Below the pieces are notes generated by a model. It was not told the DNA's origin, ran no database searches, and saw only the letters and a list, made by a program, of their open reading frames with translations. The position numbers and the translations under genes are program-made. From NCBI GenBank assembly GCA_025357835.1, contig JANYLM010000049.1, positions 1 through 64,000 on the forward strand: DNA of 64,000 nucleotides, given 5' to 3'. Positions 1-64,000 of this stretch are shown here, piece after piece. Origin of the DNA: Gammaproteobacteria bacterium (lineage in GTDB: Bacteria; Pseudomonadota; Gammaproteobacteria; Steroidobacterales; Steroidobacteraceae). The stretch's first letter is position 1, and every line of letters starts with the position of its first letter.

Positions 1-81
1 CCAACGCACGCACAGCTCGATGATGTCGGCGTCGAATACCCGCTTGCGATACATCGAGTCACGGGCGATCGGCTTCGTCAT
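1..81 (-). mobile_element. IS6-family transposase, N-terminal fragment (runs off the window)
   Basis: The reverse strand reads from an ATG at 81 into MTKPIARDSMYRKRVF and then DADIIELCVRW before the window ends. The phrase (D/A)xIIxLCVRWY is the usual opening of IS6/IS26-family DDE transposases, which act by replicative transposition. Only 27 codons are visible, so I cannot tell whether the element is complete outside the window. I could not fix a terminal inverted repeat upstream of the start. The call rests on the short motif alone. Confidence 0.6.
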
Positions 82-459
82 TCAGCACCTCGGCAGATAA
101 AATCCGGCAGTCTACCCGATGCCCTAGATGCACCAGAGCCCGAATAAGACGGTCCCCAAGCTGCGCACGCCTCTTTAGAGCCCGAATGCGCGTTCTCGCA
201 GATCCTCTCGTGCCATGCGTGCCGTCCCAGTCTGCCGAGCACATTGAATCTGTCTTTTTACACAGTCTCGGCCAACTGCTGCCGGTCACTGCCCTAAACA
301 AACATCGTTGAAGCGGTCGTTCGTGGGTTGAGGTAGGCTACGCACGCGATCGATGCATGCATGCATTCTCATTTTTGAGGAAGTGGGCAAGCAGCCACGA
401 CGCCACGCGACTTATCCCACAGGGAAAAGCATGTAATCTGGAAAGGACTCGTCTGTGCT
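82..459. other. Non-coding stretch between the IS6-type transposase and the M23 gene
   Basis: No convincing gene is visible here. The part next to 81 should contain the end of the insertion sequence, but no terminal repeat could be fixed. The last 30 bases hold a ribosome-binding-like AGGGA (421-425), an ATG at 431 that is followed at once by a stop, and an in-frame signal-peptide-like stretch belonging to the next gene. Confidence 0.4.
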
Positions 460-1560
460 TTGATCCTGACGCAAGTAGCCCCCGCTGCCTCGACTTGGCC
501 GCCGCAGCTTGAGCTGCGCGTGCCATTCGAGCCCACGGCATTCCCGAGCGACGGTCGCACCTATCTAACATACGAGCTGTACCTTACGAATTTCGCCGCG
601 AATCCGATCACTCTCCGCCGCGTTGAGGTGCTCGACGCCGATGATTCATCCGCCGCGCCGATGGCTGCGTTTGAGGCAGGTCAACTCGATCCGCAAGTGC
701 AGCCCATAGGGGCTCAAACGTCCGCGGAGGGAAACAGTGACCCTCACCAACTTGCCGGCGGCGCCACCGTCGTGGTGTTTTTGTGGATCTCGCTTGAGCA
801 CGGAGCGAGCGTGCCGAACCATTTGCGCCAACGCGTGACCACTGCCGAGTTCGTAGCGGAAGGCGCCGTCATCGGGACTCATCATCGCGAGTTGCTCGTG
901 CTCGGGCCGCCGGTGACGGGAACCAATTGGCTTGCAGACGATGGCCCGAGTAATGACCCGCAGAACCATCATCGCCGCGGAATTCTCGTCTTCCAAGGTC
1001 GTGCGCTAATTTCGCGCCGTTACGCGATCGATTGGCACCAGAATCAAAACGGCAAGGACTTCTCTGGAGACGCAAGCGATAAACGCTCGTACTACGCTTA
1101 TGGAAAGCCCGTGCTGGCTGTCGCAGATAGCACCGTGGTGACCGCGAGAGATGGTCTTCCGGACAATGTGCCTCGGCACAACGGGGAATTCACTCCCGCT
1201 GTAGAAGTGACGCCCGACACGGTGTTCAGTAACCATATCGTACTTGATTTGGGCGGACAGCAATTCGCTTCCTACCTCCACCTGCAACCAGGTAGCGTGC
1301 GTGTAAAGGTCGGGGACCACGTGCGGCGAGGTCAGGTTCTGGCGAAGATTGGAGACTCCGGAGATGCGCGCGAACCGCATGTCCACTTTCAAGTCCAGAC
1401 TTCGTCTGATCCATTGGCCGGTGAAGGCGTACCCTATCTCATCGATCACTACCGTCTTAAGTCGGCGGATGGTGTCTGGCAGACTCGCACGCACGAGTTG
1501 CCCTTAGGCGGCAGGCTGATCGACTTTGGTCAGCTCAGTCCATTTTCAAGCGGCAAGTAA
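460..1560 (+). CDS. M23-family (LytM/peptidase_M23) zinc metallopeptidase, start damaged
   Basis: The C-terminal third is a LytM/M23 domain, a zinc peptidase fold that cleaves peptide bridges of peptidoglycan or acts as a degenerate activator. The ligand pattern is visible as N-H-I-V-L-D (His259, Asp263) and H-V-H (His307, His309), with the lysostaphin-type GDSG..EPHVHFQV context. The first 200 residues form a beta-rich region I do not recognise. The only in-frame start codon is TTG at 460. The codons before it (436-459) encode IWKGLVCA, which joins with LILTQVAPAAS into a good signal peptide. The real start was probably ATG 431, now out of frame by one base, so the gene may be a fresh pseudogene or the base call is wrong. 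Confidence 0.75.
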   Translation: MILTQVAPAASTWPPQLELRVPFEPTAFPSDGRTYLTYELYLTNFAANPITLRRVEVLDADDSSAAPMAAFEAGQLDPQVQPIGAQTSAEGNSDPHQLAGGATVVVFLWISLEHGASVPNHLRQRVTTAEFVAEGAVIGTHHRELLVLGPPVTGTNWLADDGPSNDPQNHHRRGILVFQGRALISRRYAIDWHQNQNGKDFSGDASDKRSYYAYGKPVLAVADSTVVTARDGLPDNVPRHNGEFTPAVEVTPDTVFSNHIVLDLGGQQFASYLHLQPGSVRVKVGDHVRRGQVLAKIGDSGDAREPHVHFQVQTSSDPLAGEGVPYLIDHYRLKSADGVWQTRTHELPLGGRLIDFGQLSPFSSGK

Positions 1561-1892
1561 ATAGCCTATGGATGCTGGTGTTAATGGGGGCGCAAGGTTG
1601 GTTTCTGCAAGCAATTTAACCTTGAGGGTTCTCCAGCGCCAATGCTCGTCATTGGAAACAACTGCAATTCCTTTGCTCGGAAGCGGCCTGGCCGCATCGG
1701 GCAGCTTCGGGGTCGAGAGGACCCCTTCGAGGCAGACGGCGGTGCGACAGGCGCCTGGCGGCCAAGACCCGCCGGTGGCACGTTGAGACCGGGAGTCAGT
1801 TAGCTGCCATTGGTGCCATTGGTCATGGCTACCACTGATCCAATTTGCGAGACCTGCGAGAATTGTGTAAACTAGTGTGTAAGAGGTGACAC
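1561..1892. other. Intergenic region upstream of vapBC
   Basis: No coding region is supported. Just before vapB the sequence carries two direct copies of GTGTAA (1865-1870 and 1877-1882), separated by six bases and lying where a promoter and autoregulatory operator of a toxin-antitoxin operon would be expected. The operator role is inference. Confidence 0.35.
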
Positions 1893-2093
1893 ATGGCCAC
1901 GAATCTTTCGCTGGACCCCAAGTTAATTGAACAGGCCGTTAAAATTGGTGGTGAGCGAACCAAGAAGGCGGCTGTGACTCGTGCGCTGGAGGAATACGTT
2001 GCGCGTCGAAAACAGAAGCGCGTGGTTGAACTCATGGGTAAGCTCGAATGGGACAACTCGTATGACTACAAGATTGAGCGCTCTCGGCGGTGA
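1893..2093 (+). CDS. vapB: VapB-type antitoxin
   Basis: This 66-residue protein has the short N-terminal strand followed by two helices (TNLSLDPKLIEQAVKIGGERTK, then KAAVTRALEEYVARRK) typical of the ribbon-helix-helix antitoxins of VapBC modules. In the family the N-terminus binds operator DNA as a dimer and the C-terminal tail wraps the toxin. A GAGGTGA ribosome site precedes the ATG. The stop codon overlaps the GTG start of the PIN-domain gene by four bases (GTGA), the usual translational coupling of antitoxin and toxin. Confidence 0.85.
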   Translation: MATNLSLDPKLIEQAVKIGGERTKKAAVTRALEEYVARRKQKRVVELMGKLEWDNSYDYKIERSRR

Positions 2094-2500
2094 CCCTTCT
2101 TGTCGATACCAGCGTGTGGTCGCTCGCATTTCGGCGCGACGCCGATTTGGCTGCTCCGCAGGTTGACGCCCTGCGCTCGGCGCTTGACGGAGGTGATGCC
2201 ATCGTCACCACCGGATTCGTTCTGCAGGAACTGCTGCAGGGTTTTGCTGGCCCAAAAGCGCACAAGGAGCTGGTGGAGAAGTTTGCCGCATTGCCAATGC
2301 TGGTTCCGGATCGACAGGATCACATTGATGCCGCCGGTCTTCGCAATCGCTGCAGGCGCGCAGGAGTGCAGATCGGGACAATAGATGCCCTGATTGCACA
2401 ACTTTGCATTCGACACGAACTCACCCTTCTGACGACAGACGGGGATTTCGCGTCGGCGGCGCAGCACTGCTCCCTTCGTGTATGGAAACCTTTTAAATAA
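2090..2500 (+). CDS. vapC: VapC-type PIN-domain ribonuclease toxin
   Basis: The protein is a 136-residue PIN domain. The first acidic residue is in LLVDTSVW (Asp5), a conserved Glu sits in FVLQELLQG, and the C-terminal acidic pair is in LTTDGDFA. In VapC toxins these residues bind Mg2+ for site-specific cleavage of tRNA or rRNA. The length matches the family (about 130-140 residues), all acidic positions are present and nothing suggests inactivation. It starts with GTG, overlapping vapB by four bases. Confidence 0.88.
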   Translation: MTLLVDTSVWSLAFRRDADLAAPQVDALRSALDGGDAIVTTGFVLQELLQGFAGPKAHKELVEKFAALPMLVPDRQDHIDAAGLRNRCRRAGVQIGTIDALIAQLCIRHELTLLTTDGDFASAAQHCSLRVWKPFK

Positions 2501-2714
2501 GGGGCTTGAAGGTAGACCGCGCGTGAGTTTTCCGCGTCTCTTAAGCAGGCGTGAGCCACTACGGCGGTAATCGTGGAAGGCGCACAAACTCGATAGACGC
2601 TGCTGCACTGAGCAGCCGAGCTGGCCACCGCGTGCGCGCGGTTACAATGGGACCGGAAAAGAGCGCTTGACGCCGACACCGGGTTCTTTGTCTCGGGCCA
2701 TCAGAAGAGGAAAC

Positions 2715-4082
2715 ATGGACAAACCCGCTACGACAGCGCAGCCAAGGGCCGCGAGCAACTTTGTTTGGCTGATACTCTGCCTGTACTTCATCGCAGTAGC
2801 GCTCACTTCCAACCTCCTTGCGGCCCGAAATCGCATCTTCGACGCAGCGCAGGTAGGGGATGTGGGCGCGAAATTTGTACGCGCCGCGGGGCCTGGCGCT
2901 TAGCATTTCGTCATCGCTCATTTGGCAGCCGATTCGCCGCTCAGGGCCTACGGATTCCAGGAAGGCGATTCGGTGCAATTGGACCACGCCTTCGACGATG
3001 TTCGAACGCCTTTGGCGGGAGAAACTATGGGTCTGACCCTCCTGTCACGCGCGGGCGCGCATATCCAGGTCGTGGTCCCGAGAGCGGCACCCATGCCTCC
3101 GACCGAGCGAGTCGCATCGGTTCTCAATTTGTTGGCAAATCTGTCCATGTGGGGTGTGGGGCTGTTTGTCGTCTGGCGCGCACGGAGCAGTCGCGGACTC
3201 GTGGCACTGGGGTTGAGTCTGATGGGGCAATGGAGCGGCACTCGCCTTCAAATGGCCGACCTCTGCTGCGGCCTATCCTTACTGGCATATTTCCATCTGG
3301 TTCATGCTTCAGCTGGTTCCGTGGCTGTTTCTGCGCTTTACTCTGGGTTATGTGGGCGATCGAGTGCGCGGCATTCGACCTTGGGAGTACCGTACGTTGG
3401 CAGTGCTGGTTGGGCTAGTGCTGCTGCTGGCAGCACTCGAAAGCACTACTTTCCTCGCCAACTACAACTTCCGCTGGCTGCCTCACATTGATAGCCTGTA
3501 CTTTGGCCTAGCGGACTGCGGTGCTTTGCTATCGCTCGGCTATCTGACTGCCGGGTGGGTGCGCGGAGATGCCGATGCCCGCAAGCGCTTGACACTCATC
3601 GTTCTTAGCCTGTCCATGACCATTGCACCCGTCATTGTCTTCATCAGCTACGGCAACCATTTTCCCTCACTCTTCGCCCCCGCCATCCTCATTTCATTCT
3701 GTAGCCAGTGCATTGGCCCTGTCCTCTTTGCCTACGCCATATTCCGCCACCGGATCCTGGATCTGGGCTTTGCCATCAATCGAACGGTCGTATACGGTGC
3801 GGTAACTGCCCTGTTGCTGACAGCCTTTGGACTCATAGAATGGGCCGTCGATCATCTAATTCGCATTCAGGGACGTGAGAAGAGCGCCCTAATCGATGCC
3901 GGCATCGCGGTGGGTGTGTTCCTCACCTTCCATCGCGTGCGCGACTTTGTCGAACACGGAATCGAGTCCGTACTCTTCCGCTCCTGGCACGAGAACGAGG
4001 CGCGATTGCGTCGCTTCGTCCACGACGCGAGCCATATCTGTCAACCGGCGCGCAAAGTGGACCTGGTCAGAATTGCACGCCG
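2715..4082 (+). pseudogene. Broken multi-spanning membrane sensor-like gene
   Basis: An ATG at 2715 with a GAGGAAAC ribosome site opens a protein with a membrane segment (FVWLILCLYFIAVALTS) and a PDZ-like stretch. The reading meets an in-frame TAG at 2901-2903, continues in the same frame (AHLAADSPLRAYGFQEGDSV), then shifts frame between about 3240 and 3300. The last part (3304-4080) has six or more hydrophobic segments ending in FAINRTVVYGAVTALLL and the juxtamembrane EARLRRFVHDASHI, which looks like membrane-anchored GAF or signalling proteins of this bacterial group. The expected cytoplasmic domain is missing because the sequence runs into a fasciclin tail. Family identity is from memory of the pattern. 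Confidence 0.6.
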
Positions 4083-4157
4083 GTTCACATCAAGACCGAT
4101 ATCCCCGCCAGCAACGGGACGATTCATGTGATCGATACGGTGCTGATGCCGAAGTAG
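4083..4157 (+). pseudogene. C-terminal remnant of a fasciclin-domain protein
   Basis: The frame from 4083 to the TAG at 4155-4157 reads VHIKTDIPASNG followed by TIHVIDTVLMPK. The phrase KTDI.ASNG.IHVID.VLMP is the highly conserved end of secreted fasciclin (FAS1) domain proteins. The reading frame differs from that of the upstream sensor remnant. A deletion has therefore joined two unrelated genes near 4080. Only 24 residues remain and no function is expected. Confidence 0.7.
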
Positions 4158-4860
4158 CACTGCGGGCGACGACGTGATGTCGTCGCCCACTCCGACTGTT
4201 TGCAATCAGCAAGGTGGTGCCAATGACATTTACAGAGTGGCGGCTCCGGCAACTTTCGAACAAGGTCTATAAAGGCGTGCGGCTCGACTTTCTTCGGATC
4301 TCGATTCTGACCGCCAATACTGCTTCGGTCTGGGAGTATGATGAATTCGTTCTGGGGTTCCTCTGCGCGAGAATTGCGGCGGCGCTCCAGTATTGCGGGG
4401 TCTCGGTCATGCAGCAACGGGACGAGATTCTGTTCGTTGTTCTGAGGAGACTGCTTGGGCGCTCACCTTCTGTATCCATACGCTCCGCGACAATGCTCGA
4501 TTTCACTAGTCACGGCTTGCAATTTCAAGATGGCGTCGAGCTGGCTCGTCGCCTCGATGGTGAGCGGGTGAAGCGCAGTAGACGCGGCTTCGTCATTTCA
4601 AATTATTTCCCCCGTAGTCTCCAACTATGCGGATCGTGTTGTCTAAGGCTTGCTTCCAAGTAACAGGTAGGCTAGGGGCGCAACTTGTGAAGTCTGCTGA
4701 CAGCGACGGGGCAAATGGCGAAGCGATGTGCGCGGCAGCGAGCCGCTCAGGCTTGATCCGGGTGCGGCAGGAATTTGTCGCCTCCCGTACCGCGAAAGCT
4801 CATCGAATACGTCGATCGCGCACAGAGTTTGGACTGTTCATTCCAAAGGATCTCCGATCG
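4158..4860. other. 700-bp region without a recognisable gene
   Basis: Open frames exist on both strands, the longest from 4214 to 4663 on the plus strand, but none shows a known motif, a good ribosome site or convincing codon choice. The stretch looks like decayed sequence between the sensor/fasciclin junction and the photolyase operon. Confidence 0.4.
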
Positions 4861-5052
4861 TTGAAGCGTAAGCAAGCGGGAAAATCGGCCACGGAGCCAT
4901 CGTTTAAGGGTAACAAGCAATCGCTGCGCAGCAAGATCTGCTTGGCCTGCGGCCGTCCGATGAGCTGGCGCAAGCGCTGGGCGCGCACTTGGGCCGAGGT
5001 AACGTTCTGTTCTGAGGCCTGCCGCAAAGGGCGCACGGCGGGTCCATCATGA
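4861..5052 (+). CDS. DUF2256 small zinc-ribbon-like protein
   Basis: The last 40 residues (KICLACGRPMSWRKRWARTW, then CSEACRK) form the DUF2256 domain with the Cys-x2-Cys and Cys-x3-Cys pairs expected to bind a metal. The family's role is unknown, but it is regularly encoded next to cryptochrome/photolyase genes, as here. I chose TTG 4861 as the start because AAAGGA lies ten bases upstream and the resulting 63 residues match the family length. The frame stays open further up to an ATG at 4627, but that extension shows no homology I recognise. The stop overlaps the photolyase ATG by four bases. Confidence 0.75.
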   Translation: MKRKQAGKSATEPSFKGNKQSLRSKICLACGRPMSWRKRWARTWAEVTFCSEACRKGRTAGPS

Positions 5053-6599
5053 GGCGACTGCGCACGCTCGTTGTAGTGTTAGGCGACCAGCTCGATTTGG
5101 AGGCAGCTGCATTCGACGGATTCGACCCGGCTCGGGATGCCGTGTGGATGGCCGAAGCTGCTGAGGAGTCCACGCACATCTGGTCGAGCAAGCAGCGCAT
5201 CGGGCTTTTTTTATCGGCGATGCGCCACTTCGCGCAGGCGCTGCAGGCGGCCGGTCGGCCGCTGCACTACATCCGATTGGATGAGCCGAACAACGTTGGC
5301 AGCCTGGCCGGCGAGTTGCAGAAGGCGCTGACGACGCTGACCCCGCAGCAAGTGTCAATAACGGCGCCCGGCGACTGGCGGGTTTGGCAGTCGCTCAAGG
5401 CGGTGGTGGAGGCGTCTGGACTACAGCTTAAGGTCTACGAAGACCGCCATTTTTATACAACCGTGCGCGAGTTCACTGCCCACGCCAGAGGGCGCAAATC
5501 GCTGCGGTTGGAGTATTACTACCGCGAACTACGCCGTCGCCACGGCGTTCTAATGCAAGATGGTCACCCCGTGGGCGGGCAATGGAACTTCGATGCCGCT
5601 AACCGCGAGGCCTTCGGGACCGAAGGCCCCGGTGTGCTGCCCGAACGCGCAATCTTCGAACCGGACGAGATTACGCGTGAGGTTATGACGCTAGTGAACA
5701 AACGGTTTTCCGAGCACCCCGGCACGCTGGCAAGCTTTGCTTGGCCTGTCACGCGCGAACAGGCACAGAAGGCGTTGCGCCTCTTCGTTGAACAGCGCTT
5801 GCCGCTGTTCGGCCGTTACGAAGACGCGTTATGGCCGGGTGAGCCCTGGCTCTATCACTCGCAACTCTCGGCCGCGTTGAACCTTAAGCTGCTAAATGCC
5901 CGCGAAGTGGTGCAAGCCGCCGAAACTGCCTTCCGTGACGGCCACGTGCCGTTGCCGAGCGCGGAAGGCTTCATCCGTCAAATCTTGGGCTGGCGCGAAT
6001 ACGTGCGCGGTATCTACTGGACCGAGATGCCGGAGTACGCCGAACGCAACGCGCTCAACGCAACTCACGATCTGCCGGCGTGGTATTGGACCGCCCGGAC
6101 CGACATGGCCTGCCTGCGCGAGGCCATCACACAAACGTTGCAACACGGCTACGCACACCACATCCAGCGCCTCATGGTGACGGGGCTGTTCGCGCAACTG
6201 CTGGGCGTGCGGCCGCAGCAGGTGCATGCGTGGTATCTGGCCGTCTATGTCGATGCTGTGGAATGGGTGGAACTGCCCAACACCCTGGGCATGAGCCAGT
6301 ATGGTGACGGCGGCATGTTGGCGAGCAAGCCCTATGTGGCCACCGGCAAGTACATTCAGCGCATGGGCGGTCCCTGCGCCAGCTGCCGCTACGACCCGGC
6401 GCTGCGCGAAGGCGAGCGCGCTTGCCCCTACACCACGCTGTACTGGGATTTCCTGATGCGACACGAGTCGATGCTTTCGAAGAATGCGCGTATGGCGCTA
6501 CAGGTGAAGAACCTGACGCGCTTGAACGAAACTGACCGTCAAGCCGTCAAGCAGCGCGCCGCAGCCATCCGCCGCGGCGAGGTGGGAGCGATGGCATGA
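5049..6599 (+). CDS. Iron-sulfur bacterial (6-4) photolyase / cryptochrome (PhrB-CryB class)
   Basis: The 516-residue protein belongs to the deoxyribodipyrimidine-photolyase-related class, which holds FAD, a ribolumazine-type antenna and a [4Fe-4S] cluster and repairs (6-4) photoproducts using light. The N-terminal Rossmann-like domain opens with LRTLVVVLGDQL and the helical FAD domain follows (EGFIRQILGWREYVRGIYW). Four cysteines (355, 443, 446, 459) have spacings of 88, 3 and 13, which are the spacings I recall for the cluster ligands of Agrobacterium PhrB. It overlaps its neighbours on both sides by four bases, so the three genes form one tight operon. Confidence 0.92.
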   Translation: MRRLRTLVVVLGDQLDLEAAAFDGFDPARDAVWMAEAAEESTHIWSSKQRIGLFLSAMRHFAQALQAAGRPLHYIRLDEPNNVGSLAGELQKALTTLTPQQVSITAPGDWRVWQSLKAVVEASGLQLKVYEDRHFYTTVREFTAHARGRKSLRLEYYYRELRRRHGVLMQDGHPVGGQWNFDAANREAFGTEGPGVLPERAIFEPDEITREVMTLVNKRFSEHPGTLASFAWPVTREQAQKALRLFVEQRLPLFGRYEDALWPGEPWLYHSQLSAALNLKLLNAREVVQAAETAFRDGHVPLPSAEGFIRQILGWREYVRGIYWTEMPEYAERNALNATHDLPAWYWTARTDMACLREAITQTLQHGYAHHIQRLMVTGLFAQLLGVRPQQVHAWYLAVYVDAVEWVELPNTLGMSQYGDGGMLASKPYVATGKYIQRMGGPCASCRYDPALREGERACPYTTLYWDFLMRHESMLSKNARMALQVKNLTRLNETDRQAVKQRAAAIRRGEVGAMA

Positions 6600-7479
6600 T
6601 GCCGCTCGAGCACTTCCCCCCTACCCGCACGGCTGCGATGGCTCGCATCGCCGCCGTGCGCCCGGCCGACTACGCACACAGCCGCAACGCCATTGAAGGC
6701 GCAGTCACGCGGCTCTCGCCCTACATCACTCACGGCTTTGTCACGGTGCCCGAGGTGCTGGCCGACGTGGCGGCACGGCACCGGCTAGACCCGCAGCACA
6801 AATTCGTGTTCGAACTCGGGTGGCGCGAGTACTTCCACCACGTGTGGCGTCACCGAGGCGATGATATCCTGCATTCACTGCACGAGGGCCCACTCCCCGA
6901 GTCGGCTTACCAGCGCGAAATGCCGGCCGACATTCGCCAGGCGCGAACCGGCGTGCCGGTCATCGATCAGGCCGTGCACTCGCTGTACGCCACCGGCTAT
7001 CTGCACAATCACGCCCGTATGTGGCTGGCAAGTTACATGGTGCATCTGCGCAAGGTGCATTGGCGCACGGGTGCTGACTGGCTGGTGGCGCACCTATTGG
7101 ACGGTGACCTGGCCAGCAACCACCTGAGCTGGCAATGGGTAGCCGGAACCGGCAGCCACAAGCCCTACCTGTTTAATGCCGAGAACGTGGCTCGCTACGC
7201 ACCGAGGGCATGGCACAGCACAGGCAGCGTGCTCGACATCTCGTACGAGGAACTTGGGGCAATGGCAGCCAACTCTCGGCCGCTACCGGCGACGCCTCTC
7301 GGCGAGGGCGTCGAAGAGCCGGCGCTGAGCTCGGTATCGCGACGCGTAGCAGCGCCAATTCCAAACATCATCGACGTGGCCGGTCGAGATGTCTGGCTGG
7401 TCCACCCTTGGGCGCTGGGCGATCCGCCGGCCGACCTGCCGGCAGGCTGCCTGTGCGTGGGATGGTGGCCAGCCGAACA

Positions 7480-8321
<842 letters not shown>

Positions 8322-8665
8322 CACCAAAGTATGCGCGGGCTCCATCGATCACGGTAAGCCATTTGACTGCAACGTACGATTTTCCGATATATATGTTCGT
8401 GAAAACGGTCGTTGGCGGAATGTTCACGCGCTTGCGTCAAACGCCGTCGCTGTGCGTTAGTCTTGGAGGCGCGTCTTCCACCGGCTTCCTAAGTATATGT
8501 AACTCCCAATGGCGCGACTTGTGAATTGATCATGACGACATTCTCCTCGGCCGCTGGAGCGGCCGGCGTAAGTTAGGCGAACTAACGGCTGCAATGCGTG
8601 AGTTGGTGTGGGCCAATGATCGCTTCGTCAGCGTGATCCCAGATTTTTCACTCAGCGCCGAAGCT
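8322..8665. other. Intergenic region with a GC-rich hairpin
   Basis: No gene is supported. A perfect inverted repeat, CGGCCGCT and AGCGGCCG around a two-base centre, lies at 8548-8565. It has no following T-run on either strand, so it is at best a weak or factor-assisted terminator for one of the flanking minus-strand genes. Confidence 0.4.
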
Positions 8666-9337
8666 TCAGTTTTCATCCGAGGCTTTATGCTTTTTTATGG
8701 CGTCGCGAATCACCGTCGCGGCGTTAACGAGATAGGTCTGCTGATCGTCCTGCAACTCGGCACCGAACTCGCGATCTATTTGCCGCAGCAGAGCCTGTTT
8801 TTCTGCGGTCGTGATGCCAAGACGGCGCCGAAAGTCGCGAGGCCCTCGCTCCTTATTCAGCAGCGTCGAAAATGCGTCGGTCGACGTTTTGAACAGCGAC
8901 CGATCTATGGCGTCGACTTTCGTGCTGTACTGGGACACGACAGACATGACTTCCAAATAACCGGCATTGGTACTCGCCGCCGTCTTCAGGGCGGTGCATG
9001 TACTAAGGACTTCGGTGTGCAGCTCGAGTTTCTGGCCATAGAGCTCCGCGAGCCGCGCCGGCAGAGCTTGCAATGGAGGCAGCACGCTCATATCTTCCAT
9101 CCGGGCCATTTGTTGCGCGATTTCCCGTCGGTATCGATTGCCGTTCTCGATACAAATGTCAATCATGCTTTGGCGGGCTGCCTGGAATTCCTGCTCCTCG
9201 GCCAGACGAATACGCTCGATTGCGCTGAATTCTTGGAGATATTCGGTGACGAATTGCAGAGCAGAGGTCTCCCGTGCACGAGCGGTCGAAAAGAGACTGA
9301 TGCAAACCATAGCCGAGAGCCAGCTCACTTTGTTCAT
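8666..9337 (-). CDS. Secreted hypothetical protein
   Basis: A 223-residue protein begins with a typical Sec signal peptide (MNKVSWLSAMVCISLFSTARA, cleavage after ARA). The mature part is rich in Glu, Arg, Ala and Leu with long predicted helices (FSAIERIRLAEEQEFQAARQ, REIAQQMARMEDM) and two cysteines (CIEN and STCTA) that could form a disulfide. I do not recognise a family. It is probably periplasmic. The plus strand also has a long open frame here, but the signal peptide and amino-acid composition favour the minus strand. Confidence 0.65.
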   Translation of the reverse strand: MNKVSWLSAMVCISLFSTARARETSALQFVTEYLQEFSAIERIRLAEEQEFQAARQSMIDICIENGNRYRREIAQQMARMEDMSVLPPLQALPARLAELYGQKLELHTEVLSTCTALKTAASTNAGYLEVMSVVSQYSTKVDAIDRSLFKTSTDAFSTLLNKERGPRDFRRRLGITTAEKQALLRQIDREFGAELQDDQQTYLVNAATVIRDAIKKHKASDEN

Positions 9338-9585
9338 GACTCAGTGTAATCCCTATGGAGTTCAAGCGGCTCTCGGTACGACGATCGGTGGTTCGCACGG
9401 GTACGTACGGATTAGTGCGCCGACGGGAAAAAGCTGCGCCCGACTGATGCGCGTCCCGCCAAGTCGAGCCCGAAGCTGTCGCGTAGGCACTATGTCAACG
9501 ACAACAGTTCACACCTTATTCGCCAATAACCTGTGGCCGCTCACTACAGTTACCGGCAGAGAGAGCCACTGCCACGCCCAATAAA

Positions 9586-9602
9586 GGGGGGATCTGCCCC
9601 CC
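9586..9602 (-). terminator. Candidate intrinsic terminator of the esterase gene
   Basis: Six G (9586-9591), a five-base loop and six C (9597-9602) make a stem. On the minus strand this stem is followed by TTTAT. It lies directly downstream of the esterase stop codon at 9621. The T-run is short. Confidence 0.5.
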
Positions 9603-9620
9603 CCCACCCCCCATCACCCC

Positions 9621-10640
9621 TTACTTCAAGTGTTTCTTCAGCTCTTCGGATGCCTGCAGCAAGGCCGAGCGAGTGGCGGGAACTTCACTCAATGCGTTGA
9701 GCAAACCGAAGTCATGAATCATGCCGTTGTACCGGACTACTGTGACATCCACTCCAGCTGCATCGAGCTTACGCGCATAAGCCTCGCCCTCGTCTCGTAG
9801 CACGTCCTGTTCAGCTGTCTGCACCAGCGCAGGCGGCAGACCTTTGAGCTGCTCGGTCGTCGCCACCAGCGGGGACGCGTAGATCTCGTTACGCTGGTTA
9901 GGGTCTGTGGTGTAGCTGTCCCAAAACCACTTCATCATGTTGCGCGTCAGAAAATGACCTTCAGCGAACTGGTCGTAGGATGTGTTCTTGAAGTTTGCAC
10001 TGGTCACAGGCCAAAACAGCACCTGATAGCGGATCGCCGGGGTACCTTTTTTCTTCGCCATGAGAGCGACCACGGTCGCCATATTGCCGCCCACGCTGTT
10101 ACCGGTCACCGCCAAGCGCCTGCCATCGACCTTAATCTCGGCGCCATGCTCCGCCACCCACTGAGTTGCGGCATATGCCTCGTTGATGGCCACTGGATAA
10201 TGTGCTTCGGGCGACGGCGTGTAGTTCACAAATACAGCTGCCGCACCGGAGCCGATGACCAAATCGCGCACGAAGCGTTCGTGAGTGGGAAAATCGCCCA
10301 GCACCCAACCGCCGCCGTGGAAGAACATGAACACGGGCAGAGTGTCGTTCACGCCCGCGGGGCGCACGACGGTAAGCTTGATATCGTGGCCTGCGGCACT
10401 GATCGTTTTTTCAGCGATATCGACTTTGAGTGACTGGAGCGAAGCTCCTGCCTGAGCACCAACCAGTACGGCACGCGCGTCGGTGGGTGAAAGCTGCTCG
10501 AGCGGTTTGCCGCCGCCGGCAGCGAGCGCATCGAGAAAGCCTTGAACATGGCGTTCCACGCCCGGACTGCTGGCAGCAAGGGTCGCTTGAGCGCTGCAGG
10601 CAAGTAAGGACGCTGCGAGAACTTTTGTATAGTTGTTCAT
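9621..10640 (-). CDS. Secreted alpha/beta-hydrolase of the hormone-sensitive-lipase family (esterase)
   Basis: The protein shows the HSL hallmark HGGGW (oxyanion hole) and the nucleophile elbow GNSVGG. The acid lies in TAEQDVLRDEG and the histidine in MIHDFGLL, giving a complete Ser-Asp-His triad for hydrolysis of short acyl esters. I chose the ATG at 10640 because it yields a clean signal peptide (MNNYTKVLAASLLACSAQATLA); upstream in-frame ATGs at 10655 and 10679 remain possible. The enzyme is likely periplasmic. It lies just downstream of, and in the same direction as, the ohr gene (55 bases apart). Confidence 0.88.
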   Translation of the reverse strand: MNNYTKVLAASLLACSAQATLAASSPGVERHVQGFLDALAAGGGKPLEQLSPTDARAVLVGAQAGASLQSLKVDIAEKTISAAGHDIKLTVVRPAGVNDTLPVFMFFHGGGWVLGDFPTHERFVRDLVIGSGAAAVFVNYTPSPEAHYPVAINEAYAATQWVAEHGAEIKVDGRRLAVTGNSVGGNMATVVALMAKKKGTPAIRYQVLFWPVTSANFKNTSYDQFAEGHFLTRNMMKWFWDSYTTDPNQRNEIYASPLVATTEQLKGLPPALVQTAEQDVLRDEGEAYARKLDAAGVDVTVVRYNGMIHDFGLLNALSEVPATRSALLQASEELKKHLK

Positions 10641-10695
10641 AATGTACATCGCCATTTTGATTTGTGGGAGGCCGTGCATTCGATCGTGCTCAGCT

Positions 10696-11121
10696 TCATG
10701 TGAGTGTCAGTCCGACTTCGACGTTTCCGCGAGTTGCATTGGAATAAGGGCAGATTTGGTGTGCGGCGGCGACCAGACGCTGTGCATCGGCACGATCCAT
10801 ACCAGGCAGGCTGACGTTGAGGTCCGCCGTAATTCCGAATCCTCCTTCGTCACGCGGGCCGAGACCTACAGTCGCTGTGACCGACGCATCGGTCGGCACG
10901 CGTAATTTTTGCGCGGGTGCGACTGCTTTCATTGCACCAATGAAACACGCCGCATAGCCTGCAGCAAAAAGTTGCTCCGGGTTATTCCCAGAGCCACCGG
11001 CACCGCCTAACTCCTTAGGTGTTGCCAGTTTGATGTTCAGAGTTCCGTCTTGCAGAGTGGCTTGACCATCACGGCCGCCGGTGGTGGTTGCGGTGGTGCG
11101 ATATTTGACATCAACAGACAT
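10696..11121 (-). CDS. ohr: Organic hydroperoxide resistance protein (Ohr/OsmC family)
   Basis: This is a 141-residue Ohr-type thiol peroxidase that reduces organic hydroperoxides, normally recycled by lipoyl proteins. The two redox cysteines are in AAGYAACFIGAMK and HQICPYSNATRGN, the Ohr-specific contexts. GLGPRDEGGFGITADL matches the family core. The ribosome site AGGGGAAT lies ahead of the ATG. No OhrR regulator is visible next to it. Confidence 0.92.
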   Translation of the reverse strand: MSVDVKYRTTATTTGGRDGQATLQDGTLNIKLATPKELGGAGGSGNNPEQLFAAGYAACFIGAMKAVAPAQKLRVPTDASVTATVGLGPRDEGGFGITADLNVSLPGMDRADAQRLVAAAHQICPYSNATRGNVEVGLTLT

Positions 11122-11154
11122 ATCATTCCCCTATTAGATAAAAAAACCGCTGGG

Positions 11155-11469
11155 TTACGGGCAGCGTCGCCTGGCAACCCAATAAGTCTCCCCTGCACTT
11201 CCATAGCTCCCCGCATGCGGTAATCGTGCATCTAACTCGAACGTGCTTCCAGCTTGCAGGTGATGTGTTCGCGCGCCGGCGCTCAACCACATCTCGCCAC
11301 TCACCACGAGGGCCTCCGCTTGGAATTCATGCTCGTGTGTTCCCAAGACAGTCAGCGCGGGCCATTGCCGATCGACGACTTCATTAAAACCTCGCGCGCG
11401 ATGGTCCGCTGCAAACTCATTGAAGCTTTGGTCCAAAGACATCACGCCAACTATGCACCCAGTATTCAT
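11155..11469 (-). CDS. Small cupin-domain protein
   Basis: The 104-residue protein is a single cupin barrel. Motif 1 is present as THEHEFQAEALVVSGEMWL and motif 2 as GSTFELDARLPHAG. The His, Glu and final His provide a plausible metal site. The start at 11469 has a GGAG ribosome site six bases upstream; Met10 is an alternative. It lies 33 bases upstream of ohr on the same strand, so the two may be co-transcribed in an oxidative-stress context. The substrate is unknown. Confidence 0.8.
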   Translation of the reverse strand: MNTGCIVGVMSLDQSFNEFAADHRARGFNEVVDRQWPALTVLGTHEHEFQAEALVVSGEMWLSAGARTHHLQAGSTFELDARLPHAGSYGSAGETYWVARRRCP

Positions 11470-11983
11470 CGACTACTCCGAGTTCGATCTTATTCAGGCG
11501 AACACCTCGAACGGGTAGAACATCTGTTACGCGATCGAAGGGCCAAGAAACTATAGGCGCACGCGACATCAAGTCCTGTGTGTGTGTGGGTTGGCGAGAA
11601 ACAGTGGAGTATCAGAAAACATCCGTTAAGTTAACCCAATTCCAAGTATTACTTAAATCGTTGGTTTCTATGGGTACGATAGATACCCGCTATCGGTCTG
11701 CACGCCGGGCACTGCAATTCCCATCAAAGATGGGGCCACTGCTGAAGCTGACATGAAAAGGATCGATGTCCGATCACTCGAGCACCGCTCTGCTTGAGGC
11801 AAATTTCAGCTTGTGAGGGAGGGACACGGCTCCGCGAATGAGGTGCAAAGGCATCATCAACCGAGAACAGCAGGTTCGACCGACGCTCAGCTGCGATTCG
11901 AACAAGGCAGGGAAACACCTATTCCATACGCCCAGCGAGTAGCGCGTAAACTACGCGCGGGAGCATTACAAGGAAGCGTCAAT
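11470..11983. other. 514-bp intergenic region with nested inverted repeats
   Basis: No gene is supported. At 11672-11695 two small inverted repeats interlock: GGGTA with TACCC (11672-11676 and 11684-11688), and CGATAG with CTATCG (11677-11682 and 11690-11695). Alternative pairing of this kind could be a regulator site or chance. The run of alternating TG at 11577-11589 is a simple repeat. Confidence 0.35.
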
Positions 11984-12298
11984 ATGCGTGGATATCACGG
12001 AGTTGCGGGGATAGTCGCGCTGTCCGCTGCTTGCGGAGGCGTGACGCACGTCGTGCCGACGGGCCCCGATACATACACGGTCGCCCACCATGGAGTAATG
12101 GGACATTCGTCGGGCGCAGCGCAGAAGGCCAAAGCATTTGAGGAAGCCGGAGCGTTTTGCAGATCTCAAGGTAAGACGCTGTTTGCTACCAACAGTAATG
12201 AAACCGAGAGCCGTTGGGGCCAAGTCCCCTCCGGCGAGGTTGATTTTAAGTGCCTTAGCCCTGGGGTCGATTCACAACTACCTGCGAAAACCCCGTGA
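11984..12298 (+). CDS. Small lipoprotein, first of two tandem paralogues
   Basis: The protein (104 residues from ATG 11984, with AGGAA upstream) has a lipoprotein signal ending in LSAAC. The mature part contains PTGPDTYTVAHHG, KAKAFEEAGAFCRSQGK and EVDFKCL. The next gene repeats this layout, with a P.G.D.Y opening, an A..C helix and a (V/F)xFKC end. Two cysteines beyond the lipobox could form a disulfide. It is probably attached to the outer membrane facing the periplasm, with unknown function. Its stop overlaps the start of the next gene. Confidence 0.7.
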   Translation: MRGYHGVAGIVALSAACGGVTHVVPTGPDTYTVAHHGVMGHSSGAAQKAKAFEEAGAFCRSQGKTLFATNSNETESRWGQVPSGEVDFKCLSPGVDSQLPAKTP

Positions 12299-12609
12299 TG
12301 CGCGGCGCGGTGGCTGTGCGATTTGGACTTGTAACCATAGTGATGGTTCTGCTGACGGGCGGCTACGTTGCAAACTCTGGCGTTGTCCCAATCGGGCACG
12401 ATATTTACATGTTGTCCCGCCAAGCGGCCACGGGATTTTCAGGCTCTGGCAATTTAAAGGGCGATGCGCTGCGCGAAGCCAACGCCTACTGCGACAAACG
12501 TCACCTGACTATGCAAGTGGTTACCGTTCAGGAAGCGGAGCCTCCATACATTTTCGGCAACTTTCCGAAGGCTGAGGTGCAGTTCAAATGCGTTCCCAAA
12601 GGCGATTGA
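12295..12609 (+). CDS. Small exported protein, second tandem paralogue
   Basis: A 104-residue protein (GTG 12295, or ATG 12298) opens with a hydrophobic export signal (RFGLVTIVMVLLTGGYVANSG). It then has VPIGHDIYMLSRQ, GDALREANAYCDKRHL and AEVQFKCVPKGD. The order of motifs and the two cysteines match the preceding lipoprotein, although identity is low, which indicates an old tandem duplication. Unlike its neighbour it lacks a lipobox cysteine. The four-base overlap indicates one operon. Function unknown. Confidence 0.68.
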   Translation: MMRGAVAVRFGLVTIVMVLLTGGYVANSGVVPIGHDIYMLSRQAATGFSGSGNLKGDALREANAYCDKRHLTMQVVTVQEAEPPYIFGNFPKAEVQFKCVPKGD

Positions 12610-12845
12610 GCCGCGCATTGGCGGTATTGCCTGCAACCGTAATGCTATGCGCCAGTTGCGCAACGTTACTGGCGCCCGATGCCGAAAAGGTTCGAGTGGT
12701 GACGGCTGGTCAAAAAAGAGCATTCATGCGAGTCAATCAAGATTGTGACGGACGAGCAGCGGCTCGGTCCGAACAAGCCAGGCAATGCTATGAAGAAGGC
12801 GCGTTTGAGTCTCTTAACCGCGAGAAAGGTGAGAACAGCCGTTAG
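12588..12845 (+). CDS. Small lipoprotein (DUF4156-like), possibly truncated
   Basis: The 85-residue product starts inside the 3' end of the preceding gene (22-base overlap) and has a lipoprotein signal with lipobox LCASC. TLLAPDAEKVRVVTAG resembles the opening of the DUF4156/RcsF-like lipoproteins (..PDA.KVRVV), but the remaining 50 residues do not. The 3' end meets the broken Na/Pi transporter remnant coming from the other strand, so the C-terminus may be foreign sequence created by that junction. Confidence 0.55.
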   Translation: MRSQRRLSRALAVLPATVMLCASCATLLAPDAEKVRVVTAGQKRAFMRVNQDCDGRAAARSEQARQCYEEGAFESLNREKGENSR

Positions 12846-13192
12846 AATCAGCGGTGGAGCAACAGCGCCGATATTGCAAGACAGGACCTGAGTGATGGAC
12901 GTGGTGCCCACATTGGCACCGAGCATGACCGCCAGCGCAGGGCCCAATGCGGTCAGGCCCGAGACGGTGAACGAAGTTGCCATAAGGCCGGTGGCCGTAC
13001 TGCTCTGCAATACCGCGGTGACACCCACACCCACGAGAAATGCCCGCCAGCGTTGCTGTAAATTGTTTCCAGCCAGCCGCGCAATTCGGCACCGAATCCG
13101 CGCTGAACGCCGCTCGTGACCATATGGGTACCCCAGAGCAGCAATCCCACGTGTCCCGCGAGTTCGAGAAAGACTAACGTGCCTGACAGCAC
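12836..13192 (-). pseudogene. Na/Pi cotransporter-family remnant, frameshifted and truncated
   Basis: The minus strand reads MLSGTLVFLELAGHVGLLLW and [20 protein letters not shown] in one frame. It then continues in another as NNLQQRWRAFLVGVGVTAVL, QSSTATGLMATSFTVSG and PALAVMLGANVGTTSITQVL. QSSTATG and GANVGTT are signature turns of the Na/Pi-cotransporter II family (PF02690, as in NptA and YjbB). One base is missing close to 13070. The sequence stops after about 115 residues where the lipoprotein gene begins, so most of the transporter is gone. Confidence 0.78.
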
Positions 13193-13539
13193 GGCTTCCG
13201 ATCAGACAACCACATGCCGGCAGACATTCTCACGATAGCGACCGTGCCGGGCACGCGCCGAGGCGCTTGGCGAACGGCCAAATGCCTAAAGCCGCGCACA
13301 GTTCGCTCATCATAAATATCCGCTGTCTCGAGTTTGTCGCGCCAGAAACTGGCACTATTGCCATGCTTCTCGCTCGCAGTTCGCGCGATGCAGGCGTGCA
13401 AACGTGCGATCCACCCGCTGCAGGAGTGATCGGCGAAACGAGCCACGCGGGAGTAATGTAAGCGCGCACCACTCTGCGCCCCCTAACGCACGCACGAGGG
13501 CCCGCTCCATTAAGCCCGGTGGCCGGGTCGTCGAGTGTG
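13193..13539. other. Intergenic stretch between two gene remnants
   Basis: No motif, RNA or repeat could be recognised. It joins the upstream end of the Na/Pi transporter remnant to the truncated end of the IS5-type transposase remnant, so it probably marks the outer side of a lost insertion sequence. Confidence 0.3.
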
Positions 13540-14019
13540 TCATAACGACTCGGAAGGGGCGTACAGGTTGACGGCTGCCGGCGTCGCGCGAGATTTGAGC
13601 ACAACGCTAGGTTCGAGGGCTGGTGTGAGGCACCGCGGGTCGTGCGGTAGATTCTTGCGCTCCATCCAGTGAGGCTCACTGAAAAGACTGGCCTGCACGA
13701 GGGTTCCCATGCTGATTTTGCAGCCGGCGTGTTTCAAATGTTGACTCGCGGCGGCAAACAATCGCCTTTCCAATTCGCCATGGTCCAACACAAGTCGGAA
13801 GCGCCAAATCGTATTTTGATCGGGTATCGCATCGCGACTCACATCAATACCAACGAACTCCCGCATGGCCTCGGAGTCATATAAGGCCTCTTCGACCGCC
13901 GTATCGGAGAGGCTAAACCATTGCTTCAGCAAGATGATGCGTAGCATGCGCTTCACCCCCAAGGGCAGCGGCTCTTTCAAACCCGCACGACAATACGGTT
14001 CGATCAGCGCACACAGCAT
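13540..14019 (-). mobile_element. IS5-family transposase remnant
   Basis: The minus strand encodes LCALIEPYCRAGLKEPLPLG, then MLRIILLKQWFSLSDTAVEE, ALYDSEAMREFVGIDVSRDA and IPDQNTIWRFRLVLDHGELE. This is the N-terminal region of IS5-group DDE transposases. The usual first 30-40 residues are missing on one side, where a stop occurs directly next to the NRAMP gene. The catalytic Asp region decays after KISMGTLVQASLF and the rest of the element is absent. It cannot be active. Confidence 0.78.
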
Positions 14020-14052
14020 CGCCTTGGTTTGTCGCGAATGGGACTGACCGTC

Positions 14053-15735
14053 TCAATGGCTGCCCGCGATTAGCTGCGCGATCCGCACCAAGACCAGGCC
14101 TGCGGCAATGAAGAGATAGCCGCGTAGCACCGTGAGAAACGCTCGGTTGAGGACGGTCAGTTCTGCGCGCGGCAACTCGGAAAGCGGCGGCATCCGCCAG
14201 GTCGTTCGTTCAGAGAGCGGCACGATGGGGGTCACCGCGCGAATAACTCCGTGGTGACGCTGCCACAGGAGGATCGCGATCGTTGCCACCACCGCAAGGG
14301 CGCTGCCGCCGCCGAGCACCCCTAAGATCTGCTCTCCCGTGACGCCCGGAAACAATACCGAGGCCGTCAGAATGACCGACAGCATGACGAGCACGGCAAT
14401 GACGGCGCCAGTGAACAGATTAACCGTGAAGGTGTTCGCCCACGGTCCGAGCACCGCCTTGTCGTTGCAGAGCAGAAGCAAAAACACCGTAGCACCGGGC
14501 AACAGGACCCCCGCGAGAGTCTGCACCGCGTTGGTCAGGAGCCCGAGCGGCGTGCCCGGCGTCAACACCAGAGCTGCCGAAATAGCGATCAAGCCGAAAT
14601 AGACCGCGTAAAAGCCCTTCGCGTCAGTGGGTTTGCGGTGCAAGGAATGACGCAGCGACAACACATCGCCGATGGCGTACGCGGTGGACAACGACACCGC
14701 GGAGGCGCCAATGATGCAGGCATCGATCAGCGCAACCGCGAACAGCACGCCGGCCGTGTGGCCTGCATGGAGCCCTAACCCCGTCGCCACCGCGCTCGCG
14801 TCCTTGAACTGGCCAAACTCAGCCGTGCCTTCAAAAGCGGTGGTGGAAAAGCACATCATGGCCACCGCCCCGATGATGACGAGGCCAATACCAAGCCAGA
14901 GGTCAATGCGTTCGTAGCGCATGAAACGCGGCGTAATACGCTTATCTACGACGTAGCTTTGCTGGAAAAACAGCTGCCAAGGCGCCACTGTCGTGCCAAC
15001 GATCGCGATAATCAACAGCATCACATCGGCGAGCGCACCATTTTTCGGAAACCCCGGCACGAGGAAATCGTGCATCAGTTGACCGACCGGGGGGTGTGCC
15101 ATGAGAAAGACTGGCACGAGCAGCAAACTGCCAAACACCAAGACCAACGAAAAACGCTCGAAGCGTCGAAAATCGCCGGTGCTTGCGGCTCCCATGATGA
15201 TGACGGCAGAGACTACGACCCCCCATAATTTAGGGATACCCAAATAGTCGAAGGCCAGCGTCAAGCCAATGAACTCGGTGACGATGGTGAGGGCGTTCAA
15301 TACGAAGAGATCAATGACGCTGAAGGCACCCCAAAATTTGCCGAACCGCTCGAGAATCAACCGCGCATGGCCCACACCGGTCACGGCTCCCAATCGAAGC
15401 ACCATCTCTTGATTTACGTAGAGCACGGGAATCAGCATGAGTAACGTCCAGAGTAACGTTGTCCCGTAATTTTGACCGGCCTGGGTGTACGTACCGAAGG
15501 CGCCCGCGTCATTGTCTCCCACCATGACGATGAGGCCGGGACCCAAGATCGCGAGTAAGGTTTTGAAGCGTGCCCACCAATTCTTACGCGGTCCAACGTC
15601 GTGTTCGCGAATCGTGCCGAACCCGCCACGAATGTCTCCGACGTGCGCGGTATCAAGCTGCGCACCTCGATCGGAGGAATTTTGTGCCAAGGGAATGGGT
15701 GCGCGAATCGCAGCTTCTTCGGTATGGAAAGTCAT
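14053..15735 (-). CDS. NRAMP-related (SLC11) divalent metal transporter with altered metal-site motifs
   Basis: The 560-residue inner-membrane protein has the SLC11 layout with 11-12 membrane segments. In classical MntH proteins segment 1 carries DPGN and segment 6 carries MPH, which coordinate Mn2+/Fe2+. Here segment 1 reads VGDNDAGAFG (residues 72-81) and segment 6 reads VAPWQLFF (A251, P252, W253). Loss of the methionine recalls the Mg2+-transporting NRAMP-related branch, so selectivity for Mn2+ should not be assumed. I chose ATG 15735, preceded by AGGAAATG. It lies 40 bases downstream of the porin gene and probably in the same transcript. Confidence 0.85.
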   Translation of the reverse strand: MTFHTEEAAIRAPIPLAQNSSDRGAQLDTAHVGDIRGGFGTIREHDVGPRKNWWARFKTLLAILGPGLIVMVGDNDAGAFGTYTQAGQNYGTTLLWTLLMLIPVLYVNQEMVLRLGAVTGVGHARLILERFGKFWGAFSVIDLFVLNALTIVTEFIGLTLAFDYLGIPKLWGVVVSAVIIMGAASTGDFRRFERFSLVLVFGSLLLVPVFLMAHPPVGQLMHDFLVPGFPKNGALADVMLLIIAIVGTTVAPWQLFFQQSYVVDKRITPRFMRYERIDLWLGIGLVIIGAVAMMCFSTTAFEGTAEFGQFKDASAVATGLGLHAGHTAGVLFAVALIDACIIGASAVSLSTAYAIGDVLSLRHSLHRKPTDAKGFYAVYFGLIAISAALVLTPGTPLGLLTNAVQTLAGVLLPGATVFLLLLCNDKAVLGPWANTFTVNLFTGAVIAVLVMLSVILTASVLFPGVTGEQILGVLGGGSALAVVATIAILLWQRHHGVIRAVTPIVPLSERTTWRMPPLSELPRAELTVLNRAFLTVLRGYLFIAAGLVLVRIAQLIAGSH

Positions 15736-15775
15736 GGCACATTTCCTGGATAAATGATTTATAAGCACGAAAGCG

Positions 15776-17263
15776 TTAAAACTGCATATGCAGGCGCACG
15801 GCAAAGATCGATGCCGGTCCTCGATCGTGGTTGTAGCCGGGGTGATCAACCCACTGACAATCGAAGCTCAGCTGCGCATGCGAGAAGAGTTGTGCGTTGT
15901 AGTAGGAATCGACAATTTGTTCAGGTCCCGGGTGCGGCAACTGCCCGTCGCCCACTAATATCCCCAAGCCCCCCGCGTTAAAAAACCGCTGCCGATCGGC
16001 TGAAATGTTGTTCTTGAGTCCCGCTAGTCCTAACGTGTCGTGCTCGCGATTCCAGGATGTTCCTTTGAGCGAGAGTCCCGCAGCGACCGAGCGGTCAATG
16101 TCGGTGAACTCGTAGGCTTCGACATTGCCCGCAGCTTTGCCAACGCGGGCAAAGAACCCTAGGTCTTTCACCAATTGCTGTTCAAGGCTGATGCTTGCCC
16201 CTAATCGGCTGCGATATTGGCGCACGGCGCTGATATCCACGGGCTGACCAGTGGCCAGCGCCAGTTGGACTGCGGAATTGAGTATTCCCATCCGCCCACG
16301 ACTTTCATACAGCGTGACCATGACTTTGCCAGGATATTCGCGCAGCGTGTGTCGCTTCTCCAGTTCAGCCACGATTTGAAATTCATGGAGCCCGGGCTCG
16401 AGATGCGCGCTGTTGGGCACGTTCGACAGATCGAAGACTCCCAGACGAGTCGTCCAAGTACCTTGATACCATTCAGCCGCTGCACCCGCCGTGTAACCCC
16501 AAGCATCCGCCGCGTAGTCGAAAGTACCGGCATCGGCAGCTGCCCAGTTCAAAAAATCAGCGCGCGGATCGTGCGCGTATTGGTTGACGTCGAAGATGTC
16601 GGCGACCCCGAACTTGCCGACTGTGAATACCCATCGATTAAGCCCGCGATCCCCGCCAAGCTGATTGGCAGCCGCCTCGGTCGCCTCGCGCTTCCCCGGC
16701 AGATCCAACGTCTGCCTGACGAAAATGCGTGGCAGGCGCATATAGGGCTGATTCTTACCGACTTTGTATGCCTCGCCACTCGGGAATCCGGCGACGCCCA
16801 AGGTGTTGTTGAGGCCAAAGCCCTGATCGATTTCGGGATTGATCCAAAATTCAGCGCCTGACCACAGGTGTGCTCCAAGGTAGAGAGTCAGATCCGTGGT
16901 CTCTTTAGCCCTGCGTGGTGTCAAACTGTTGGCTCCGGCGTAAGGGGCGTTGAAACCGGAAACCTCCTGCTCCACGTAGGTGAATTGCGCATGGAACGCC
17001 CAGACTTCGCTCCGACCCGCGGGCGCGGGTTCGGAGCTCTCCGCATTCGCCGCCGCCACCGACTCGCCAAAGCCCAAGGTCACAGCGGCGAGAATCGCTA
17101 ACACAGACCCCTGTACAAGGTCACTGACTGATGCGCTGTAGGAGAGATGAGCACCGTTTCGCAGTGCGAAGACTTGCAGCACACGAAGCCAGAAAGGGGA
17201 GGTGAAGAAAACACGGAGCACGTGTGCGGTTGAAACGATCGTCGACAACATGATGAGTCCCAT
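15776..17263 (-). CDS. OprB-like carbohydrate-selective porin family protein
   Basis: The mature protein looks like an OprB-family outer-membrane beta-barrel. Typical phrases are YLGAHLWSGAEFWINPEIDQ, FGLNNTLGVAGFPSGEAYKV, GKFGVADIFDVNQYAHDPR and a final strand IFAVRLHMQF ending in Phe. An export signal is visible around residues 45-70 (VLAILAAVTLGFGESVAAANA). The N-terminal 40 residues before it are unusual, so the true start may be internal. It lies upstream of the NRAMP-like gene, suggesting a paired outer/inner-membrane uptake route. The substrate cannot be read from sequence. Confidence 0.82.
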   Translation of the reverse strand: MGLIMLSTIVSTAHVLRVFFTSPFWLRVLQVFALRNGAHLSYSASVSDLVQGSVLAILAAVTLGFGESVAAANAESSEPAPAGRSEVWAFHAQFTYVEQEVSGFNAPYAGANSLTPRRAKETTDLTLYLGAHLWSGAEFWINPEIDQGFGLNNTLGVAGFPSGEAYKVGKNQPYMRLPRIFVRQTLDLPGKREATEAAANQLGGDRGLNRWVFTVGKFGVADIFDVNQYAHDPRADFLNWAAADAGTFDYAADAWGYTAGAAAEWYQGTWTTRLGVFDLSNVPNSAHLEPGLHEFQIVAELEKRHTLREYPGKVMVTLYESRGRMGILNSAVQLALATGQPVDISAVRQYRSRLGASISLEQQLVKDLGFFARVGKAAGNVEAYEFTDIDRSVAAGLSLKGTSWNREHDTLGLAGLKNNISADRQRFFNAGGLGILVGDGQLPHPGPEQIVDSYYNAQLFSHAQLSFDCQWVDHPGYNHDRGPASIFAVRLHMQF

Positions 17264-17311
17264 ATTTTTATGAATTGCTCAAAGAACGGCATGAGGTGCG
17301 TTCGCGGCCTT

Positions 17312-17536
17312 TTATTCCAAAAATCCCATGGCACAAGCCGCCATGAGACTTGAGAGCGCGACGACGGCAAGCATCCAGAGCCATAGCAGCCACTGGAAGG
17401 TAACGCTCCAGACGCCCTTGAGCGTCTCGGACAGCTCGCCTGGGTGGCGTCGCATAATGCTTGGGATAGGCAACAAACCAGCGGCAGGGCACCCCGCTCG
17501 CGGACTCAACAGTCGATCAGTCAAAATGGCAGCCAT
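17312..17536 (-). CDS. Small single-pass membrane protein upstream of the porin
   Basis: A 74-residue frame with a good ribosome site (GAGGAAAG) encodes a polar N-terminus (MRRHPGELSETLKG) and one long hydrophobic segment (WLLWLWMLAVVALSSLMAAC). No family is recognised. Its position as first gene before the porin and transporter suggests an accessory role in the same metal operon, or simply a leader gene. Being short, it remains uncertain. Confidence 0.5.
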   Translation of the reverse strand: MAAILTDRLLSPRAGCPAAGLLPIPSIMRRHPGELSETLKGVWSVTFQWLLWLWMLAVVALSSLMAACAMGFLE

Positions 17537-17650
17537 ATCGCTTTCCTCGGGTTTTCAGCGATTGTTTGAGCCCGAGAAAAGCGAAAGGGACTCGGCTAGC
17601 GCATTAGCACCATCCAGCCATCAGGCACTCTTCTTCGGGCCATGATCCAA

Positions 17651-17700
17651 ACCCTTGAAGAGACGCCAACAGGCACACACTGTTGGCTGTCATCAAGGGT
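17651..17700. ncRNA. Long two-part stem-loop in the leader region (candidate cis-regulatory RNA)
   Basis: An outer stem pairs ACCCTTGA (17651-17658) with TCAAGGGT (17693-17700). An inner stem pairs GCCAACAG (17665-17672) with CTGTTGGC (17680-17687) around a seven-base loop. The two perfect 8-bp helices are separated by small internal loops. On the minus strand this falls in the expected 5' leader of the small membrane protein-porin-NRAMP genes. No T-run follows. I do not match it to a known riboswitch. Confidence 0.45.
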
Positions 17701-17815
17701 CTGGGTACTAGGTTGTGGGTCCATAGGACGTGTAAAATCTCCGGTCAAAGAATCAGTCGAGCCTTGTTTAAGAATGCCGCTGTTGAATCGCTGCAGCTTT
17801 TTTAACCGCCGCACC

Positions 17816-17832
17816 ATACCCTACCCCGGTAT
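17816..17832. promoter_or_regulatory. Candidate RcnR-type operator, copy 1
   Basis: The site is ATACC-CTACCCC-GGTAT, an inverted repeat around a C-rich centre of the kind bound by CsoR/RcnR/FrmR repressors. It lies 28 bases before the rcnR-like start and upstream of the oppositely oriented porin operon. A near-identical copy lies at 18571-18587. Confidence 0.65.
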
Positions 17833-17859
17833 AGCAAAGCAATAGCATCCTGAGGAAAC

Positions 17860-18141
17860 ATGAATCACGTCGCGAAAGAAAAGACAAAACTTCTGAATCG
17901 TCTAAAACGCATGCGCGGTCAGATCGAAGGGATCGAACGCGCCGTCGATGCGGACAACGAATGCGCAATGGTGCTTCAACAGGCAACCGCGTGCCGCGGC
18001 GCGCTAGACGGCTTTATCGCGGAAGTCATTGAGGACCATATCCGTGAACACATGGTCGATCGGCGCGAGCCGCGGGATTCCCCGCAGGTTGCTGCGGCCG
18101 AGGAGCTAATCGATATAGTGCATCAGTACTTGAAGAAGTGA
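17860..18141 (+). CDS. RcnR/FrmR-family (DUF156) metal-sensing repressor
   Basis: The 93-residue all-helical protein is a member of the CsoR/RcnR/FrmR family, tetrameric repressors that release DNA on metal or formaldehyde binding. His3, Cys35, His60 and His64 are all present, the set used by E. coli RcnR for Ni2+/Co2+. FrmR proteins lack the full set. NRLKRMRGQIEGIERAV and ACRGALDGFIAEVIEDHIRE are family cores. GAGGAAAC precedes the start. The candidate operator just upstream suggests autoregulation and control of the divergent NRAMP/porin genes. Confidence 0.88.
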   Translation: MNHVAKEKTKLLNRLKRMRGQIEGIERAVDADNECAMVLQQATACRGALDGFIAEVIEDHIREHMVDRREPRDSPQVAAAEELIDIVHQYLKK

Positions 18142-18155
18142 ACTCGGTTGCGAGG

Positions 18156-18524
18156 CTATAGATCTAGCACGCTTTCCCACCACACATCGCGCACGCCAGC
18201 CAGCTGTAGCCGCGCAATCAACGCCACCACTTGGCAACGCGATACGCGCACGCTGCGCACGATCGCCTCGAAGGCGTAGAGCGCCTGCCCGGCGGCGGTA
18301 GTTTTTGTCCGCTGACTCAGAACAATGAGATTATCCGCTAGCGCTTCACGGAGCAGCGGCTCAATGTCTTCTAAAGACTGCCCACACTGCACCCTCAATC
18401 GAAACATGGTCTCCGAAGCGTATACCTGCGAACGAAGCTCAGATGATTTGCGCCGAAGGATCCAAGTCTTGGCGGACGCGTCGCGCCGCAGGTCATGCGC
18501 CGGGGATCTGAGGGTTGCTTGCAT
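18156..18524 (-). CDS. Hypothetical protein downstream of the second RcnR-type operator
   Basis: The 122-residue frame (ATG 18524) has sensible codon use but no recognised domain. It is rich in Arg and Leu with predicted helices (LEDIEPLLREALADNLIVLS, AIVRSVRVSRCQVVALIARL) and few cysteines, so it is not an obvious metal carrier. The operator at 18571-18587 lies 47 bases upstream of its start, which is the main reason to take it seriously. It converges on the rcnR-like gene with a 14-base gap. Confidence 0.5.
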   Translation of the reverse strand: MQATLRSPAHDLRRDASAKTWILRRKSSELRSQVYASETMFRLRVQCGQSLEDIEPLLREALADNLIVLSQRTKTTAAGQALYAFEAIVRSVRVSRCQVVALIARLQLAGVRDVWWESVLDL

Positions 18525-18570
18525 GGATGTGCGCTCCCAATGGACTTAATACGCTATATCGTTTTATTGT

Positions 18571-18587
18571 ATACCCTACCCCTGTAT
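18571..18587. promoter_or_regulatory. Candidate RcnR-type operator, copy 2
   Basis: ATACCCTACCCCTGTAT differs from the copy at 17816-17832 by one base in seventeen. It sits in AT-rich promoter-like DNA upstream of the minus-strand gene ending at 18156, and upstream of a decayed region on the plus strand. The shared sequence over 750 bp is unlikely by chance. Confidence 0.62.
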
Positions 18588-19694
18588 ATTAACAATAATA
18601 AAGAAATTGCCTAAAATGAATCAAACATCGGCTGGTCAATATTGCACGCCGGTTTACACCCAGCATCCTACTCGGCAGCTAAGCGCAACCAGTTAATCCC
18701 CAGGGGCATGGCTCGAGCGCTTGTGCACGGCCAATGGACTAAGGAACGCATCTCGACTGTTGCGAAGAAGTGCAAGATCGTGGGGAGTTTCGCAAGGGTT
18801 ATCCAAGTGCCTATACCATCGCAGCCTCTAAGGGATGGCTCAAAAATGTTTGCGGACACATGTATCCCTAGACCCCATCACTTTGGCCGAGTGCACGGAA
18901 GTGAATGACTGTACCGGGCCGACAATTCGATTCCAATTACTGGGTCAGCCACCGTTTGTCCGCGGTTTTAAGCCTCCCGATGGCAGCCCGCCGCGACAGT
19001 CAGCTTGGGCTTTAAGCCGTTGAAATAGAACATGGTGCATCGCCGCTAACGTACGTTCTGATCCGTTTCTTGAGCTGATGGCGAAGCGGGCTGTCAGCTT
19101 CCCACCCAATTGCGGACATTAACGATGAGTTGGATGCGTAGATCCGACCCTAAAGGGACTTCGCTGTAGCGCTGGATAAGGCGCGCGTTTCCATTTCAGC
19201 ACCGTGGTTTGCGCGACGCCGCCAATCGTCATCAGGGGCGATTCTTCCCATCACCAGCGTCGCGCCGAGGATCACCAATACGACCAATTTTTCTAGCATG
19301 AGCGCCAAGGATGGTGTGACGGATTTCGGTATTTCATTGAGCGCGGGGAAAACGCGCAGAAGCGCAAGTATGCATGCGGCCAAGAATGAGGACATACAGC
19401 AACGCGCTCCAGCCGGCGCGAATTCTCGAGTCGTTGATGAACATCTGTCTGATTATCGACCCTGTGCCTCCCGACTCTGCTGTGAACGTCGACGACCGCA
19501 TTTAGCGTCCCAAGCCACATGGCATCTGCCCTATCTTGCACAATTCGGGCAATAATCGACCACTTGAGCGTCCGACCCAGCCGACGCGAATGCCCGCCAT
19601 GAACACGTTACCGGCGGTGGACCGGCCGGCTGCCACCGGCCTCGACACATCATGCTAGGGGTGTCTGTGCGCAATTTTGGCATAAGGTAGATGG
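18588..19694. other. 1.1-kb decayed region
   Basis: No gene is convincing on either strand. A 26-residue peptide from ATG 18615 (MNQTSAGQYCTPVYTQHPTR and six more) follows operator copy 2 on the plus strand and may be the stub of a lost metal-responsive gene. A short hydrophobic peptide on the minus strand near 19297 (MLEKLVVLVILGATLVMGRI) has no context. The composition is less GC-rich than the flanks and stop codons are frequent. Confidence 0.4.
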
Positions 19695-20168
19695 ATGGCA
19701 CATATTAGTTGCCCAACGGCGCTGGTTAATGCGCCTCTTCATATCGTGTGGAAGCTTTTCACGGAGCCCGCCGGCTGGACAGAGTTCTTCGATATCCGCG
19801 TCATGCGTGTTGATCCGCCTGGTTCGGCGATCGTCGGTCAAAGAGTCTATGGCGAATCAGGTCCAGGGTTCATGCACTTCCGCGTGACGATTGACTACAC
19901 CGAGATCGACCAGACACGTGGAAAGATCGGGATGATCGTCAAGCTCCCATTGGGCATTACGGTCCGTGAAGACCTTAGCTGCAGTGCCGTTGGCTACAAC
20001 CAATGCCGAGTAAACTATAGATGCGACTTTGACTTACCAACAGGCGGGCGCGGGGCGATCGTACGATTGCTCCTGCGCCGAGAACTCAATTTCGGACCGG
20101 CAGACTCTCTGACGCGGCTCAAGCGCGCTGCTGAGCTGCAAGTCTGTGGCGTTAACCTTCTGCTTTAA
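19695..20168 (+). CDS. SRPBCC (START/Bet v1-like) domain protein
   Basis: The 157-residue protein opens with an SRPBCC signature (ISCPTALVNAPLHIVWKLFT then EPAGWTEFFD) and continues with alternating strands (IDYTEIDQTRGKIGMIVKLP) and a C-terminal helix, the layout of ligand-binding polyketide-cyclase-like proteins. The ligand and role are unknown. It is the only apparently intact gene between 18.6 and 21.9 kb. Confidence 0.72.
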   Translation: MAHISCPTALVNAPLHIVWKLFTEPAGWTEFFDIRVMRVDPPGSAIVGQRVYGESGPGFMHFRVTIDYTEIDQTRGKIGMIVKLPLGITVREDLSCSAVGYNQCRVNYRCDFDLPTGGRGAIVRLLLRRELNFGPADSLTRLKRAAELQVCGVNLLL

Positions 20169-20279
20169 CGGTTTCTTACATGACCGGTATCGGGCTCACA
20201 CTACTTCCGCTTCGGGCACATACCGCCTGTGCGTCTCAGGTCGAGACTGGCCTCGTCATCCACAAGACGGGAGTCCAGC

Positions 20280-20570
20280 ATGTATCAAGTCAATCAAACT
20301 GCGTCGCGATCAGGCCCAGGGAACAAGGAGAAACTTGTTGGTCAGAAGGCGCCGCTGAAGCTAAAGCACATATGGGCGATCCGAGTCCGGCTCGAATTGG
20401 CAGGCCGAGCGCGGGAACTGGCGCTGTTCAATCTGGCAATCGACAGTAAGTTACGGTCCTGCGACCTCCTGAAGCTGCGGGTGCGCGATGTATGCCACGG
20501 CGATCGGATCGCCCCGCGCGCCATCATTTTGCAGCAAAAGACAAACTCCAAGGCGGTCACAGCGCGGTAA
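20280..20570 (+). pseudogene. Truncated tyrosine-recombinase (integrase-like) gene
   Basis: The ATG at 20280, with GGAG ahead, starts MYQVNQTASRSG and continues KLVGQKAPLKLKHIWAIRVR, LELAGRARELALFNLAIDSK and LRSCDLLKLRVRDV. This is the N-terminal half of a widespread small tyrosine recombinase family of proteobacteria (LALFNLA.DSKLR.CDL). The frame ends at QQKTNSKAVTAR, well before the catalytic R..H-x-x-R..Y region, and the missing part is not found downstream. It is a remnant of an integrated element. Confidence 0.78.
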
Positions 20571-20640
20571 TTGCTTACTGGATACCTTGCTTGTGGCGTC
20601 CTTCTTGCGCGTCACACAGGCTTGCGCCAGCTGCGAGGGG

Positions 20641-21183
20641 CTAGCGATCAGCCATAGCCACCGCGTCGAATCCGTTGCGAGGTAAGCGTACCGAAAACGC
20701 AGTTGCAACTTCGGTGGATTCGGCGGAAATCGACCCCCCATGGGCGAGCGTTATTTCGCGACAAATATAGAGACCAAGACCAAGACCAAGACCTTCCTCT
20801 TCAGCCTCTCGATCTGAACCGCGTTTGAGGGGCTCAAACAACTGGGCGAGCACCGACGGCGAAATCATTTTCCCCTCATTCTCCACCCTGAATGAAATCT
20901 CGTCTTCAAGTCCGGACAACACCACTCGGATCGGTCGCGCCGGCGCCCCATAGCGAATCGCGTTTACAACTAGATTACCGACGACCTGTTGAAGTCGAAT
21001 TGAATCCCATCTGCCCCGCAAGTTGCCATGACGCTCAAGGGCAACATCCTGTGCGGGGTACGCTGCACGCACTTGTTGAAGCTGCTCTTCAAAAACGCAG
21101 CCGAGGTCAATTTCAGTCGGACGCACATTGATGCCCAGACCCAGTTGCGTACGATTAAACGCCGTCAGATCATCTCGCACCAA
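20641..21183 (-). pseudogene. Sensor histidine kinase, C-terminal ATPase fragment
   Basis: The minus strand encodes the end of the dimerisation helix (LTAFNRTQLGLG) and the HATPase domain: N-box VVGNLVVNAIRYG, a G-box in EGLGLGLGLYICREI, and HGGSISAEST. The phosphoacceptor histidine and all sensor domains are missing. A stop codon (21187-21189) sits directly upstream of the first usable codon, where the sequence changes to a dehydrogenase on the other strand. The fragment might fold but could not work as a complete kinase. Confidence 0.8.
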
Positions 21184-21203
21184 CGCTACAGCACAAACTT
21201 GCA

Positions 21204-21656
21204 GTGATCTACGGAGCCGGAGGTGCGATCGGAGGCGCTATTGCATGCGCCTTTGCGCGCGAGGGGGCCAAGGTTTTTCTCACCGGACGCCTGCGGGCAC
21301 CGGTCGAAGCGGTCGCTAGTGACATCGTTTCTGCCGGCAGATTCGCCAAAGCGGCGCAGGTCGACGCTGTCGACGAGCAGGCCGTGGACGAGCATCTACA
21401 GTCCGTGATCGATAAGGCGGGCCGCGTCGATATTTCGTTCAACGCCGTCGGGATTCCGGATGCGAAGGTTGTGGGTGTGCCTCTGATCGAGCTGGATGCT
21501 GAGCAGTTCCAAGGGTATCTCGGAAGCATGACCCACCCGCGACGGGTTATGACGCTCGCGGAGGTAGCGAACATGGCAGCGTTCATGGCTTCCGATAAGG
21601 CGAGTGGGATGACCGGAACTACCGTCAACCTGCCCATGGGTACCCTGAGCGACTAG
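21204..21656 (+). pseudogene. Short-chain dehydrogenase with 5' truncation and internal deletion
   Basis: The frame begins abruptly at VIYGAGGAIGGAIACAFARE, the NAD(P)-binding glycine motif that normally follows a few residues. It continues to DISFNAVGIPDAKVV (the NAG-equivalent), then jumps from ELDAEQFQGYL to RRVMTLAEVANMAAFMASDK and the C-terminal TGTTVNLPMG. About 90 residues with the catalytic Ser and Tyr-x3-Lys are absent. The 150 residues compare with about 250 in the family. The enzyme cannot be active. Confidence 0.8.
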
Positions 21657-21692
21657 CATCCTGGCCCTGAGCCGATCTTTAGCATTCATGAA

Positions 21693-21824
21693 ATGGAGAT
21701 CGCAGACACAACCGTTGTGGTGATCGGCGCCAATCGGGGCCGGTCGCGCAAACCGGATATCGTTTCGATGGAGGCGATATCGCTTTGGAACGTATCGCTC
21801 CTCTACCCGGACAGCCAGTGTTAA
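21693..21824 (+). pseudogene. N-terminal stub of another short-chain dehydrogenase
   Basis: From ATG 21693 the frame reads MEIADTTVVVIGANRG, the beta-strand and glycine turn that open SDR proteins, then degrades into unrelated residues and stops after 43 codons. It shows that this short interval has collected fragments of at least two dehydrogenase genes. Confidence 0.55.
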
Positions 21825-21992
21825 CGCATTGAGTGCGTGGCTTGGCGTGTGTATGCCCTTGGTGCTTCGTGAATTGGCATCGTATATCATGGTGCAAAAA
21901 AAACAGCGGCGAGACGAGCACGCTGCCGAGACAGTGGGGCATAGGGCTCGGATGCACGGCGATGCGCCATAAGGACTTGAAAAGGAAACTTC

Positions 21993-22445
21993 ATGAAACA
22001 TTGGCTTGGAGCAGCGGTGCCTGCCGGCCTTATCGCCGGCACCGTGGATATCGGCGCGGCAAGCATTATCAACTGGGTCGATCCGGGCCTCATTTTGCGT
22101 GTAATTGCGAGCGGTCTGCTCGGCCGCGCCGCTCGCCATGAGGGCCCTTGGGTACTGGTAGTAGGGCTGCTGTTGCAGTGGGCAATGTCGATTCTGATCG
22201 CCGCCGTGTTTTTAATTGCGGCTGCGAAATTGCCGGTATTGCTGCGCCGCTGGGGTCTCGCCGGAATCGCGTACGGCGTCGCGGTCTACGTGGTCATGAC
22301 TTACGTAGTGGTGCCGCTGTCTGCGGCAGGACTATCGTCGGAATTCGTTTTGTTGTCGATGGCGGAGAATTTGGCGGCCATGATCGTTTTCGGCTTGATC
22401 TTGAGCTACCTGACTCAGCGTGCCGCCCGGCGCAAGATTCTCTAA
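21993..22445 (+). CDS. Four-segment membrane protein of unknown function
   Basis: The 150-residue protein (AAAGGAAAC ribosome site) has about four hydrophobic segments, beginning PAGLIAGTVDIGAASIINWV and including VVGLLLQWAMSILIAAVFLI and AVYVVMTYVVVPLSAAG. The repeated pattern GxIAGTxDI..IASGLLG resembles uncharacterised YagU/DUF1440-like inner-membrane proteins. It has no enzymatic motif. It reads towards the secreted beta-helix gene 30 bases downstream and may share its transcript. Confidence 0.65.
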   Translation: MKHWLGAAVPAGLIAGTVDIGAASIINWVDPGLILRVIASGLLGRAARHEGPWVLVVGLLLQWAMSILIAAVFLIAAAKLPVLLRRWGLAGIAYGVAVYVVMTYVVVPLSAAGLSSEFVLLSMAENLAAMIVFGLILSYLTQRAARRKIL

Positions 22446-22475
22446 ATTGCAAACGGGCCCGCTAATTCGTAAACA

Positions 22476-24422
22476 GTGACAAAGCGCGTGCTTCCTAAGC
22501 CGCAAATTGCGTATAGTCAAGCCATGGCGGCGGCGTTCGCAGCAATCCGGTGCGCCCTGAGCAGTCAGAACGATCCAATACAAGTGGCTTACGCCCATGC
22601 AGCCCCGCTCCGTACGTTTCTTGCCGTTCTCGTAATTTTTCTCGTGAATGCTGCGCAATGCGCAGCGGCCACATCCCTCCCCGCCGAGCCCCTCGGTCAT
22701 CCACCGCGCTTCGGCGTCAATGTCTATATATTTAGTCCGCGCATGCCTCTCGACCAGATCCAGGCGACGGTGGACCGCATTGCTAAGCTCCAGGTCTCCA
22801 ATCAATTCGGCAGCGAGCGCTATGCATTGTTGTTCGAGCCGGGAACCTATGGGTCTCGTGATCGTCCCCTCAGCTTCCAGGTGGGCTATTACACCGCGGT
22901 CGCCGGCCTCGGCGCCTCGCCTACGGCTGTCGTTATTAATGGCACCGTGCAGGTTCGCAATCGGTGCTTCCGCGGCGCCTGCGTCGCTCTCGATAATTTC
23001 TGGCGGTCGCTGTCGAACTTGACGATCAACGTAACCGCCCGGGATGGGGGATGCTACGCCGGGCAAATTTGGGCGGTTTCACAAGCCGCGCCGATGCGCC
23101 GAGTTCGAGTCGCCGGAGGCGACGTTAGGCTCTCGGACTCCTGCACCGGGCCGTCATTTGCCAGCGGCGGTTTCATCGCTGACTCGGAATTTGACGGGAA
23201 TGTGCTCAATGGTACGCAGCAGCAGTTCATTGTCAGAAACAGCAAAATCAACGGGTGGAGCAACGGCAATTGGAACCAGGTGTTCTCGGGCGTTCTGGGT
23301 GCCCCTGCCCCATGCTTTCCAGCCGAGCCCGCATGCGGTCCGTTTACGACGCTAGCCTTGAGTGCGGTGACTCGCGAAGCGCCGTTCATCTACATGGACT
23401 CGCGAAACCAATACTCCGTCTTCGTGCCCTCGGTGCAGAGAAACGGCGTCGGCACGACTTGGGTTGGCCATCCGACGCCCGGTGGATCGATCTCCATCGC
23501 GAACTTCTATATCGCGACGCCTGGCGACAGCGCCGCCGCCATCAACACCGCACTCAGCGCAGGTAAGAACCTCCTCTTGACCCCCGGCATTTATCATCTC
23601 AACCAAAGCATCGATGTCCGCCGCGCCGATTCGGTGGTGCTTGGGCTCGGCTTCCCGACGCTCGTTCCGGTGAGCGGAATCACTCCGATGCGAGTCGTGG
23701 CATCCCGAGGCGTTTCTGTCTCGGGAATCATCTTTGACGCGGGCGAAGCCAATTCGGCGGAGTTGCTGAGGGTGGGCGAAAGCGGCGCGACGCCTGACGA
23801 CGACCCATTCGATCCGACAGCTTTGCACGACGTGTTTTTCCGGATCGGCGGCGCGCATGGGGGCAGAGCAACGGTCAGTCTTGTCGTCAACAGCAACAAT
23901 GTCATTCTCGACCACATTTGGGCATGGAGAGCCGACCACGGCCATGGCGTCGGCTGGACGCACAACGCTGCCGAGACAGGTGTCATCGTCAACGGCAACG
24001 ACGTCACTGCGTATGGTCTTTTCGTCGAGCACTACCAAAAGCATGAGGTCATCTGGAACGGTGATAACGGCACCATCATTTTCTTTCAAAATGAAATGCC
24101 GTACGACCCGCCAAGCCAAGCGGCTTGGAGCGAAGCCCCCGGCGTTGAAGGTTGGGCGGCATTGAAGGTCGCCGACTCCGTCAAGCGCTTTCGCGGCTTC
24201 GGCATGGGAAGCTACAGTTATTTCAACCGCGGTGTTGAAGTTTATGCGAGGAACGCTTTTAGTGTCCCTGACACGCTTGCATCCGCCAGTCTGAGAAATC
24301 TTTTTACCATTTTTTTGATTTCCGCCGCCTCCGGCGGAATTCGAAATGTGGTTAACAGCAAAGGCGGATCATCCACTAAAGTTAACGCGGATATCCCGGT
24401 GACGGTGGTGAGCTATCCTTAA
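22476..24422 (+). CDS. Secreted right-handed beta-helix (pectate-lyase-like) protein
   Basis: The 648-residue protein carries a signal peptide (TFLAVLVIFLVNAAQCAAA) and then two beta-helix halves. Phrases such as FGSERYALLFEPGTYGSRDR, NATxxFWRSLSNL-like text, WAVSQAAPMRRVRV, GKNLLLTPGIYHLNQSI, VVLGLGFPTL, AWRADHG and VFVEHYQ-like FVEHYQKHEVIWNGDNG mark a family common in Actinobacteria, often labelled adenylyl cyclase or F5/8-type without evidence. The fold suggests binding or cleavage of a polysaccharide. Starts at GTG 22476 or ATG 22524 are both possible. The 3' neighbour is convergent. Confidence 0.75.
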   Translation: MTKRVLPKPQIAYSQAMAAAFAAIRCALSSQNDPIQVAYAHAAPLRTFLAVLVIFLVNAAQCAAATSLPAEPLGHPPRFGVNVYIFSPRMPLDQIQATVDRIAKLQVSNQFGSERYALLFEPGTYGSRDRPLSFQVGYYTAVAGLGASPTAVVINGTVQVRNRCFRGACVALDNFWRSLSNLTINVTARDGGCYAGQIWAVSQAAPMRRVRVAGGDVRLSDSCTGPSFASGGFIADSEFDGNVLNGTQQQFIVRNSKINGWSNGNWNQVFSGVLGAPAPCFPAEPACGPFTTLALSAVTREAPFIYMDSRNQYSVFVPSVQRNGVGTTWVGHPTPGGSISIANFYIATPGDSAAAINTALSAGKNLLLTPGIYHLNQSIDVRRADSVVLGLGFPTLVPVSGITPMRVVASRGVSVSGIIFDAGEANSAELLRVGESGATPDDDPFDPTALHDVFFRIGGAHGGRATVSLVVNSNNVILDHIWAWRADHGHGVGWTHNAAETGVIVNGNDVTAYGLFVEHYQKHEVIWNGDNGTIIFFQNEMPYDPPSQAAWSEAPGVEGWAALKVADSVKRFRGFGMGSYSYFNRGVEVYARNAFSVPDTLASASLRNLFTIFLISAASGGIRNVVNSKGGSSTKVNADIPVTVVSYP

Positions 24423-24456
24423 GCAGGCTTACCGCTTAACCAAACCCCATTGCGCG

Positions 24457-26040
24457 CTAGATTTTCTGCAGCCCGAAGCGCCGCACTTTGGCCAGCAATT
24501 CACGGTTGGCGGGGAGCAATGCGTTCAAGTCCCTGGCCTGGCGCGCAGCCTCGTTCATTTTCTCCCGAGCCAGGAGCCTGTCGTGTCCGCTGAGCAGCGA
24601 TCGCGGTGTGTCGGTCTGAAAGCCCATGCCGTATAGGATGTATTGATAACTCGCGGCCGAGAAAACTTCCTCTCGATGAGAAAAATCTTCATGCCAGGGG
24701 CAGTGATGCGCCCAATATTCTAGATTATCCCGCAAGCTGTCTGGAATAGACTCCTTGCGCTGATTGTCGACCCAGAACGGAGAAACCGTGCGCTGAGTGA
24801 GCACATAGTGCAGCTTGAGGAAATCGACGATGCGCTCCCAACGGTAGCGAAACGTCTCGTTGAATAGCTGGGCCGCACGCTGCATGCCGTTGCGGCAGCC
24901 GGGAAGCAGATTGGCAATCGACTTCGCCGACAGCTCAATCATGACGATGGCTGAAGCTTCCAGTGGCTCCAGAAATCCGGCCGAAAGTCCCACCGCAACG
25001 CAATTGCGCCGCCAATACTCCTGCCTGTAGCCCGCATTGATATCGATCTTTCGAAAGCTCAGCGTCGGGGATAGATCGCCCTTCGCCGCGAGATAGCCTT
25101 GCAATTCTTGGAGCGCTGCATCGTCTGATATGTAGTTGCTCGAGAAAACATAACCGACACCGCATCGAGAGGTGAGCCCGATGTCCCACACCCAACCGGC
25201 GGACATTGCTGTGGACTTGGTTACCGACGCAATGGATGCCTCGTCCGACGCGTAGGGCACTTGCACGGCCCATGCCCGATCGATGAACAGGGTGTTCCGC
25301 TTCGCAAGAAACGGTACGCCGAAATGCTTGCCGATTAAGAGCGACGAAAAGCCGCTGCAATCGATGAACAGGTCCGCGCTGAAATGCTCCCCCGATTTCA
25401 TCGTCAGGTGGGAGATGTCGCCCGACTCATCGGAATGCACACTGACGATCTCATCGTACATGTGGCGTACGCCAAGCTTCTCGATGCAATGCTTCTGCAA
25501 GAACGGCGCGAATTTACCGGCATCGAGGTGATAGGCGTAGTTCGCCAGCCCGGCGAACTCGGGGGTTGTAATTTGCTTGGGCGCCAGTGAGTTCTCGCAC
25601 AGTTGTGTTTGAAAGCACAGGCTGGCTGCGAAACTCGAATTCCGCGAACTCTCCAACCAATAGGGAGCTAAATTGCGCTCTTCAAAGGAGATCGGCAACG
25701 TAAAGGGATGGAAGTAGTTATCCGCCTCGCCGCCATCCACCCATTTCGCAAACTGAGTGCCTTGTTTGAAAGAGGCGTCGCATTCGCGCAGAAAATCGGT
25801 TTCGCTGACGCCAATCTGTTGCAACGTCGAACGGATGGTCGGCCACGTGCCTTCGCCGACGCCGATGGGCGGTAAACCTCGAGATTCAACCAGCGTAATC
25901 GCTACACCTTCCTCGCCGCGATGCGGATATCGCGATGCGAGCACGCCTGCGGTGATCCAGCCCGCCGTGCCGCCGCCGACGATCATTATGTGCCGAATCG
26001 GCTGCGATTCAGCGCGGCGCGGCATCCCTTGCCCCGGCAC
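24457..26040 (-). CDS. FAD-dependent tryptophan-halogenase-family protein
   Basis: The protein starts with the flavin-binding GGGTAGW motif, contains the lysine (K92, in ASFKQGTQF) that aligns with the catalytic Lys of PrnA/RebH, and has the halogenase WxWxI signature as GWVWDIGL. Length (527) fits the family. In TonB-receptor loci of Xanthomonadales and Caulobacterales such genes are common without a known halogenated product, so the substrate is open. The start overlaps the end of the SapC gene by about 32 bases, or less if Met6 is used, and the two are surely co-transcribed. Confidence 0.87.
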   Translation of the reverse strand: MPGQGMPRRAESQPIRHIMIVGGGTAGWITAGVLASRYPHRGEEGVAITLVESRGLPPIGVGEGTWPTIRSTLQQIGVSETDFLRECDASFKQGTQFAKWVDGGEADNYFHPFTLPISFEERNLAPYWLESSRNSSFAASLCFQTQLCENSLAPKQITTPEFAGLANYAYHLDAGKFAPFLQKHCIEKLGVRHMYDEIVSVHSDESGDISHLTMKSGEHFSADLFIDCSGFSSLLIGKHFGVPFLAKRNTLFIDRAWAVQVPYASDEASIASVTKSTAMSAGWVWDIGLTSRCGVGYVFSSNYISDDAALQELQGYLAAKGDLSPTLSFRKIDINAGYRQEYWRRNCVAVGLSAGFLEPLEASAIVMIELSAKSIANLLPGCRNGMQRAAQLFNETFRYRWERIVDFLKLHYVLTQRTVSPFWVDNQRKESIPDSLRDNLEYWAHHCPWHEDFSHREEVFSAASYQYILYGMGFQTDTPRSLLSGHDRLLAREKMNEAARQARDLNALLPANRELLAKVRRFGLQKI

Positions 26041-26782
26041 TGTGCCTGGGCGTTACGCCCGCGAGCCGCCGATTCTTGCGGGCGACGAGCCCGGCGACGT
26101 GAGCAAGGGACGCCATTTGAAAATACATCCACTCGAGATACCCGATATCGCGCAGCTCCTTCAAAGTCTCCGCCGGCAGCGCTTTGAGGGCGGCGGCCGC
26201 AATCCAGTATAGGCCCTGAAACTTGGTCTCACTGGTGTCGACGAATTCGATATCGATGCGCACGGGCTCGAGCAGATTAAGCTCTGCCAATCTGCCCGTA
26301 AAGGCGTAGGCCTCGCTGGAGCCGGTGACCAGCGCCTGCATGATTGAACTGATGTCTTGCAGGAACGGGGTGGGCTGGCCGTCGTCCTTGAACAAAGCTT
26401 CCCCCTCCTGCGTCTGCACATGCGGACTGCTCAAATCGAGCGCCAAATCGAGGGAGGACTGCGCAGCCGCAGCGGCATCGCCGCGTCGCGGAATCAGCGC
26501 GAAGGGCTGACGCTGAATCTGCAGCGGCACATACGCGGCATCCCAGCCGTCCTGCGCCAGGTAGAGATTCTCGCCGCCGGCGAAGCCTAAGAGCGCCACC
26601 GGCTCGAACCGTCCGCTCTCCGCACTCTTGGCGAAGAATATCGGGTACTGCGCCAGGAGCCTGGGGAATTCGCGCGGAATCACACTGACGACGTTGACGT
26701 TGGCATGCTCGCTACGCACGCGCGCCACTGCCACTCGCAGCGCGCGATGTGTTTGACTGTTCAGGGCCACCAAATTTGTCAC
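26009..26782 (-). CDS. SapC-family protein
   Basis: The 257-residue protein has the SapC (PF07277) pattern: VVSVIPREFPRLLAQYPIFF near the N-terminus, FALLGF-like VALLGFAGGENLYL, and PVRIDIEFVDTSETKFQGLY near the end. SapC was first named in an S-layer locus; in this group it is a regular partner of TonB receptors and halogenase-like genes, possibly in peptide or saccharide modification. The function is not established. The ATG lies 104 bases from the divergent cupin-like gene. Confidence 0.88.
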   Translation of the reverse strand: MTNLVALNSQTHRALRVAVARVRSEHANVNVVSVIPREFPRLLAQYPIFFAKSAESGRFEPVALLGFAGGENLYLAQDGWDAAYVPLQIQRQPFALIPRRGDAAAAAQSSLDLALDLSSPHVQTQEGEALFKDDGQPTPFLQDISSIMQALVTGSSEAYAFTGRLAELNLLEPVRIDIEFVDTSETKFQGLYWIAAAALKALPAETLKELRDIGYLEWMYFQMASLAHVAGLVARKNRRLAGVTPRHSAGARDAAPR

Positions 26783-26847
26783 GTCTGTCTCCTTAAAACT
26801 CTGTCGCCGGCCCTTCGCCCGCTTAGGCTAGCCGCAGGCCGCCGCGC

Positions 26848-26873
26848 TATAATCACCGGTATGATACCTGTGA
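26848..26873 (+). promoter_or_regulatory. TATAAT box overlapping a palindromic operator
   Basis: A consensus TATAAT (26848-26853) points towards the cupin-like gene. It merges with a near-perfect inverted repeat, TCACCGGTAT (26853-26862) and ATACCTGTGA (26864-26873), with nine of ten positions paired. A repressor bound here would cover the transcription start. The ACCGGT core is also the core of the LacI-type sites near 31.0 kb, but the arms differ. Confidence 0.6.
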
Positions 26874-26886
26874 GTAGATCTTGACG

Positions 26887-27912
26887 ATGCGCCAACCTGA
26901 ACCAGCGGCGCAGTGGCAGGACGTAGATGCAGAGCTGTTCGAAACAACGATAAAGCCCCGTGGTCGGCCGGCCGTTCTGCACGGCTTGGTGCGCGACTGG
27001 CCCGCAACCAACGCTGGCCGAACTTCGCCTCAGGTCTTGAGCGCCTATCTTAAGACTTTCTACAGCGGCCACCCAGCCCCGTCGTTCGAGGCGCCCGCCG
27101 CGATACAGGGCCGGTTCTTCTACAACGACTCGCTGGATGGCTTTAACTTCGAGTCCAAGCGGGGTTTGCTTGACGAGATGCTGGATCGCTTGTGTGGTTG
27201 GATTGGTAATCGCTCTGCCCCTGCGCTCTACGCGGGTTCGGTTTCCTTGCCGCTGTATCGGCCGGGCTTTTCAGACGCTAACAATGCCCTCCGCCTGGTC
27301 AGCGCCGAGTCGGTGCTGGAATCCATCTGGATCGGCAACCGCACCTGCATCGCCGCGCATTTCGACAACACCGAAAATCTGGCCTGCGTGGTGGCAGGCA
27401 GACGCCGCTTCACCATGTTTCCCCCCGACCAGATCCGCAATCTTTACGTCGGGCCGCTAGACCTGACCCCCGCCGGCCAGCCCGTGAGCTTAGTCGATAT
27501 GCGCCATCCCGACCTCAAGCGCTTTCCCCGCTTCGCCGAAGCCCTGAAGGTCGTGGAGGTGGCCGAACTGGGGCCCGGCGACGCCGTCTACGTCCCCGCC
27601 CTATGGTGGCACCACGTCGAGGCGCTGGATGAGTTCAATGTCCTCGTCAATTATTGGTGGCGCGACATTCCCGACTATTTCGATTCCCCCTCGAGCAGCC
27701 TATTGCACTGCCTACTCACCATCAAGAGCTTGCCGATCGAGCAACGCCGCCGCTGGCGCGCCTTGTTCGACTATTTGATTTTCCAATCCGAGGAACCAGC
27801 GCTCGAACATCTACCCCTGGAAGTTCAGGGCCTTTTCCGGCAATTGACACCGGGGAAGGCGGAGCGCATTCGCGCGATGCTGCTGAAACAGCTCTCCCGC
27901 AAGACAAGCTAG
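26887..27912 (+). CDS. Cupin-like (JmjC/FIH-type) domain protein of a receptor locus
   Basis: The 341-residue protein is a cupin_8/JmjC-like dioxygenase candidate. The iron-binding His-x-Asp is in IAAHFDNTENLACVV, the distal His in PALWWHHVEAL, and FTMFPPDQIRNLYVGPL and GDAVYVPALWWHHV are family landmarks. Such enzymes use Fe(II) and 2-oxoglutarate to hydroxylate proteins or small molecules. It is divergent from sapC and convergent with the TonB receptor, the standard company of this gene type. Confidence 0.87.
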   Translation: MRQPEPAAQWQDVDAELFETTIKPRGRPAVLHGLVRDWPATNAGRTSPQVLSAYLKTFYSGHPAPSFEAPAAIQGRFFYNDSLDGFNFESKRGLLDEMLDRLCGWIGNRSAPALYAGSVSLPLYRPGFSDANNALRLVSAESVLESIWIGNRTCIAAHFDNTENLACVVAGRRRFTMFPPDQIRNLYVGPLDLTPAGQPVSLVDMRHPDLKRFPRFAEALKVVEVAELGPGDAVYVPALWWHHVEALDEFNVLVNYWWRDIPDYFDSPSSSLLHCLLTIKSLPIEQRRRWRALFDYLIFQSEEPALEHLPLEVQGLFRQLTPGKAERIRAMLLKQLSRKTS

Positions 27913-27923
27913 CTCAAAGTCCA

Positions 27924-27948
27924 AGGCCGCCCGAAACCCGGGCGGCCT
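27924..27948. terminator. Bidirectional hairpin between convergent genes
   Basis: AGGCCGCCCG (27924-27933) and CGGGCGGCCT (27939-27948) form a perfect ten-base stem with a five-base loop between the stops of the cupin-like gene and the TonB receptor. There is no T-run, so termination may need help from Rho. Confidence 0.55.
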
Positions 27949-27963
27949 CGGGGAACGTCGCGC

Positions 27964-30923
27964 TTACAGCGAAACGCGGAAACCCAACTGATAGCGTGCG
28001 AACCCTTGAGATGCCGAATAGAACTGTTCGCTGTAGCGCCCGTGCTGGCTCTGCGAGGCGGAGGTCAAATTGATGGCATCGAAGAGCACGCCGAAGTTCC
28101 GATTGAAGTCGTAGCTCGCACTCATGTCGAGTTGCCCGTACGCCTTCGTATATGTCGGCTCATTCGCCTGCTGGGTTTGGGCCAAGCCGTCCAAGAACTC
28201 GCCCCGATGGCTGTACGCCACCCGGGTCTGGAAGCCCCACTTCTCGAAGAACCCCACCAAGTTGTAGGAACGGCTCAAGCCGGGCAGCGCGAACTGCGAA
28301 CCAATGACCAGGGAATTATACTGTGCACCACCCGTCGGAATGGACCAGTTGGCTTGCACGCCAAAACCGCTGTCGCCGAACACTTGCTGTACCGAGAACT
28401 CGAAGCCATGGATCTGCGTTTTGTTGGCGTTCGACGGCGTGGTGACGTTCCATATGACCAGCGGGTCGCCGGGCTGCCCGGTGAATGAGAGCTGGCCGGG
28501 ATTGTCCGCCTTCATCTGCGCGAAAATGTTCTGCGCGGTGGGTGCCTTGCCCGCCGCCTGTACTTCGGCAAGCGCTTTCTGTTCGGCCGCGCCCGCGTTC
28601 GGGTCGGTGATGCCGAACAGCGGCCCTTGAGTCGTGGTTTGCGTCAGGAAGTTAGTCACGTGCTTCGTGAACCAATTGACGGACAGGTAGCTGTCCTTGG
28701 CGTAGTACCACTCTGCGGCGAGGTCGAAGTTATTCGACTCGTAGGGCAGCAAACCGGGGTTGCCCGCATTGGCGGTGCGCGCACCGGGCTTCGGAGAATT
28801 GGTCACCGACGTGGTGCCGATCATCGACAGCAAGTCGGAGCGGCTGATGGTCTTGCTGTACGAAGCGCGCAGCAACACATCTGGCAGTACCTGCAGACTG
28901 GTGTCCAAGCTGGGCAGGAACTCGTCGTAGGCAGCACGCACACTGCTGTACGTGGCGTCGGCGGCATAGTTGGTTGAAAACTCGGTCGGGTTGTTCCACT
29001 GAATCGTGGTCGGGATTTTCTGCAAGCTTTGCGCGGTCACGGTGCTGCGCTCGTAGCGCAAACCCGCCAATGCCCTAAATCTCATGCCATCGAAATCCGT
29101 GTCAAAATCCATCTCCAGGTACGGCGCGGGCGTCTCTTCCTTGATGTGATCATCATTCGTCGGCGACTTTCCCTGCGCGAAAGTGTACGCGGGGAAGTAC
29201 CCGACTCCGGGCGTGCCGCCGGGTTGCGTCGCCGCGATGGCGGCGCTTAAGGGGTAGCTATAAAAATACGGTATCAGATTGCCGCAGCCACCGCCGTAGA
29301 AGGATTTGAGAATGCTGCACGACGACACCTTGGTGAAGGCGCTGGCCGGAATCAAACCGTCGTAGGCGGAAGTGTAATACCCCCACGCGAAATTTCCGCT
29401 GTTGATATTTTGCGCCTGCGTGGTGCTGCGCTTAAGGTCGATACCGCCGGTGATCGCTTTAAGACCGCTGTCCGAGGTGTTCTTCCAGGTCGCATCGATT
29501 TTCACTTCATCGATCACGTTCCTGAAAGTCTTGTTGTTGGCTTGGCCGAACAGTGGATCGATTGTCGCGGTGCCGAGATTGTTGGTGCTGTACGGCGGCG
29601 CGTAGGTAAAGGCGGTGGTCGGGATCTGCGTGCCGCTCACCGTAAAGTACTTGTTGAGCGATAACTTAGGGTCCTGGCCGACAATGCCGAAATCATTGGT
29701 TCCCGATATACCGCCACCCGAATTTGCGACTGAATGGTGGCCGTCGAATGCCACGGTGACGTTGTCGGACGCCTGCCATTTGAGATTCAGTCCCGCCGAT
29801 CCATTCTGATTTTCAAACTCATCTGCCGCGGAGAAGTACGAAAGATCGCTGCCGTTATCGATGAGGTTCGTGACGGTGCCGTGCGAGTTGATCGTTGCGC
29901 TGGTAGGATTGCCGCCGTAGTCGAACCAGGCACCGAAGGTGTGCTTGTTCACCAGGTCTTTGTAAAACGTGTAGGTGTATAGGTGTAATCGGCGGTCGCA
30001 ACCAGCGACTCGACGGGTTTGAATTGCAGCACTGCCTGACCATTGACCCGTGTGCGTTCATGATCGGTGACGCCCCAGCCCTCGTTGCGCGGCGCCCAAT
30101 TGTGCCCGCCCGGATTCGTATTGCTGCTGGTGACGCGCGGGTCGCCCGCCGCAAACTGATCTTGGAGCCAGCCGTCGATATTGGCGGTTTGCTCCTGGCT
30201 GTTGCGCTTCAAATAAGACCCGTTAAACAGGAAACCCACGCGACCATCGAAGAAGGTATCGCTGAACAGGCCGGAGACCTCCGGTGTAATCTTGCTACCG
30301 ACCTTGCTCGACGTATCATCGGTCGCCTTGGCCTGAAACGTTGCGCGCATGTCGCCGTAATCGAATGGGCGCGCGGTTCTGATGTCGACCGTCGAACCGA
30401 TGCCGCCGCTGGCAATATCGGCGCGGCCAGTCTTATAGACCGTAATGCCGACAATGCCGTCGGAGGAGATATTTTCGAAATCGTAGGCGCGCGTCGCATC
30501 TTTGCCGTTGCCCGGATTGACGTTGCTGGGCATCTGGCGGCCGTTCAGCGTCACCATATTGAATTCCGGTCCGAAGCCGCGCACGGTTATCCGCGAGCCC
30601 TCATTGTTCATGCGGTCGATGGTCACGCCCGGAATGCGTTGGATCGATTCAGCCAGGTTGGTATCCGGAAACTTGCCGATGTCCTCGGCGGTTATGGCAT
30701 CGACGACGCCCGCCGTGTTGCGCTTAATCGTTTCGGAGGTCACCAAGTACTGCCGCAGTCCCGTGACCACGACTTCCTGAAGTTGATCCGAGGCAGCATC
30801 GGTCGCGGCCGCGGCGGCGCCTGAACAATACATCGCGATCAGCACGGCGAGCGGCTTCATCGGAAATTGCGAAATGGCTTGGTGCGCCTTTGTGCGGGCG
30901 TGCGCGCGGCTCGACTTCTTCAA
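27964..30923 (-). pseudogene. TonB-dependent receptor, frameshifted by an 8-bp tandem duplication
   Basis: Start TTG 30923 follows a strong AGGGGAGAG site and gives MKKSSRAHARTKAHQAISQF, then a signal peptide (MKPLAVLIAMYCSGAAAAA), the TonB box region (LQEVVVTGLR), the plug (AEDIGKFPDTNLAESIQRIP to STVDIRTARPFDY) and the barrel ending in YQLGFRVSL. At 29972-29987 the plus strand has TAGGTGTA twice in tandem. The reading frame breaks exactly there, after ATADYTYT. Removing one copy restores ADYTYTFYKDLVNKHTFGAW without a gap. The intact receptor would be about 980 residues and of the type that imports oligosaccharides. The LacI-type sites upstream and the GH1/GH3 genes suggest beta-glucosides. 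Confidence 0.88.
29972..29987 (-). repeat. Exact 8-bp tandem duplication inside the TonB receptor
   Basis: TAGGTGTA occurs at 29972-29979 and 29980-29987. Two copies put the receptor out of frame, and one copy would give an uninterrupted protein. Slipped-strand replication can add or remove such a unit. Confidence 0.9.
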
Positions 30924-30994
30924 ATTACTCTCCCCTTCCCGTGTCCCGGGAAAACACCGTTTTCTTTCTTGCCGACGTCGTGCGTCGATTCTTT

Positions 30995-31021
30995 TGCGAC
31001 CGGTTTCTGAAACCGGTTGCA
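30995..31021. promoter_or_regulatory. Tandem LacI-type operators before the TonB receptor
   Basis: TGAAACCGGTTGCA (31008-31021) fits the LacI-family pattern TGnAACCGGTTnCA. TGCGACCGGTTTCT (30995-31008) is a second, weaker copy. Together they create a nine-base inverted repeat ACCGGTTTC/GAAACCGGT (30999-31017). They lie 72-98 bases upstream of the TTG start. Confidence 0.75.
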
Positions 31022-31140
31022 GGATCATACTGCCCACGACTTTTGCAAAATGCAAGGAGTCTTACCCCATATTTCGTAATGTTTGGGCGTAGTGCGACAA
31101 TCTGACCTTGACAGTAGCTGCCCTGTGCAAGCAGCATTCG

Positions 31141-31154
31141 TGAAACCGGTTGCA
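31141..31154. promoter_or_regulatory. LacI-type operator before the MFS gene
   Basis: TGAAACCGGTTGCA is identical over 14 bases to the site at 31008-31021. It lies 42 bases before the MFS start and about 30 bases after a TTGACA (31108-31113), a reasonable place to block transcription initiation. The LacI gene in the same operon is the obvious regulator. Confidence 0.78.
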
Positions 31155-31195
31155 AGACAGCGGGCTACAGACTCGCGGGGACACGGACTAAATAT

Positions 31196-32707
31196 ATGAG
31201 CGGGGGAGTAGAGAGTGTGGGAAGCAAGGCCGGGCCTGGAGCGGGTAGCGCCGCCTCCGTGGATCCTGGGGATACGCTGCAAAACCCGCTTTACGGGGCT
31301 GACGCTGAGCCGATGACGGGCTCTTCATTCAAAGTGCTGGGTATCGCACTCACCGTGGCGATGGGCGGCTTCTTGGTTGGGTTCGATGCCACAGTCATCT
31401 CGGGCGCGGTGCCCTTCATTCGCGAGTACTTTAGCTTAGGGTCAGCGGTGGGTAGTCTCAAATTAGGGTGGGCCGTGAGCAGTCTTGGCTGGGGTGCCAT
31501 GGCGGGCAATCTCGCTGCCGGCCTGTTGAGCAACCGCTTTGGGCGCAGAGCGGTATTACTGATGACGGCGATATTGTTTCTGGCCTCATCGCTCGCTGCT
31601 GCACTTACCACGAGCTTCACCTTATTCATCGTCGCGCGCATTCTGGGCGGCCTCGGCGTCGGTGCGGCGATTCTCACCGCCCCCATATACATCGCGGAGA
31701 TCGCGCCGGCACGCAGCCGCGGGGGTTTGGTCTCCCTCAGTCAGTTGATGATCGTCATCGGCATCTCGGTTTCATTCTTCTCCAACTATTTTCTTCTGTC
31801 CTTTGGCGCCGACAGCTGGCGCTGGATGCTGGGCGTGCAATGCGTTCCAGCCGCACTTTACTTTCTCTTGCTATACCTCGTCCCCGAGAGTCCGCGATGG
31901 CTCATGAACAAAGGGCGCAGCGCCGACGCGCGTACCGTCCTCGACGCGGTTCACGGCCGTAGTACCGCCCAGTTTGAATTCGACCGGATCCAGGCAAGCC
32001 TCGCTGCGCAATCGCGGCATATCGGCCTGCGCGATTTACTGTCGGGCCGCTTGAGGCGAGTGATGATGTTCGGGTTCGGTATTGCATTTTTCCAGCAGGC
32101 CACCGGCATCAACGCCATTTTCTACTATTTGCCGACGATTTTCGCTCAGGCGGGAGGCGGCCTCTCTACTTCGTTCGCTCAGTCGGTCCTGGTGGGGCTG
32201 GTCAACGTCGGCATGACATTCGTGGCGATCTGGCTGATCGATCGTCTGGGACGCCGGCCGCTTCTGTGCTTCGGCGTCGCCGGCATGGCGCTGTCGCTGC
32301 TGGCCATCAGCTGGGCCTTCCACGCCGCAAAGGGCTTACCCGGTGGCGGCGGCGCCATCGGCTACGAGCGCATCGTGCTGGTCGCCATCATCATGTATGT
32401 AGCCTCCTTTGCGATTTCACTTGGTCCGGTTATGTGGGTGTTGCTATCCGAAATCTTTCCCAATGAAGAGCGCGCCGCCGCTATCTCGGTGGTGGGATTT
32501 TGGAACTCGCTGGTGAGCGCCAGCGTCACCCTGTTGTTTCCCGCGGCGGTCGCTGCGTGGGGACCAGACGGTACGTTTCTCGCCTATGGATTGCTGGCGG
32601 CGGCGGGGTTGGTGTTTCTCACCGCACTCGCGCCCGAGACTCGAGGTAAGACGCTCGAAGAGTTGGAGCGCACTTTGACACCGCCTTTGCAAGGAGGTGC
32701 GCAGTGA
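31196..32707 (+). CDS. MFS sugar:proton symporter (sugar porter family)
   Basis: The 503-residue inner-membrane protein has twelve predicted segments and the sugar-porter signatures: FGRRAVLL after segment 2, PESPRWLM after segment 6, QQATGINAIFYYLP in segment 7, DRLGRRPLL after segment 8, and PETRGKTLEELE at the end. The family imports mono- or disaccharides with H+. Its place in an operon with LacI, GH1 and GH3 suggests glucose, cellobiose or another beta-glucoside. The N-terminal 45 residues are Gly/Ser-rich and cytoplasmic. The stop overlaps the lacI-type start by four bases. Confidence 0.93.
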   Translation: MSGGVESVGSKAGPGAGSAASVDPGDTLQNPLYGADAEPMTGSSFKVLGIALTVAMGGFLVGFDATVISGAVPFIREYFSLGSAVGSLKLGWAVSSLGWGAMAGNLAAGLLSNRFGRRAVLLMTAILFLASSLAAALTTSFTLFIVARILGGLGVGAAILTAPIYIAEIAPARSRGGLVSLSQLMIVIGISVSFFSNYFLLSFGADSWRWMLGVQCVPAALYFLLLYLVPESPRWLMNKGRSADARTVLDAVHGRSTAQFEFDRIQASLAAQSRHIGLRDLLSGRLRRVMMFGFGIAFFQQATGINAIFYYLPTIFAQAGGGLSTSFAQSVLVGLVNVGMTFVAIWLIDRLGRRPLLCFGVAGMALSLLAISWAFHAAKGLPGGGGAIGYERIVLVAIIMYVASFAISLGPVMWVLLSEIFPNEERAAAISVVGFWNSLVSASVTLLFPAAVAAWGPDGTFLAYGLLAAAGLVFLTALAPETRGKTLEELERTLTPPLQGGAQ

Positions 32708-33759
32708 AATCGAAATTCCCCGCGCCGACGCCCGGCAGAAGCGGCCCGCGGCCGGGACAGTCCGCGACTTTGCGCATGGTGGCGCGCGAGGCGGGCGTAT
32801 CAGCCAGCACGGTGTCGCGCATCATCAACGGCACGGTCAAAGTGAGCGACGGGCTGAAGCGTTCGGTCGAAGCGGCGATTGCCAAGTTCGGCTTTCGACC
32901 GAACGCCGCTGCTCGAGGTTTGGCGCTCGGCAAAACTTCGACCATCGGCGTCGTCGCGCAGGCGATCGACAGCCCTTTTTACGGCGAAGGTCTGCGCGGC
33001 ATCGAGACTGGTTTGCGACAACGCGGCTATGCACCGCTCATTATGAGCGGCAACTGGCGCATCGAGGATGAGGAGCGCTGTGTGCAGGAGCTCATCGCCC
33101 GCGGCGTCGACGGGATCATCGTTTTTGCGGGCCGTTTGAGCGACGCCAAGTTGAAGGGCTACGCTAAGAGTGTGCCGATCGTGGTCACCGGGCGCCGCCT
33201 GCGCGCGCCGCGTTTGTTGAGCATGCAGATCGAAGATGCGAAGGGTTCGATGCTGGCGGTGCGGCACCTGCTCGATCTCGGGCACCGCCAGATCGCCTTC
33301 ATTACCGGCTCCGAAAATCATCCGGACGCAATCGAGCGCCTGCGTGGCTACACCCAGGCGCTGGTCGAGGGCGGGATCGACTTCAATCCCAATCTCGTCG
33401 CCGTCGGCGATTGGCACGAAGAAGGCGGCGTACGGGCGACCCTGGAACTGCTCGATTCGAAATCAAGATTCACAGCGCTGTTTTGCGTGAATGACCAAAC
33501 AGCCTACGGCGCATGCCTGGCGTTGTACCGCAAGGGACTGTCGGTGCCGCACGATGTGTCGGTGATTGGCTTCGACGATCTGCCGTCTTCGACCTACCGG
33601 CTCCCGCCGCTGACCAGCGTGCGGCAATCCATCGGCGAACTCGGCGAACGGTCGGCGCAAGGCATTCTTGAGCTTATCGCCGGGCGCCGGCCGCGGATCG
33701 CCGCACCCGATGTCGAACTGATGGTCCGGGAGTCGACGGGCCGCTGCCCGGGCAGCTGA
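32704..33759 (+). CDS. LacI-family transcriptional repressor of the beta-glucoside operon
   Basis: The N-terminal helix-turn-helix and hinge are clear (LRMVAREAGVSASTVSRIIN, then GFRPNAAARGLALGKTSTIG), followed by a periplasmic-binding-protein-like sugar domain (GIIVFAGRL, NDQTAYGACLALYRKGLSVP, VSVIGFDDLPSSTY). It starts with GTG after an AAGGAGGTG site inside the end of the MFS gene. The three AACCGGTT-type operators near 31.0-31.15 kb match what this family binds. The inducer is probably the sugar freed by the GH1/GH3 enzymes. Confidence 0.93.
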   Translation: MKSKFPAPTPGRSGPRPGQSATLRMVAREAGVSASTVSRIINGTVKVSDGLKRSVEAAIAKFGFRPNAAARGLALGKTSTIGVVAQAIDSPFYGEGLRGIETGLRQRGYAPLIMSGNWRIEDEERCVQELIARGVDGIIVFAGRLSDAKLKGYAKSVPIVVTGRRLRAPRLLSMQIEDAKGSMLAVRHLLDLGHRQIAFITGSENHPDAIERLRGYTQALVEGGIDFNPNLVAVGDWHEEGGVRATLELLDSKSRFTALFCVNDQTAYGACLALYRKGLSVPHDVSVIGFDDLPSSTYRLPPLTSVRQSIGELGERSAQGILELIAGRRPRIAAPDVELMVRESTGRCPGS

Positions 33760-33816
33760 TAAATCGCCACGCCAGACCGCCGAATTTCATAATTCCAAGG
33801 AAAAATACCACTACCC

Positions 33817-35175
33817 ATGAATGACTTGCAATCTCTCGCCGCGCTATCCGATCGTTTCCCGAGGAACTTCCGCTGGGGCGTTGCCAGCAGCGCTTTTCAA
33901 ATCGAAGGCGCTGCCGCCGCTGACGGCAAAGGTGCGTCTATCTGGGACGAGTTCTGCCGCATCCCGGGTGTCATCGCCGACGGATCGGATGGGCAAATCG
34001 CCTGCGATCACTACCATCGCCTCGATGCGGACCTCGATTTGATTGCAGGGCTTGGCGTCAAGGCTTATCGCTTCTCGATTTCCTGGCCGCGAATTCAACC
34101 GACAGGGTCTGGGCCGGCGCTGCAGTCCGGTATCGACTTCTACAATCGTCTCGTTGACGGCCTGCTGACGCGTGGCATCGAGCCCTACGCAACCCTCTAC
34201 CACTGGGACTTACCGGCGGAACTGCAGCGCAAGCACCAGGGCTGGGCCGACCGCAGCACGGCCTATCGTTTCGCGGAGTACGCGGCGCTCCTCGCCCAGG
34301 CACTGGGAGATCGCGTACGCTCGTTCGCAACCCACAACGAACCTTGGGTCACCGCCACTCTCGGCCACGAACTAGGTCATTTCGCGCCGGGCGTGAAGAA
34401 TCGGGCCGTGGCGATGCAAGTATCGCATCACTGTCTTCTGAGCCACGGCCTGGCCGTGCAGGCCATGCGCAGCGTACGTCAGAATCTAAATATCGGTATC
34501 GTTTTGAATCTCTCGCCGGTTTATGCGGCCAGCGCTTCGCCGGCGGATGAGTTGCTTGCCGCGCGCGAGGACGGCTTGCTGGTGCGCTGGTACCTGGATG
34601 CACTCTTGCGCGGTACTTATCCCAGCGACATCTTGCAGTATCTCGGCCCGGATGCGCCGCAGGTGCAAGCCGCTGACGAACGATTAATCTGCCAGCCGCT
34701 GGATTTTCTCGGCGTCAACTATTACAGCCCCATCAGGTCCATCGCAACACGGCCATTCTCTCCGTCCCGCGAAGGTGTACCGGTAACCGACATGGGCTGG
34801 GAGGTGGCGTCGGCGAGCTTTACGGATCTCCTCCTACGCCTCGATCGCGACTACGATTTGCCGCCGCTATACATCACGGAAAACGGCGCAGCCTATCGGG
34901 ATACCATCATCGAAGGCGTAGTCAAGGACGAAGAACGGCGCGCATACATCGAATCGCATGTGAGCGCCGTCGCGGACGCCATTGATCAAGGCGTCGATGT
35001 GCGTGGATACTTCCTCTGGTCGCTGCTCGATAACTTCGAATGGGCATCGGGCTACACCAAGCGCTTCGGCATCTACTACGTCGACTACGCGACCCAGGCG
35101 CGGATCCTCAAACACAGCGGCTTCTGGTTCAAGAATTTGGCGGCCGCATTCCATCGTGAGCGCATCAGCGCCTGA
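33817..35175 (+). CDS. GH1 beta-glucosidase
   Basis: The 452-residue cytoplasmic enzyme is a family 1 retaining glycosidase. Acid/base Glu175 is in ATHNEPW, where most members have TFNEP. The nucleophile Glu355 is in YITENGAAY. FRWGVASSAFQIEGA at the start and WSLLDNFEWASGYTKRFG near the end bind the glucose in subsite -1. No signal peptide is present, so it should hydrolyse imported cellobiose or aryl-glucosides to glucose. It follows the LacI gene by 57 bases in the same direction. Confidence 0.94.
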   Translation: MNDLQSLAALSDRFPRNFRWGVASSAFQIEGAAAADGKGASIWDEFCRIPGVIADGSDGQIACDHYHRLDADLDLIAGLGVKAYRFSISWPRIQPTGSGPALQSGIDFYNRLVDGLLTRGIEPYATLYHWDLPAELQRKHQGWADRSTAYRFAEYAALLAQALGDRVRSFATHNEPWVTATLGHELGHFAPGVKNRAVAMQVSHHCLLSHGLAVQAMRSVRQNLNIGIVLNLSPVYAASASPADELLAAREDGLLVRWYLDALLRGTYPSDILQYLGPDAPQVQAADERLICQPLDFLGVNYYSPIRSIATRPFSPSREGVPVTDMGWEVASASFTDLLLRLDRDYDLPPLYITENGAAYRDTIIEGVVKDEERRAYIESHVSAVADAIDQGVDVRGYFLWSLLDNFEWASGYTKRFGIYYVDYATQARILKHSGFWFKNLAAAFHRERISA

Positions 35176-35188
35176 AGTGAAAACCAAC

Positions 35189-37396
35189 ATGAAATTGCAC
35201 TTGATCATTGGGGTTGCCGTATTCCTCTTGGCGCAGGCGGTTGGCGTCCCCGCGCCGGCGGCCGAACAGCCGCAGCCGTGGATGAACGCATCGCTCACCC
35301 CGGACCAACGTGCCGATCTCGTTATCGCGCAACTGGCCTTGGACGAGAAGATTCAGCTGGTGCATGGCATCGGCTGGGGGCCGTTGCGTCCGGGCGAACC
35401 GGTGCCGCCCGACAACAATGGCGGCGCCGGGCAGATCCTGGGCATTGCACGGCTCGGCATTCCCTCGGTGCAGCAAGCGGATTCGGCCGTCGGCGTGCGT
35501 TCTGGGGCAGAGCAAAGTCGCTATGCGACGCTGCTGCCGTCGGTGTTGGGGGCTGCCTCGTCCTGGGATTTAGCAGCGGCACATTTGTATGGCGATGTCC
35601 TCGGGCGGGAGCTACGTGCGCAAGGTTACAACCAATCGATCGGCGGCGGCGTCAATCTCGCGCGCGATCCGCGCAATGGCCGTCTATTTGAGTATGCCGG
35701 GGAAGACCCATTGCTGGCCGGCACCATGGTGGGCCACGTGATTCGTGGCGTGCAAGACAACCACATCATGAGCGATATCAAACATTACGCTTTGAACGAC
35801 CAAGAAACCGGCCGTGCCGTCGTCGACGTCCAAATTTCGCACAAGGGCGCCCGCGAGAGCGATCTGTTGGCATTCGAACTCGGAATTCGCATTGGCCAAC
35901 CTGCGTCCGTGATGTGCAGCTATAACAAGGTGCTGGGGAGCTGGGCCTGCGAGAATGAGTGGCTGCTGAACCATGTGCTGAAAGACGCCTGGAAATTTCC
36001 CGGTTTCGTCGTATCGGATTGGGACGGCACGCATTCCACGGACAAAGCAGTGATGGCGGGGCTGGATGTACAAATGCCGGGCGAAGAGTTCCTGGGCGAG
36101 CCGCTCAAGCAAGCGGTAAGCGCCGGGCGGATTCCGATGCGGCGTTTGGATGACATGGTGCACCGGGTTCTACGCTCCATGTTCAGCGCTGGTGTCGTGG
36201 ATCACCCGCCGACGCCGCGCCGTGTCGTCGATCCCTTCAAGGGCTTGGAGGACGCGCAGCACATCGCGGAGGAGAGCATTGTCCTTTTGAAAAATGACGG
36301 GATCTTGCCGCTCAATGTCGCCGCTGTGCGCGTCATCGCGGTGATCGGCGCGCACGCCGATGTGGGGATCCTTTCCGGTGGAGGTTCGGCGCAGGTCGAT
36401 GCACCGGGCGGCAATGCCATCGATCTTACCCGCCCGACTCAGTGGGGCAAGCCCGTCTACTTCCCTTCGGCGCCGCTTCGCTATATTCGGGAACACGCAC
36501 GCGGCGCACAGGTGCATTTTGATTCGGGCTCGGATCCCGCAGCGGCCGCCTCGCTCGCGAAAGCCGCGGACATCGCCATTGTGTTTGCCGATCAATATAT
36601 GAGCGAGGCAGGCGACGCGCCTACGCTGTCGCTGCCGGGCAGACAAAATGAGCTCATTGCGGCGGTCGCAGCCGCCAATTCGCGGACTGTCGTCGTCCTC
36701 ATCACCGGCAATCCGGTGACCATGCCCTGGATCGATCAGGTCGCAGGCGTCATGGAGGCATGGTATCCCGGCGTCGGGGGCGGCCAGGCCATTGCCAATC
36801 TCCTATTCGGCACGATAGTGCCTTCGGGAAAGCTGCCGATTACGTTTGCGAAGAGCGAAGCCGATCTGCCGCACCGACAAATATTCGGTGCTGCCCCGCG
36901 CGCCGCCAAGGACGACTCCGGTGGGAATTGGCTCGAGGACAATCAAAAACGGCAGCGTTTTCCCGCAGATTACAACGAAGGCGCGCGCTTCGGTTACAAA
37001 TGGTTCGACTCGGAAGAGAAGCAGCCGCTGTTCCCATTTGGATACGGGCTGTCGTATACAACTTTCACCTACAGCGACATGCACGTCGACCCAAAAGCTA
37101 GAACCGCGACGTTCACGATAGCGAACTCAGGGCCGCGCAGCGCAACGGAGATTGCACAACTATACGTTGCATTGCCTTCGAGGAGCGGTGAGCGCTTCCG
37201 CCGTCTAGCGGGCTGGCAACGGGTTGTTTTGGACGCCGGTGAGCATAAGACCGTTGCGGTTACGATGGAGCCATTGGCGCTCGCGGTCTTCGATGAAAAG
37301 AAAGACGCGTGGGAGTGGCTGCACGGTCGTTATAAGGTCTTCGTCGGAGGGTCGTCGCGTAGCCTGCCGCTGCAAGCTGAAGTAACGCTGTATTAG
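35189..37396 (+). CDS. Secreted GH3 beta-glucosidase
   Basis: The 735-residue protein begins with a signal peptide (MKLHLIIGVAVFLLAQAVGV then PAPAAE) at ATG 35189, 13 bases after the GH1 stop. Domain 1 ends with the nucleophile motif VVSDWDGTHS (Asp277). KHYALNDQETGR and SYNKVLGSWACENEWLL are substrate-site loops. Domain 2 (VLLKNDGILPL) and a C-terminal fibronectin-III-like domain complete the usual plan. It should act in the periplasm on oligosaccharides delivered by the TonB receptor, releasing glucose for the MFS carrier. Confidence 0.94.
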   Translation: MKLHLIIGVAVFLLAQAVGVPAPAAEQPQPWMNASLTPDQRADLVIAQLALDEKIQLVHGIGWGPLRPGEPVPPDNNGGAGQILGIARLGIPSVQQADSAVGVRSGAEQSRYATLLPSVLGAASSWDLAAAHLYGDVLGRELRAQGYNQSIGGGVNLARDPRNGRLFEYAGEDPLLAGTMVGHVIRGVQDNHIMSDIKHYALNDQETGRAVVDVQISHKGARESDLLAFELGIRIGQPASVMCSYNKVLGSWACENEWLLNHVLKDAWKFPGFVVSDWDGTHSTDKAVMAGLDVQMPGEEFLGEPLKQAVSAGRIPMRRLDDMVHRVLRSMFSAGVVDHPPTPRRVVDPFKGLEDAQHIAEESIVLLKNDGILPLNVAAVRVIAVIGAHADVGILSGGGSAQVDAPGGNAIDLTRPTQWGKPVYFPSAPLRYIREHARGAQVHFDSGSDPAAAASLAKAADIAIVFADQYMSEAGDAPTLSLPGRQNELIAAVAAANSRTVVVLITGNPVTMPWIDQVAGVMEAWYPGVGGGQAIANLLFGTIVPSGKLPITFAKSEADLPHRQIFGAAPRAAKDDSGGNWLEDNQKRQRFPADYNEGARFGYKWFDSEEKQPLFPFGYGLSYTTFTYSDMHVDPKARTATFTIANSGPRSATEIAQLYVALPSRSGERFRRLAGWQRVVLDAGEHKTVAVTMEPLALAVFDEKKDAWEWLHGRYKVFVGGSSRSLPLQAEVTLY

Positions 37397-37651
37397 GGGC
37401 CAGGAGGCGGCGCCCGGCGCGTTGTGGGGGCGATCTCCGTCGATATTCTCCAAAATAAGTTAAGTCCCTCTTCTCCGCCGAGCCGTTTCGATTTAACCTA
37501 ACCCTCACTCAATCCGTCGGGCGCCGTGGCGCATTCCACGTGCGGCCTATGGGTTGCAACACAAACGTCAAAAATATCGGCTTGCTTTGGTGCCAGCGTG
37601 GATCGCAACGGCATTCTCCGCTGCAACGAGGAAAGCGTAGGGGAAACAATC

Positions 37652-39364
37652 ATGAAGGCAGCTCCGATGATCTCGATGTGCGCGTTAACGGCGTGCACTC
37701 TGCTTGCAGCTAATTCATTCGCCGACGGTATGAGGAACGGCCCGAAAATGAGGTCCGCTGCTCCTCTTGCCCGTCCGGCGCTGCATCCGAACGCCCTGCT
37801 CCAGAAAGGCGGCGATCCCGGCGATGACGATACGGCGATATCACTGGCACCGAACCTGTCCGCGCTATGCCAGTCCTATATCGGTCAGTTAAATAACTAC
37901 GAGAATCCTCGCCCCGATGTCGATCAGATCAGGGGAGATAAATTCGTACTGGCTGGAAGCCAGTTGGGCTGCGACACCGCGCAGAATGAAACGACAATCG
38001 CTGTCAACCCATCCAATCCCCGAAATCTAGTGGCCGGAGCGAATGACTATCGAGTGTTCAATACGCGCGAAGGGCGCAATGACGGTGCCGGCTATGCGTA
38101 CACGTCGTTCAACGGCGGGCGCAGCTGGCTGAATGTGCAACTGCCGCACCTGACTTACCAAACCGGTGCCAAAGGACTGCTTTCCGATATGGATTCGGCC
38201 GGCGATCCCGCCGTGGCATTCGGTCGGCACAACACGGTTTATTACGCGAATCTAGTCTTCAGCCGGCTCAACAATGCCAGCGGCATCGTGGTGAGCAAGT
38301 CGACCGACGGCGGCCGGACTTGGGGCGAGCCCTCGATCGTGCACACGGATGGAGTCGATGCCAGCGGCAATCCGCTTCCAACCGGCATCTTCAACGACAA
38401 GGAGTGGATCACGGTCGATCAGCACTCGGGGAAGGTCTATGTGACCTGGACTGCGTTCGGCCCGAGCGACTCGCCCATTCAGGTGTCGAGTTCCACCGAT
38501 AGCGGAGCGACCTGGTCGGCTCCTGTGGCCGTCAATCCGTCGTCGGCGTTCACGCCGGGCGGTATCACCGCCTTCGGCAGCGGCTCCAATCCACGCGTCA
38601 ATCGTCACGGCGATTTGTTCATCGCCTATGAGGCTGCCGTATGCCAGTCGCTGCTGTGCAATCAACGTACCGATCACGATGCTGTGGTTATCGCGACTTC
38701 ACATGACGGCGGGAAAACTTTCAGCAATCAGGAAGTGGCGGCGGATTTCGATTTCCCCTTGAATGCGGATACCGGCCGAGACACGCTGACTGGCGAGAAT
38801 TTCCGGATCAATAGCTTTCCGCAGTTGGCCATTGACCCTGTGACCGACGCCCTCTATGCAACGTGGTCCGACGATCGCAACGGCCAGTATGACCCTTCCG
38901 GCAATTCGATCAAAACCAATGGCGATGTATTCATAGTCAAGTCCCGGGACGGCACGCATTGGTCCCGCACGGTAGGTGTCGGCACGGGCGCGGATGAGGT
39001 GTTTCCAGCCATTGCGGCATATGACGGGAAAGTGGCCGTGAGTTTCTACACTCGGGTATACGACCCGAATGGGATTGGGCTGGATATGGCCTATGTGGCC
39101 GCGGACGCCGAGGACTTCGGCGAAATGGGCGAGCACCGGGTGCATCGCATCACCTCGCAAACCTCCAATCCGCAGATTCAGTTCGTCGCTCGTGGGGCGG
39201 TAACGGGCCATGTTCTGCAAGGGGTCTTTATCGGCGACTATACGGCAGTTGCGCTGGGATCCGACGGCGTACTGCATCCGTGCTGGACGGATTTTCGCGG
39301 CAATCCGGGCGTCACCCCACCGAATCAGGATGCCTACACTCAATCGGTCGAACTCGACGATTGA
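37652..39364 (+). CDS. Secreted Asp-box (sialidase-like beta-propeller) protein
   Basis: The ATG at 37652, with AGGGGAAAC ahead, gives a signal peptide (MKAAPMISMCALTACTLLAA) and a protein of 570 residues. At least four Asp-boxes (S-x-D-x-G-x-T-W) are visible: STDGGRTWGE, STDSGATWSA, SHDGGKTFSN and SRDGTHWSR. They mark a six- or seven-bladed propeller as in sialidases and related exo-acting or binding proteins. I cannot see the arginine triad that would prove sialidase activity. It follows the GH3 gene but with a 255-base gap and its own ribosome site. Confidence 0.8.
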   Translation: MKAAPMISMCALTACTLLAANSFADGMRNGPKMRSAAPLARPALHPNALLQKGGDPGDDDTAISLAPNLSALCQSYIGQLNNYENPRPDVDQIRGDKFVLAGSQLGCDTAQNETTIAVNPSNPRNLVAGANDYRVFNTREGRNDGAGYAYTSFNGGRSWLNVQLPHLTYQTGAKGLLSDMDSAGDPAVAFGRHNTVYYANLVFSRLNNASGIVVSKSTDGGRTWGEPSIVHTDGVDASGNPLPTGIFNDKEWITVDQHSGKVYVTWTAFGPSDSPIQVSSSTDSGATWSAPVAVNPSSAFTPGGITAFGSGSNPRVNRHGDLFIAYEAAVCQSLLCNQRTDHDAVVIATSHDGGKTFSNQEVAADFDFPLNADTGRDTLTGENFRINSFPQLAIDPVTDALYATWSDDRNGQYDPSGNSIKTNGDVFIVKSRDGTHWSRTVGVGTGADEVFPAIAAYDGKVAVSFYTRVYDPNGIGLDMAYVAADAEDFGEMGEHRVHRITSQTSNPQIQFVARGAVTGHVLQGVFIGDYTAVALGSDGVLHPCWTDFRGNPGVTPPNQDAYTQSVELDD

Positions 39365-39379
39365 ATTCCTGCTGAGTAC

Positions 39380-39410
39380 GAGGGCGGCGGCGAATCGCGC
39401 CGCCGCCCTC
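39380..39410. terminator. Strong GC hairpin between convergent genes
   Basis: GAGGGCGGCGGC (39380-39391) and GCCGCCGCCCTC (39399-39410) make a perfect twelve-base stem with a seven-base loop between the Asp-box gene and the persulfide dioxygenase gene. There is no T-run. Confidence 0.6.
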
Positions 39411-39460
39411 GATGTCAGTCGCTCGATGCACTGTATTTCAGATGATGACTAAGATGATGA

Positions 39461-40327
39461 CTATTGCGGCTCTCGTCCGTCGGTAACCGCGTTGCCAGCT
39501 TCGCGCCACGCCTTCATGCCGCCATCCAGCGCCACCGCGCGTTGAAATCCCATCGCGCGAAGCGTCGCGGTCGCCAGAGTAGAGATGCGCCCGAACTCGC
39601 AGCAAACCAGAATCCGCCGGGTCGGGTCCTTAAGGTCCTCATTGACTCGCAGCTCCAGCTGCCCGCGCGGTAGGTGCATTGCCCCAGAAATATGCCCGGC
39701 TTCGTAAGCGTCGCGCTCGCGCACGTCCAGGACGATCAGCTCTGTCCGGTGGTTCTCAATACTCGTTTTCAGCTCCGCCAGCTCCTGGCCGATGGTGGAG
39801 TGGGAACGTCCCTTGTATTCGTGCGCAGGAAATACCTTCAGCGCCGGATCGAGCTTGAGTACGCCATGGAACAGGGTCTCATAGAGAGCCTCCGCGTCGC
39901 CACCGGGCAGGTCGGTGCGGCCGGTGGCTCCGATCAGAAGCGTATCTCCGGTGAACAAACGGTCTTCGACCCACAGGCACATGGAATCAGGGGTGTGGCC
40001 GGGCGTATGTAGCGATTGCAGGCGCAGGCGCCCGACCACAAGCAGTTCGCCGCCCTCCAGGCGCAGGTCGACAAAGGGCGCGGGGCTCGAGCGGTGCATG
40101 ACCACCGGCACCTCAAGTCGGTGCGCCAGCTCTCGCGTCGCCGAGAAATGATCGGCATGCGTGTGTGTGTCGATGAGATAGTGGAAACGCAAGCCATGCC
40201 GTGCGGACAGTGCAATGTAGCGGTCAATTTGGCTGAGTTCCGGGTCGACTAAGACGGCGGCGCAACTCTCCTCGCAGCCTACCAGATAGGATCGACAGCC
40301 GCCGGTGGACACGGACTCGAATATCAT
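39461..40327 (-). CDS. Persulfide dioxygenase (ETHE1-type) fused to rhodanese
   Basis: Residues 1-180 form a metallo-beta-lactamase-fold domain with THTHADH (His55, His57, Asp59, His60), His111 in HTPGH and Asp128 in FTGDTLLIGATGRTDL, the ETHE1 signature for the non-haem iron that oxidises glutathione persulfide to sulfite. Residues 195-280 are a rhodanese domain with active-site Cys242/Cys243 in VCCEFGRIS. The fusion couples persulfide oxidation to sulfur transfer in cytoplasmic sulfide detoxification. The MBL part is shorter at its end than stand-alone ETHE1. It is a single-gene unit. Confidence 0.88.
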   Translation of the reverse strand: MIFESVSTGGCRSYLVGCEESCAAVLVDPELSQIDRYIALSARHGLRFHYLIDTHTHADHFSATRELAHRLEVPVVMHRSSPAPFVDLRLEGGELLVVGRLRLQSLHTPGHTPDSMCLWVEDRLFTGDTLLIGATGRTDLPGGDAEALYETLFHGVLKLDPALKVFPAHEYKGRSHSTIGQELAELKTSIENHRTELIVLDVRERDAYEAGHISGAMHLPRGQLELRVNEDLKDPTRRILVCCEFGRISTLATATLRAMGFQRAVALDGGMKAWREAGNAVTDGREPQ

Positions 40328-40420
40328 GGCCGCTCCTTCACAAGATCGATTGCAAATACTAGCATTCGCCGTCGCCCGGAGGGTTACCGCCCGAGAAGCG
40401 CCTTTAACTGAGTTCGCGAC

Positions 40421-41458
40421 TCACGGGTGACCTGTTTGAGCGTTACGCCCAAGGGTCATGAGCGCAAATTCTTCGAAGAGCAGCTGCGCCGCCAATTGCA
40501 CCGTGTTCGTGGTGGGATCGTACTGCGGCGCGACCTCGACGACGTCGGCGCCGACGATATTGAGGCCGCCGAGTGTACGCAGCAGCGCAAGTCCTTCGCG
40601 CGGCGTCAGGCCACCGACTTCCGGCGTACCCGTTCCCGGGGCATAAGCGGGGTCGAAGCCGTCGACGTCCACCGACACATACACCGGCCCCGCGCCAACC
40701 ACCTCGCGCGCCCGCTCGGCGATGGCCGCGACCCCGGCCTGCATGAACTCTTCCATGTACACCACCGTCATCCCCGACACGTGTGAGAACTCCCAGAACA
40801 TGTTCGAAGAACCGCGGATGCCGATCTGGATCGTACGTTCCGGGTCGAGCACTCCATCGAGGACGGCGAGCCGGAACGGGCCGCCGTGATGGAACTTCGA
40901 CCCGTCAAACGCGCCCATGGTGTCGCAGTGCGCATCGATATGCACGAGGCCGACAGGAGTGTTCCGCCCAAGCGCCTTTAGGATGGGATAGGTAATCGAG
41001 TGGTCGCCACCCACCGACAAGGGCCGCACACCCTGAGCGTGCAGCGCTGCGTAAAAGCGTTCGATATCTTCCAGCGATTGGTCGAGGCTGAAACGGCTGC
41101 GAAACGGTACATCACCAATGTCGGCGCAGCGCGCCGACGCCATTGGCACGGTTTTGAAGGTCGGATGGTAAGGCCCGATGCGCTCGATGCCGCGCACCGC
41201 GCGGGGCCCGAAGCGAGCGCCCGGGCGGTTTGACACACCCAAGTCCATGGGCACGCCGATCACGGCTACGTCAAGGTCGGTGGCATCCTCGGCGCAGGGC
41301 AGATCAAGGAATGTTGGCAAGCCCGCATAGGGCGCTCGTCGTTGCCCGCTAGGCGTCTTGACCTGCGCGGCAGCGCGGCGCAGGCCCTGGTCTGTGGCGT
41401 CCAAGGCGCCGGCGTCTGCGTAGCGTGCTCGCAGCGCCTCAAGTTGGGCTTTATCCAT
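40421..41458 (-). CDS. Ureohydrolase (agmatinase/guanidinobutyrase family)
   Basis: The 345-residue enzyme has the full set of metal ligands of the arginase/agmatinase family: SVGGDHS (His153), HIDAHCDT (Asp175, His177, Asp179) and SVDVDGFDPAYAPGTGTPE. It hydrolyses a guanidino group to urea with a binuclear metal centre. An N-terminal extension of about 50 residues makes it longer than E. coli SpeB, as in guanidinobutyrase, guanidinopropionase or guanidine hydrolases, so the substrate stays open. It is divergent from a TetR regulator, with a palindrome between them. Confidence 0.87.
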   Translation of the reverse strand: MDKAQLEALRARYADAGALDATDQGLRRAAAQVKTPSGQRRAPYAGLPTFLDLPCAEDATDLDVAVIGVPMDLGVSNRPGARFGPRAVRGIERIGPYHPTFKTVPMASARCADIGDVPFRSRFSLDQSLEDIERFYAALHAQGVRPLSVGGDHSITYPILKALGRNTPVGLVHIDAHCDTMGAFDGSKFHHGGPFRLAVLDGVLDPERTIQIGIRGSSNMFWEFSHVSGMTVVYMEEFMQAGVAAIAERAREVVGAGPVYVSVDVDGFDPAYAPGTGTPEVGGLTPREGLALLRTLGGLNIVGADVVEVAPQYDPTTNTVQLAAQLLFEEFALMTLGRNAQTGHP

Positions 41459-41539
41459 GGCGATGTAAACCTTGTTGTTGGGTGGCAGTGTCAGAGGGTG
41501 TGTCGCGATTACCTATGGCGCAAAAAAACGTATTACTAG

Positions 41540-41554
41540 GTTAATTAGATTAAC
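41540..41554. promoter_or_regulatory. Palindromic operator between the ureohydrolase and TetR genes
   Basis: GTTAAT and ATTAAC flank a three-base centre in an otherwise GC-rich genome. The site lies 82 bases from the ureohydrolase start and 72 from the TetR start, so one regulator bound here could control both. Confidence 0.6.
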
Positions 41555-41625
41555 TTAGCGCATTCCGTGCTGCAAGCGTCTGCGGGGGCTTGTCAGGCCG
41601 CGTTCGGCCTGCGAAAGTGAGTTCT

Positions 41626-42330
41626 ATGGGCAGAACAGCGCGTGTCACGGCGGTTGCGCCGCGTAAATCGATTTCGACCCGAGAGCGCATCTTGGATGCG
41701 GCCGAGCATCTCATCGCTCAGAACGGCGTCTACGGCTTCACGCTCAAGGATATAGCCGATCCGCTTGGAGTGCAGGTACCCGCCATTTACAAGCACTACG
41801 AGAGCCGAGACGACGTCTTGATCGAGGTATCCAAACGATTCGTCGCGCTGCTTTCACAACAGTTTCAATACCCACCCGAAGGCATCTCGCAACCCACGAC
41901 GACTCTGCGCGAGGTGCTCGATCGGTTTGTCGAGTTTCACTTTCGGCATCCTGCCTATGTGAGGCTGTCGCTCACTGATTTGGCGACGCCGCAGGGCGGT
42001 ATGGAATACGTTCGCCTGGCCGCCGGCGGCCCTTTTCGCGAAAATCTGCGCGAAGGACTGCTCGCGGCGATGCATCGCCGTTTGAAGGAATTGATCGAGG
42101 CCGGACAGAAGGCGGGTGAATTTCGTCCTGTGCTGGCGCTCAACTTTTATCGCGTAGTCAAATCAACACTCTTGATCCAACTGGTGTTTCCGGATGATTT
42201 GCTGGTAGCCGATGCTCAGGGGAGCGGCGCGACGCGGCCGATCAAGGCATTTCTCTGGGACGTCGCGTATCACTACGTCACAGCAACCCGGTCTCCCGCG
42301 AAGACGGGAAAAGCCGCGGCCATTCGTTAG
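41626..42330 (+). CDS. TetR-family transcriptional regulator
   Basis: The N-terminal TetR helix-turn-helix is clear (TRERILDAAEHLIAQNGVYG, then FTLKDIADPLGVQVPAIYKH, YESRDDVLIEV). The C-terminal ligand domain is of the short TetR type. ATG 41626 gives 234 residues; 36 more bases upstream are open. Divergence from the ureohydrolase and the shared palindrome suggest that it represses that gene and itself, but the ligand is unknown. Confidence 0.87.
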   Translation: MGRTARVTAVAPRKSISTRERILDAAEHLIAQNGVYGFTLKDIADPLGVQVPAIYKHYESRDDVLIEVSKRFVALLSQQFQYPPEGISQPTTTLREVLDRFVEFHFRHPAYVRLSLTDLATPQGGMEYVRLAAGGPFRENLREGLLAAMHRRLKELIEAGQKAGEFRPVLALNFYRVVKSTLLIQLVFPDDLLVADAQGSGATRPIKAFLWDVAYHYVTATRSPAKTGKAAAIR

Positions 42331-42484
42331 GCCCGGCCCGCTCGCGGCTGGTCCAGTTTTGCGATCGTGCCCTGAGAGATTGCGCATTTGCATTGAGGGC
42401 CGACAGCGACTTCGCTTTTGCGGCGGTTGCCGCAGGCATCGCTGCGTAAATCAAGAGCGATGGTCGTATAATTCGGAGCATAGA

Positions 42485-43228
42485 ATGAAAATCGCCGCCC
42501 TCTCCGACATACACGGCAATCTTTTCGCGCTCGACGCAGTGCTTGCCGATATCGATCGCCGCGGCGTCGATCTCACCGTCAATCTCGGCGACATTCTTTC
42601 CGGTCCTCTACTGCCGCCCGAGACTGCGGACCGGCTGATGGCGCTCAATTTGCCGACCATCCGCGGCAACCACGAACGACAAGTGTTGACGATGAATCCT
42701 GACGACATGGGAGCTTCCGATCGTCATGCCAACGAAACTATCACGGATGCACACCGCGATTGGCTTGCTGCACTGCCGCCGGTGTTGCGCATGGAGGATG
42801 AAGTGTTCCTGTGTCATGCCACGCCCTATAACGACGTCGATTGCTACCTCGAAGACCTCGTCGACGGCGAGCTTCGTCCGGCACCCCTGCAGCGCATTGC
42901 AGAACGAACGGGAACCTGCGATGCATCGCTGATTTTTTGCGGCCATTCGCATATCCCTAAGCTGTCGCGCCTTGCCGGCGGCCAGGTCATCGTGAATCCC
43001 GGCAGCGTGGGTATACAGGCGTATGAGGGGCACCACCCGGGCCCGCACACAGTGGAGGTTGGATCGCCACATGGACGATATGCCATCGCCGAGCGATTGC
43101 CGGGAGGGTGGACGGTCGAATTCGTGGCGGTGCCCTATGACTGGGATAGTGCGGCGCGACTGGCGCAGCAACGGGGAAGGCAGGATTGGGTGCAGGCACT
43201 GCGCACCGGCTTCGTGCGTACCCTGTAG
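42485..43228 (+). CDS. YfcE-type metallophosphoesterase
   Basis: The 247-residue protein shows all calcineurin-like motifs: DIHGN (residues 8-12), NLGDILSGP, RGNHER, a later HATP and CGHSH. These bind two metal ions for phosphomonoester or diester hydrolysis. VNPGSVG is typical of the YfcE/MJ0936 branch. The ATG at 42485 with GGAGC ahead is chosen; the frame is open upstream but without homology. The physiological substrate is unknown. Confidence 0.87.
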   Translation: MKIAALSDIHGNLFALDAVLADIDRRGVDLTVNLGDILSGPLLPPETADRLMALNLPTIRGNHERQVLTMNPDDMGASDRHANETITDAHRDWLAALPPVLRMEDEVFLCHATPYNDVDCYLEDLVDGELRPAPLQRIAERTGTCDASLIFCGHSHIPKLSRLAGGQVIVNPGSVGIQAYEGHHPGPHTVEVGSPHGRYAIAERLPGGWTVEFVAVPYDWDSAARLAQQRGRQDWVQALRTGFVRTL

Positions 43229-43382
43229 GATGCGCGAAACGGTTGAACCCCTCGCACTGTGCCGGCGGTACCGTACGCGTCCGGATCTAATACTGCCCGC
43301 CGGACGATGGGCCAGCCGCGAGCGACGCTCGGACAGGACAGCGCTGAGGCTGCGGTGATTCACTACAGACAAAGGGGTTAAC

Positions 43383-43859
43383 ATGAAACCACACATACTG
43401 TCGATGGCTCGCTTGTTGATGCTTACGACCCTGGCACCCTCCTCGGCGCTTTTGGCCGCAGAGGTGTCGGGGCCGCTGCAGCCCGAGGAAATCAAATGGG
43501 GTGCAGCCCCGCCTGTACTTCCCGCTGGCGTCAAAATGGCGGTTCTCGCCGGCGATCCTGCCGGAACGGGAATGGTCACGATCCGCCTGAAGATGCCGGC
43601 CGGCTGTCAGATACCGGCGCATTGGCACCCGACGGATGAGCGCGTCACGGTGATCTCAGGCGCCGTTGCCTTCGGCATGGGCGATAAGCTCGACAAGAAG
43701 CAGTCGAAGACGCTCAAACCCGGCGGCTATGCGGTTGCGCCCGCGAACATGCACCACTTCGCCTGGACCAGGACGGGTGGCGTGGTTGAGGTGAATCTCA
43801 TGGGGCCGTTCCAAATTACCTACGTCAATCCCGCGGACGACCCTACTCACAAGAAGTAG
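43383..43859 (+). CDS. Exported cupin-domain protein
   Basis: The 158-residue protein has a signal peptide (ILSMARLLMLTTLAPSSALL, then AAE) and one cupin barrel. Motif 1 is CQIPAHWHPTDERVTVISG and motif 2 is GGYAVAPANMHHFAWT. His-x-His, Glu and the last His make a metal site plausible. It matches secreted cupins such as the DUF4437-like group in periplasmic stress or detoxification contexts. It faces the convergent GFA gene with a 15-base gap. Confidence 0.82.
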   Translation: MKPHILSMARLLMLTTLAPSSALLAAEVSGPLQPEEIKWGAAPPVLPAGVKMAVLAGDPAGTGMVTIRLKMPAGCQIPAHWHPTDERVTVISGAVAFGMGDKLDKKQSKTLKPGGYAVAPANMHHFAWTRTGGVVEVNLMGPFQITYVNPADDPTHKK

Positions 43860-43874
43860 CCGTTACCTCGGCCG

Positions 43875-44276
43875 CTACCATTGCTGCTTCTTCGGCAAAG
43901 CGTCGCTGATGGTGTAGTAGTCCGCCTTGTCAGCGACAAATATGTGCTCATCCATCGCGAGCTGGGTTGGTGCGTCGAGAGTTCCGGCGGTTATGCTGAT
44001 CGCATCGCGCCCAACCTGCCTCCAAAAAAGATTGCTGCCGCAGACGCTGCAGAAGCCCCGTTCCGCGGTGTCCGAGGACTTGTACCAGCGCAGTGAGTGT
44101 GAGGCCGTCAGTTCAATGTCTGCCGACGGTGCGCTGGTCATGGCCGCGTAGTGTCCGCTGGTGCGGCGGCACTGCGAGCAATGACAGGCTATGACGCCGC
44201 GAAGGGCGCCGCGTATCCGATAGCGGACACCTTCGCATAGGCATCCGCCGGTATAGATCGCCTTGGTTTTCACCAC
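43875..44276 (-). CDS. GFA/CENP-V-family zinc protein
   Basis: The protein of 133 residues has the GFA fold with structural zinc cysteines in GGCLCEGVRY and AERGFCSVCGSNLFW, and a second set in CHCSQCRRTSG. The family was named for glutathione-dependent formaldehyde activation (Gfa of Paracoccus), but most members have no proven reaction. It lies 38 bases before the wzi-like gene on the minus strand, with no clear link to it. Confidence 0.88.
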   Translation of the reverse strand: MVKTKAIYTGGCLCEGVRYRIRGALRGVIACHCSQCRRTSGHYAAMTSAPSADIELTASHSLRWYKSSDTAERGFCSVCGSNLFWRQVGRDAISITAGTLDAPTQLAMDEHIFVADKADYYTISDALPKKQQW

Positions 44277-44314
44277 TTCGTTCGTCCCTCCAGGCTCAGT
44301 CGACTCAGCCCAAA

Positions 44315-46366
44315 TCAGAATCGCCGCGACACATACAGGAGGCCAGTGTCGATTTTATAAAAGGTTTCCGCTCGGCCGCTGTGCGGATCGCTTGCCAACA
44401 TATGATCACGCGCCACATTTTGGGCATGGCGGAAGTCAATGCCCACATCCCACTTGGGAAGTACATTACGCCACAGAGCGCCCGCTCCAAAATATAGCGA
44501 ATATGCGGGGGTAGCCTGGCCGTAACGGGCGGCGCCCAGGAATACACCGGCAGCGAAGGAGTCGGAAAATCGATACCGATAATCGACCGCGCGCATACCG
44601 AGCAGCGAACGACCTTGGACTTGGTCTAACTCCAGCCGTACGCCCAAATCATTTTTTTCGGAAACCGCGCGGCGCGCGCCTAGCCCTAAATGCGGAGCGA
44701 AGGCCCATTTGCTCGTGGTAATTGGTATTTCTTTATTCAGATCCGTGCGTACTCTGTTGACGTTCATGCCGGCATCGACAAATAGCTCAGTGCCGTGTTC
44801 TTCGGCGCCGCCACTGTAGGACTCTTCGTCGAGGGAGTCGTCATCACGGGTATGCTCATCTCCGCCGTAGCGCACGAAGGCGGACAGGCGCGAAAATGAT
44901 TTGCCGTAAATGTCGCGTCCGCCCAAGACCTCGCCACCCACGGTAAGGTCTTTCCACGGGCGGGAGTAGCGTACCGTGAGATCGTAGTAATGATGGTACG
45001 GGAAGGGCAGGGGAGTCGCGGTATACACTCGCTGGCCGCCGCCGTAGTAAGTTTGGTTCGCTACCGTGCGCAAGCGCTCTTCTAGGTAGCCCCCGAACGG
45101 CGGTTCCCAGCCAATTCGCAGCATTTGGCTGCGTGCGCCGACGCCATCGCCAAAATTTCTCTGGTCCGCGCCCCAGTTGCCGAGCACAAGGCCATCATTA
45201 GTCATTCCCTGGCTAAAGATGTATTGCTTGGCGTACCAGAGGTTCTGCCATTCCGAGACCTCGTAGGTGAGATCGAAGTGGTGCCAGAGCCGCGGAAAGT
45301 CGATGCCTCCGGAAAGTGCTACATTTCCCAGCAGGTAGCTGCCGCCGTTGGAATTGTCTTGACCGCCGTATTGGAAGTAAACCGCGAACGGGGTCTTGCC
45401 GGGAATGAGGAAACGGCTGACGTACGACGCTTCCTGGTTGCCCTGCGTCTGCGATAATCCGCTTGGCTTAAAGAAATCTCGCAACAGAAATCGTGCGGAG
45501 CCGGGCAACGGGCCGCCACCGTATTGCAGCAGACGATTGACTCCAAGAGACCAGCCGGGGAAGGGTTCGATGGATATCTGGACTCCGAAAAGACGCGGAT
45601 TACCTACACCTTCTTGACCGTTATAGTGGATCTTGGTCCGCGACACACGTGTCAGAAAAAACTCGTACTGAAGGCCGAGCCGGGTGAGCGGTTCGTAATT
45701 CGACAGCGTCACGGACGGTGTTGTTGGCGCCTCCGTGCTGATCAACATATCGCTGCCGGTCATGGGGGAGAACCAATGATCGCGGTAGCCGATGTCGAGT
45801 TGCGCCCAATTGAAACCCGCACTCAGCATAGTGCCGGTCGGTACGGTGCGGCCGGCATAGCTGACCGCGCCTGCACTGGCCAGAAAGTAATCATTCGGTT
45901 GAACAAATGCCGCCAGGGACAATTCCCTGTCGCTGCGTACGGGCATGCCATATGAATTCGGCACCACACCGCGGTCCGTGTCGCGCGTGATCGCACCGGC
46001 CGCACTGGCATGGGTCACCGCATAATCGCGAGAGTAGCGTTGCAGGTAGTGCTTTACCTTGGTGCAAAGCGGCTTGTCCACCATGCAGGCCTGCGGTAGT
46101 GCATCCTCCACCAACGCAACCGCGAACGGACGCTTGAGGATGGGCTCGTCCGCCAGGATGAGCACTCTCTCGATTTGCCGTTCCATTTCCGGTTCGAGGT
46201 TGATCGGCAGGTAGCCGCTGACCCCGCCAGCCAGGGCGGCTTGGGTCGATGAGGCCAGTACGCAGGTGAACGCGATTGCCGGCCTCGATGCCTTGATCCA
46301 TGACAGCAGGATATTCAATTGACCCCGGCGACGGTTGTATGACCGCGGCAGTACACGATAGGACAT
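44315..46366 (-). CDS. Capsule-assembly Wzi-family outer-membrane protein
   Basis: The 683-residue protein has a signal peptide (AIAFTCVLASSTQAALAGG), then a helical bundle (NLEPEMERQIERVLILADEP), followed by a beta-barrel. GGIDFPRLWHHFDLTYEVSE and GFNWAQLDIGYRDHWFSPM are typical of PF14052 (Wzi). E. coli Wzi is a lectin that anchors capsule at the cell surface. No capsule genes are nearby, so it may serve an exopolysaccharide encoded elsewhere. The last residue is Phe, as expected for a barrel. Confidence 0.82.
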   Translation of the reverse strand: MSYRVLPRSYNRRRGQLNILLSWIKASRPAIAFTCVLASSTQAALAGGVSGYLPINLEPEMERQIERVLILADEPILKRPFAVALVEDALPQACMVDKPLCTKVKHYLQRYSRDYAVTHASAAGAITRDTDRGVVPNSYGMPVRSDRELSLAAFVQPNDYFLASAGAVSYAGRTVPTGTMLSAGFNWAQLDIGYRDHWFSPMTGSDMLISTEAPTTPSVTLSNYEPLTRLGLQYEFFLTRVSRTKIHYNGQEGVGNPRLFGVQISIEPFPGWSLGVNRLLQYGGGPLPGSARFLLRDFFKPSGLSQTQGNQEASYVSRFLIPGKTPFAVYFQYGGQDNSNGGSYLLGNVALSGGIDFPRLWHHFDLTYEVSEWQNLWYAKQYIFSQGMTNDGLVLGNWGADQRNFGDGVGARSQMLRIGWEPPFGGYLEERLRTVANQTYYGGGQRVYTATPLPFPYHHYYDLTVRYSRPWKDLTVGGEVLGGRDIYGKSFSRLSAFVRYGGDEHTRDDDSLDEESYSGGAEEHGTELFVDAGMNVNRVRTDLNKEIPITTSKWAFAPHLGLGARRAVSEKNDLGVRLELDQVQGRSLLGMRAVDYRYRFSDSFAAGVFLGAARYGQATPAYSLYFGAGALWRNVLPKWDVGIDFRHAQNVARDHMLASDPHSGRAETFYKIDTGLLYVSRRF

Positions 46367-46435
46367 GCAAGACCGTCAAGGCATTTATGTTTGCTGTAGC
46401 CGGGCTCGGACGGAACTATTACGCTGGAGCCCTGC

Positions 46436-46939
46436 ATGAACGTCATTCACACCGAGCGCTTGGTGCTGCGCCAACTCGAATTGGACGACGCCGAATTCAT
46501 TCTGGAGCTGCTGAACGAGGCGGCCTTCCTGCGATTCATCGGCGACAAAGGGGTAAGAACCGCGGCGGACGCCCGCGCATACTTGCGCAACGGCCCGATG
46601 GACAGCTATAGGCTGAACGGCTTCGGCTTGTATGCGGCCTGTCTGCTCGACGGCCGACCCGTCGGCATTTGCGGGTTGGTCAAGCGTGACGGTCTCGACG
46701 ACGTGGACGTGGGATTCGCGTTTCTGTCGCGGCACTGTTCGAAGGGATATGCGGTCGAATCCGCCTCGGCCGTTTTAACCCACGCACGCCAGGTGCTGCG
46801 ATTGCGGCGCATCGTCGCCATCACATCGCCCGACAATAGGGGTTCGATCGCCGTACTTGAGAAAATCGGGCTTAAATTCGCACGAACGATAAAGCTCACA
46901 GAGGACGGCTCCGAGCTTAAACTGTTCGGACCGGCTTAA
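46436..46939 (+). CDS. GNAT acetyltransferase (RimJ/RimL-like)
   Basis: The protein of 167 residues begins with the RimL-type IHTERLVLRQLELDDAEFIL and contains the acetyl-CoA loop region DVGFAFLSRHCSKGYAVESA and the C-terminal ITSPDNRGSIAVLEKIGLKF. The family N-acetylates protein N-termini or small molecules. The ATG is 70 bases from the divergent wzi-like gene. The OsmC gene follows after 15 bases, so the two form an operon. Confidence 0.88.
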   Translation: MNVIHTERLVLRQLELDDAEFILELLNEAAFLRFIGDKGVRTAADARAYLRNGPMDSYRLNGFGLYAACLLDGRPVGICGLVKRDGLDDVDVGFAFLSRHCSKGYAVESASAVLTHARQVLRLRRIVAITSPDNRGSIAVLEKIGLKFARTIKLTEDGSELKLFGPA

Positions 46940-46954
46940 ACCAAGGAATCGACC

Positions 46955-47389
46955 ATGCACCCCTTCCCGCATCACTATGTCGTCAACGCAGCAGTGCGCC
47001 CCGTCGGAGACGTGCCGCTGTCCGCGGACGGTGTCCGGATCATCGAATCCGCACCGCCCAAGGAGTTCGACGGTCCCGGCAATCAATGGTCCCCCGAGGG
47101 GCTTCTAACCGCCGCCGTGGCGGATTGCTTCATCTTAAGTTTTCGAGCGATTGCCGCGGCGTCGAAATACGCCTGGGTCAGCCTCGAGTCGCGCACCGAA
47201 GGCACTCTAGACCGTATCGACGGCAAGATGCGCTTCACCCGTTTCGACACTCACGCCAAGCTACTATTGCCCGAGGGCGCCGACATCGAGCGCGCAAAAA
47301 AACTGCTGGAAAAAGCCGAACAGACCTGCCTGGTCGCCAACTCCCTGAGCAGCGAACGCCATCTCACTATCGACGTAGTTTCGGGCTAG
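46955..47389 (+). CDS. OsmC-family thiol peroxidase-like protein
   Basis: The 144-residue protein is an OsmC/Ohr-fold member distinct from the ohr gene at 10.7-11.1 kb. Redox cysteines are in [18 protein letters not shown] and [17 protein letters not shown], and the fold-specific [10 protein letters not shown] is present. Members reduce hydroperoxides through a Cys pair. The contexts around the cysteines place it in the YhfA/OsmC-like branch rather than true Ohr. Confidence 0.87.
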
Positions 47390-47461
47390 AGAAATATTCC
47401 GGCGCACCTACCCCTTTTTCTTGGTACTTAAAGCGCCGAACAACCTAGCGTCACAGTCGGA

Positions 47462-49381
<1,920 letters not shown>

Positions 49382-49444
49382 GCCGACAAGTATACGATTC
49401 TGGGCATTCCGTAGCCACTCGAGCTTGGGCTTATTGAAGCGCGC

Positions 49445-51226
49445 TCAGGAGCGCCCCTTGGATTTGAGAAGTAGGCTTAATTCGGCCTTTTCGTCGTAAT
49501 TCAAGCCCAATTCCTCAGCTTTTCGCAATAATTCGTCCCTACGGCGGCCCGGGCCGTATTCATCCAGCAACTTTTCGACCGCCATTTGCAGCTCCTTAGC
49601 GGCCCCTTCGGGCTCCGCCACAAGGGGTTCGGCCATCGCGAGCTCGGCCAGGCGCTCATATTCGGGGAGGTCCCGCCAGCGTTCGAGCAGCATCGCGGTG
49701 CTCGGATTGGATGCCGCCGCCGCCTGGGAAATCAGCTCTCTGAGTACGACAACGCCTGGTCTGTCGACATTTTCAAGCGCTTCGGGGTCCCTAACGGCGG
49801 CCGCCGCCGTAGGGTGCTGAAGCACCAGGGTGATGGCCTGGGTCAGTAAATTGCCGCGCCCGACACTGATCCGACCGCGACGCTGCCCGGGGAGTTCCGG
49901 CCGGCCGGGGGGTGGACGCTGCGGGTCGCCGGCCGCGAACGACTTCTTGAGCGTCGCCGCGGGCATGCCGACTCGTGCGGCGAGACGGTCGGCCAGCATT
50001 TCCCGGTAAATGCCCTCGGGCATGCGGGCGAACAGGGGCGCTGCCAGGGCCTTGAGCTTGGCCCGGCCGTCGACATGGTTAAGGTCCACATCGACCATCA
50101 ATTGTTGGATCAGGTATTCGGATAGCGGCAGGGCGGTGCCCAGCCGATTCTCGAACGCCTCGGGCCCTTCTTGCGCCACCAGGGTATCCGGGTCGTGGCC
50201 CTCAGGCAGAAACATGAACTTGAGCTCGCGGCCATCCCGCGCCAGGGGCAGGGAATTCTCCATAGCCCGCCAGGCCGCCTGACGGCCGGCGCGATCGCCG
50301 TCGAAGCAAAACACCACTTCGCTGGTCAGCCTGAAAATTTTGTTCAGATGCTCCTGAGTGGTCGCTGTGCCCAAGGTGGCCACGGCATAGGTGATTCCGG
50401 CTTGGTGCAATCGCACCACATCCATATAGCCCTCGACGATCATCAATCGCTTGAAATCCGCGCGCGCCTGGCGCGCTTCGTAAAGACCGTAGAGCTCGCG
50501 ACCCTTGTGAAACAGGGGTGTTTCCGGGGAATTGAGGTATTTGGGCTCGCCTTGATCGATGACTCTTCCGCCGAAGCCGATGACGCGGCCGCGCGAATCG
50601 CGTATCGGAAACATGAGCCGATCGCGGAAGCGATCGTAAAAGCCTGCCGCGCGTTCGCCGCCGCGCGTGTCGCGTTCGATAATCATGCCAAGCTGCAGGA
50701 TCTGGGGCCTTTCCTCCGGCTGCGATCCAAATCGATTGAGCAGGGCATCCCAGGAATCAGGTGCGTAACCCAGCGCAAAACGCGCGCTGGTTTTTGCATC
50801 GATCCCGCGAGCGCTCACGTATTTCTGCGCACGGGGCTGGTCCGCCAGATTTTGCTCGAAAAAGCGCGCCATGCGCGCCATGACCTCGTGCAGGTCGGCG
50901 CCGCTGGGTTCACTCCCCTTAAGCGCCTCGCGCGGCATTTCCAGACCCGCGCGCTGCGCAAGGTCGGCCACTGAGTCGACGAACTCCATCTTCTCGTACT
51001 GCATGAGAAAGCCGATCACGGTGCCATGCACTCCGCAGCCGAAGCAATGGTAAAACTGCTTGTCGGGACTGACCCAAAAGGACGGCGATTTCTCGTTATG
51101 GAAGGGGCAGCAGGCCTTGAATTCGCGTCCCGCCTTTTTCAGCGGAACCCGTGCGCCGATAATCTCGACGATATCGGAACGGCCGACGACTTCGTCGATA
51201 AACGCTTGTGGAATGCGGCCGGTCAT
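49445..51226 (-). CDS. dnaG: DNA primase
   Basis: The 593-residue protein has the CHC2 zinc ribbon (CCPFHNEKSPSFWVSPDKQF, then CFGCG) that recognises template, and the TOPRIM catalytic core (LMIVEGYMDVVRLHQAGITY and CFDGDRAGRQAAWRA). The C-terminal helicase-binding domain is recognisable from its helical nature and position. It synthesises RNA primers at the replication fork with DnaB. It lies 13 bases after the yqeY gene, consistent with the rpsU-yqeY-dnaG-rpoD arrangement. Confidence 0.97.
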   Translation of the reverse strand: MTGRIPQAFIDEVVGRSDIVEIIGARVPLKKAGREFKACCPFHNEKSPSFWVSPDKQFYHCFGCGVHGTVIGFLMQYEKMEFVDSVADLAQRAGLEMPREALKGSEPSGADLHEVMARMARFFEQNLADQPRAQKYVSARGIDAKTSARFALGYAPDSWDALLNRFGSQPEERPQILQLGMIIERDTRGGERAAGFYDRFRDRLMFPIRDSRGRVIGFGGRVIDQGEPKYLNSPETPLFHKGRELYGLYEARQARADFKRLMIVEGYMDVVRLHQAGITYAVATLGTATTQEHLNKIFRLTSEVVFCFDGDRAGRQAAWRAMENSLPLARDGRELKFMFLPEGHDPDTLVAQEGPEAFENRLGTALPLSEYLIQQLMVDVDLNHVDGRAKLKALAAPLFARMPEGIYREMLADRLAARVGMPAATLKKSFAAGDPQRPPPGRPELPGQRRGRISVGRGNLLTQAITLVLQHPTAAAAVRDPEALENVDRPGVVVLRELISQAAAASNPSTAMLLERWRDLPEYERLAELAMAEPLVAEPEGAAKELQMAVEKLLDEYGPGRRRDELLRKAEELGLNYDEKAELSLLLKSKGRS

Positions 51227-51239
51227 GGACCGCCTGCGA

Positions 51240-51686
51240 TCAACCGCCGAGCTTGGCTTTAACTTTCGCCCCGACTGCGCCTAAATCGGCGCGGCCCTGC
51301 GCTTTGCCCTTAATGATGGCCATGACTTTGCCGATATCCTTGACGCTGGCCGCGCCGGTGGCGGCGACGGCATCGCTAATCAAGGCGTCGATTTCCGTAT
51401 CGCTCAACTGGGTGGGCAGGTAGCCCTGCAGCAGGGTGATTTCTGCGGCTTCTTTATCGACCAAGTCCTGGCGATTGCCCGCCTGGAATTGCACCAGCGC
51501 CTCTTTGCGCTGCTTGATCATTTTCTCGAGAACGCTCAACACCTGAGTGTCGTCGAGAGCGATTCGCTCGTCGACTTCGCGCTGCTTGATGGCGGACGTA
51601 ATCATGCGAATGACGCCAAGCCGCTCCTTTTCGCCGGAGCGCATTGCCGCCTTCATATCATCCGTAATTCGCTCTTTAAGAGACAT
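51240..51686 (-). CDS. yqeY: GatB/YqeY-domain protein
   Basis: This 148-residue protein matches the YqeY family (LKERITDDMKAAMRSGEKER, LQGYLPTQLSDTEIDALISD, DIGKVMAIIKGKAQGRADLG), which shares the tail domain of the GatB tRNA amidotransferase subunit and is thought to bind tRNA. Its position between rpsU and dnaG is conserved in many gammaproteobacteria. Molecular role is not settled. Confidence 0.93.
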   Translation of the reverse strand: MSLKERITDDMKAAMRSGEKERLGVIRMITSAIKQREVDERIALDDTQVLSVLEKMIKQRKEALVQFQAGNRQDLVDKEAAEITLLQGYLPTQLSDTEIDALISDAVAATGAASVKDIGKVMAIIKGKAQGRADLGAVGAKVKAKLGG

Positions 51687-51703
51687 CCTTACGCGGACAG
51701 CGC

Positions 51704-51961
51704 CTAGTAGGAGGGTCGAGCCGGAGCCGCCGATGGGGCGTTCTGCGGCGCGCCGCCCGTACCGCGCATATTCTCTCGCGACAGGCGCTTCAAGTGCCGT
51801 TTTACCGCAGCGGCCTTTTTTCGCTTACGTTCTTGGGTGGGCTTCTCGTAGAATTCACGCCGCCGCAGCTCGGTGAGGACGCCCGCCTTCTCGCAGGCAC
51901 GCTTGAAACGACGCAGGGCGGCGTCAAAATATTCATTCTCGCGAACACGAACGCTGGGCAT
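51704..51961 (-). CDS. rpsU: 30S ribosomal protein bS21 with an extended C-terminus
   Basis: Residues 1-70 are a clear bS21 ([55 protein letters not shown]), the small-subunit protein needed for initiation on natural mRNAs. The E. coli protein ends at 71 residues. This one has 85, the extra being a Pro/Ala-rich tail ([17 protein letters not shown]). It is the first gene of the operon with yqeY, dnaG and rpoD. A strong hairpin lies 46-71 bases upstream of its start. Confidence 0.95.
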
Positions 51962-52006
51962 TCAAACCTCAAAATGTAGGGCACCGACGCCGGCATTCGG
52001 CGGCAG

Positions 52007-52032
52007 GGGGGCGCATTCTAGAGTGCGCCCCC
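52007..52032. promoter_or_regulatory. Hairpin between divergent rpsU and tsaD
   Basis: GGGGGCGCA (52007-52015) and TGCGCCCCC (52024-52032) form a nine-base stem with an eight-base loop. It sits in the 140-bp divergent region, upstream of rpsU on one strand and about 50 bases before the tsaD leader ORF on the other. It may be a leader structure or a transcript insulator. Confidence 0.5.
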
Positions 52033-52082
52033 ATAAAAGGCAAAGGCTGCGTACGGGCGTGGATTCTCTGAAGGAGCCGTAA

Positions 52083-52121
52083 ATGCGATTTAGTAGGGTT
52101 TATGCGTGTAATCGGGATTGA
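52083..52121 (+). CDS. Twelve-codon leader ORF overlapping the tsaD start
   Basis: ATG 52083 has an ideal ribosome site (AAGGAG at 52071-52076, six-base spacing) and encodes [12 protein letters not shown] before TGA at 52119-52121. The tsaD ATG at 52102 lies inside this ORF in another frame and has only a poorly spaced AGGG. Ribosomes loaded on the leader may be needed to start tsaD. This is inference from spacing alone. Confidence 0.45.
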
Positions 52122-53121
52122 GAGCTCCTGTGACGAGACGGCGGTCGCGGTTTACGACGCCGATCAGGGGCTGCTGTCGCACCGCCTGCATAGCCAGATT
52201 GCGATGCACCAAGCCTATGGCGGCGTAGTGCCTGAATTGGCCTCCCGGGACCATGTTCGTCGACTTTTGCCCCTGGTTCGGGAGGCGCTGGCCGAGGCGC
52301 GGTCCGATCGCGAGTCCATTGACGGAGTGGCCTATACAGCGGGCCCCGGCCTTATCGGCGCCTTGCTCGTAGGAGCGGGCTTCGCCGCCAGCTTGGGCTT
52401 CGCCTGGGGCAAGCCCGTGGTGGGGATACATCACCTGGAGGGACATCTACTGGCGCCCCTGCTGGAGCCCAATCCGCCCAGCTTCCCATTTCTTGCCCTG
52501 CTCGTGTCCGGCGGCCATACCCAACTCGTGGACGTGGCTGGACTCGGTGAGTACCGGATTTTGGGCGAAACCCTGGACGATGCCGCGGGCGAGGCCTTCG
52601 ACAAGACTGCGAAGCTGCTGGGGCTGCCCTATCCGGGGGGCGCGGCATTGGCGCGATTAGCCGAGACCGGGCGCGAGCATAGCTTCGTGTTTCCGCGGCC
52701 CATGCTCGACCGCCCCGGCCTCGATTTCAGTTTCAGTGGCTTGAAGACCGCGGCCCTAGTAGCCTTGCGGGGCCGCGTGTTGGACGACGCGATGCGAGCG
52801 GACGTAGCGCGAGGTTTCCAGGAAGCAGTGGTCGAGACCCTCGCCGAGAAATGCCGGCGTGCGCTCGACGTTACCGGGCATCGATGCCTGGTCATCGCGG
52901 GAGGCGTCGGCGCCAATCGCTGCTTGCGCGAACGGCTGGCCGAGGTGGTGCGTGGCTTCGGAGCGGAATTGCGTTTTCCACGCACCGAGTTCTGCACCGA
53001 CAATGGGGCAATGATCGCGCTGGCCGGATGCATGCGATTGGCGGCCGGTATGCACGATGGTGGGATCATCAATGCCCGGGCGAATTGGCAGCTTGGGCAC
53101 AGCGGAACAATGGGGGTGTAG
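52102..53121 (+). CDS. tsaD: tRNA N6-threonylcarbamoyltransferase TsaD
   Basis: The 339-residue ASKHA-fold protein is TsaD (formerly Gcp/YgjD), which transfers the threonylcarbamoyl group to A37 of ANN-decoding tRNAs together with TsaB and TsaE. The iron-binding [10 protein letters not shown] motif (His at the first, second and sixth positions) is present, as are [46 protein letters not shown] and [14 protein letters not shown]. The length is normal. folB follows after six bases. Confidence 0.97.
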
Positions 53122-53127
53122 ACGGCG

Positions 53128-53520
53128 ATGGACAAGATTTTCGTGCATGCGCTCAAGACCGAGGCAATCATCGGTATTTTCGATTGGGAACGACAGGTCA
53201 AGCAAACCGTCATCATCGATATCGAGATCAGCGCCGATGTCCGCAAGGCCGCCATATCCGATTCCATCGACGACACGCTCAATTACAAGCGCGTCGCGAA
53301 GCGCGTACTGGCGTTCGTCGAAGCGTCCAAGTTTCATTTGGTCGAAACTCTGGCCGAGCATATCGCCATGCTCATGCTGGAAGACTTCGGCATCGCCTGG
53401 GTGCGCATAGCATTGAGTAAACCAGGCGCCATCCGCAGTTCGCGCGACGTGGGTGTGATCCTGGAGCGCGATCGCGAGGATCTGGAGAAATGGCGCGCAC
53501 TGACGGCGGCCCAGTCCTAA
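53128..53520 (+). CDS. folB: Dihydroneopterin aldolase
   Basis: The 130-residue protein is FolB, which converts dihydroneopterin to hydroxymethyl-dihydropterin and glycolaldehyde in folate synthesis. The family features MDKIFVHALKTEAIIGIFDW, DTLNYKRVAKRVLAFVEASK, LVETLAEHIA and a C-terminal VRIALSKPGAI strand carry the conserved Glu and Lys around the pterin. It lies directly after tsaD and 21 bases before the ammonia-lyase-like gene, so the three are probably one transcript. Confidence 0.95.
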   Translation: MDKIFVHALKTEAIIGIFDWERQVKQTVIIDIEISADVRKAAISDSIDDTLNYKRVAKRVLAFVEASKFHLVETLAEHIAMLMLEDFGIAWVRIALSKPGAIRSSRDVGVILERDREDLEKWRALTAAQS

Positions 53521-53541
53521 GCGCCCCCGATCGCTGCGACC

Positions 53542-55038
53542 ATGGCGCAACGCATTGTTCTCCATCGATCCCTTTCGTGGCGCCAAGTGGCGGAAGTGGC
53601 CGCAGGCGCGCCTCTTACGCTGTCGCAGGAAGCGCAGGCTCGGATCTGCGCGGCGCGTACTCTGGTTGAATCCATCGTTCGCAAAGGGGTACGCGCTTAC
53701 GGCGTGAATACCGGCGTGGGCGCGCTCTGCGAGGTAGTGATACCTGAATCCAAGCAGGAGCGGCTGTCGCGAAATATTCTGATGAGCCATGCGGTCGGTC
53801 TGGGCACTCCGCTCGCATCGGCCGAGGTGCGCGCCATCATCGCCGCCGCCATCAATAACTTTGCGCACGGTTTCTCCGGCATTCGGCCGGCGGTGGTGGA
53901 CGGGCTGCTCGCGCTGCTCGAGCACGATTGTGTGCCGCAGGTGCCCGCCGCCGGATCGGTGGGGTATCTCACGCACATGGCGCACATTGCTCTTGTGCTG
54001 ATCGGTGAGGGGATGGCGCGGTTAAACGGCAAGTCGATCAGCGGCGCCGCGGCGCTGCAGTCCATGAACATTACACCCCTGGTTCTGAGGGCCAAGGAGG
54101 GTTTGAGCCTGGTCAATGGAACGCCTTGCGCCACGGGTCTGTCGGCAATCGCCTTGAGCAGGATAGAGCGCTTGCTCGACTGGGCGGATGCGGTGGCCGC
54201 AATGTCATTCGAGAATCTGCACGGTCAGGTCGCGGCATTCGACGCCGACGCCTTAGGGCTGCGAGTGTCGGCGGGAGTTGCCCTAGTCGGTGAGCGCCTG
54301 CGTGCGGCCCTGCAGGGCAGTGCCATCCTTAAGGGCAGCGCCGGACGGCGGACGCAAGATCCCTTGAGCCTGCGCGCTGTCCCTCAGGTGCATGGGGCCG
54401 CTCGCGATCTGTTCGCGCATGCCGCTCGCGTGGTGGACGATGAATTGGCATCGGTAACGGACAATCCCGTCGTCGTCGGCACGGCCGAGCAGCCGCGCGC
54501 GCTGGCGGGCGCAAACGCCGTCGGTGCGGCGCTCGGCCTCAATGCAGATTCGCTCGGCATCGCCGTCGCCGAATTAGCCGCCATGTCGGAGCGGCGCGTG
54601 GATCGCTTGGTCAACCCGCTGGTGAGCAATTTGCCTGCCTTTCTGGCCGTAGACGAGGGCGCGGGTTCGGGGTTAATGATTGCCCAGTACACCGCGGTTT
54701 CATTGGCCGCGGACAATCGCCGTCTGGCCGCGCCGGCCAGCCTGGACGGTGGCATCACCTCGGGGTTGCAGGAGGATCATCTCAGCCATGCAACGCCGGC
54801 CGCACTCAAGCTGCTCAAGATCATCGACAATGCCGAGGGAATCCTGGCCATCGAGTTGCTTGCCGCGGCGCAGGCCTACGAATTGCAGCGAGTGTCACTC
54901 GACCGAGCGGTGCAAACCGACGCCCTGTACCGGCGGGTACGCGCCCACATTCCTCAATACAAGGACGATCGCCCCTTGGGTGCGGATATTCAAAGGGCCC
55001 GCGAGTTGCTGCAGGGGCCGCTCGCGGATTCGGCCTAG
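53542..55038 (+). CDS. Aromatic-amino-acid-ammonia-lyase-like protein lacking the MIO tripeptide
   Basis: The 498-residue protein is plainly of the HAL/PAL fold: YGVNTGVG, LSRNILMSHAVG, KEGLSLVNGTPCATGLSAIA, TQDPLSLRAVPQVHG, FMIAQ-like GLMIAQYTAVSLAADNR and QEDHLSHATPA are all present. Active members contain GSVGASGDLAPLAHMAL, where Ala-Ser-Gly cyclises into the MIO electrophile. Here the sequence is GSVGYLTHMAHIALVLIGEG (from residue 138), exactly three residues shorter at that spot. The usual NFHG is also changed to AGANAVG. The protein cannot form MIO, so it either has another reaction or a non-catalytic role. The rest is well preserved, which argues against decay. Its TAG interlocks with the stop of the convergent pteridine reductase. 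Confidence 0.88.
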   Translation: MAQRIVLHRSLSWRQVAEVAAGAPLTLSQEAQARICAARTLVESIVRKGVRAYGVNTGVGALCEVVIPESKQERLSRNILMSHAVGLGTPLASAEVRAIIAAAINNFAHGFSGIRPAVVDGLLALLEHDCVPQVPAAGSVGYLTHMAHIALVLIGEGMARLNGKSISGAAALQSMNITPLVLRAKEGLSLVNGTPCATGLSAIALSRIERLLDWADAVAAMSFENLHGQVAAFDADALGLRVSAGVALVGERLRAALQGSAILKGSAGRRTQDPLSLRAVPQVHGAARDLFAHAARVVDDELASVTDNPVVVGTAEQPRALAGANAVGAALGLNADSLGIAVAELAAMSERRVDRLVNPLVSNLPAFLAVDEGAGSGLMIAQYTAVSLAADNRRLAAPASLDGGITSGLQEDHLSHATPAALKLLKIIDNAEGILAIELLAAAQAYELQRVSLDRAVQTDALYRRVRAHIPQYKDDRPLGADIQRARELLQGPLADSA

Positions 55039-55790
55039 ATGCTGCGGCCGCCGTCGACGGCGATGATCTGACCGGTGATGTACGGCGCGTCTTTCGCCAA
55101 AAACAGGGCGGTGCGCGCTATGTCCTGCGGAGTGCCGTGGCGCTTGAGGGCGGTCTTGTCGATTATTTCGCGTTTCAACTCTTCGTCCATGTCGCCTTCC
55201 GGCCACAGCACCGGCCCCGGCGCGATGCCGTTGACGCGGATGTCAGGCCCCAGTTCGCGCGCCAAGGCACGCGTCAACATGGCGAGTCCCGCCTTGGCCG
55301 CGCTGTACACCGGGTGCGCCTTGAGCGGGCGCAATGCGTGGATGTCGATCATATTAATGATGAGTCCACGTTGCTTCGCCAAGCTGGGCGCGGCGGCTTG
55401 CGAAAGAAACAACGGGGCCTTCAAGTTGCTGCCCATGAGGTCGTCCCACTGCGGGAGCGTGATCTGTCCGACCGGCGTCGGGTAAAAACTGGACGCATTG
55501 TTGATTAGAATGTCCAGGCGCCCATATTCCAGCAGAGTGGCGGCCACCAGTTTTTCTGGGGCCTCCGCGGTCGACAAGTGCGCCGCGTGGATGGCGGCGG
55601 AATGCGGGCGTGCCTGATTGAACTGGTCCGCCAAGGTGATTGCGGCTGCGGCGGAGGAACGATAGTGAATGAGTATATTGGCTCCGGCCGCGTGCAGAGT
55701 GCGCGCGATCTCGGCGCCGACGCGGCGCGCACCGCCGGTGATCAGCACGACCTGGTCGCGCAACGCAGAATTGTCGATACTGGGTTTCAT
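55035..55790 (-). CDS. Pteridine reductase (PTR1/FolM-type SDR)
   Basis: The 251-residue short-chain dehydrogenase has the TGGARRVGAEIA motif with two arginines that marks NADPH-dependent pteridine reductases, plus NNASSFYPTPVGQI and the catalytic YSAAKAG. It should reduce dihydrobiopterin, dihydromonapterin or dihydrofolate. Start ATG 55790 overlaps the possible ATG 55789 of the divergent methyltransferase gene. Its stop shares CTAG with the ammonia-lyase-like gene. Location beside folB strengthens a pterin role. Confidence 0.9.
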   Translation of the reverse strand: MKPSIDNSALRDQVVLITGGARRVGAEIARTLHAAGANILIHYRSSAAAAITLADQFNQARPHSAAIHAAHLSTAEAPEKLVAATLLEYGRLDILINNASSFYPTPVGQITLPQWDDLMGSNLKAPLFLSQAAAPSLAKQRGLIINMIDIHALRPLKAHPVYSAAKAGLAMLTRALARELGPDIRVNGIAPGPVLWPEGDMDEELKREIIDKTALKRHGTPQDIARTALFLAKDAPYITGQIIAVDGGRSI

Positions 55791-55809
55791 GACACTCCAC
55801 GATACCGCA

Positions 55810-56982
55810 ATGCCTTCGCAGCGTGAACCGATGTTGACCGATACGCAGGCACTGCACTGTGCGCGCATGTGCGAGCACCTGACGGCGCTGATCGCGGCGG
55901 ACGGCTGGCTGAGCTTCGAGCGATTCATGGATACGGCGCTGTATGCACCGGGCTTAGGCTATTACAGCGCGGGAGCGCATAAACTAGGCGTCGGCGGCGA
56001 TTTCACGACAGCGCCGGAAGTTTCGCCCCTGTTCGGGGCCTGCATTGCACGACAATGTGCCGAAATACTGCGCGCGCTCGATGGCGGATGCGTGCTGGAA
56101 ATAGGCGCAGGCAGCGGAAGCCTGGCGGCGGATGTACTGTCGCGCCTCGAAACTCTCGGGGCCTTGCCCCACCATTACTGGATTCTTGAAATCAGCGCGG
56201 ACCTGCGCGAGCGTCAGCGCCGCCACTTGGAGCGGCGCTTGCCGCACTTGCTGGAGCATGTGCGCTGGCTCGATCAGCCCCCCGCGGAATCATTCGACGG
56301 GATCATCCTCGCCAATGAGGTGCTGGATGCCTTGCCGGTCACGCGCTTTAGGTGGCATCGAGAGGGTGTGGAAGAGCTAGGGGTTGTGACCGACAAGGGC
56401 CGCCTCGCGTGGGAAACGCGGCCGGCGGGACCGGCAGTGGTCGAAGCCTGTCGGCGGCTAGCGAAAGCCGGCGTTGCGTGGGACGACGGTTATGTGTCGG
56501 AGTATTGCCCGCGCCTCATGGCGTGGACGCGCGGCGTCACTCAATCCTTGCGCACCGGCGCGGCACTGTGGTTGGACTACGGTTTGCCGCGCTCGCAATA
56601 CTATTTGCCCGAACGGCACGAAGGTACCCTGCTGTGTCATTTTCGTCATCGCGCCAATGACAATCCCTTGCTGTATCCGGGGCTTCAAGACATCACAGCG
56701 TGGGTCGACTATACCCTGCTCGCGGAGGCGTCCCGGGCGGCCGGCTTCACGCTATCAGGCTTCACGACGCAGAGCTTTTTCTTGGCCGGCTTGAAGGTAG
56801 ACCTCGAAATGAAGGCCATCGCCGGCGGTGACGTCAATCAATTTGCGCGCTTAGCCAATCAGGCGCGACAGCTCATGTTACCGGGCGAAATGGGCGAGCG
56901 CTTCAAAGCCATGGCTTGGCTGCGTGGTATGGACCTGCCGTTGTCCGGATTTGCATTGCAGGACCTGCGCCACACTTTGTGA
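55810..56982 (+). CDS. SAM-dependent methyltransferase of the MidA/NDUFAF7 family
   Basis: The protein is a class-I methyltransferase of the MidA family (DUF185). Its mitochondrial relative NDUFAF7 methylates an arginine of complex I; bacterial substrates are unclear. MDTALYAPGLGYYSAGAHKL, GDFTTAPEVSPLFG, the SAM motif VLEIGAGSGSLAADVL, IILANEVLDALPV and GAALWLDYGLPRSQYY are present in the family's order. Starts at 55789, 55810 and 55831 are all possible and none has a clear ribosome site. It is transcribed away from the pteridine reductase with no free intergenic DNA. Confidence 0.9.
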   Translation: MPSQREPMLTDTQALHCARMCEHLTALIAADGWLSFERFMDTALYAPGLGYYSAGAHKLGVGGDFTTAPEVSPLFGACIARQCAEILRALDGGCVLEIGAGSGSLAADVLSRLETLGALPHHYWILEISADLRERQRRHLERRLPHLLEHVRWLDQPPAESFDGIILANEVLDALPVTRFRWHREGVEELGVVTDKGRLAWETRPAGPAVVEACRRLAKAGVAWDDGYVSEYCPRLMAWTRGVTQSLRTGAALWLDYGLPRSQYYLPERHEGTLLCHFRHRANDNPLLYPGLQDITAWVDYTLLAEASRAAGFTLSGFTTQSFFLAGLKVDLEMKAIAGGDVNQFARLANQARQLMLPGEMGERFKAMAWLRGMDLPLSGFALQDLRHTL

Positions 56983-57321
56983 TGGGCATTGGCGTTACTC
57001 TCGAGGATTGATTTGCCCCCGGGATGTTTATCGCGCGGCCGTTGGCACGCTTTGACCAATCCGCGGTTAAATGGCCGTTCAATTTACATAACTCGTGCTG
57101 AATATTTTAACTAGTTGAAATGTATAAATTATTTGCGTTTGTCGTAATCTTGATTTCGGTGAAATCTTGAGACAATATACAACGCCAGAGGGATGTAAGA
57201 AAAGTTGACCGGGCGTTCAATTGCTTTCGTGACCTATTGATTGCACCGATTCAGTTTCCAACGCGATTCTAAAGATCACGGTTCCCGCCCAGCGCCGTAC
57301 GGAAAATATGAGGGATAGAGC
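56983..57321. other. AT-rich leader of the TonB receptor gene
   Basis: This 340-base stretch contains no gene. From 57070 to 57200 it is far richer in A and T than its surroundings, as expected for a regulated promoter. I could not fix a single promoter or operator. A GAGGGATAG ribosome site ends it. Confidence 0.45.
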
Positions 57322-60012
57322 ATGAATTCAAATACGAAGTTATCCTGCGCGATCGCCGCGATCTTGAGCGGGTCCGCGCCCGGATTCGTTTACGCCGCGT
57401 CAACCTCCGATGCCGAATCCAATTCGGGCATCACCGAAATCGTTGTGACCGCGCAACGCCGCAACGAGAGCATACAGAACGTGCCGATCTCGATGCAGGC
57501 ACTGACCGCACAAACGCTGCAGCAACTCAACATCTCCACGCTAGATGACTACATCAAGTATCTGCCGAACGTCACGACGGCGAGCAACGGGCCGGGCCAG
57601 AACGAGGTTTACATGCGCGGCCTCAGCGCCGGTTCGCAGCCCAGTCAGGGCAGCGCTTCGACCGGCTTGTGGCCGAACGTCGCAATTTACCTGGACAATC
57701 AATCCGCCCAACTTCCGAATCGTAACCTCGACATCTACGCCGCCGATCTAAATCGTATTGAGGTCCTGGAGGGGCCGCAGGGCACGCTGTACGGTGCTGG
57801 GGCCCAGGCCGGGGTGATTCGCTACATCACCAACGAACCGAAGCTTGATACGTTCGAGGCCAATGTTAAGGCCGGCTATGGAGTGACCGCTCACGGCGAT
57901 CCGAATACCGACCTGACGGCTGTGTTGAATCTTCCGCTGATTGCCGACTCCATGGCCGTACGCGGGGTGATCTACAGCGACAAGCGCGGTGGCTACATCG
58001 ACAATGTGCCCGCAACGTTCACGCGCAAGAACACCGACATCGGCATCCACTATGCCGGCTACGCGGCCGTCGGCGGACAATGCCCGGACGGGCAGCCGAA
58101 CGCGGGTTTTTGCGTTCCGCCTGGCAGCCCCAGCATCAACAACAATAACCTCGCGGGACGCGCCATCAACCCCGTTACCTATCAGGGACTACGCGTCGAG
58201 GCACTGTACAAGTTCAATGAGGATTGGAACGCGCTGATCACCCAGTCGTACCAGGACATGGACTCGCGCGGGGTGTTCTACCAGCAGCCCAATGCCTCGG
58301 ACGGCGCGCCGCTGCGGCCGCTCGAAGTCACGCTGTTCAACAACTCCTTCGACAAGGACAAGTTCGAGAGCACTGCTTGGACGGTGAATGGCAAGTTCGG
58401 CGATTTGAAGGCCGTCTATACAGGCGGCTACCTCGTCCGCAATGTCGATCAGGTGGGCGACTACACCAATTACGCGCGTGGCCTATATGCCGACTATTAT
58501 CAGTGCTACGGTCCGGCCTCCGCCGCAAACGCCCTCAACTCAACCTGCTTCTCGCCGAGTGCCACCTGGCACTCGGTCGAGCACAACACGCACCAGCAAC
58601 ACGAATTTCGCCTCAGCACGCCGGACGACTGGCGTTTGCGCGCAATCGCCGGAGCGTTCTGGGAGGACAATAAGCTGTTCGATCAGACCGGCTGGGGTTA
58701 CAAGACCGTTCCGTCGTGTACTTCAAACGGCGCGGCAGGTACGCCGGGCAACACCGGCTGCTTCGCCGATGTAGGCACGTTCCCGGGGTCGACCGTGGTG
58801 AACCCAGGCATTCAATCCGCCCCCACCTCCTTCTATCAGGACACGGTGCGCGACACCAAGCAGACGGCTTTCTTCGCGTCGGTAGACTTCGACCTGATTC
58901 CCAAGGTTTTGACGATCACGGCGGGCACGCGCCATTTTAGCTTCGACAACTATTCGAAGGGCAGCGTCATTGCCAGTTTCGGCTGCTTACAGGGCGGCGT
59001 GCCACCCGCTGGGTGCCACGCAACAGCCTTACCGCTGCCCTATAGTTTCAACCTTGACACGGCGAATCTCAAAGACACCGAGTCCGGTTTCAAGAGCCGT
59101 GCGAACATCACCTGGCACATCACACCGGACATCATGGTGTACTACACGTTCTCGCAGGGATTTCGCCCGGGCGGTTTCAACCAGAACGGCGGTGCGCCTC
59201 ACGCCTTCACTGCAGGCGTGGTACCGCAGTACTACATACCTAAGTCGTACTCATCGGACCAGTTGACGAACAACGAATTCGGCTGGAAGACGGAATTCTT
59301 CGACCATCGCCTGCAGTGGAACGGGGCCGTCTACCGGGAGAAGTGGAACAACGTCCAGGTCGCCTTCTTCGATCCCGGTGTGGTCGGCAACATTTTCTAC
59401 AACGCCAACGGCCAGAACTTCCTTATCAAGGGAGTGGAGACGTCGCTGGTGGCCCGGGTCGTGACAGGGTTGACTCTGCAGGGAGCGGCATCCTGGAACC
59501 AGAGCCGGCAGACCAATTCGCCCATACTGTTCAACAACAATCCCGCAAGCCCGGATTTCGGCAAGCAGATCACGTTTGCCTGCAACCAATTCGGCGGCAA
59601 CTGCGGAGCGGTTGTCAACCCATTCGGCCCGATCGGCTCCCCGAGCGCCGATGCACCGCCGCTTCAGTTCAGCCTGCGCGCCCGCTACGATTGGACCATG
59701 GAGGGCGGATACTCTCCCTTCGTTCAAGTCGGTGCCTCCCACAGCGGGCATTCCTTCACGCAGGCGGGTTCCAATCCTACGTTTGCGCAAGCCGGAGCGG
59801 TTTCTACCGGCAGGCTGCGGTTCGAGAATCCCGCTTACACGACCTACGACGCGTCAATCGGCGTCGAGAAGGATGCCTGGTACGTGAACCTGTACGCTGA
59901 AAACCTCGCCAATTCGAACGCCAGTGTCTTCGTAAGCACCGATCAATTCATCGTCGCGCAAACGCCACTTCGGCCGCGGGTCCTCGGTGTAGCCTTTGGC
60001 TATAAATTTTAG
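57322..60012 (+). CDS. TonB-dependent receptor (896 residues)
   Basis: A signal peptide (KLSCAIAAILSGSAPGFVYA) is followed by the TonB box (ITEIVVTAQRRNESIQNVPI), the plug (TLDDYIKYLPNVT, RIEVLEGPQGTLYGAGAQAG, VIRYITNEP) and a 22-strand barrel ending in RPRVLGVAFGYKF. The VTAQRR..IQ.VP type and lack of an adjacent siderophore gene match the large receptor set of Steroidobacter/sphingomonad-like bacteria used for carbohydrates, steroids or aromatics. The substrate is not evident. It is a single gene closed by a hairpin. Confidence 0.92.
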   Translation: MNSNTKLSCAIAAILSGSAPGFVYAASTSDAESNSGITEIVVTAQRRNESIQNVPISMQALTAQTLQQLNISTLDDYIKYLPNVTTASNGPGQNEVYMRGLSAGSQPSQGSASTGLWPNVAIYLDNQSAQLPNRNLDIYAADLNRIEVLEGPQGTLYGAGAQAGVIRYITNEPKLDTFEANVKAGYGVTAHGDPNTDLTAVLNLPLIADSMAVRGVIYSDKRGGYIDNVPATFTRKNTDIGIHYAGYAAVGGQCPDGQPNAGFCVPPGSPSINNNNLAGRAINPVTYQGLRVEALYKFNEDWNALITQSYQDMDSRGVFYQQPNASDGAPLRPLEVTLFNNSFDKDKFESTAWTVNGKFGDLKAVYTGGYLVRNVDQVGDYTNYARGLYADYYQCYGPASAANALNSTCFSPSATWHSVEHNTHQQHEFRLSTPDDWRLRAIAGAFWEDNKLFDQTGWGYKTVPSCTSNGAAGTPGNTGCFADVGTFPGSTVVNPGIQSAPTSFYQDTVRDTKQTAFFASVDFDLIPKVLTITAGTRHFSFDNYSKGSVIASFGCLQGGVPPAGCHATALPLPYSFNLDTANLKDTESGFKSRANITWHITPDIMVYYTFSQGFRPGGFNQNGGAPHAFTAGVVPQYYIPKSYSSDQLTNNEFGWKTEFFDHRLQWNGAVYREKWNNVQVAFFDPGVVGNIFYNANGQNFLIKGVETSLVARVVTGLTLQGAASWNQSRQTNSPILFNNNPASPDFGKQITFACNQFGGNCGAVVNPFGPIGSPSADAPPLQFSLRARYDWTMEGGYSPFVQVGASHSGHSFTQAGSNPTFAQAGAVSTGRLRFENPAYTTYDASIGVEKDAWYVNLYAENLANSNASVFVSTDQFIVAQTPLRPRVLGVAFGYKF

Positions 60013-60029
60013 TATCTCAGTCTTTGCCG

Positions 60030-60053
60030 GCGGCCGACTGCCAAGTCGGCCGC
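60030..60053. terminator. Bidirectional hairpin between the TonB receptor and cca
   Basis: GCGGCCGACT (60030-60039) and AGTCGGCCGC (60044-60053) form a perfect ten-base stem with a four-base loop between two convergent genes. No T-run follows on either strand. Confidence 0.6.
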
Positions 60054-60110
60054 TACCGACGATGGCTTAAGACGCCGAGCGATTTGTGATGCCAGGCGCA
60101 TGCCGGCTCG

Positions 60111-61346
60111 TCAGCGGCCGGCCTCCGATCGTTCGCGCAGTTCGGCGATGACCTGCGTGCGCCGCTGATGCAGGAGCTCCGCGATCTTCGGTCCGCTGCT
60201 GGCCGCAATGTCTTGTGCCGAGGGTTTGATCGCCGCGGCCGCGTCGCGCGCCGCTTGCAAGTACTGCCGCTGCGGGTAGGGGATGGCCTCCAGCCCGGTG
60301 CGGCCACGCGAGTCCGCCTCGCAGGCTAGCAGCGCCTGGGCGAAACGCTCCGGGCGGCGGAAGGCATCGGCGCGCTCCATGAATTCTAGGATGGTCTTGG
60401 GCCGCAGGTCGAAGGCCCGATGCACAATGCCGTGATAGCGGGCCACGATAATGCTCAGGTCGCGAAAGTCGCTCGGCAGGCGCAGGCGCTCGGCCAGAGC
60501 CTCGATGAGTGAAACGCTGCGTTCCTCGTGTCCTCGATGGCTGGGCCACTCCTCGGGAGGTGTCGTAGCCTTGCCAAGATCGTGGACCAGCGCGGCGAAC
60601 CGGATCTGGGACAAGGGACTCAGCAAGGCCGCTTGATCGAGCACCATCAAGGTGTGCAGTCCGGTGTCGATCTCCGGATGCCATTGCGCCGGCTGCGGAA
60701 CGCCGAATAGTGCGTCGATCTCCGGATAGATGGGCTGCAGGGCGCCGCACTCGCGCAGTACCCTGAAGAACTCAGATGCCTTGGGCTCCCGCAATGCCTT
60801 CTCGGTTTCCTGCCATACCCGCTCGGGTACCAAGGCGTCGACCTCGCGCCGCTGCACCATGGCGCGCATCAGACCCTGCGTTTCGGGGGCAACCCGAAAA
60901 CCCAGCGGCGCGAAGCGCGCGGCGAAGCGGGCCACGCGCAGCACCCGTACCGGATCCTCGACAAAGGCGGGAGAAACGTGACGCAGCAGTCGCGCGTCGA
61001 GATCGCGCTTGCCGCCATGGGGGTCCACCACCACCCCGTCGGCCGACTGCGCCATCGCGTTGATGGTCAGATCGCGACGTGCGAGATCCTCTTCGAGCGT
61101 CACCTCGGGCCCGAATTCGACGGCGAATCCGCGGTAGCCGGGCGCCACCTTGCGCTCGAGCCGCGCCAGCGCGTACTCCTCGTGAGTGTCGGGATGCAGA
61201 AACACCGGGAAGTCGCGGCCGACCTCGCGATATTTCAGGCGCAACAATTCCTCGCGGGTGCCGCCGACGACGACCCAGTCGCGTTCCTTGACGGCCAAGC
61301 CGAGCAAGGCGTCCCGAACGGCTCCGCCAACCAGATACACTTGCAT
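60111..61346 (-). CDS. cca: CCA-adding tRNA nucleotidyltransferase with HD domain
   Basis: The 411-residue protein is a class-II nucleotidyltransferase ([48 protein letters not shown]) that builds or repairs the CCA end of tRNAs. The C-terminal HD domain ([19 protein letters not shown]) carries the phosphatase/phosphodiesterase activities of the gammaproteobacterial bifunctional type. The usual fold is complete. The ATG at 61346 is two bases from the divergent GTG of the peptidase gene. Confidence 0.95.
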
Positions 61347-61348
61347 AA

Positions 61349-62401
61349 GTGAATAGTAGCAGCATAGGGGCGACGATCCGCGCGGCGTTAATCGTCGTGT
61401 CCATCGCAGTCTTGAGCGGCGGCTGCTACTTATTGCAAAGCGCACAAGGCCAGTTGTCGCTGATGTCCAAGCGCGAACCGATCGCCCATGTGATCGCTAA
61501 CAAATCGACGCCGCCGGCGCTGCGCGTCCAGCTCGAGGCTGTCGCCGCCATCCGCGACTTCGCCAGCCGCGAGCTGGGATTGCCGAACAACGGCAGCTAT
61601 CGCAGCTACGCGGACCTGGGCCGCCGCTATGTGGTGTGGAATGTGGTCGCCGCGCCTGAGTTCTCGGTGGATGCCAAGGAATGGTGCTACCCCATAGTCG
61701 GCTGCGTCGCCTATCGGGGGTACTTTGTCGAAGGCCGGGCGCGCCGTTATGCCGCCCGATTGCGCGGCCAGGGTCTCGATGTCACTGTGGGCGGCGTTGC
61801 GGCTTACTCCACACTGGGTCATTTCGACGATCCCGTGCTCAGCACCATGATGGGCTGGAACGATGTCGAGTTTGCCGCCATCATCTTTCACGAGCTTACC
61901 CACCAGCTTTTGTATGTGCCGAACGATTCATCCTTCAATGAAGCGCTGGCGACGACGGTGGAAGAGGAGGGCGTACGGCGTTGGCTGCGCGCGCAGGGTC
62001 GCGAGGCGGATTTGGCCAAGCATCGCGTGCAGCAGGAGCACTATGCCAAGGTGATCAACCTACTGGCCGCGACGCAGGTCGAGCTGCGGGCGGTTTATGC
62101 CTCAGGACTCGCGCCCGAGCCGATGCGCGCAAGGAAGCGCGCCGCATTCGCGTCCATGCGTGCCTCCTTCGCGCTTCTCAAGGCGGGTTGGGGCGGGCCC
62201 GCACCGTTCGAGTCGTGGTTTGACGAGGACCTCAACAATGCCCACCTCGCCTCGATCGCCACGTATTACAGTTGTGTGCCGGGCTTCGAGCGCGAACTCA
62301 AAGCGGTGGGCGGCGACCTCGGTGCCTTTTACATCCGCGTCCGCGAGCTAGCAAAACTCGATTCGGAGAAACGAGACGCCCTGGTCTGCGGCAATCCATA
62401 G
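61349..62401 (+). CDS. Lipoprotein zinc aminopeptidase (PF10023 family)
   Basis: The 350-residue protein has a lipoprotein signal ([17 protein letters not shown], lipobox LSGGC) and the zinc motif [12 protein letters not shown] (HExxH) with a downstream Glu in [18 protein letters not shown]. This is the putative aminopeptidase family of proteobacteria (PF10023), likely anchored in the periplasm. Substrates are unknown. The GTG start follows the divergent cca ATG by two bases; later starts would spoil the lipoprotein signal. Confidence 0.86.
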
Positions 62402-62404
62402 ATC

Positions 62405-62617
62405 TCAACAGCGTCGATTCGAGGCCGCAGGCCGGGAAGCCGCAATTTGCGCGGCGAGGTCGCGATAGAGCCCACCATTGTCGCCGAAAGGAATTGGTTG
62501 TGATCCGGTCGCGAGCGCCGCCCATGCGGCTCTGAGGGCGTCCGCGGCGCGGCCGGTCCTCGTAGCTTCGGGTGGCGCATCGGCGGCGATTTCTGACGAT
62601 GGTGTATCAAAGGACAT
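62405..62617 (-). CDS. Small Ala-rich hypothetical protein
   Basis: The frame of 70 residues (ATG 62617, strong GGGGGTGG ribosome site) is rich in Ala, Arg and Pro and contains RAADALRAAWAALATGSQPI and NGGLYRDLAAQIA. It has no recognised domain or membrane segment. It overlaps the end of the 41-residue membrane peptide gene upstream, which suggests translational coupling. Confidence 0.55.
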   Translation of the reverse strand: MSFDTPSSEIAADAPPEATRTGRAADALRAAWAALATGSQPIPFGDNGGLYRDLAAQIAASRPAASNRRC

Positions 62618-62732
62618 AAATTCCACCCCCTTCATATAAAAGAGTTAGTTGAAACAGTAGCCCGATGGCGGACACTATGGTGACTGCGAGCAGCCCTTGT
62701 GCGAACCTTGCAGCGAAGTCGATAGGGTTCAT
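62607..62732 (-). CDS. 41-residue single-pass membrane peptide
   Basis: ATG 62732 with CGGAG ahead encodes MNPIDFAARFAQGLLAVTIV and then SAIGLLFQLTLLYEGGGIYV plus Leu, one membrane helix with a short tail. The stop lies 11 bases inside the next small gene. Both are divergent from the LysR gene, the classical arrangement for a LysR target. Function unknown. Confidence 0.55.
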   Translation of the reverse strand: MNPIDFAARFAQGLLAVTIVSAIGLLFQLTLLYEGGGIYVL

Positions 62733-62835
62733 GATGTACTCCGAAGCGTTAGCCGATTCCGACAATGAATACATTGCCCCCGGCGCCGATCCGCAACAAA
62801 TGCAATGTCTGATAGTCGGTTAAGGAAGACTTAAG

Positions 62836-63750
62836 GTGCCGACAGCCTACGATCGATTGCCATTGGGAGCCCTGCGGGTGTTTGAGGCAGTGGCCACGCA
62901 CTTGAGCTTTTCGGCGGCCGCCGATGCCCTGAGTGTCACTCCCGCCGCCGTCAGCCAACAAATCAAGGTTCTGGAGGGATATATCCAAGTGCCTCTATTC
63001 CGGCGCAGCGGTAGACGGGTGGAGATCACTGAGGAGGGCCTCGAATTGCTGCCCGCCGTACGAGCGGGGCTGGAAAAGCTCGAATCCGCCTTGCAGCAAA
63101 TGAAGCATCACCGGCGTGCCGGGCCGCTGCAAGTCAGCACGCTGTCGTCATTTCTGCAGATTTGGCTGGTGCCGCGCATCCGCTCCTTTCGGCGCAAATG
63201 CCCCAACATCGACCTGCGCTTTCACACTTCGCGTGAACTGGTAGATTTCTCACGCACCACCAACCATGTCGCCATCCGCTTCGGCCGCGGCAACTATCAA
63301 AATGTGCACAGCGAAAAGATCCTCGACGAGTGGCTGGTGCCGGTGGCGAGCCCCGATCTCATCAAGCAGCACGGCATGCTCGAACGCGGCACCGATCTCG
63401 GTAAAATCCCGCTGCTCGAAAGCGGCGATGAGCCGTGGAGCGTGTGGAGCCAATCCGAGGCGGAGGCCGAGTGGCTGTCCCGAGCGCCGAGCATCGATGA
63501 CTCGGCCGGAGTTCTGGCGGCGGCGGAAGAAGGCTTGGGTTACGCGCTTGCGCGTTGGACACTGGCCAGTCGCGCGCTGCACAGAGGCACGCTGCGGCTC
63601 GCCGGAACGGGCGCCCTGTCCTACGGCTCGGCTTATTACTTCGTATGCCCGAAAAACTTTCTAGCGCTGCCCAAGGTGGCGCAATTTCGCGAATGGCTCA
63701 TCGGCACCGCGCGCGAATTCCCGAAACCCGACGCTGCGCATGCCCGCTAG
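62836..63750 (+). CDS. LysR-family regulator (GcvA-like)
   Basis: The 304-residue protein has the LysR winged helix (LGALRVFEAVATHLSFSAAA, DALSVTPAAVSQQIKVLE, VPLFRRSGRRVEITEEG) and a GcvA-type effector domain (FLQIWLVPRIRSFRRKCPNI, VAIRFGRGNY). It starts with GTG after AAGGAAG. The neighbouring divergent small genes or the following serine hydrolase gene are the likely targets. The co-inducer is unknown. Confidence 0.92.
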   Translation: MPTAYDRLPLGALRVFEAVATHLSFSAAADALSVTPAAVSQQIKVLEGYIQVPLFRRSGRRVEITEEGLELLPAVRAGLEKLESALQQMKHHRRAGPLQVSTLSSFLQIWLVPRIRSFRRKCPNIDLRFHTSRELVDFSRTTNHVAIRFGRGNYQNVHSEKILDEWLVPVASPDLIKQHGMLERGTDLGKIPLLESGDEPWSVWSQSEAEAEWLSRAPSIDDSAGVLAAAEEGLGYALARWTLASRALHRGTLRLAGTGALSYGSAYYFVCPKNFLALPKVAQFREWLIGTAREFPKPDAAHAR

Positions 63751-63759
63751 GCTGCGGTG

Positions 63760-64000
63760 ATGCTCACGGCAGATTCTAAGCTCGACCCCGAATCACGCAT
63801 CGATGCGCTCATGCGCCCGTACCAAGGCGCCGTACCCGGCGCCGGTGTGGCCGTGCTTCGCTATGGGACGCCCATCTTCCGCCGCGCCTATGGAGTGGCG
63901 GACCTAGAGAACCGAGTGGCCGCGACGACCTCGACCAACTACCGGCTGGCGTCGATGACCAAGCAATTCACCGCGGCCGCCATTCTGCTCCTGACGCAAG
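63760..64000 (+). CDS. Beta-lactamase-fold serine hydrolase, N-terminal part (runs off the window)
   Basis: The 80 visible residues match the start of class-C/EstB-type serine hydrolases: PGAGVAVLRYGTPIFRRAYG, VADLENRVAATTSTNYRLAS and the catalytic SMTK (Ser-x-x-Lys). It may be a carboxylesterase or D-aminopeptidase-like enzyme rather than a resistance gene. No signal peptide is evident. It follows the LysR gene by nine bases. Confidence 0.8.
   Translation, partial: MLTADSKLDPESRIDALMRPYQGAVPGAGVAVLRYGTPIFRRAYGVADLENRVAATTSTNYRLASMTKQFTAAAILLLTQ

Follow-up and report, generated by a model that had tools for sequence, protein, structure and literature searches.

Introduction

According to PMC7055735, the Ni/Co members of the CsoR/RcnR family control metal export, and one of the family, InrS of Synechocystis, has an additional place of action ahead of the nik operon for import. 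The same paper names His3, Glu34, Cys35, Glu63 and His64 as the ligand side chains of RcnR, gives the RcnR operator as TACT-G6-N-AGTA, states that rcnR and rcnA share one operator site, and assigns the fingerprint HCHH to DmeR. In the DmeR-DmeF systems of Rhizobium, Agrobacterium and Sinorhizobium, a Ni/Co-responsive repressor is paired with a cation-diffusion exporter. FrmR uses Pro2 and carries Glu64, and a single substitution makes it sense Zn and Co (PMC5016687). Two further systems bear on the genes that neighbor the regulator described here. The NRMT magnesium transporters are distinguished by the motifs DxxG (helix 1) and TxxA/T (helix 6; PMC8806188), and expression of mgtB involves a short ORF whose first codons include acidic ones, together with a translation-inhibiting stem-loop (PMC8092293).

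The locus considered here lies within a stretch of 64,000 nucleotides (hereafter the window) from a gammaproteobacterium of the family Steroidobacteraceae. An earlier note, made from the sequence of the window, had proposed that two near-identical 17-mers on either side of a CsoR/RcnR-family gene define a small metal regulon. We consider it probable, on sequence evidence, that the two 17-mers serve as operators for the regulator encoded between them. The features on which the argument relies are as follows.

14053-15735, minus strand: NRAMP-family transporter, NRMT-like (Pfam PF01566, 265.5 bits; best solved relative 7qia)
15776-17263, minus strand: OprB-family porin (Pfam PF04966, 161.4 bits)
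17312-17536, minus strand: 74-aa ORF, the first past the hairpin (ORF list; C-terminal half hydrophobic by eye)
17538-17584, minus strand: hairpin with a 14-bp stem over the ribosome-binding site of the 74-aa ORF (folding versus shuffles)
17596-17724, minus strand: candidate leader ORF of 42 codons, MDPQPSTQTLDD... (predicted; first residues like those of relatives)
17813-17842, minus strand: sigma70-like promoter TTGCTT-18-TATGGT (promoter scoring; same layout in relatives)
17816-17832, no strand assigned: operator-like site 1, ATACCCTACCCCGGTAT (pattern match)
17860-18141, plus strand: CsoR/RcnR-family regulator of 93 aa, DmeR-like, with H3 E34 C35 H60 E63 H64 (Pfam, alignment, tree)
18156-18524, minus strand: 122-aa orphan ORF (ORF list; GGGAG nine bases before ATG)
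18566-18595, minus strand: sigma70-like promoter TTGTTA-18-TACAAT (consensus scan and scoring)
18571-18587, no strand assigned: operator-like site 2, ATACCCTACCCCTGTAT (pattern match)

Results

The regulator carries a complete Ni/Co ligand set

The regulator is a member of the CsoR/RcnR family, as evident by its score of 85.9 bits against Pfam PF02583 (DUF156; cut-off 22.8). It scores below the cut-offs of the equivalog models for RcnR (NCBIfam NF011613, 64.8 bits; cut-off 138) and for FrmR (NCBIfam NF008464, 86.4 bits; cut-off 133). FrmR is its best-scoring named family, and FrmR structures are its closest solved relatives. However, the presence of Asn2 and His64 instead of Pro2 and Glu64 weakens an FrmR reading. 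His3, Cys35, His60 and His64, which the earlier note had singled out, are borne out by the alignment, as are Glu34 and Glu63; the complete RcnR-type Ni/Co sensor set of His3, Glu34, Cys35, His60, Glu63 and His64 is present.

A tree of 22 homologues places the window regulator in a clade of eight (support 99/98), seven of which carry the full ligand set, with Asp63 in the eighth. Among the 14 homologues outside this clade, Gly34 occurs in eight, Thr63 in eight and both in six. Neither Glu34 nor Glu63 is found in ten of the 14, and L015 combines Glu34 with Asp63. The window resembles E. coli RcnR-RcnAB in the five ligands named in PMC7055735, in His60, and in a tract operator between inverted TAC/GTA arms, but differs in falling short of the RcnR cut-off (64.8 against 138 bits), in the interruption of the tract, and in having a target other than RcnA. 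The rcnR-like identity proposed earlier thus holds as to the family and the Ni/Co ligand set, but not as to the RcnR threshold, and DmeR is the nearest type of regulator because of the gene neighborhood. Judged by these features, the protein is better named DmeR-like than RcnR-like.

The neighborhood resembles DmeR-DmeF, but the exporter is absent

In one relative (G190), whose regulator is 78% identical, a His-rich cation-efflux gene lies about 25 bases behind the regulator gene, and genes for OprB and NRAMP are divergent from it. Loci L120, L037, L046, L073 and L085 likewise bring together NRAMP, cation efflux and a regulator of the window type. On gene order, this layout is that of DmeR-DmeF, extended by an NRAMP operon. 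The defining linkage of DmeR-DmeF, a regulator encoded with a cation-diffusion exporter, is found in G190 but not in the window, and within the clade of eight a cation-efflux gene adjoining the regulator was seen in G190 only. Outside this locus, the genome that contains the window encodes cation efflux twice; one of these genes adjoins the single further CsoR-family gene found, and neither has the 17-mer nearby at up to two mismatches. Since the efflux gene is still in place behind the G190 regulator, the window regulator looks like a DmeR that has been separated from its partner exporter.

When the window was searched for a remnant of an exporter or of MgtC, the best match (19362-19517, E 0.095) was not credible. 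Elsewhere in the same genome (locus L131, contig C78), the other CsoR-family gene lies directly ahead of a His-rich cation-efflux gene, and from this gene order metal export there appears to be controlled by a different regulator.

The family and the HCHH fingerprint are common to the window and DmeR-DmeF, a close homologue of the regulator in the window precedes a cation-efflux gene, and a tract operator lies upstream of the regulator. The differences are the lack of an exporter at the window locus, a divergent target consisting of a porin and an NRMT-like importer, and the presence of both Glu34 and Glu63. InrS shows that a family member acting on import genes would not be unprecedented, but it has another ligand set and comes from another organism.

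OprB, NRAMP or both are divergent from the regulator in each of the eight clade members. The locus includes an NRAMP gene in the window, G190, L089 and L112, and an incomplete one, in two pieces, in G106. In G182, G161 and G193, NRAMP was not found at the locus and a porin is there, which makes the porin the steadier partner of the regulator. The G106 copy, which follows the porin (L117, 11315-12042), looks broken, as its two matching pieces are separate and the middle is missing.

Two rare 17-mers share a core but not their surroundings

The two 17-mer copies reported earlier are indeed present one mismatch apart, with 16 of 17 bases in agreement. They are the sole matches at up to three mismatches in the 64-kb window; shuffled windows yielded a mean of 0.08 matches, and two matches occurred in none of 100 shuffles. 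The earlier note had also raised the possibility that the 17-mer is a dispersed repeat. Sites 1 and 2 are the only matches at up to two mismatches in the entire draft genome (4,049,548 bases in 148 contigs, 94% complete), in which a backwards control pattern gave one match, and the 17-mer is therefore not a dispersed repeat.

The 20-base flanks of the two sites have just 3 and 5 identities out of 20, which rules out site 2 as a stretch copied from site 1. Matching cores with unlike flanks suggest that the same short site was kept or made twice. Compared with the RcnR-type operator, the window sites have TAC/GTA arms rather than TACT/AGTA and a broken G-tract (GGGGTAGGG); the tracts of clade relatives are 4-7 long.

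Site 1 is retained ahead of the regulator in relatives

A congener (G182) has ATACCCTACCCCCGTAT at the orthologous place, with no mismatches at the specified bases, and its genome holds one more 17-mer match elsewhere with two mismatches. G066 carries a reversed one-mismatch copy 13 bases upstream of its 46% identical regulator homologue, and the remaining six of the eight relatives searched with the 17-mer pattern gave no match. In G190 and G106, the site is changed to TATACCCCCCCTTACTATC but still lies ahead of the regulator. Most of the other regulator homologues listed show, at about this position, a run of C or G between arms that resemble TAT/ATA; no operator-like tract was evident upstream of the regulator in L061 and L092, and a match to the regulator is absent from the congener G058. 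As read from these tracts and arms, site 1 is kept in place across the supported eight-member regulator clade. A second site beside a regulator was not found in eight other genomes, five of which were also searched with a second pattern.

Both sites fall within promoter-like elements

Site 1 is located inside the spacer of TTGCTT-18-TATGGT and shares three bases with the -10 box. This promoter points toward the leader, the 74-aa ORF, the OprB porin and the NRAMP gene on the minus strand. Alone it is weak, as evident by the fact that 88 of 200 shuffles reach its score, and a general consensus promoter scan of the window omitted it from a list that includes the site 2 promoter. Site 2 is likewise inside the spacer of TTGTTA-18-TACAAT, sharing one base with the -10 box; this promoter heads to the 122-aa ORF, and its score is reached by 13 of 200 shuffles. 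A further promoter-like sequence, TTAACA-17-TAAAAT, occurs just past site 2 (18589-18617, plus strand) and heads away from the 122-aa ORF.

Promoters were scored on the divergent strand of 12 sequences, and the best one spans the C/G tract in ten, namely the eight clade members (window site 1 included), L065 and window site 2. The two exceptions are L120 and L085, where the best divergent promoter does not lie across the tract. Such matches are favored because the half-sites ATAC/GTAT resemble -10 boxes; however, the -35 TTG lies outside the site. The weight of the promoter evidence rests on recurrence in relatives, and the single scores are modest. On the plus strand, site 1 is 27 bases from the start codon of the regulator, and the consensus scan listed no promoter near site 1 on this strand (promoter scoring covered the divergent strand). 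The earlier proposal that site 1 controls both the regulator gene and the divergent porin/NRAMP genes is thus supported in part, in that the site is conserved in place in relatives and overlaps a predicted divergent promoter.

The divergent operon encodes a porin and a probable magnesium importer

The divergent porin and NRAMP genes noted earlier are confirmed by Pfam (OprB and Nramp). Among solved structures, the NRAMP protein matches 7qia (EleNRMT, a Mg2+ transporter) best, at 170.8 bits, and the runner-up scores 72.9. We compared it with the best 80 of at least 588 candidate NRAMP loci, which were chosen by similarity and are not independent. Within these best 80 of at least 588, helix 6 reads GTTVAPW (the TxxA of NRMT) in 69 and GTTIAPW in 11, and helix 1 reads DAGA (DxxA), not DxxG, in 75 as well as in the window; in the other five, the motif was probably misread by the search pattern. 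The window protein therefore has TxxA as in NRMT proteins but DxxA where DxxG is expected. It shares with the NRMT magnesium transporters of C. acetobutylicum and E. lenta both TxxA in helix 6 and Trp replacing the first His, and differs from them in DxxA in helix 1 and in that Rfam finds no M-box. Mg2+ is its likely substrate, as far as sequence can indicate. The Ni/Co ligand set in the earlier note is thus confirmed for the regulator, but its targets do not readily suggest a simple 'Ni/Co regulon', because the nearest branch to the NRAMP protein is NRMT, which transports Mg2+.

Genes flanking the best 80 of at least 588 NRAMP loci include MgtC-like genes at 21 (an assignment verified by Pfam for one member), OprB-like genes at 22 (the count used here; the cluster comprises 29 loci when small loci are included) and CsoR-family genes at 16. 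The MgtC-like neighbors are at most an indirect pointer to Mg2+ transport. The regulator is of the window type at nine of these 16 loci and of a second type at eight, with both at one locus. Gene clustering omitted L001, L002, L033 (the window itself) and most of the small loci L009-L034. The second CsoR-family type, unlike that of the window, is near NRAMP at L041, L043, L050, L052, L055, L057, L073 and L079. In the window, the NRAMP gene is immediately followed by an ORF with a transposase domain (DUF772; 13540-14019, minus strand).

A candidate leader precedes the porin gene

The earlier note was silent on the 74-aa ORF and the leader stretch between site 1 and the porin. Folding of a 96-nt stretch that contains the hairpin gave z = -4.66, and none of 200 shuffles was equally stable. 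The 74-aa ORF matches no Pfam or NCBIfam family, and its codon score of -0.029 makes its reality as a gene unsure. The window leader ORF begins MDPQPS, and several relatives have MDPLPS, MDPHPR, MNPRPS, MNTRSS or similar; the leader frame of G182 continues into the porin, and a similar leader was not seen in G161 and G193.

These features recall the Salmonella mgtCBRU short ORFs mgtQ, mgtM and mgtP, in which Asp occupies codon 2 and a hairpin farther on masks a ribosome-binding site before Mg-transport genes. When viewed against mgtQ, the window leader has Asp2 and the stable hairpin, but it lacks Glu5 and is 42 codons long rather than 8, and support for the likeness is confined to the hairpin and the first residues. 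We regard leader regulation as a lead only, the peptide evidence being limited to the first few residues. A known riboswitch in this leader was also considered and rejected, as an Rfam search of the window gave no family. No match was obtained in window positions 17250-18700 at E values up to 5. At the gathering threshold, Rfam returned nothing, M-box included, for the window or for eight related loci, L085 among them, taken from the best 80 of at least 588 NRAMP loci.

Other NRAMP loci carry leaders of their own. A conserved leader block about 340-840 bases upstream of NRAMP occurs at 21 Burkholderiales loci (e.g. L046, L048, L085 and L113), in many of them after a TTGACT...TAAAAT-like promoter. 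Within it, a 14-residue TTG-start ORF, MD[STA]CS[SC]R...A, ends with TGA in 21 of 21 (19 distinct sequences); this stricter pattern yields 21 loci and a looser one 26. The block permits alternative, attenuator-like pairings when read by eye (CTGCC / GGCAGGACG / CGTCCTGCC / GGCAGACGG). It was rejected as a purely coded peptide: the shares of synonymous differences were 0.41 and 0.42 in frames 0 and 1, and such equal shares do not single out the TTG-start frame. L062, L075, L083 and other Burkholderiales loci have a second short ORF, which lies about 350-470 bases ahead of NRAMP. Its ribosome-binding site is good, and its peptide is rich in early Asp, with DSDS after one to three residues. The sequence GACAGTGACAGT is upstream of NRAMP at 14 of 77 loci versus 0 of 228 control stretches. 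Another short ORF, starting ATGGGCAGT (MGS...), is upstream of NRAMP at L035, L043, L050, L051, L056-L058, L073, L077, L081, L095 and L110. The hexamer CAGTAG is upstream of NRAMP at 42 of 77 loci, which are not independent, versus 12 of 228 control stretches.

The ORF behind site 2 is an orphan

The 122-residue gene that the earlier note placed behind site 2 is present as an ORF, with 46 bases between it and the site. Its protein matches no Pfam family (up to E 0.1) or NCBIfam family, has no credible relative other than in its own genome among 196 order-level or 369 class-level genomes, and has none in 72,556 plasmids. The lone weak match in the order-level genomes (G172, contig C126, 4493-4759, minus strand; 31% identity) was discounted as spurious, since a longer ORF (L122, 3704-4720, plus strand) occupies the other strand there. 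The codon score of 0.061 bits per codon is barely the best of the six frames (0.050 for the reverse frame), and seven of 34 shadow ORFs outscore it. The protein was also considered as a candidate freed C-terminal (ACT-like) domain of MgtC: the hhalign comparison spans 83 columns with P 0.0011, yet a probability of 20%; with hmmsearch, the protein is outscored by 3 of 999 shuffles using the full MgtC profile and by 4 of 999 using the C-terminal profile. The MgtC domain PF02308 is absent from the window genome. A single-sequence structure model is poor (pLDDT 49.6). Site 2 and the orphan gene found no comparative support, and no counterpart of site 2 was found in the relatives searched.

Discussion

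By analogy with RcnR and DmeR, a tetramer of the metal-free regulator would cover the promoter and block RNA polymerase, and binding of metal would release it from the DNA. Given the ligand set, the effector would be Ni(II) or Co(II). From site 1, the regulator would repress the divergent operon of leader, 74-aa ORF, OprB and NRAMP, and probably its own gene as well; from site 2, it would repress the 122-aa ORF. The regulator may descend from a DmeR whose partner exporter, DmeF, left this locus, so that the remaining regulon would consist of a porin and a probable Mg2+ importer. The likely sense of such a circuit would be greater uptake of Mg2+ under competition from Ni or Co. We rate this Mg2+ logic below the operator reading, and we infer the direction of the response, the effector, the binding, the substrate and the function of site 2. 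An importer induced by the metal that its repressor senses would be unusual. In Cupriavidus, uptake systems for Mg2+ and other broad-range systems are routes for transition metals (PMC5069749 and PMC12632275). The opposite concern is therefore real, since more importer would let more metal in.

Site 1 could instead serve autoregulation only, with the divergent operon governed elsewhere (e.g. by its leader) and site 2 a stray, an arrangement that we consider unlikely. It would suit the spacing, as the site lies 27 bases from the regulator start codon but about 280 bases from the 74-aa ORF, and it would accommodate the weakness of the divergent promoter alone, the location of the best divergent promoter of L120 away from the site, and the strong hairpin over a ribosome-binding site in the leader. 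However, the tract is in the spacer of the best divergent promoter in all eight clade members scored, the consensus scan lists no promoter at that place on the regulator strand (promoter scoring was of the divergent strand), and the pairing of regulator and OprB is kept in the seven clade members in which a porin was seen, with NRAMP in L112. Site 2, considered separately, has a genuine though lesser chance of being a coincidence or a decaying copy ahead of an ORF that is not a functional gene. The lack of relatives for the 122-aa protein in 369 class-level genomes (its own excepted) and 72,556 plasmids, the lone 31% match opposite a longer ORF in 196 order-level genomes, the modest codon score and the pLDDT of 49.6 all point that way, whereas the retention of 16 of 17 bases between unrelated flanks, the promoter-like match around the site and the GGGAG ahead of the ATG argue for function.

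It is also conceivable, but quite improbable in our estimation, that the regulator senses a signal other than Ni/Co (formaldehyde, like FrmR, or Mn or Zn), and that the operon answers this signal. The ranking of FrmR as best-scoring named family (86.4 bits) and closest solved structure, the single substitution that gives FrmR Zn/Co sensing (PMC5016687), and targets that are not exporters would all agree with this. Yet Asn2 and His64 replace the Pro2 and Glu64 of FrmR, E34 and E63 are as in RcnR, and the score is under the FrmR cut-off. As regards formaldehyde, none of the seven Pfam-scanned proteins of this stretch is a formaldehyde-detoxifying enzyme.

A broader conjecture, offered tentatively and with more doubt than conviction, is that divergent modules of this kind in Proteobacteria join two signals. 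A DmeR-type repressor would open the porin/NRMT promoter on Ni/Co, a leader ORF and hairpin would tune expression to Mg2+ by ribosome drop-off as in mgtQ/mgtL, and the exporter would have been dropped in the window lineage. Within the titles and abstract beginnings of the open-access papers searched, we found nothing that ties DmeR or RcnR to an NRAMP/NRMT operon, nor a leader peptide to NRMT. If the proposal is true, the locus would represent a compact two-site regulon, and NRMT genes would carry regulatory leaders that have no Rfam match in the loci searched. A type of repressor known for switching on Ni/Co export would have been turned to an operon for Mg2+ uptake, and stress from transition metals would thereby be linked genetically, and directly, to the supply of Mg2+.
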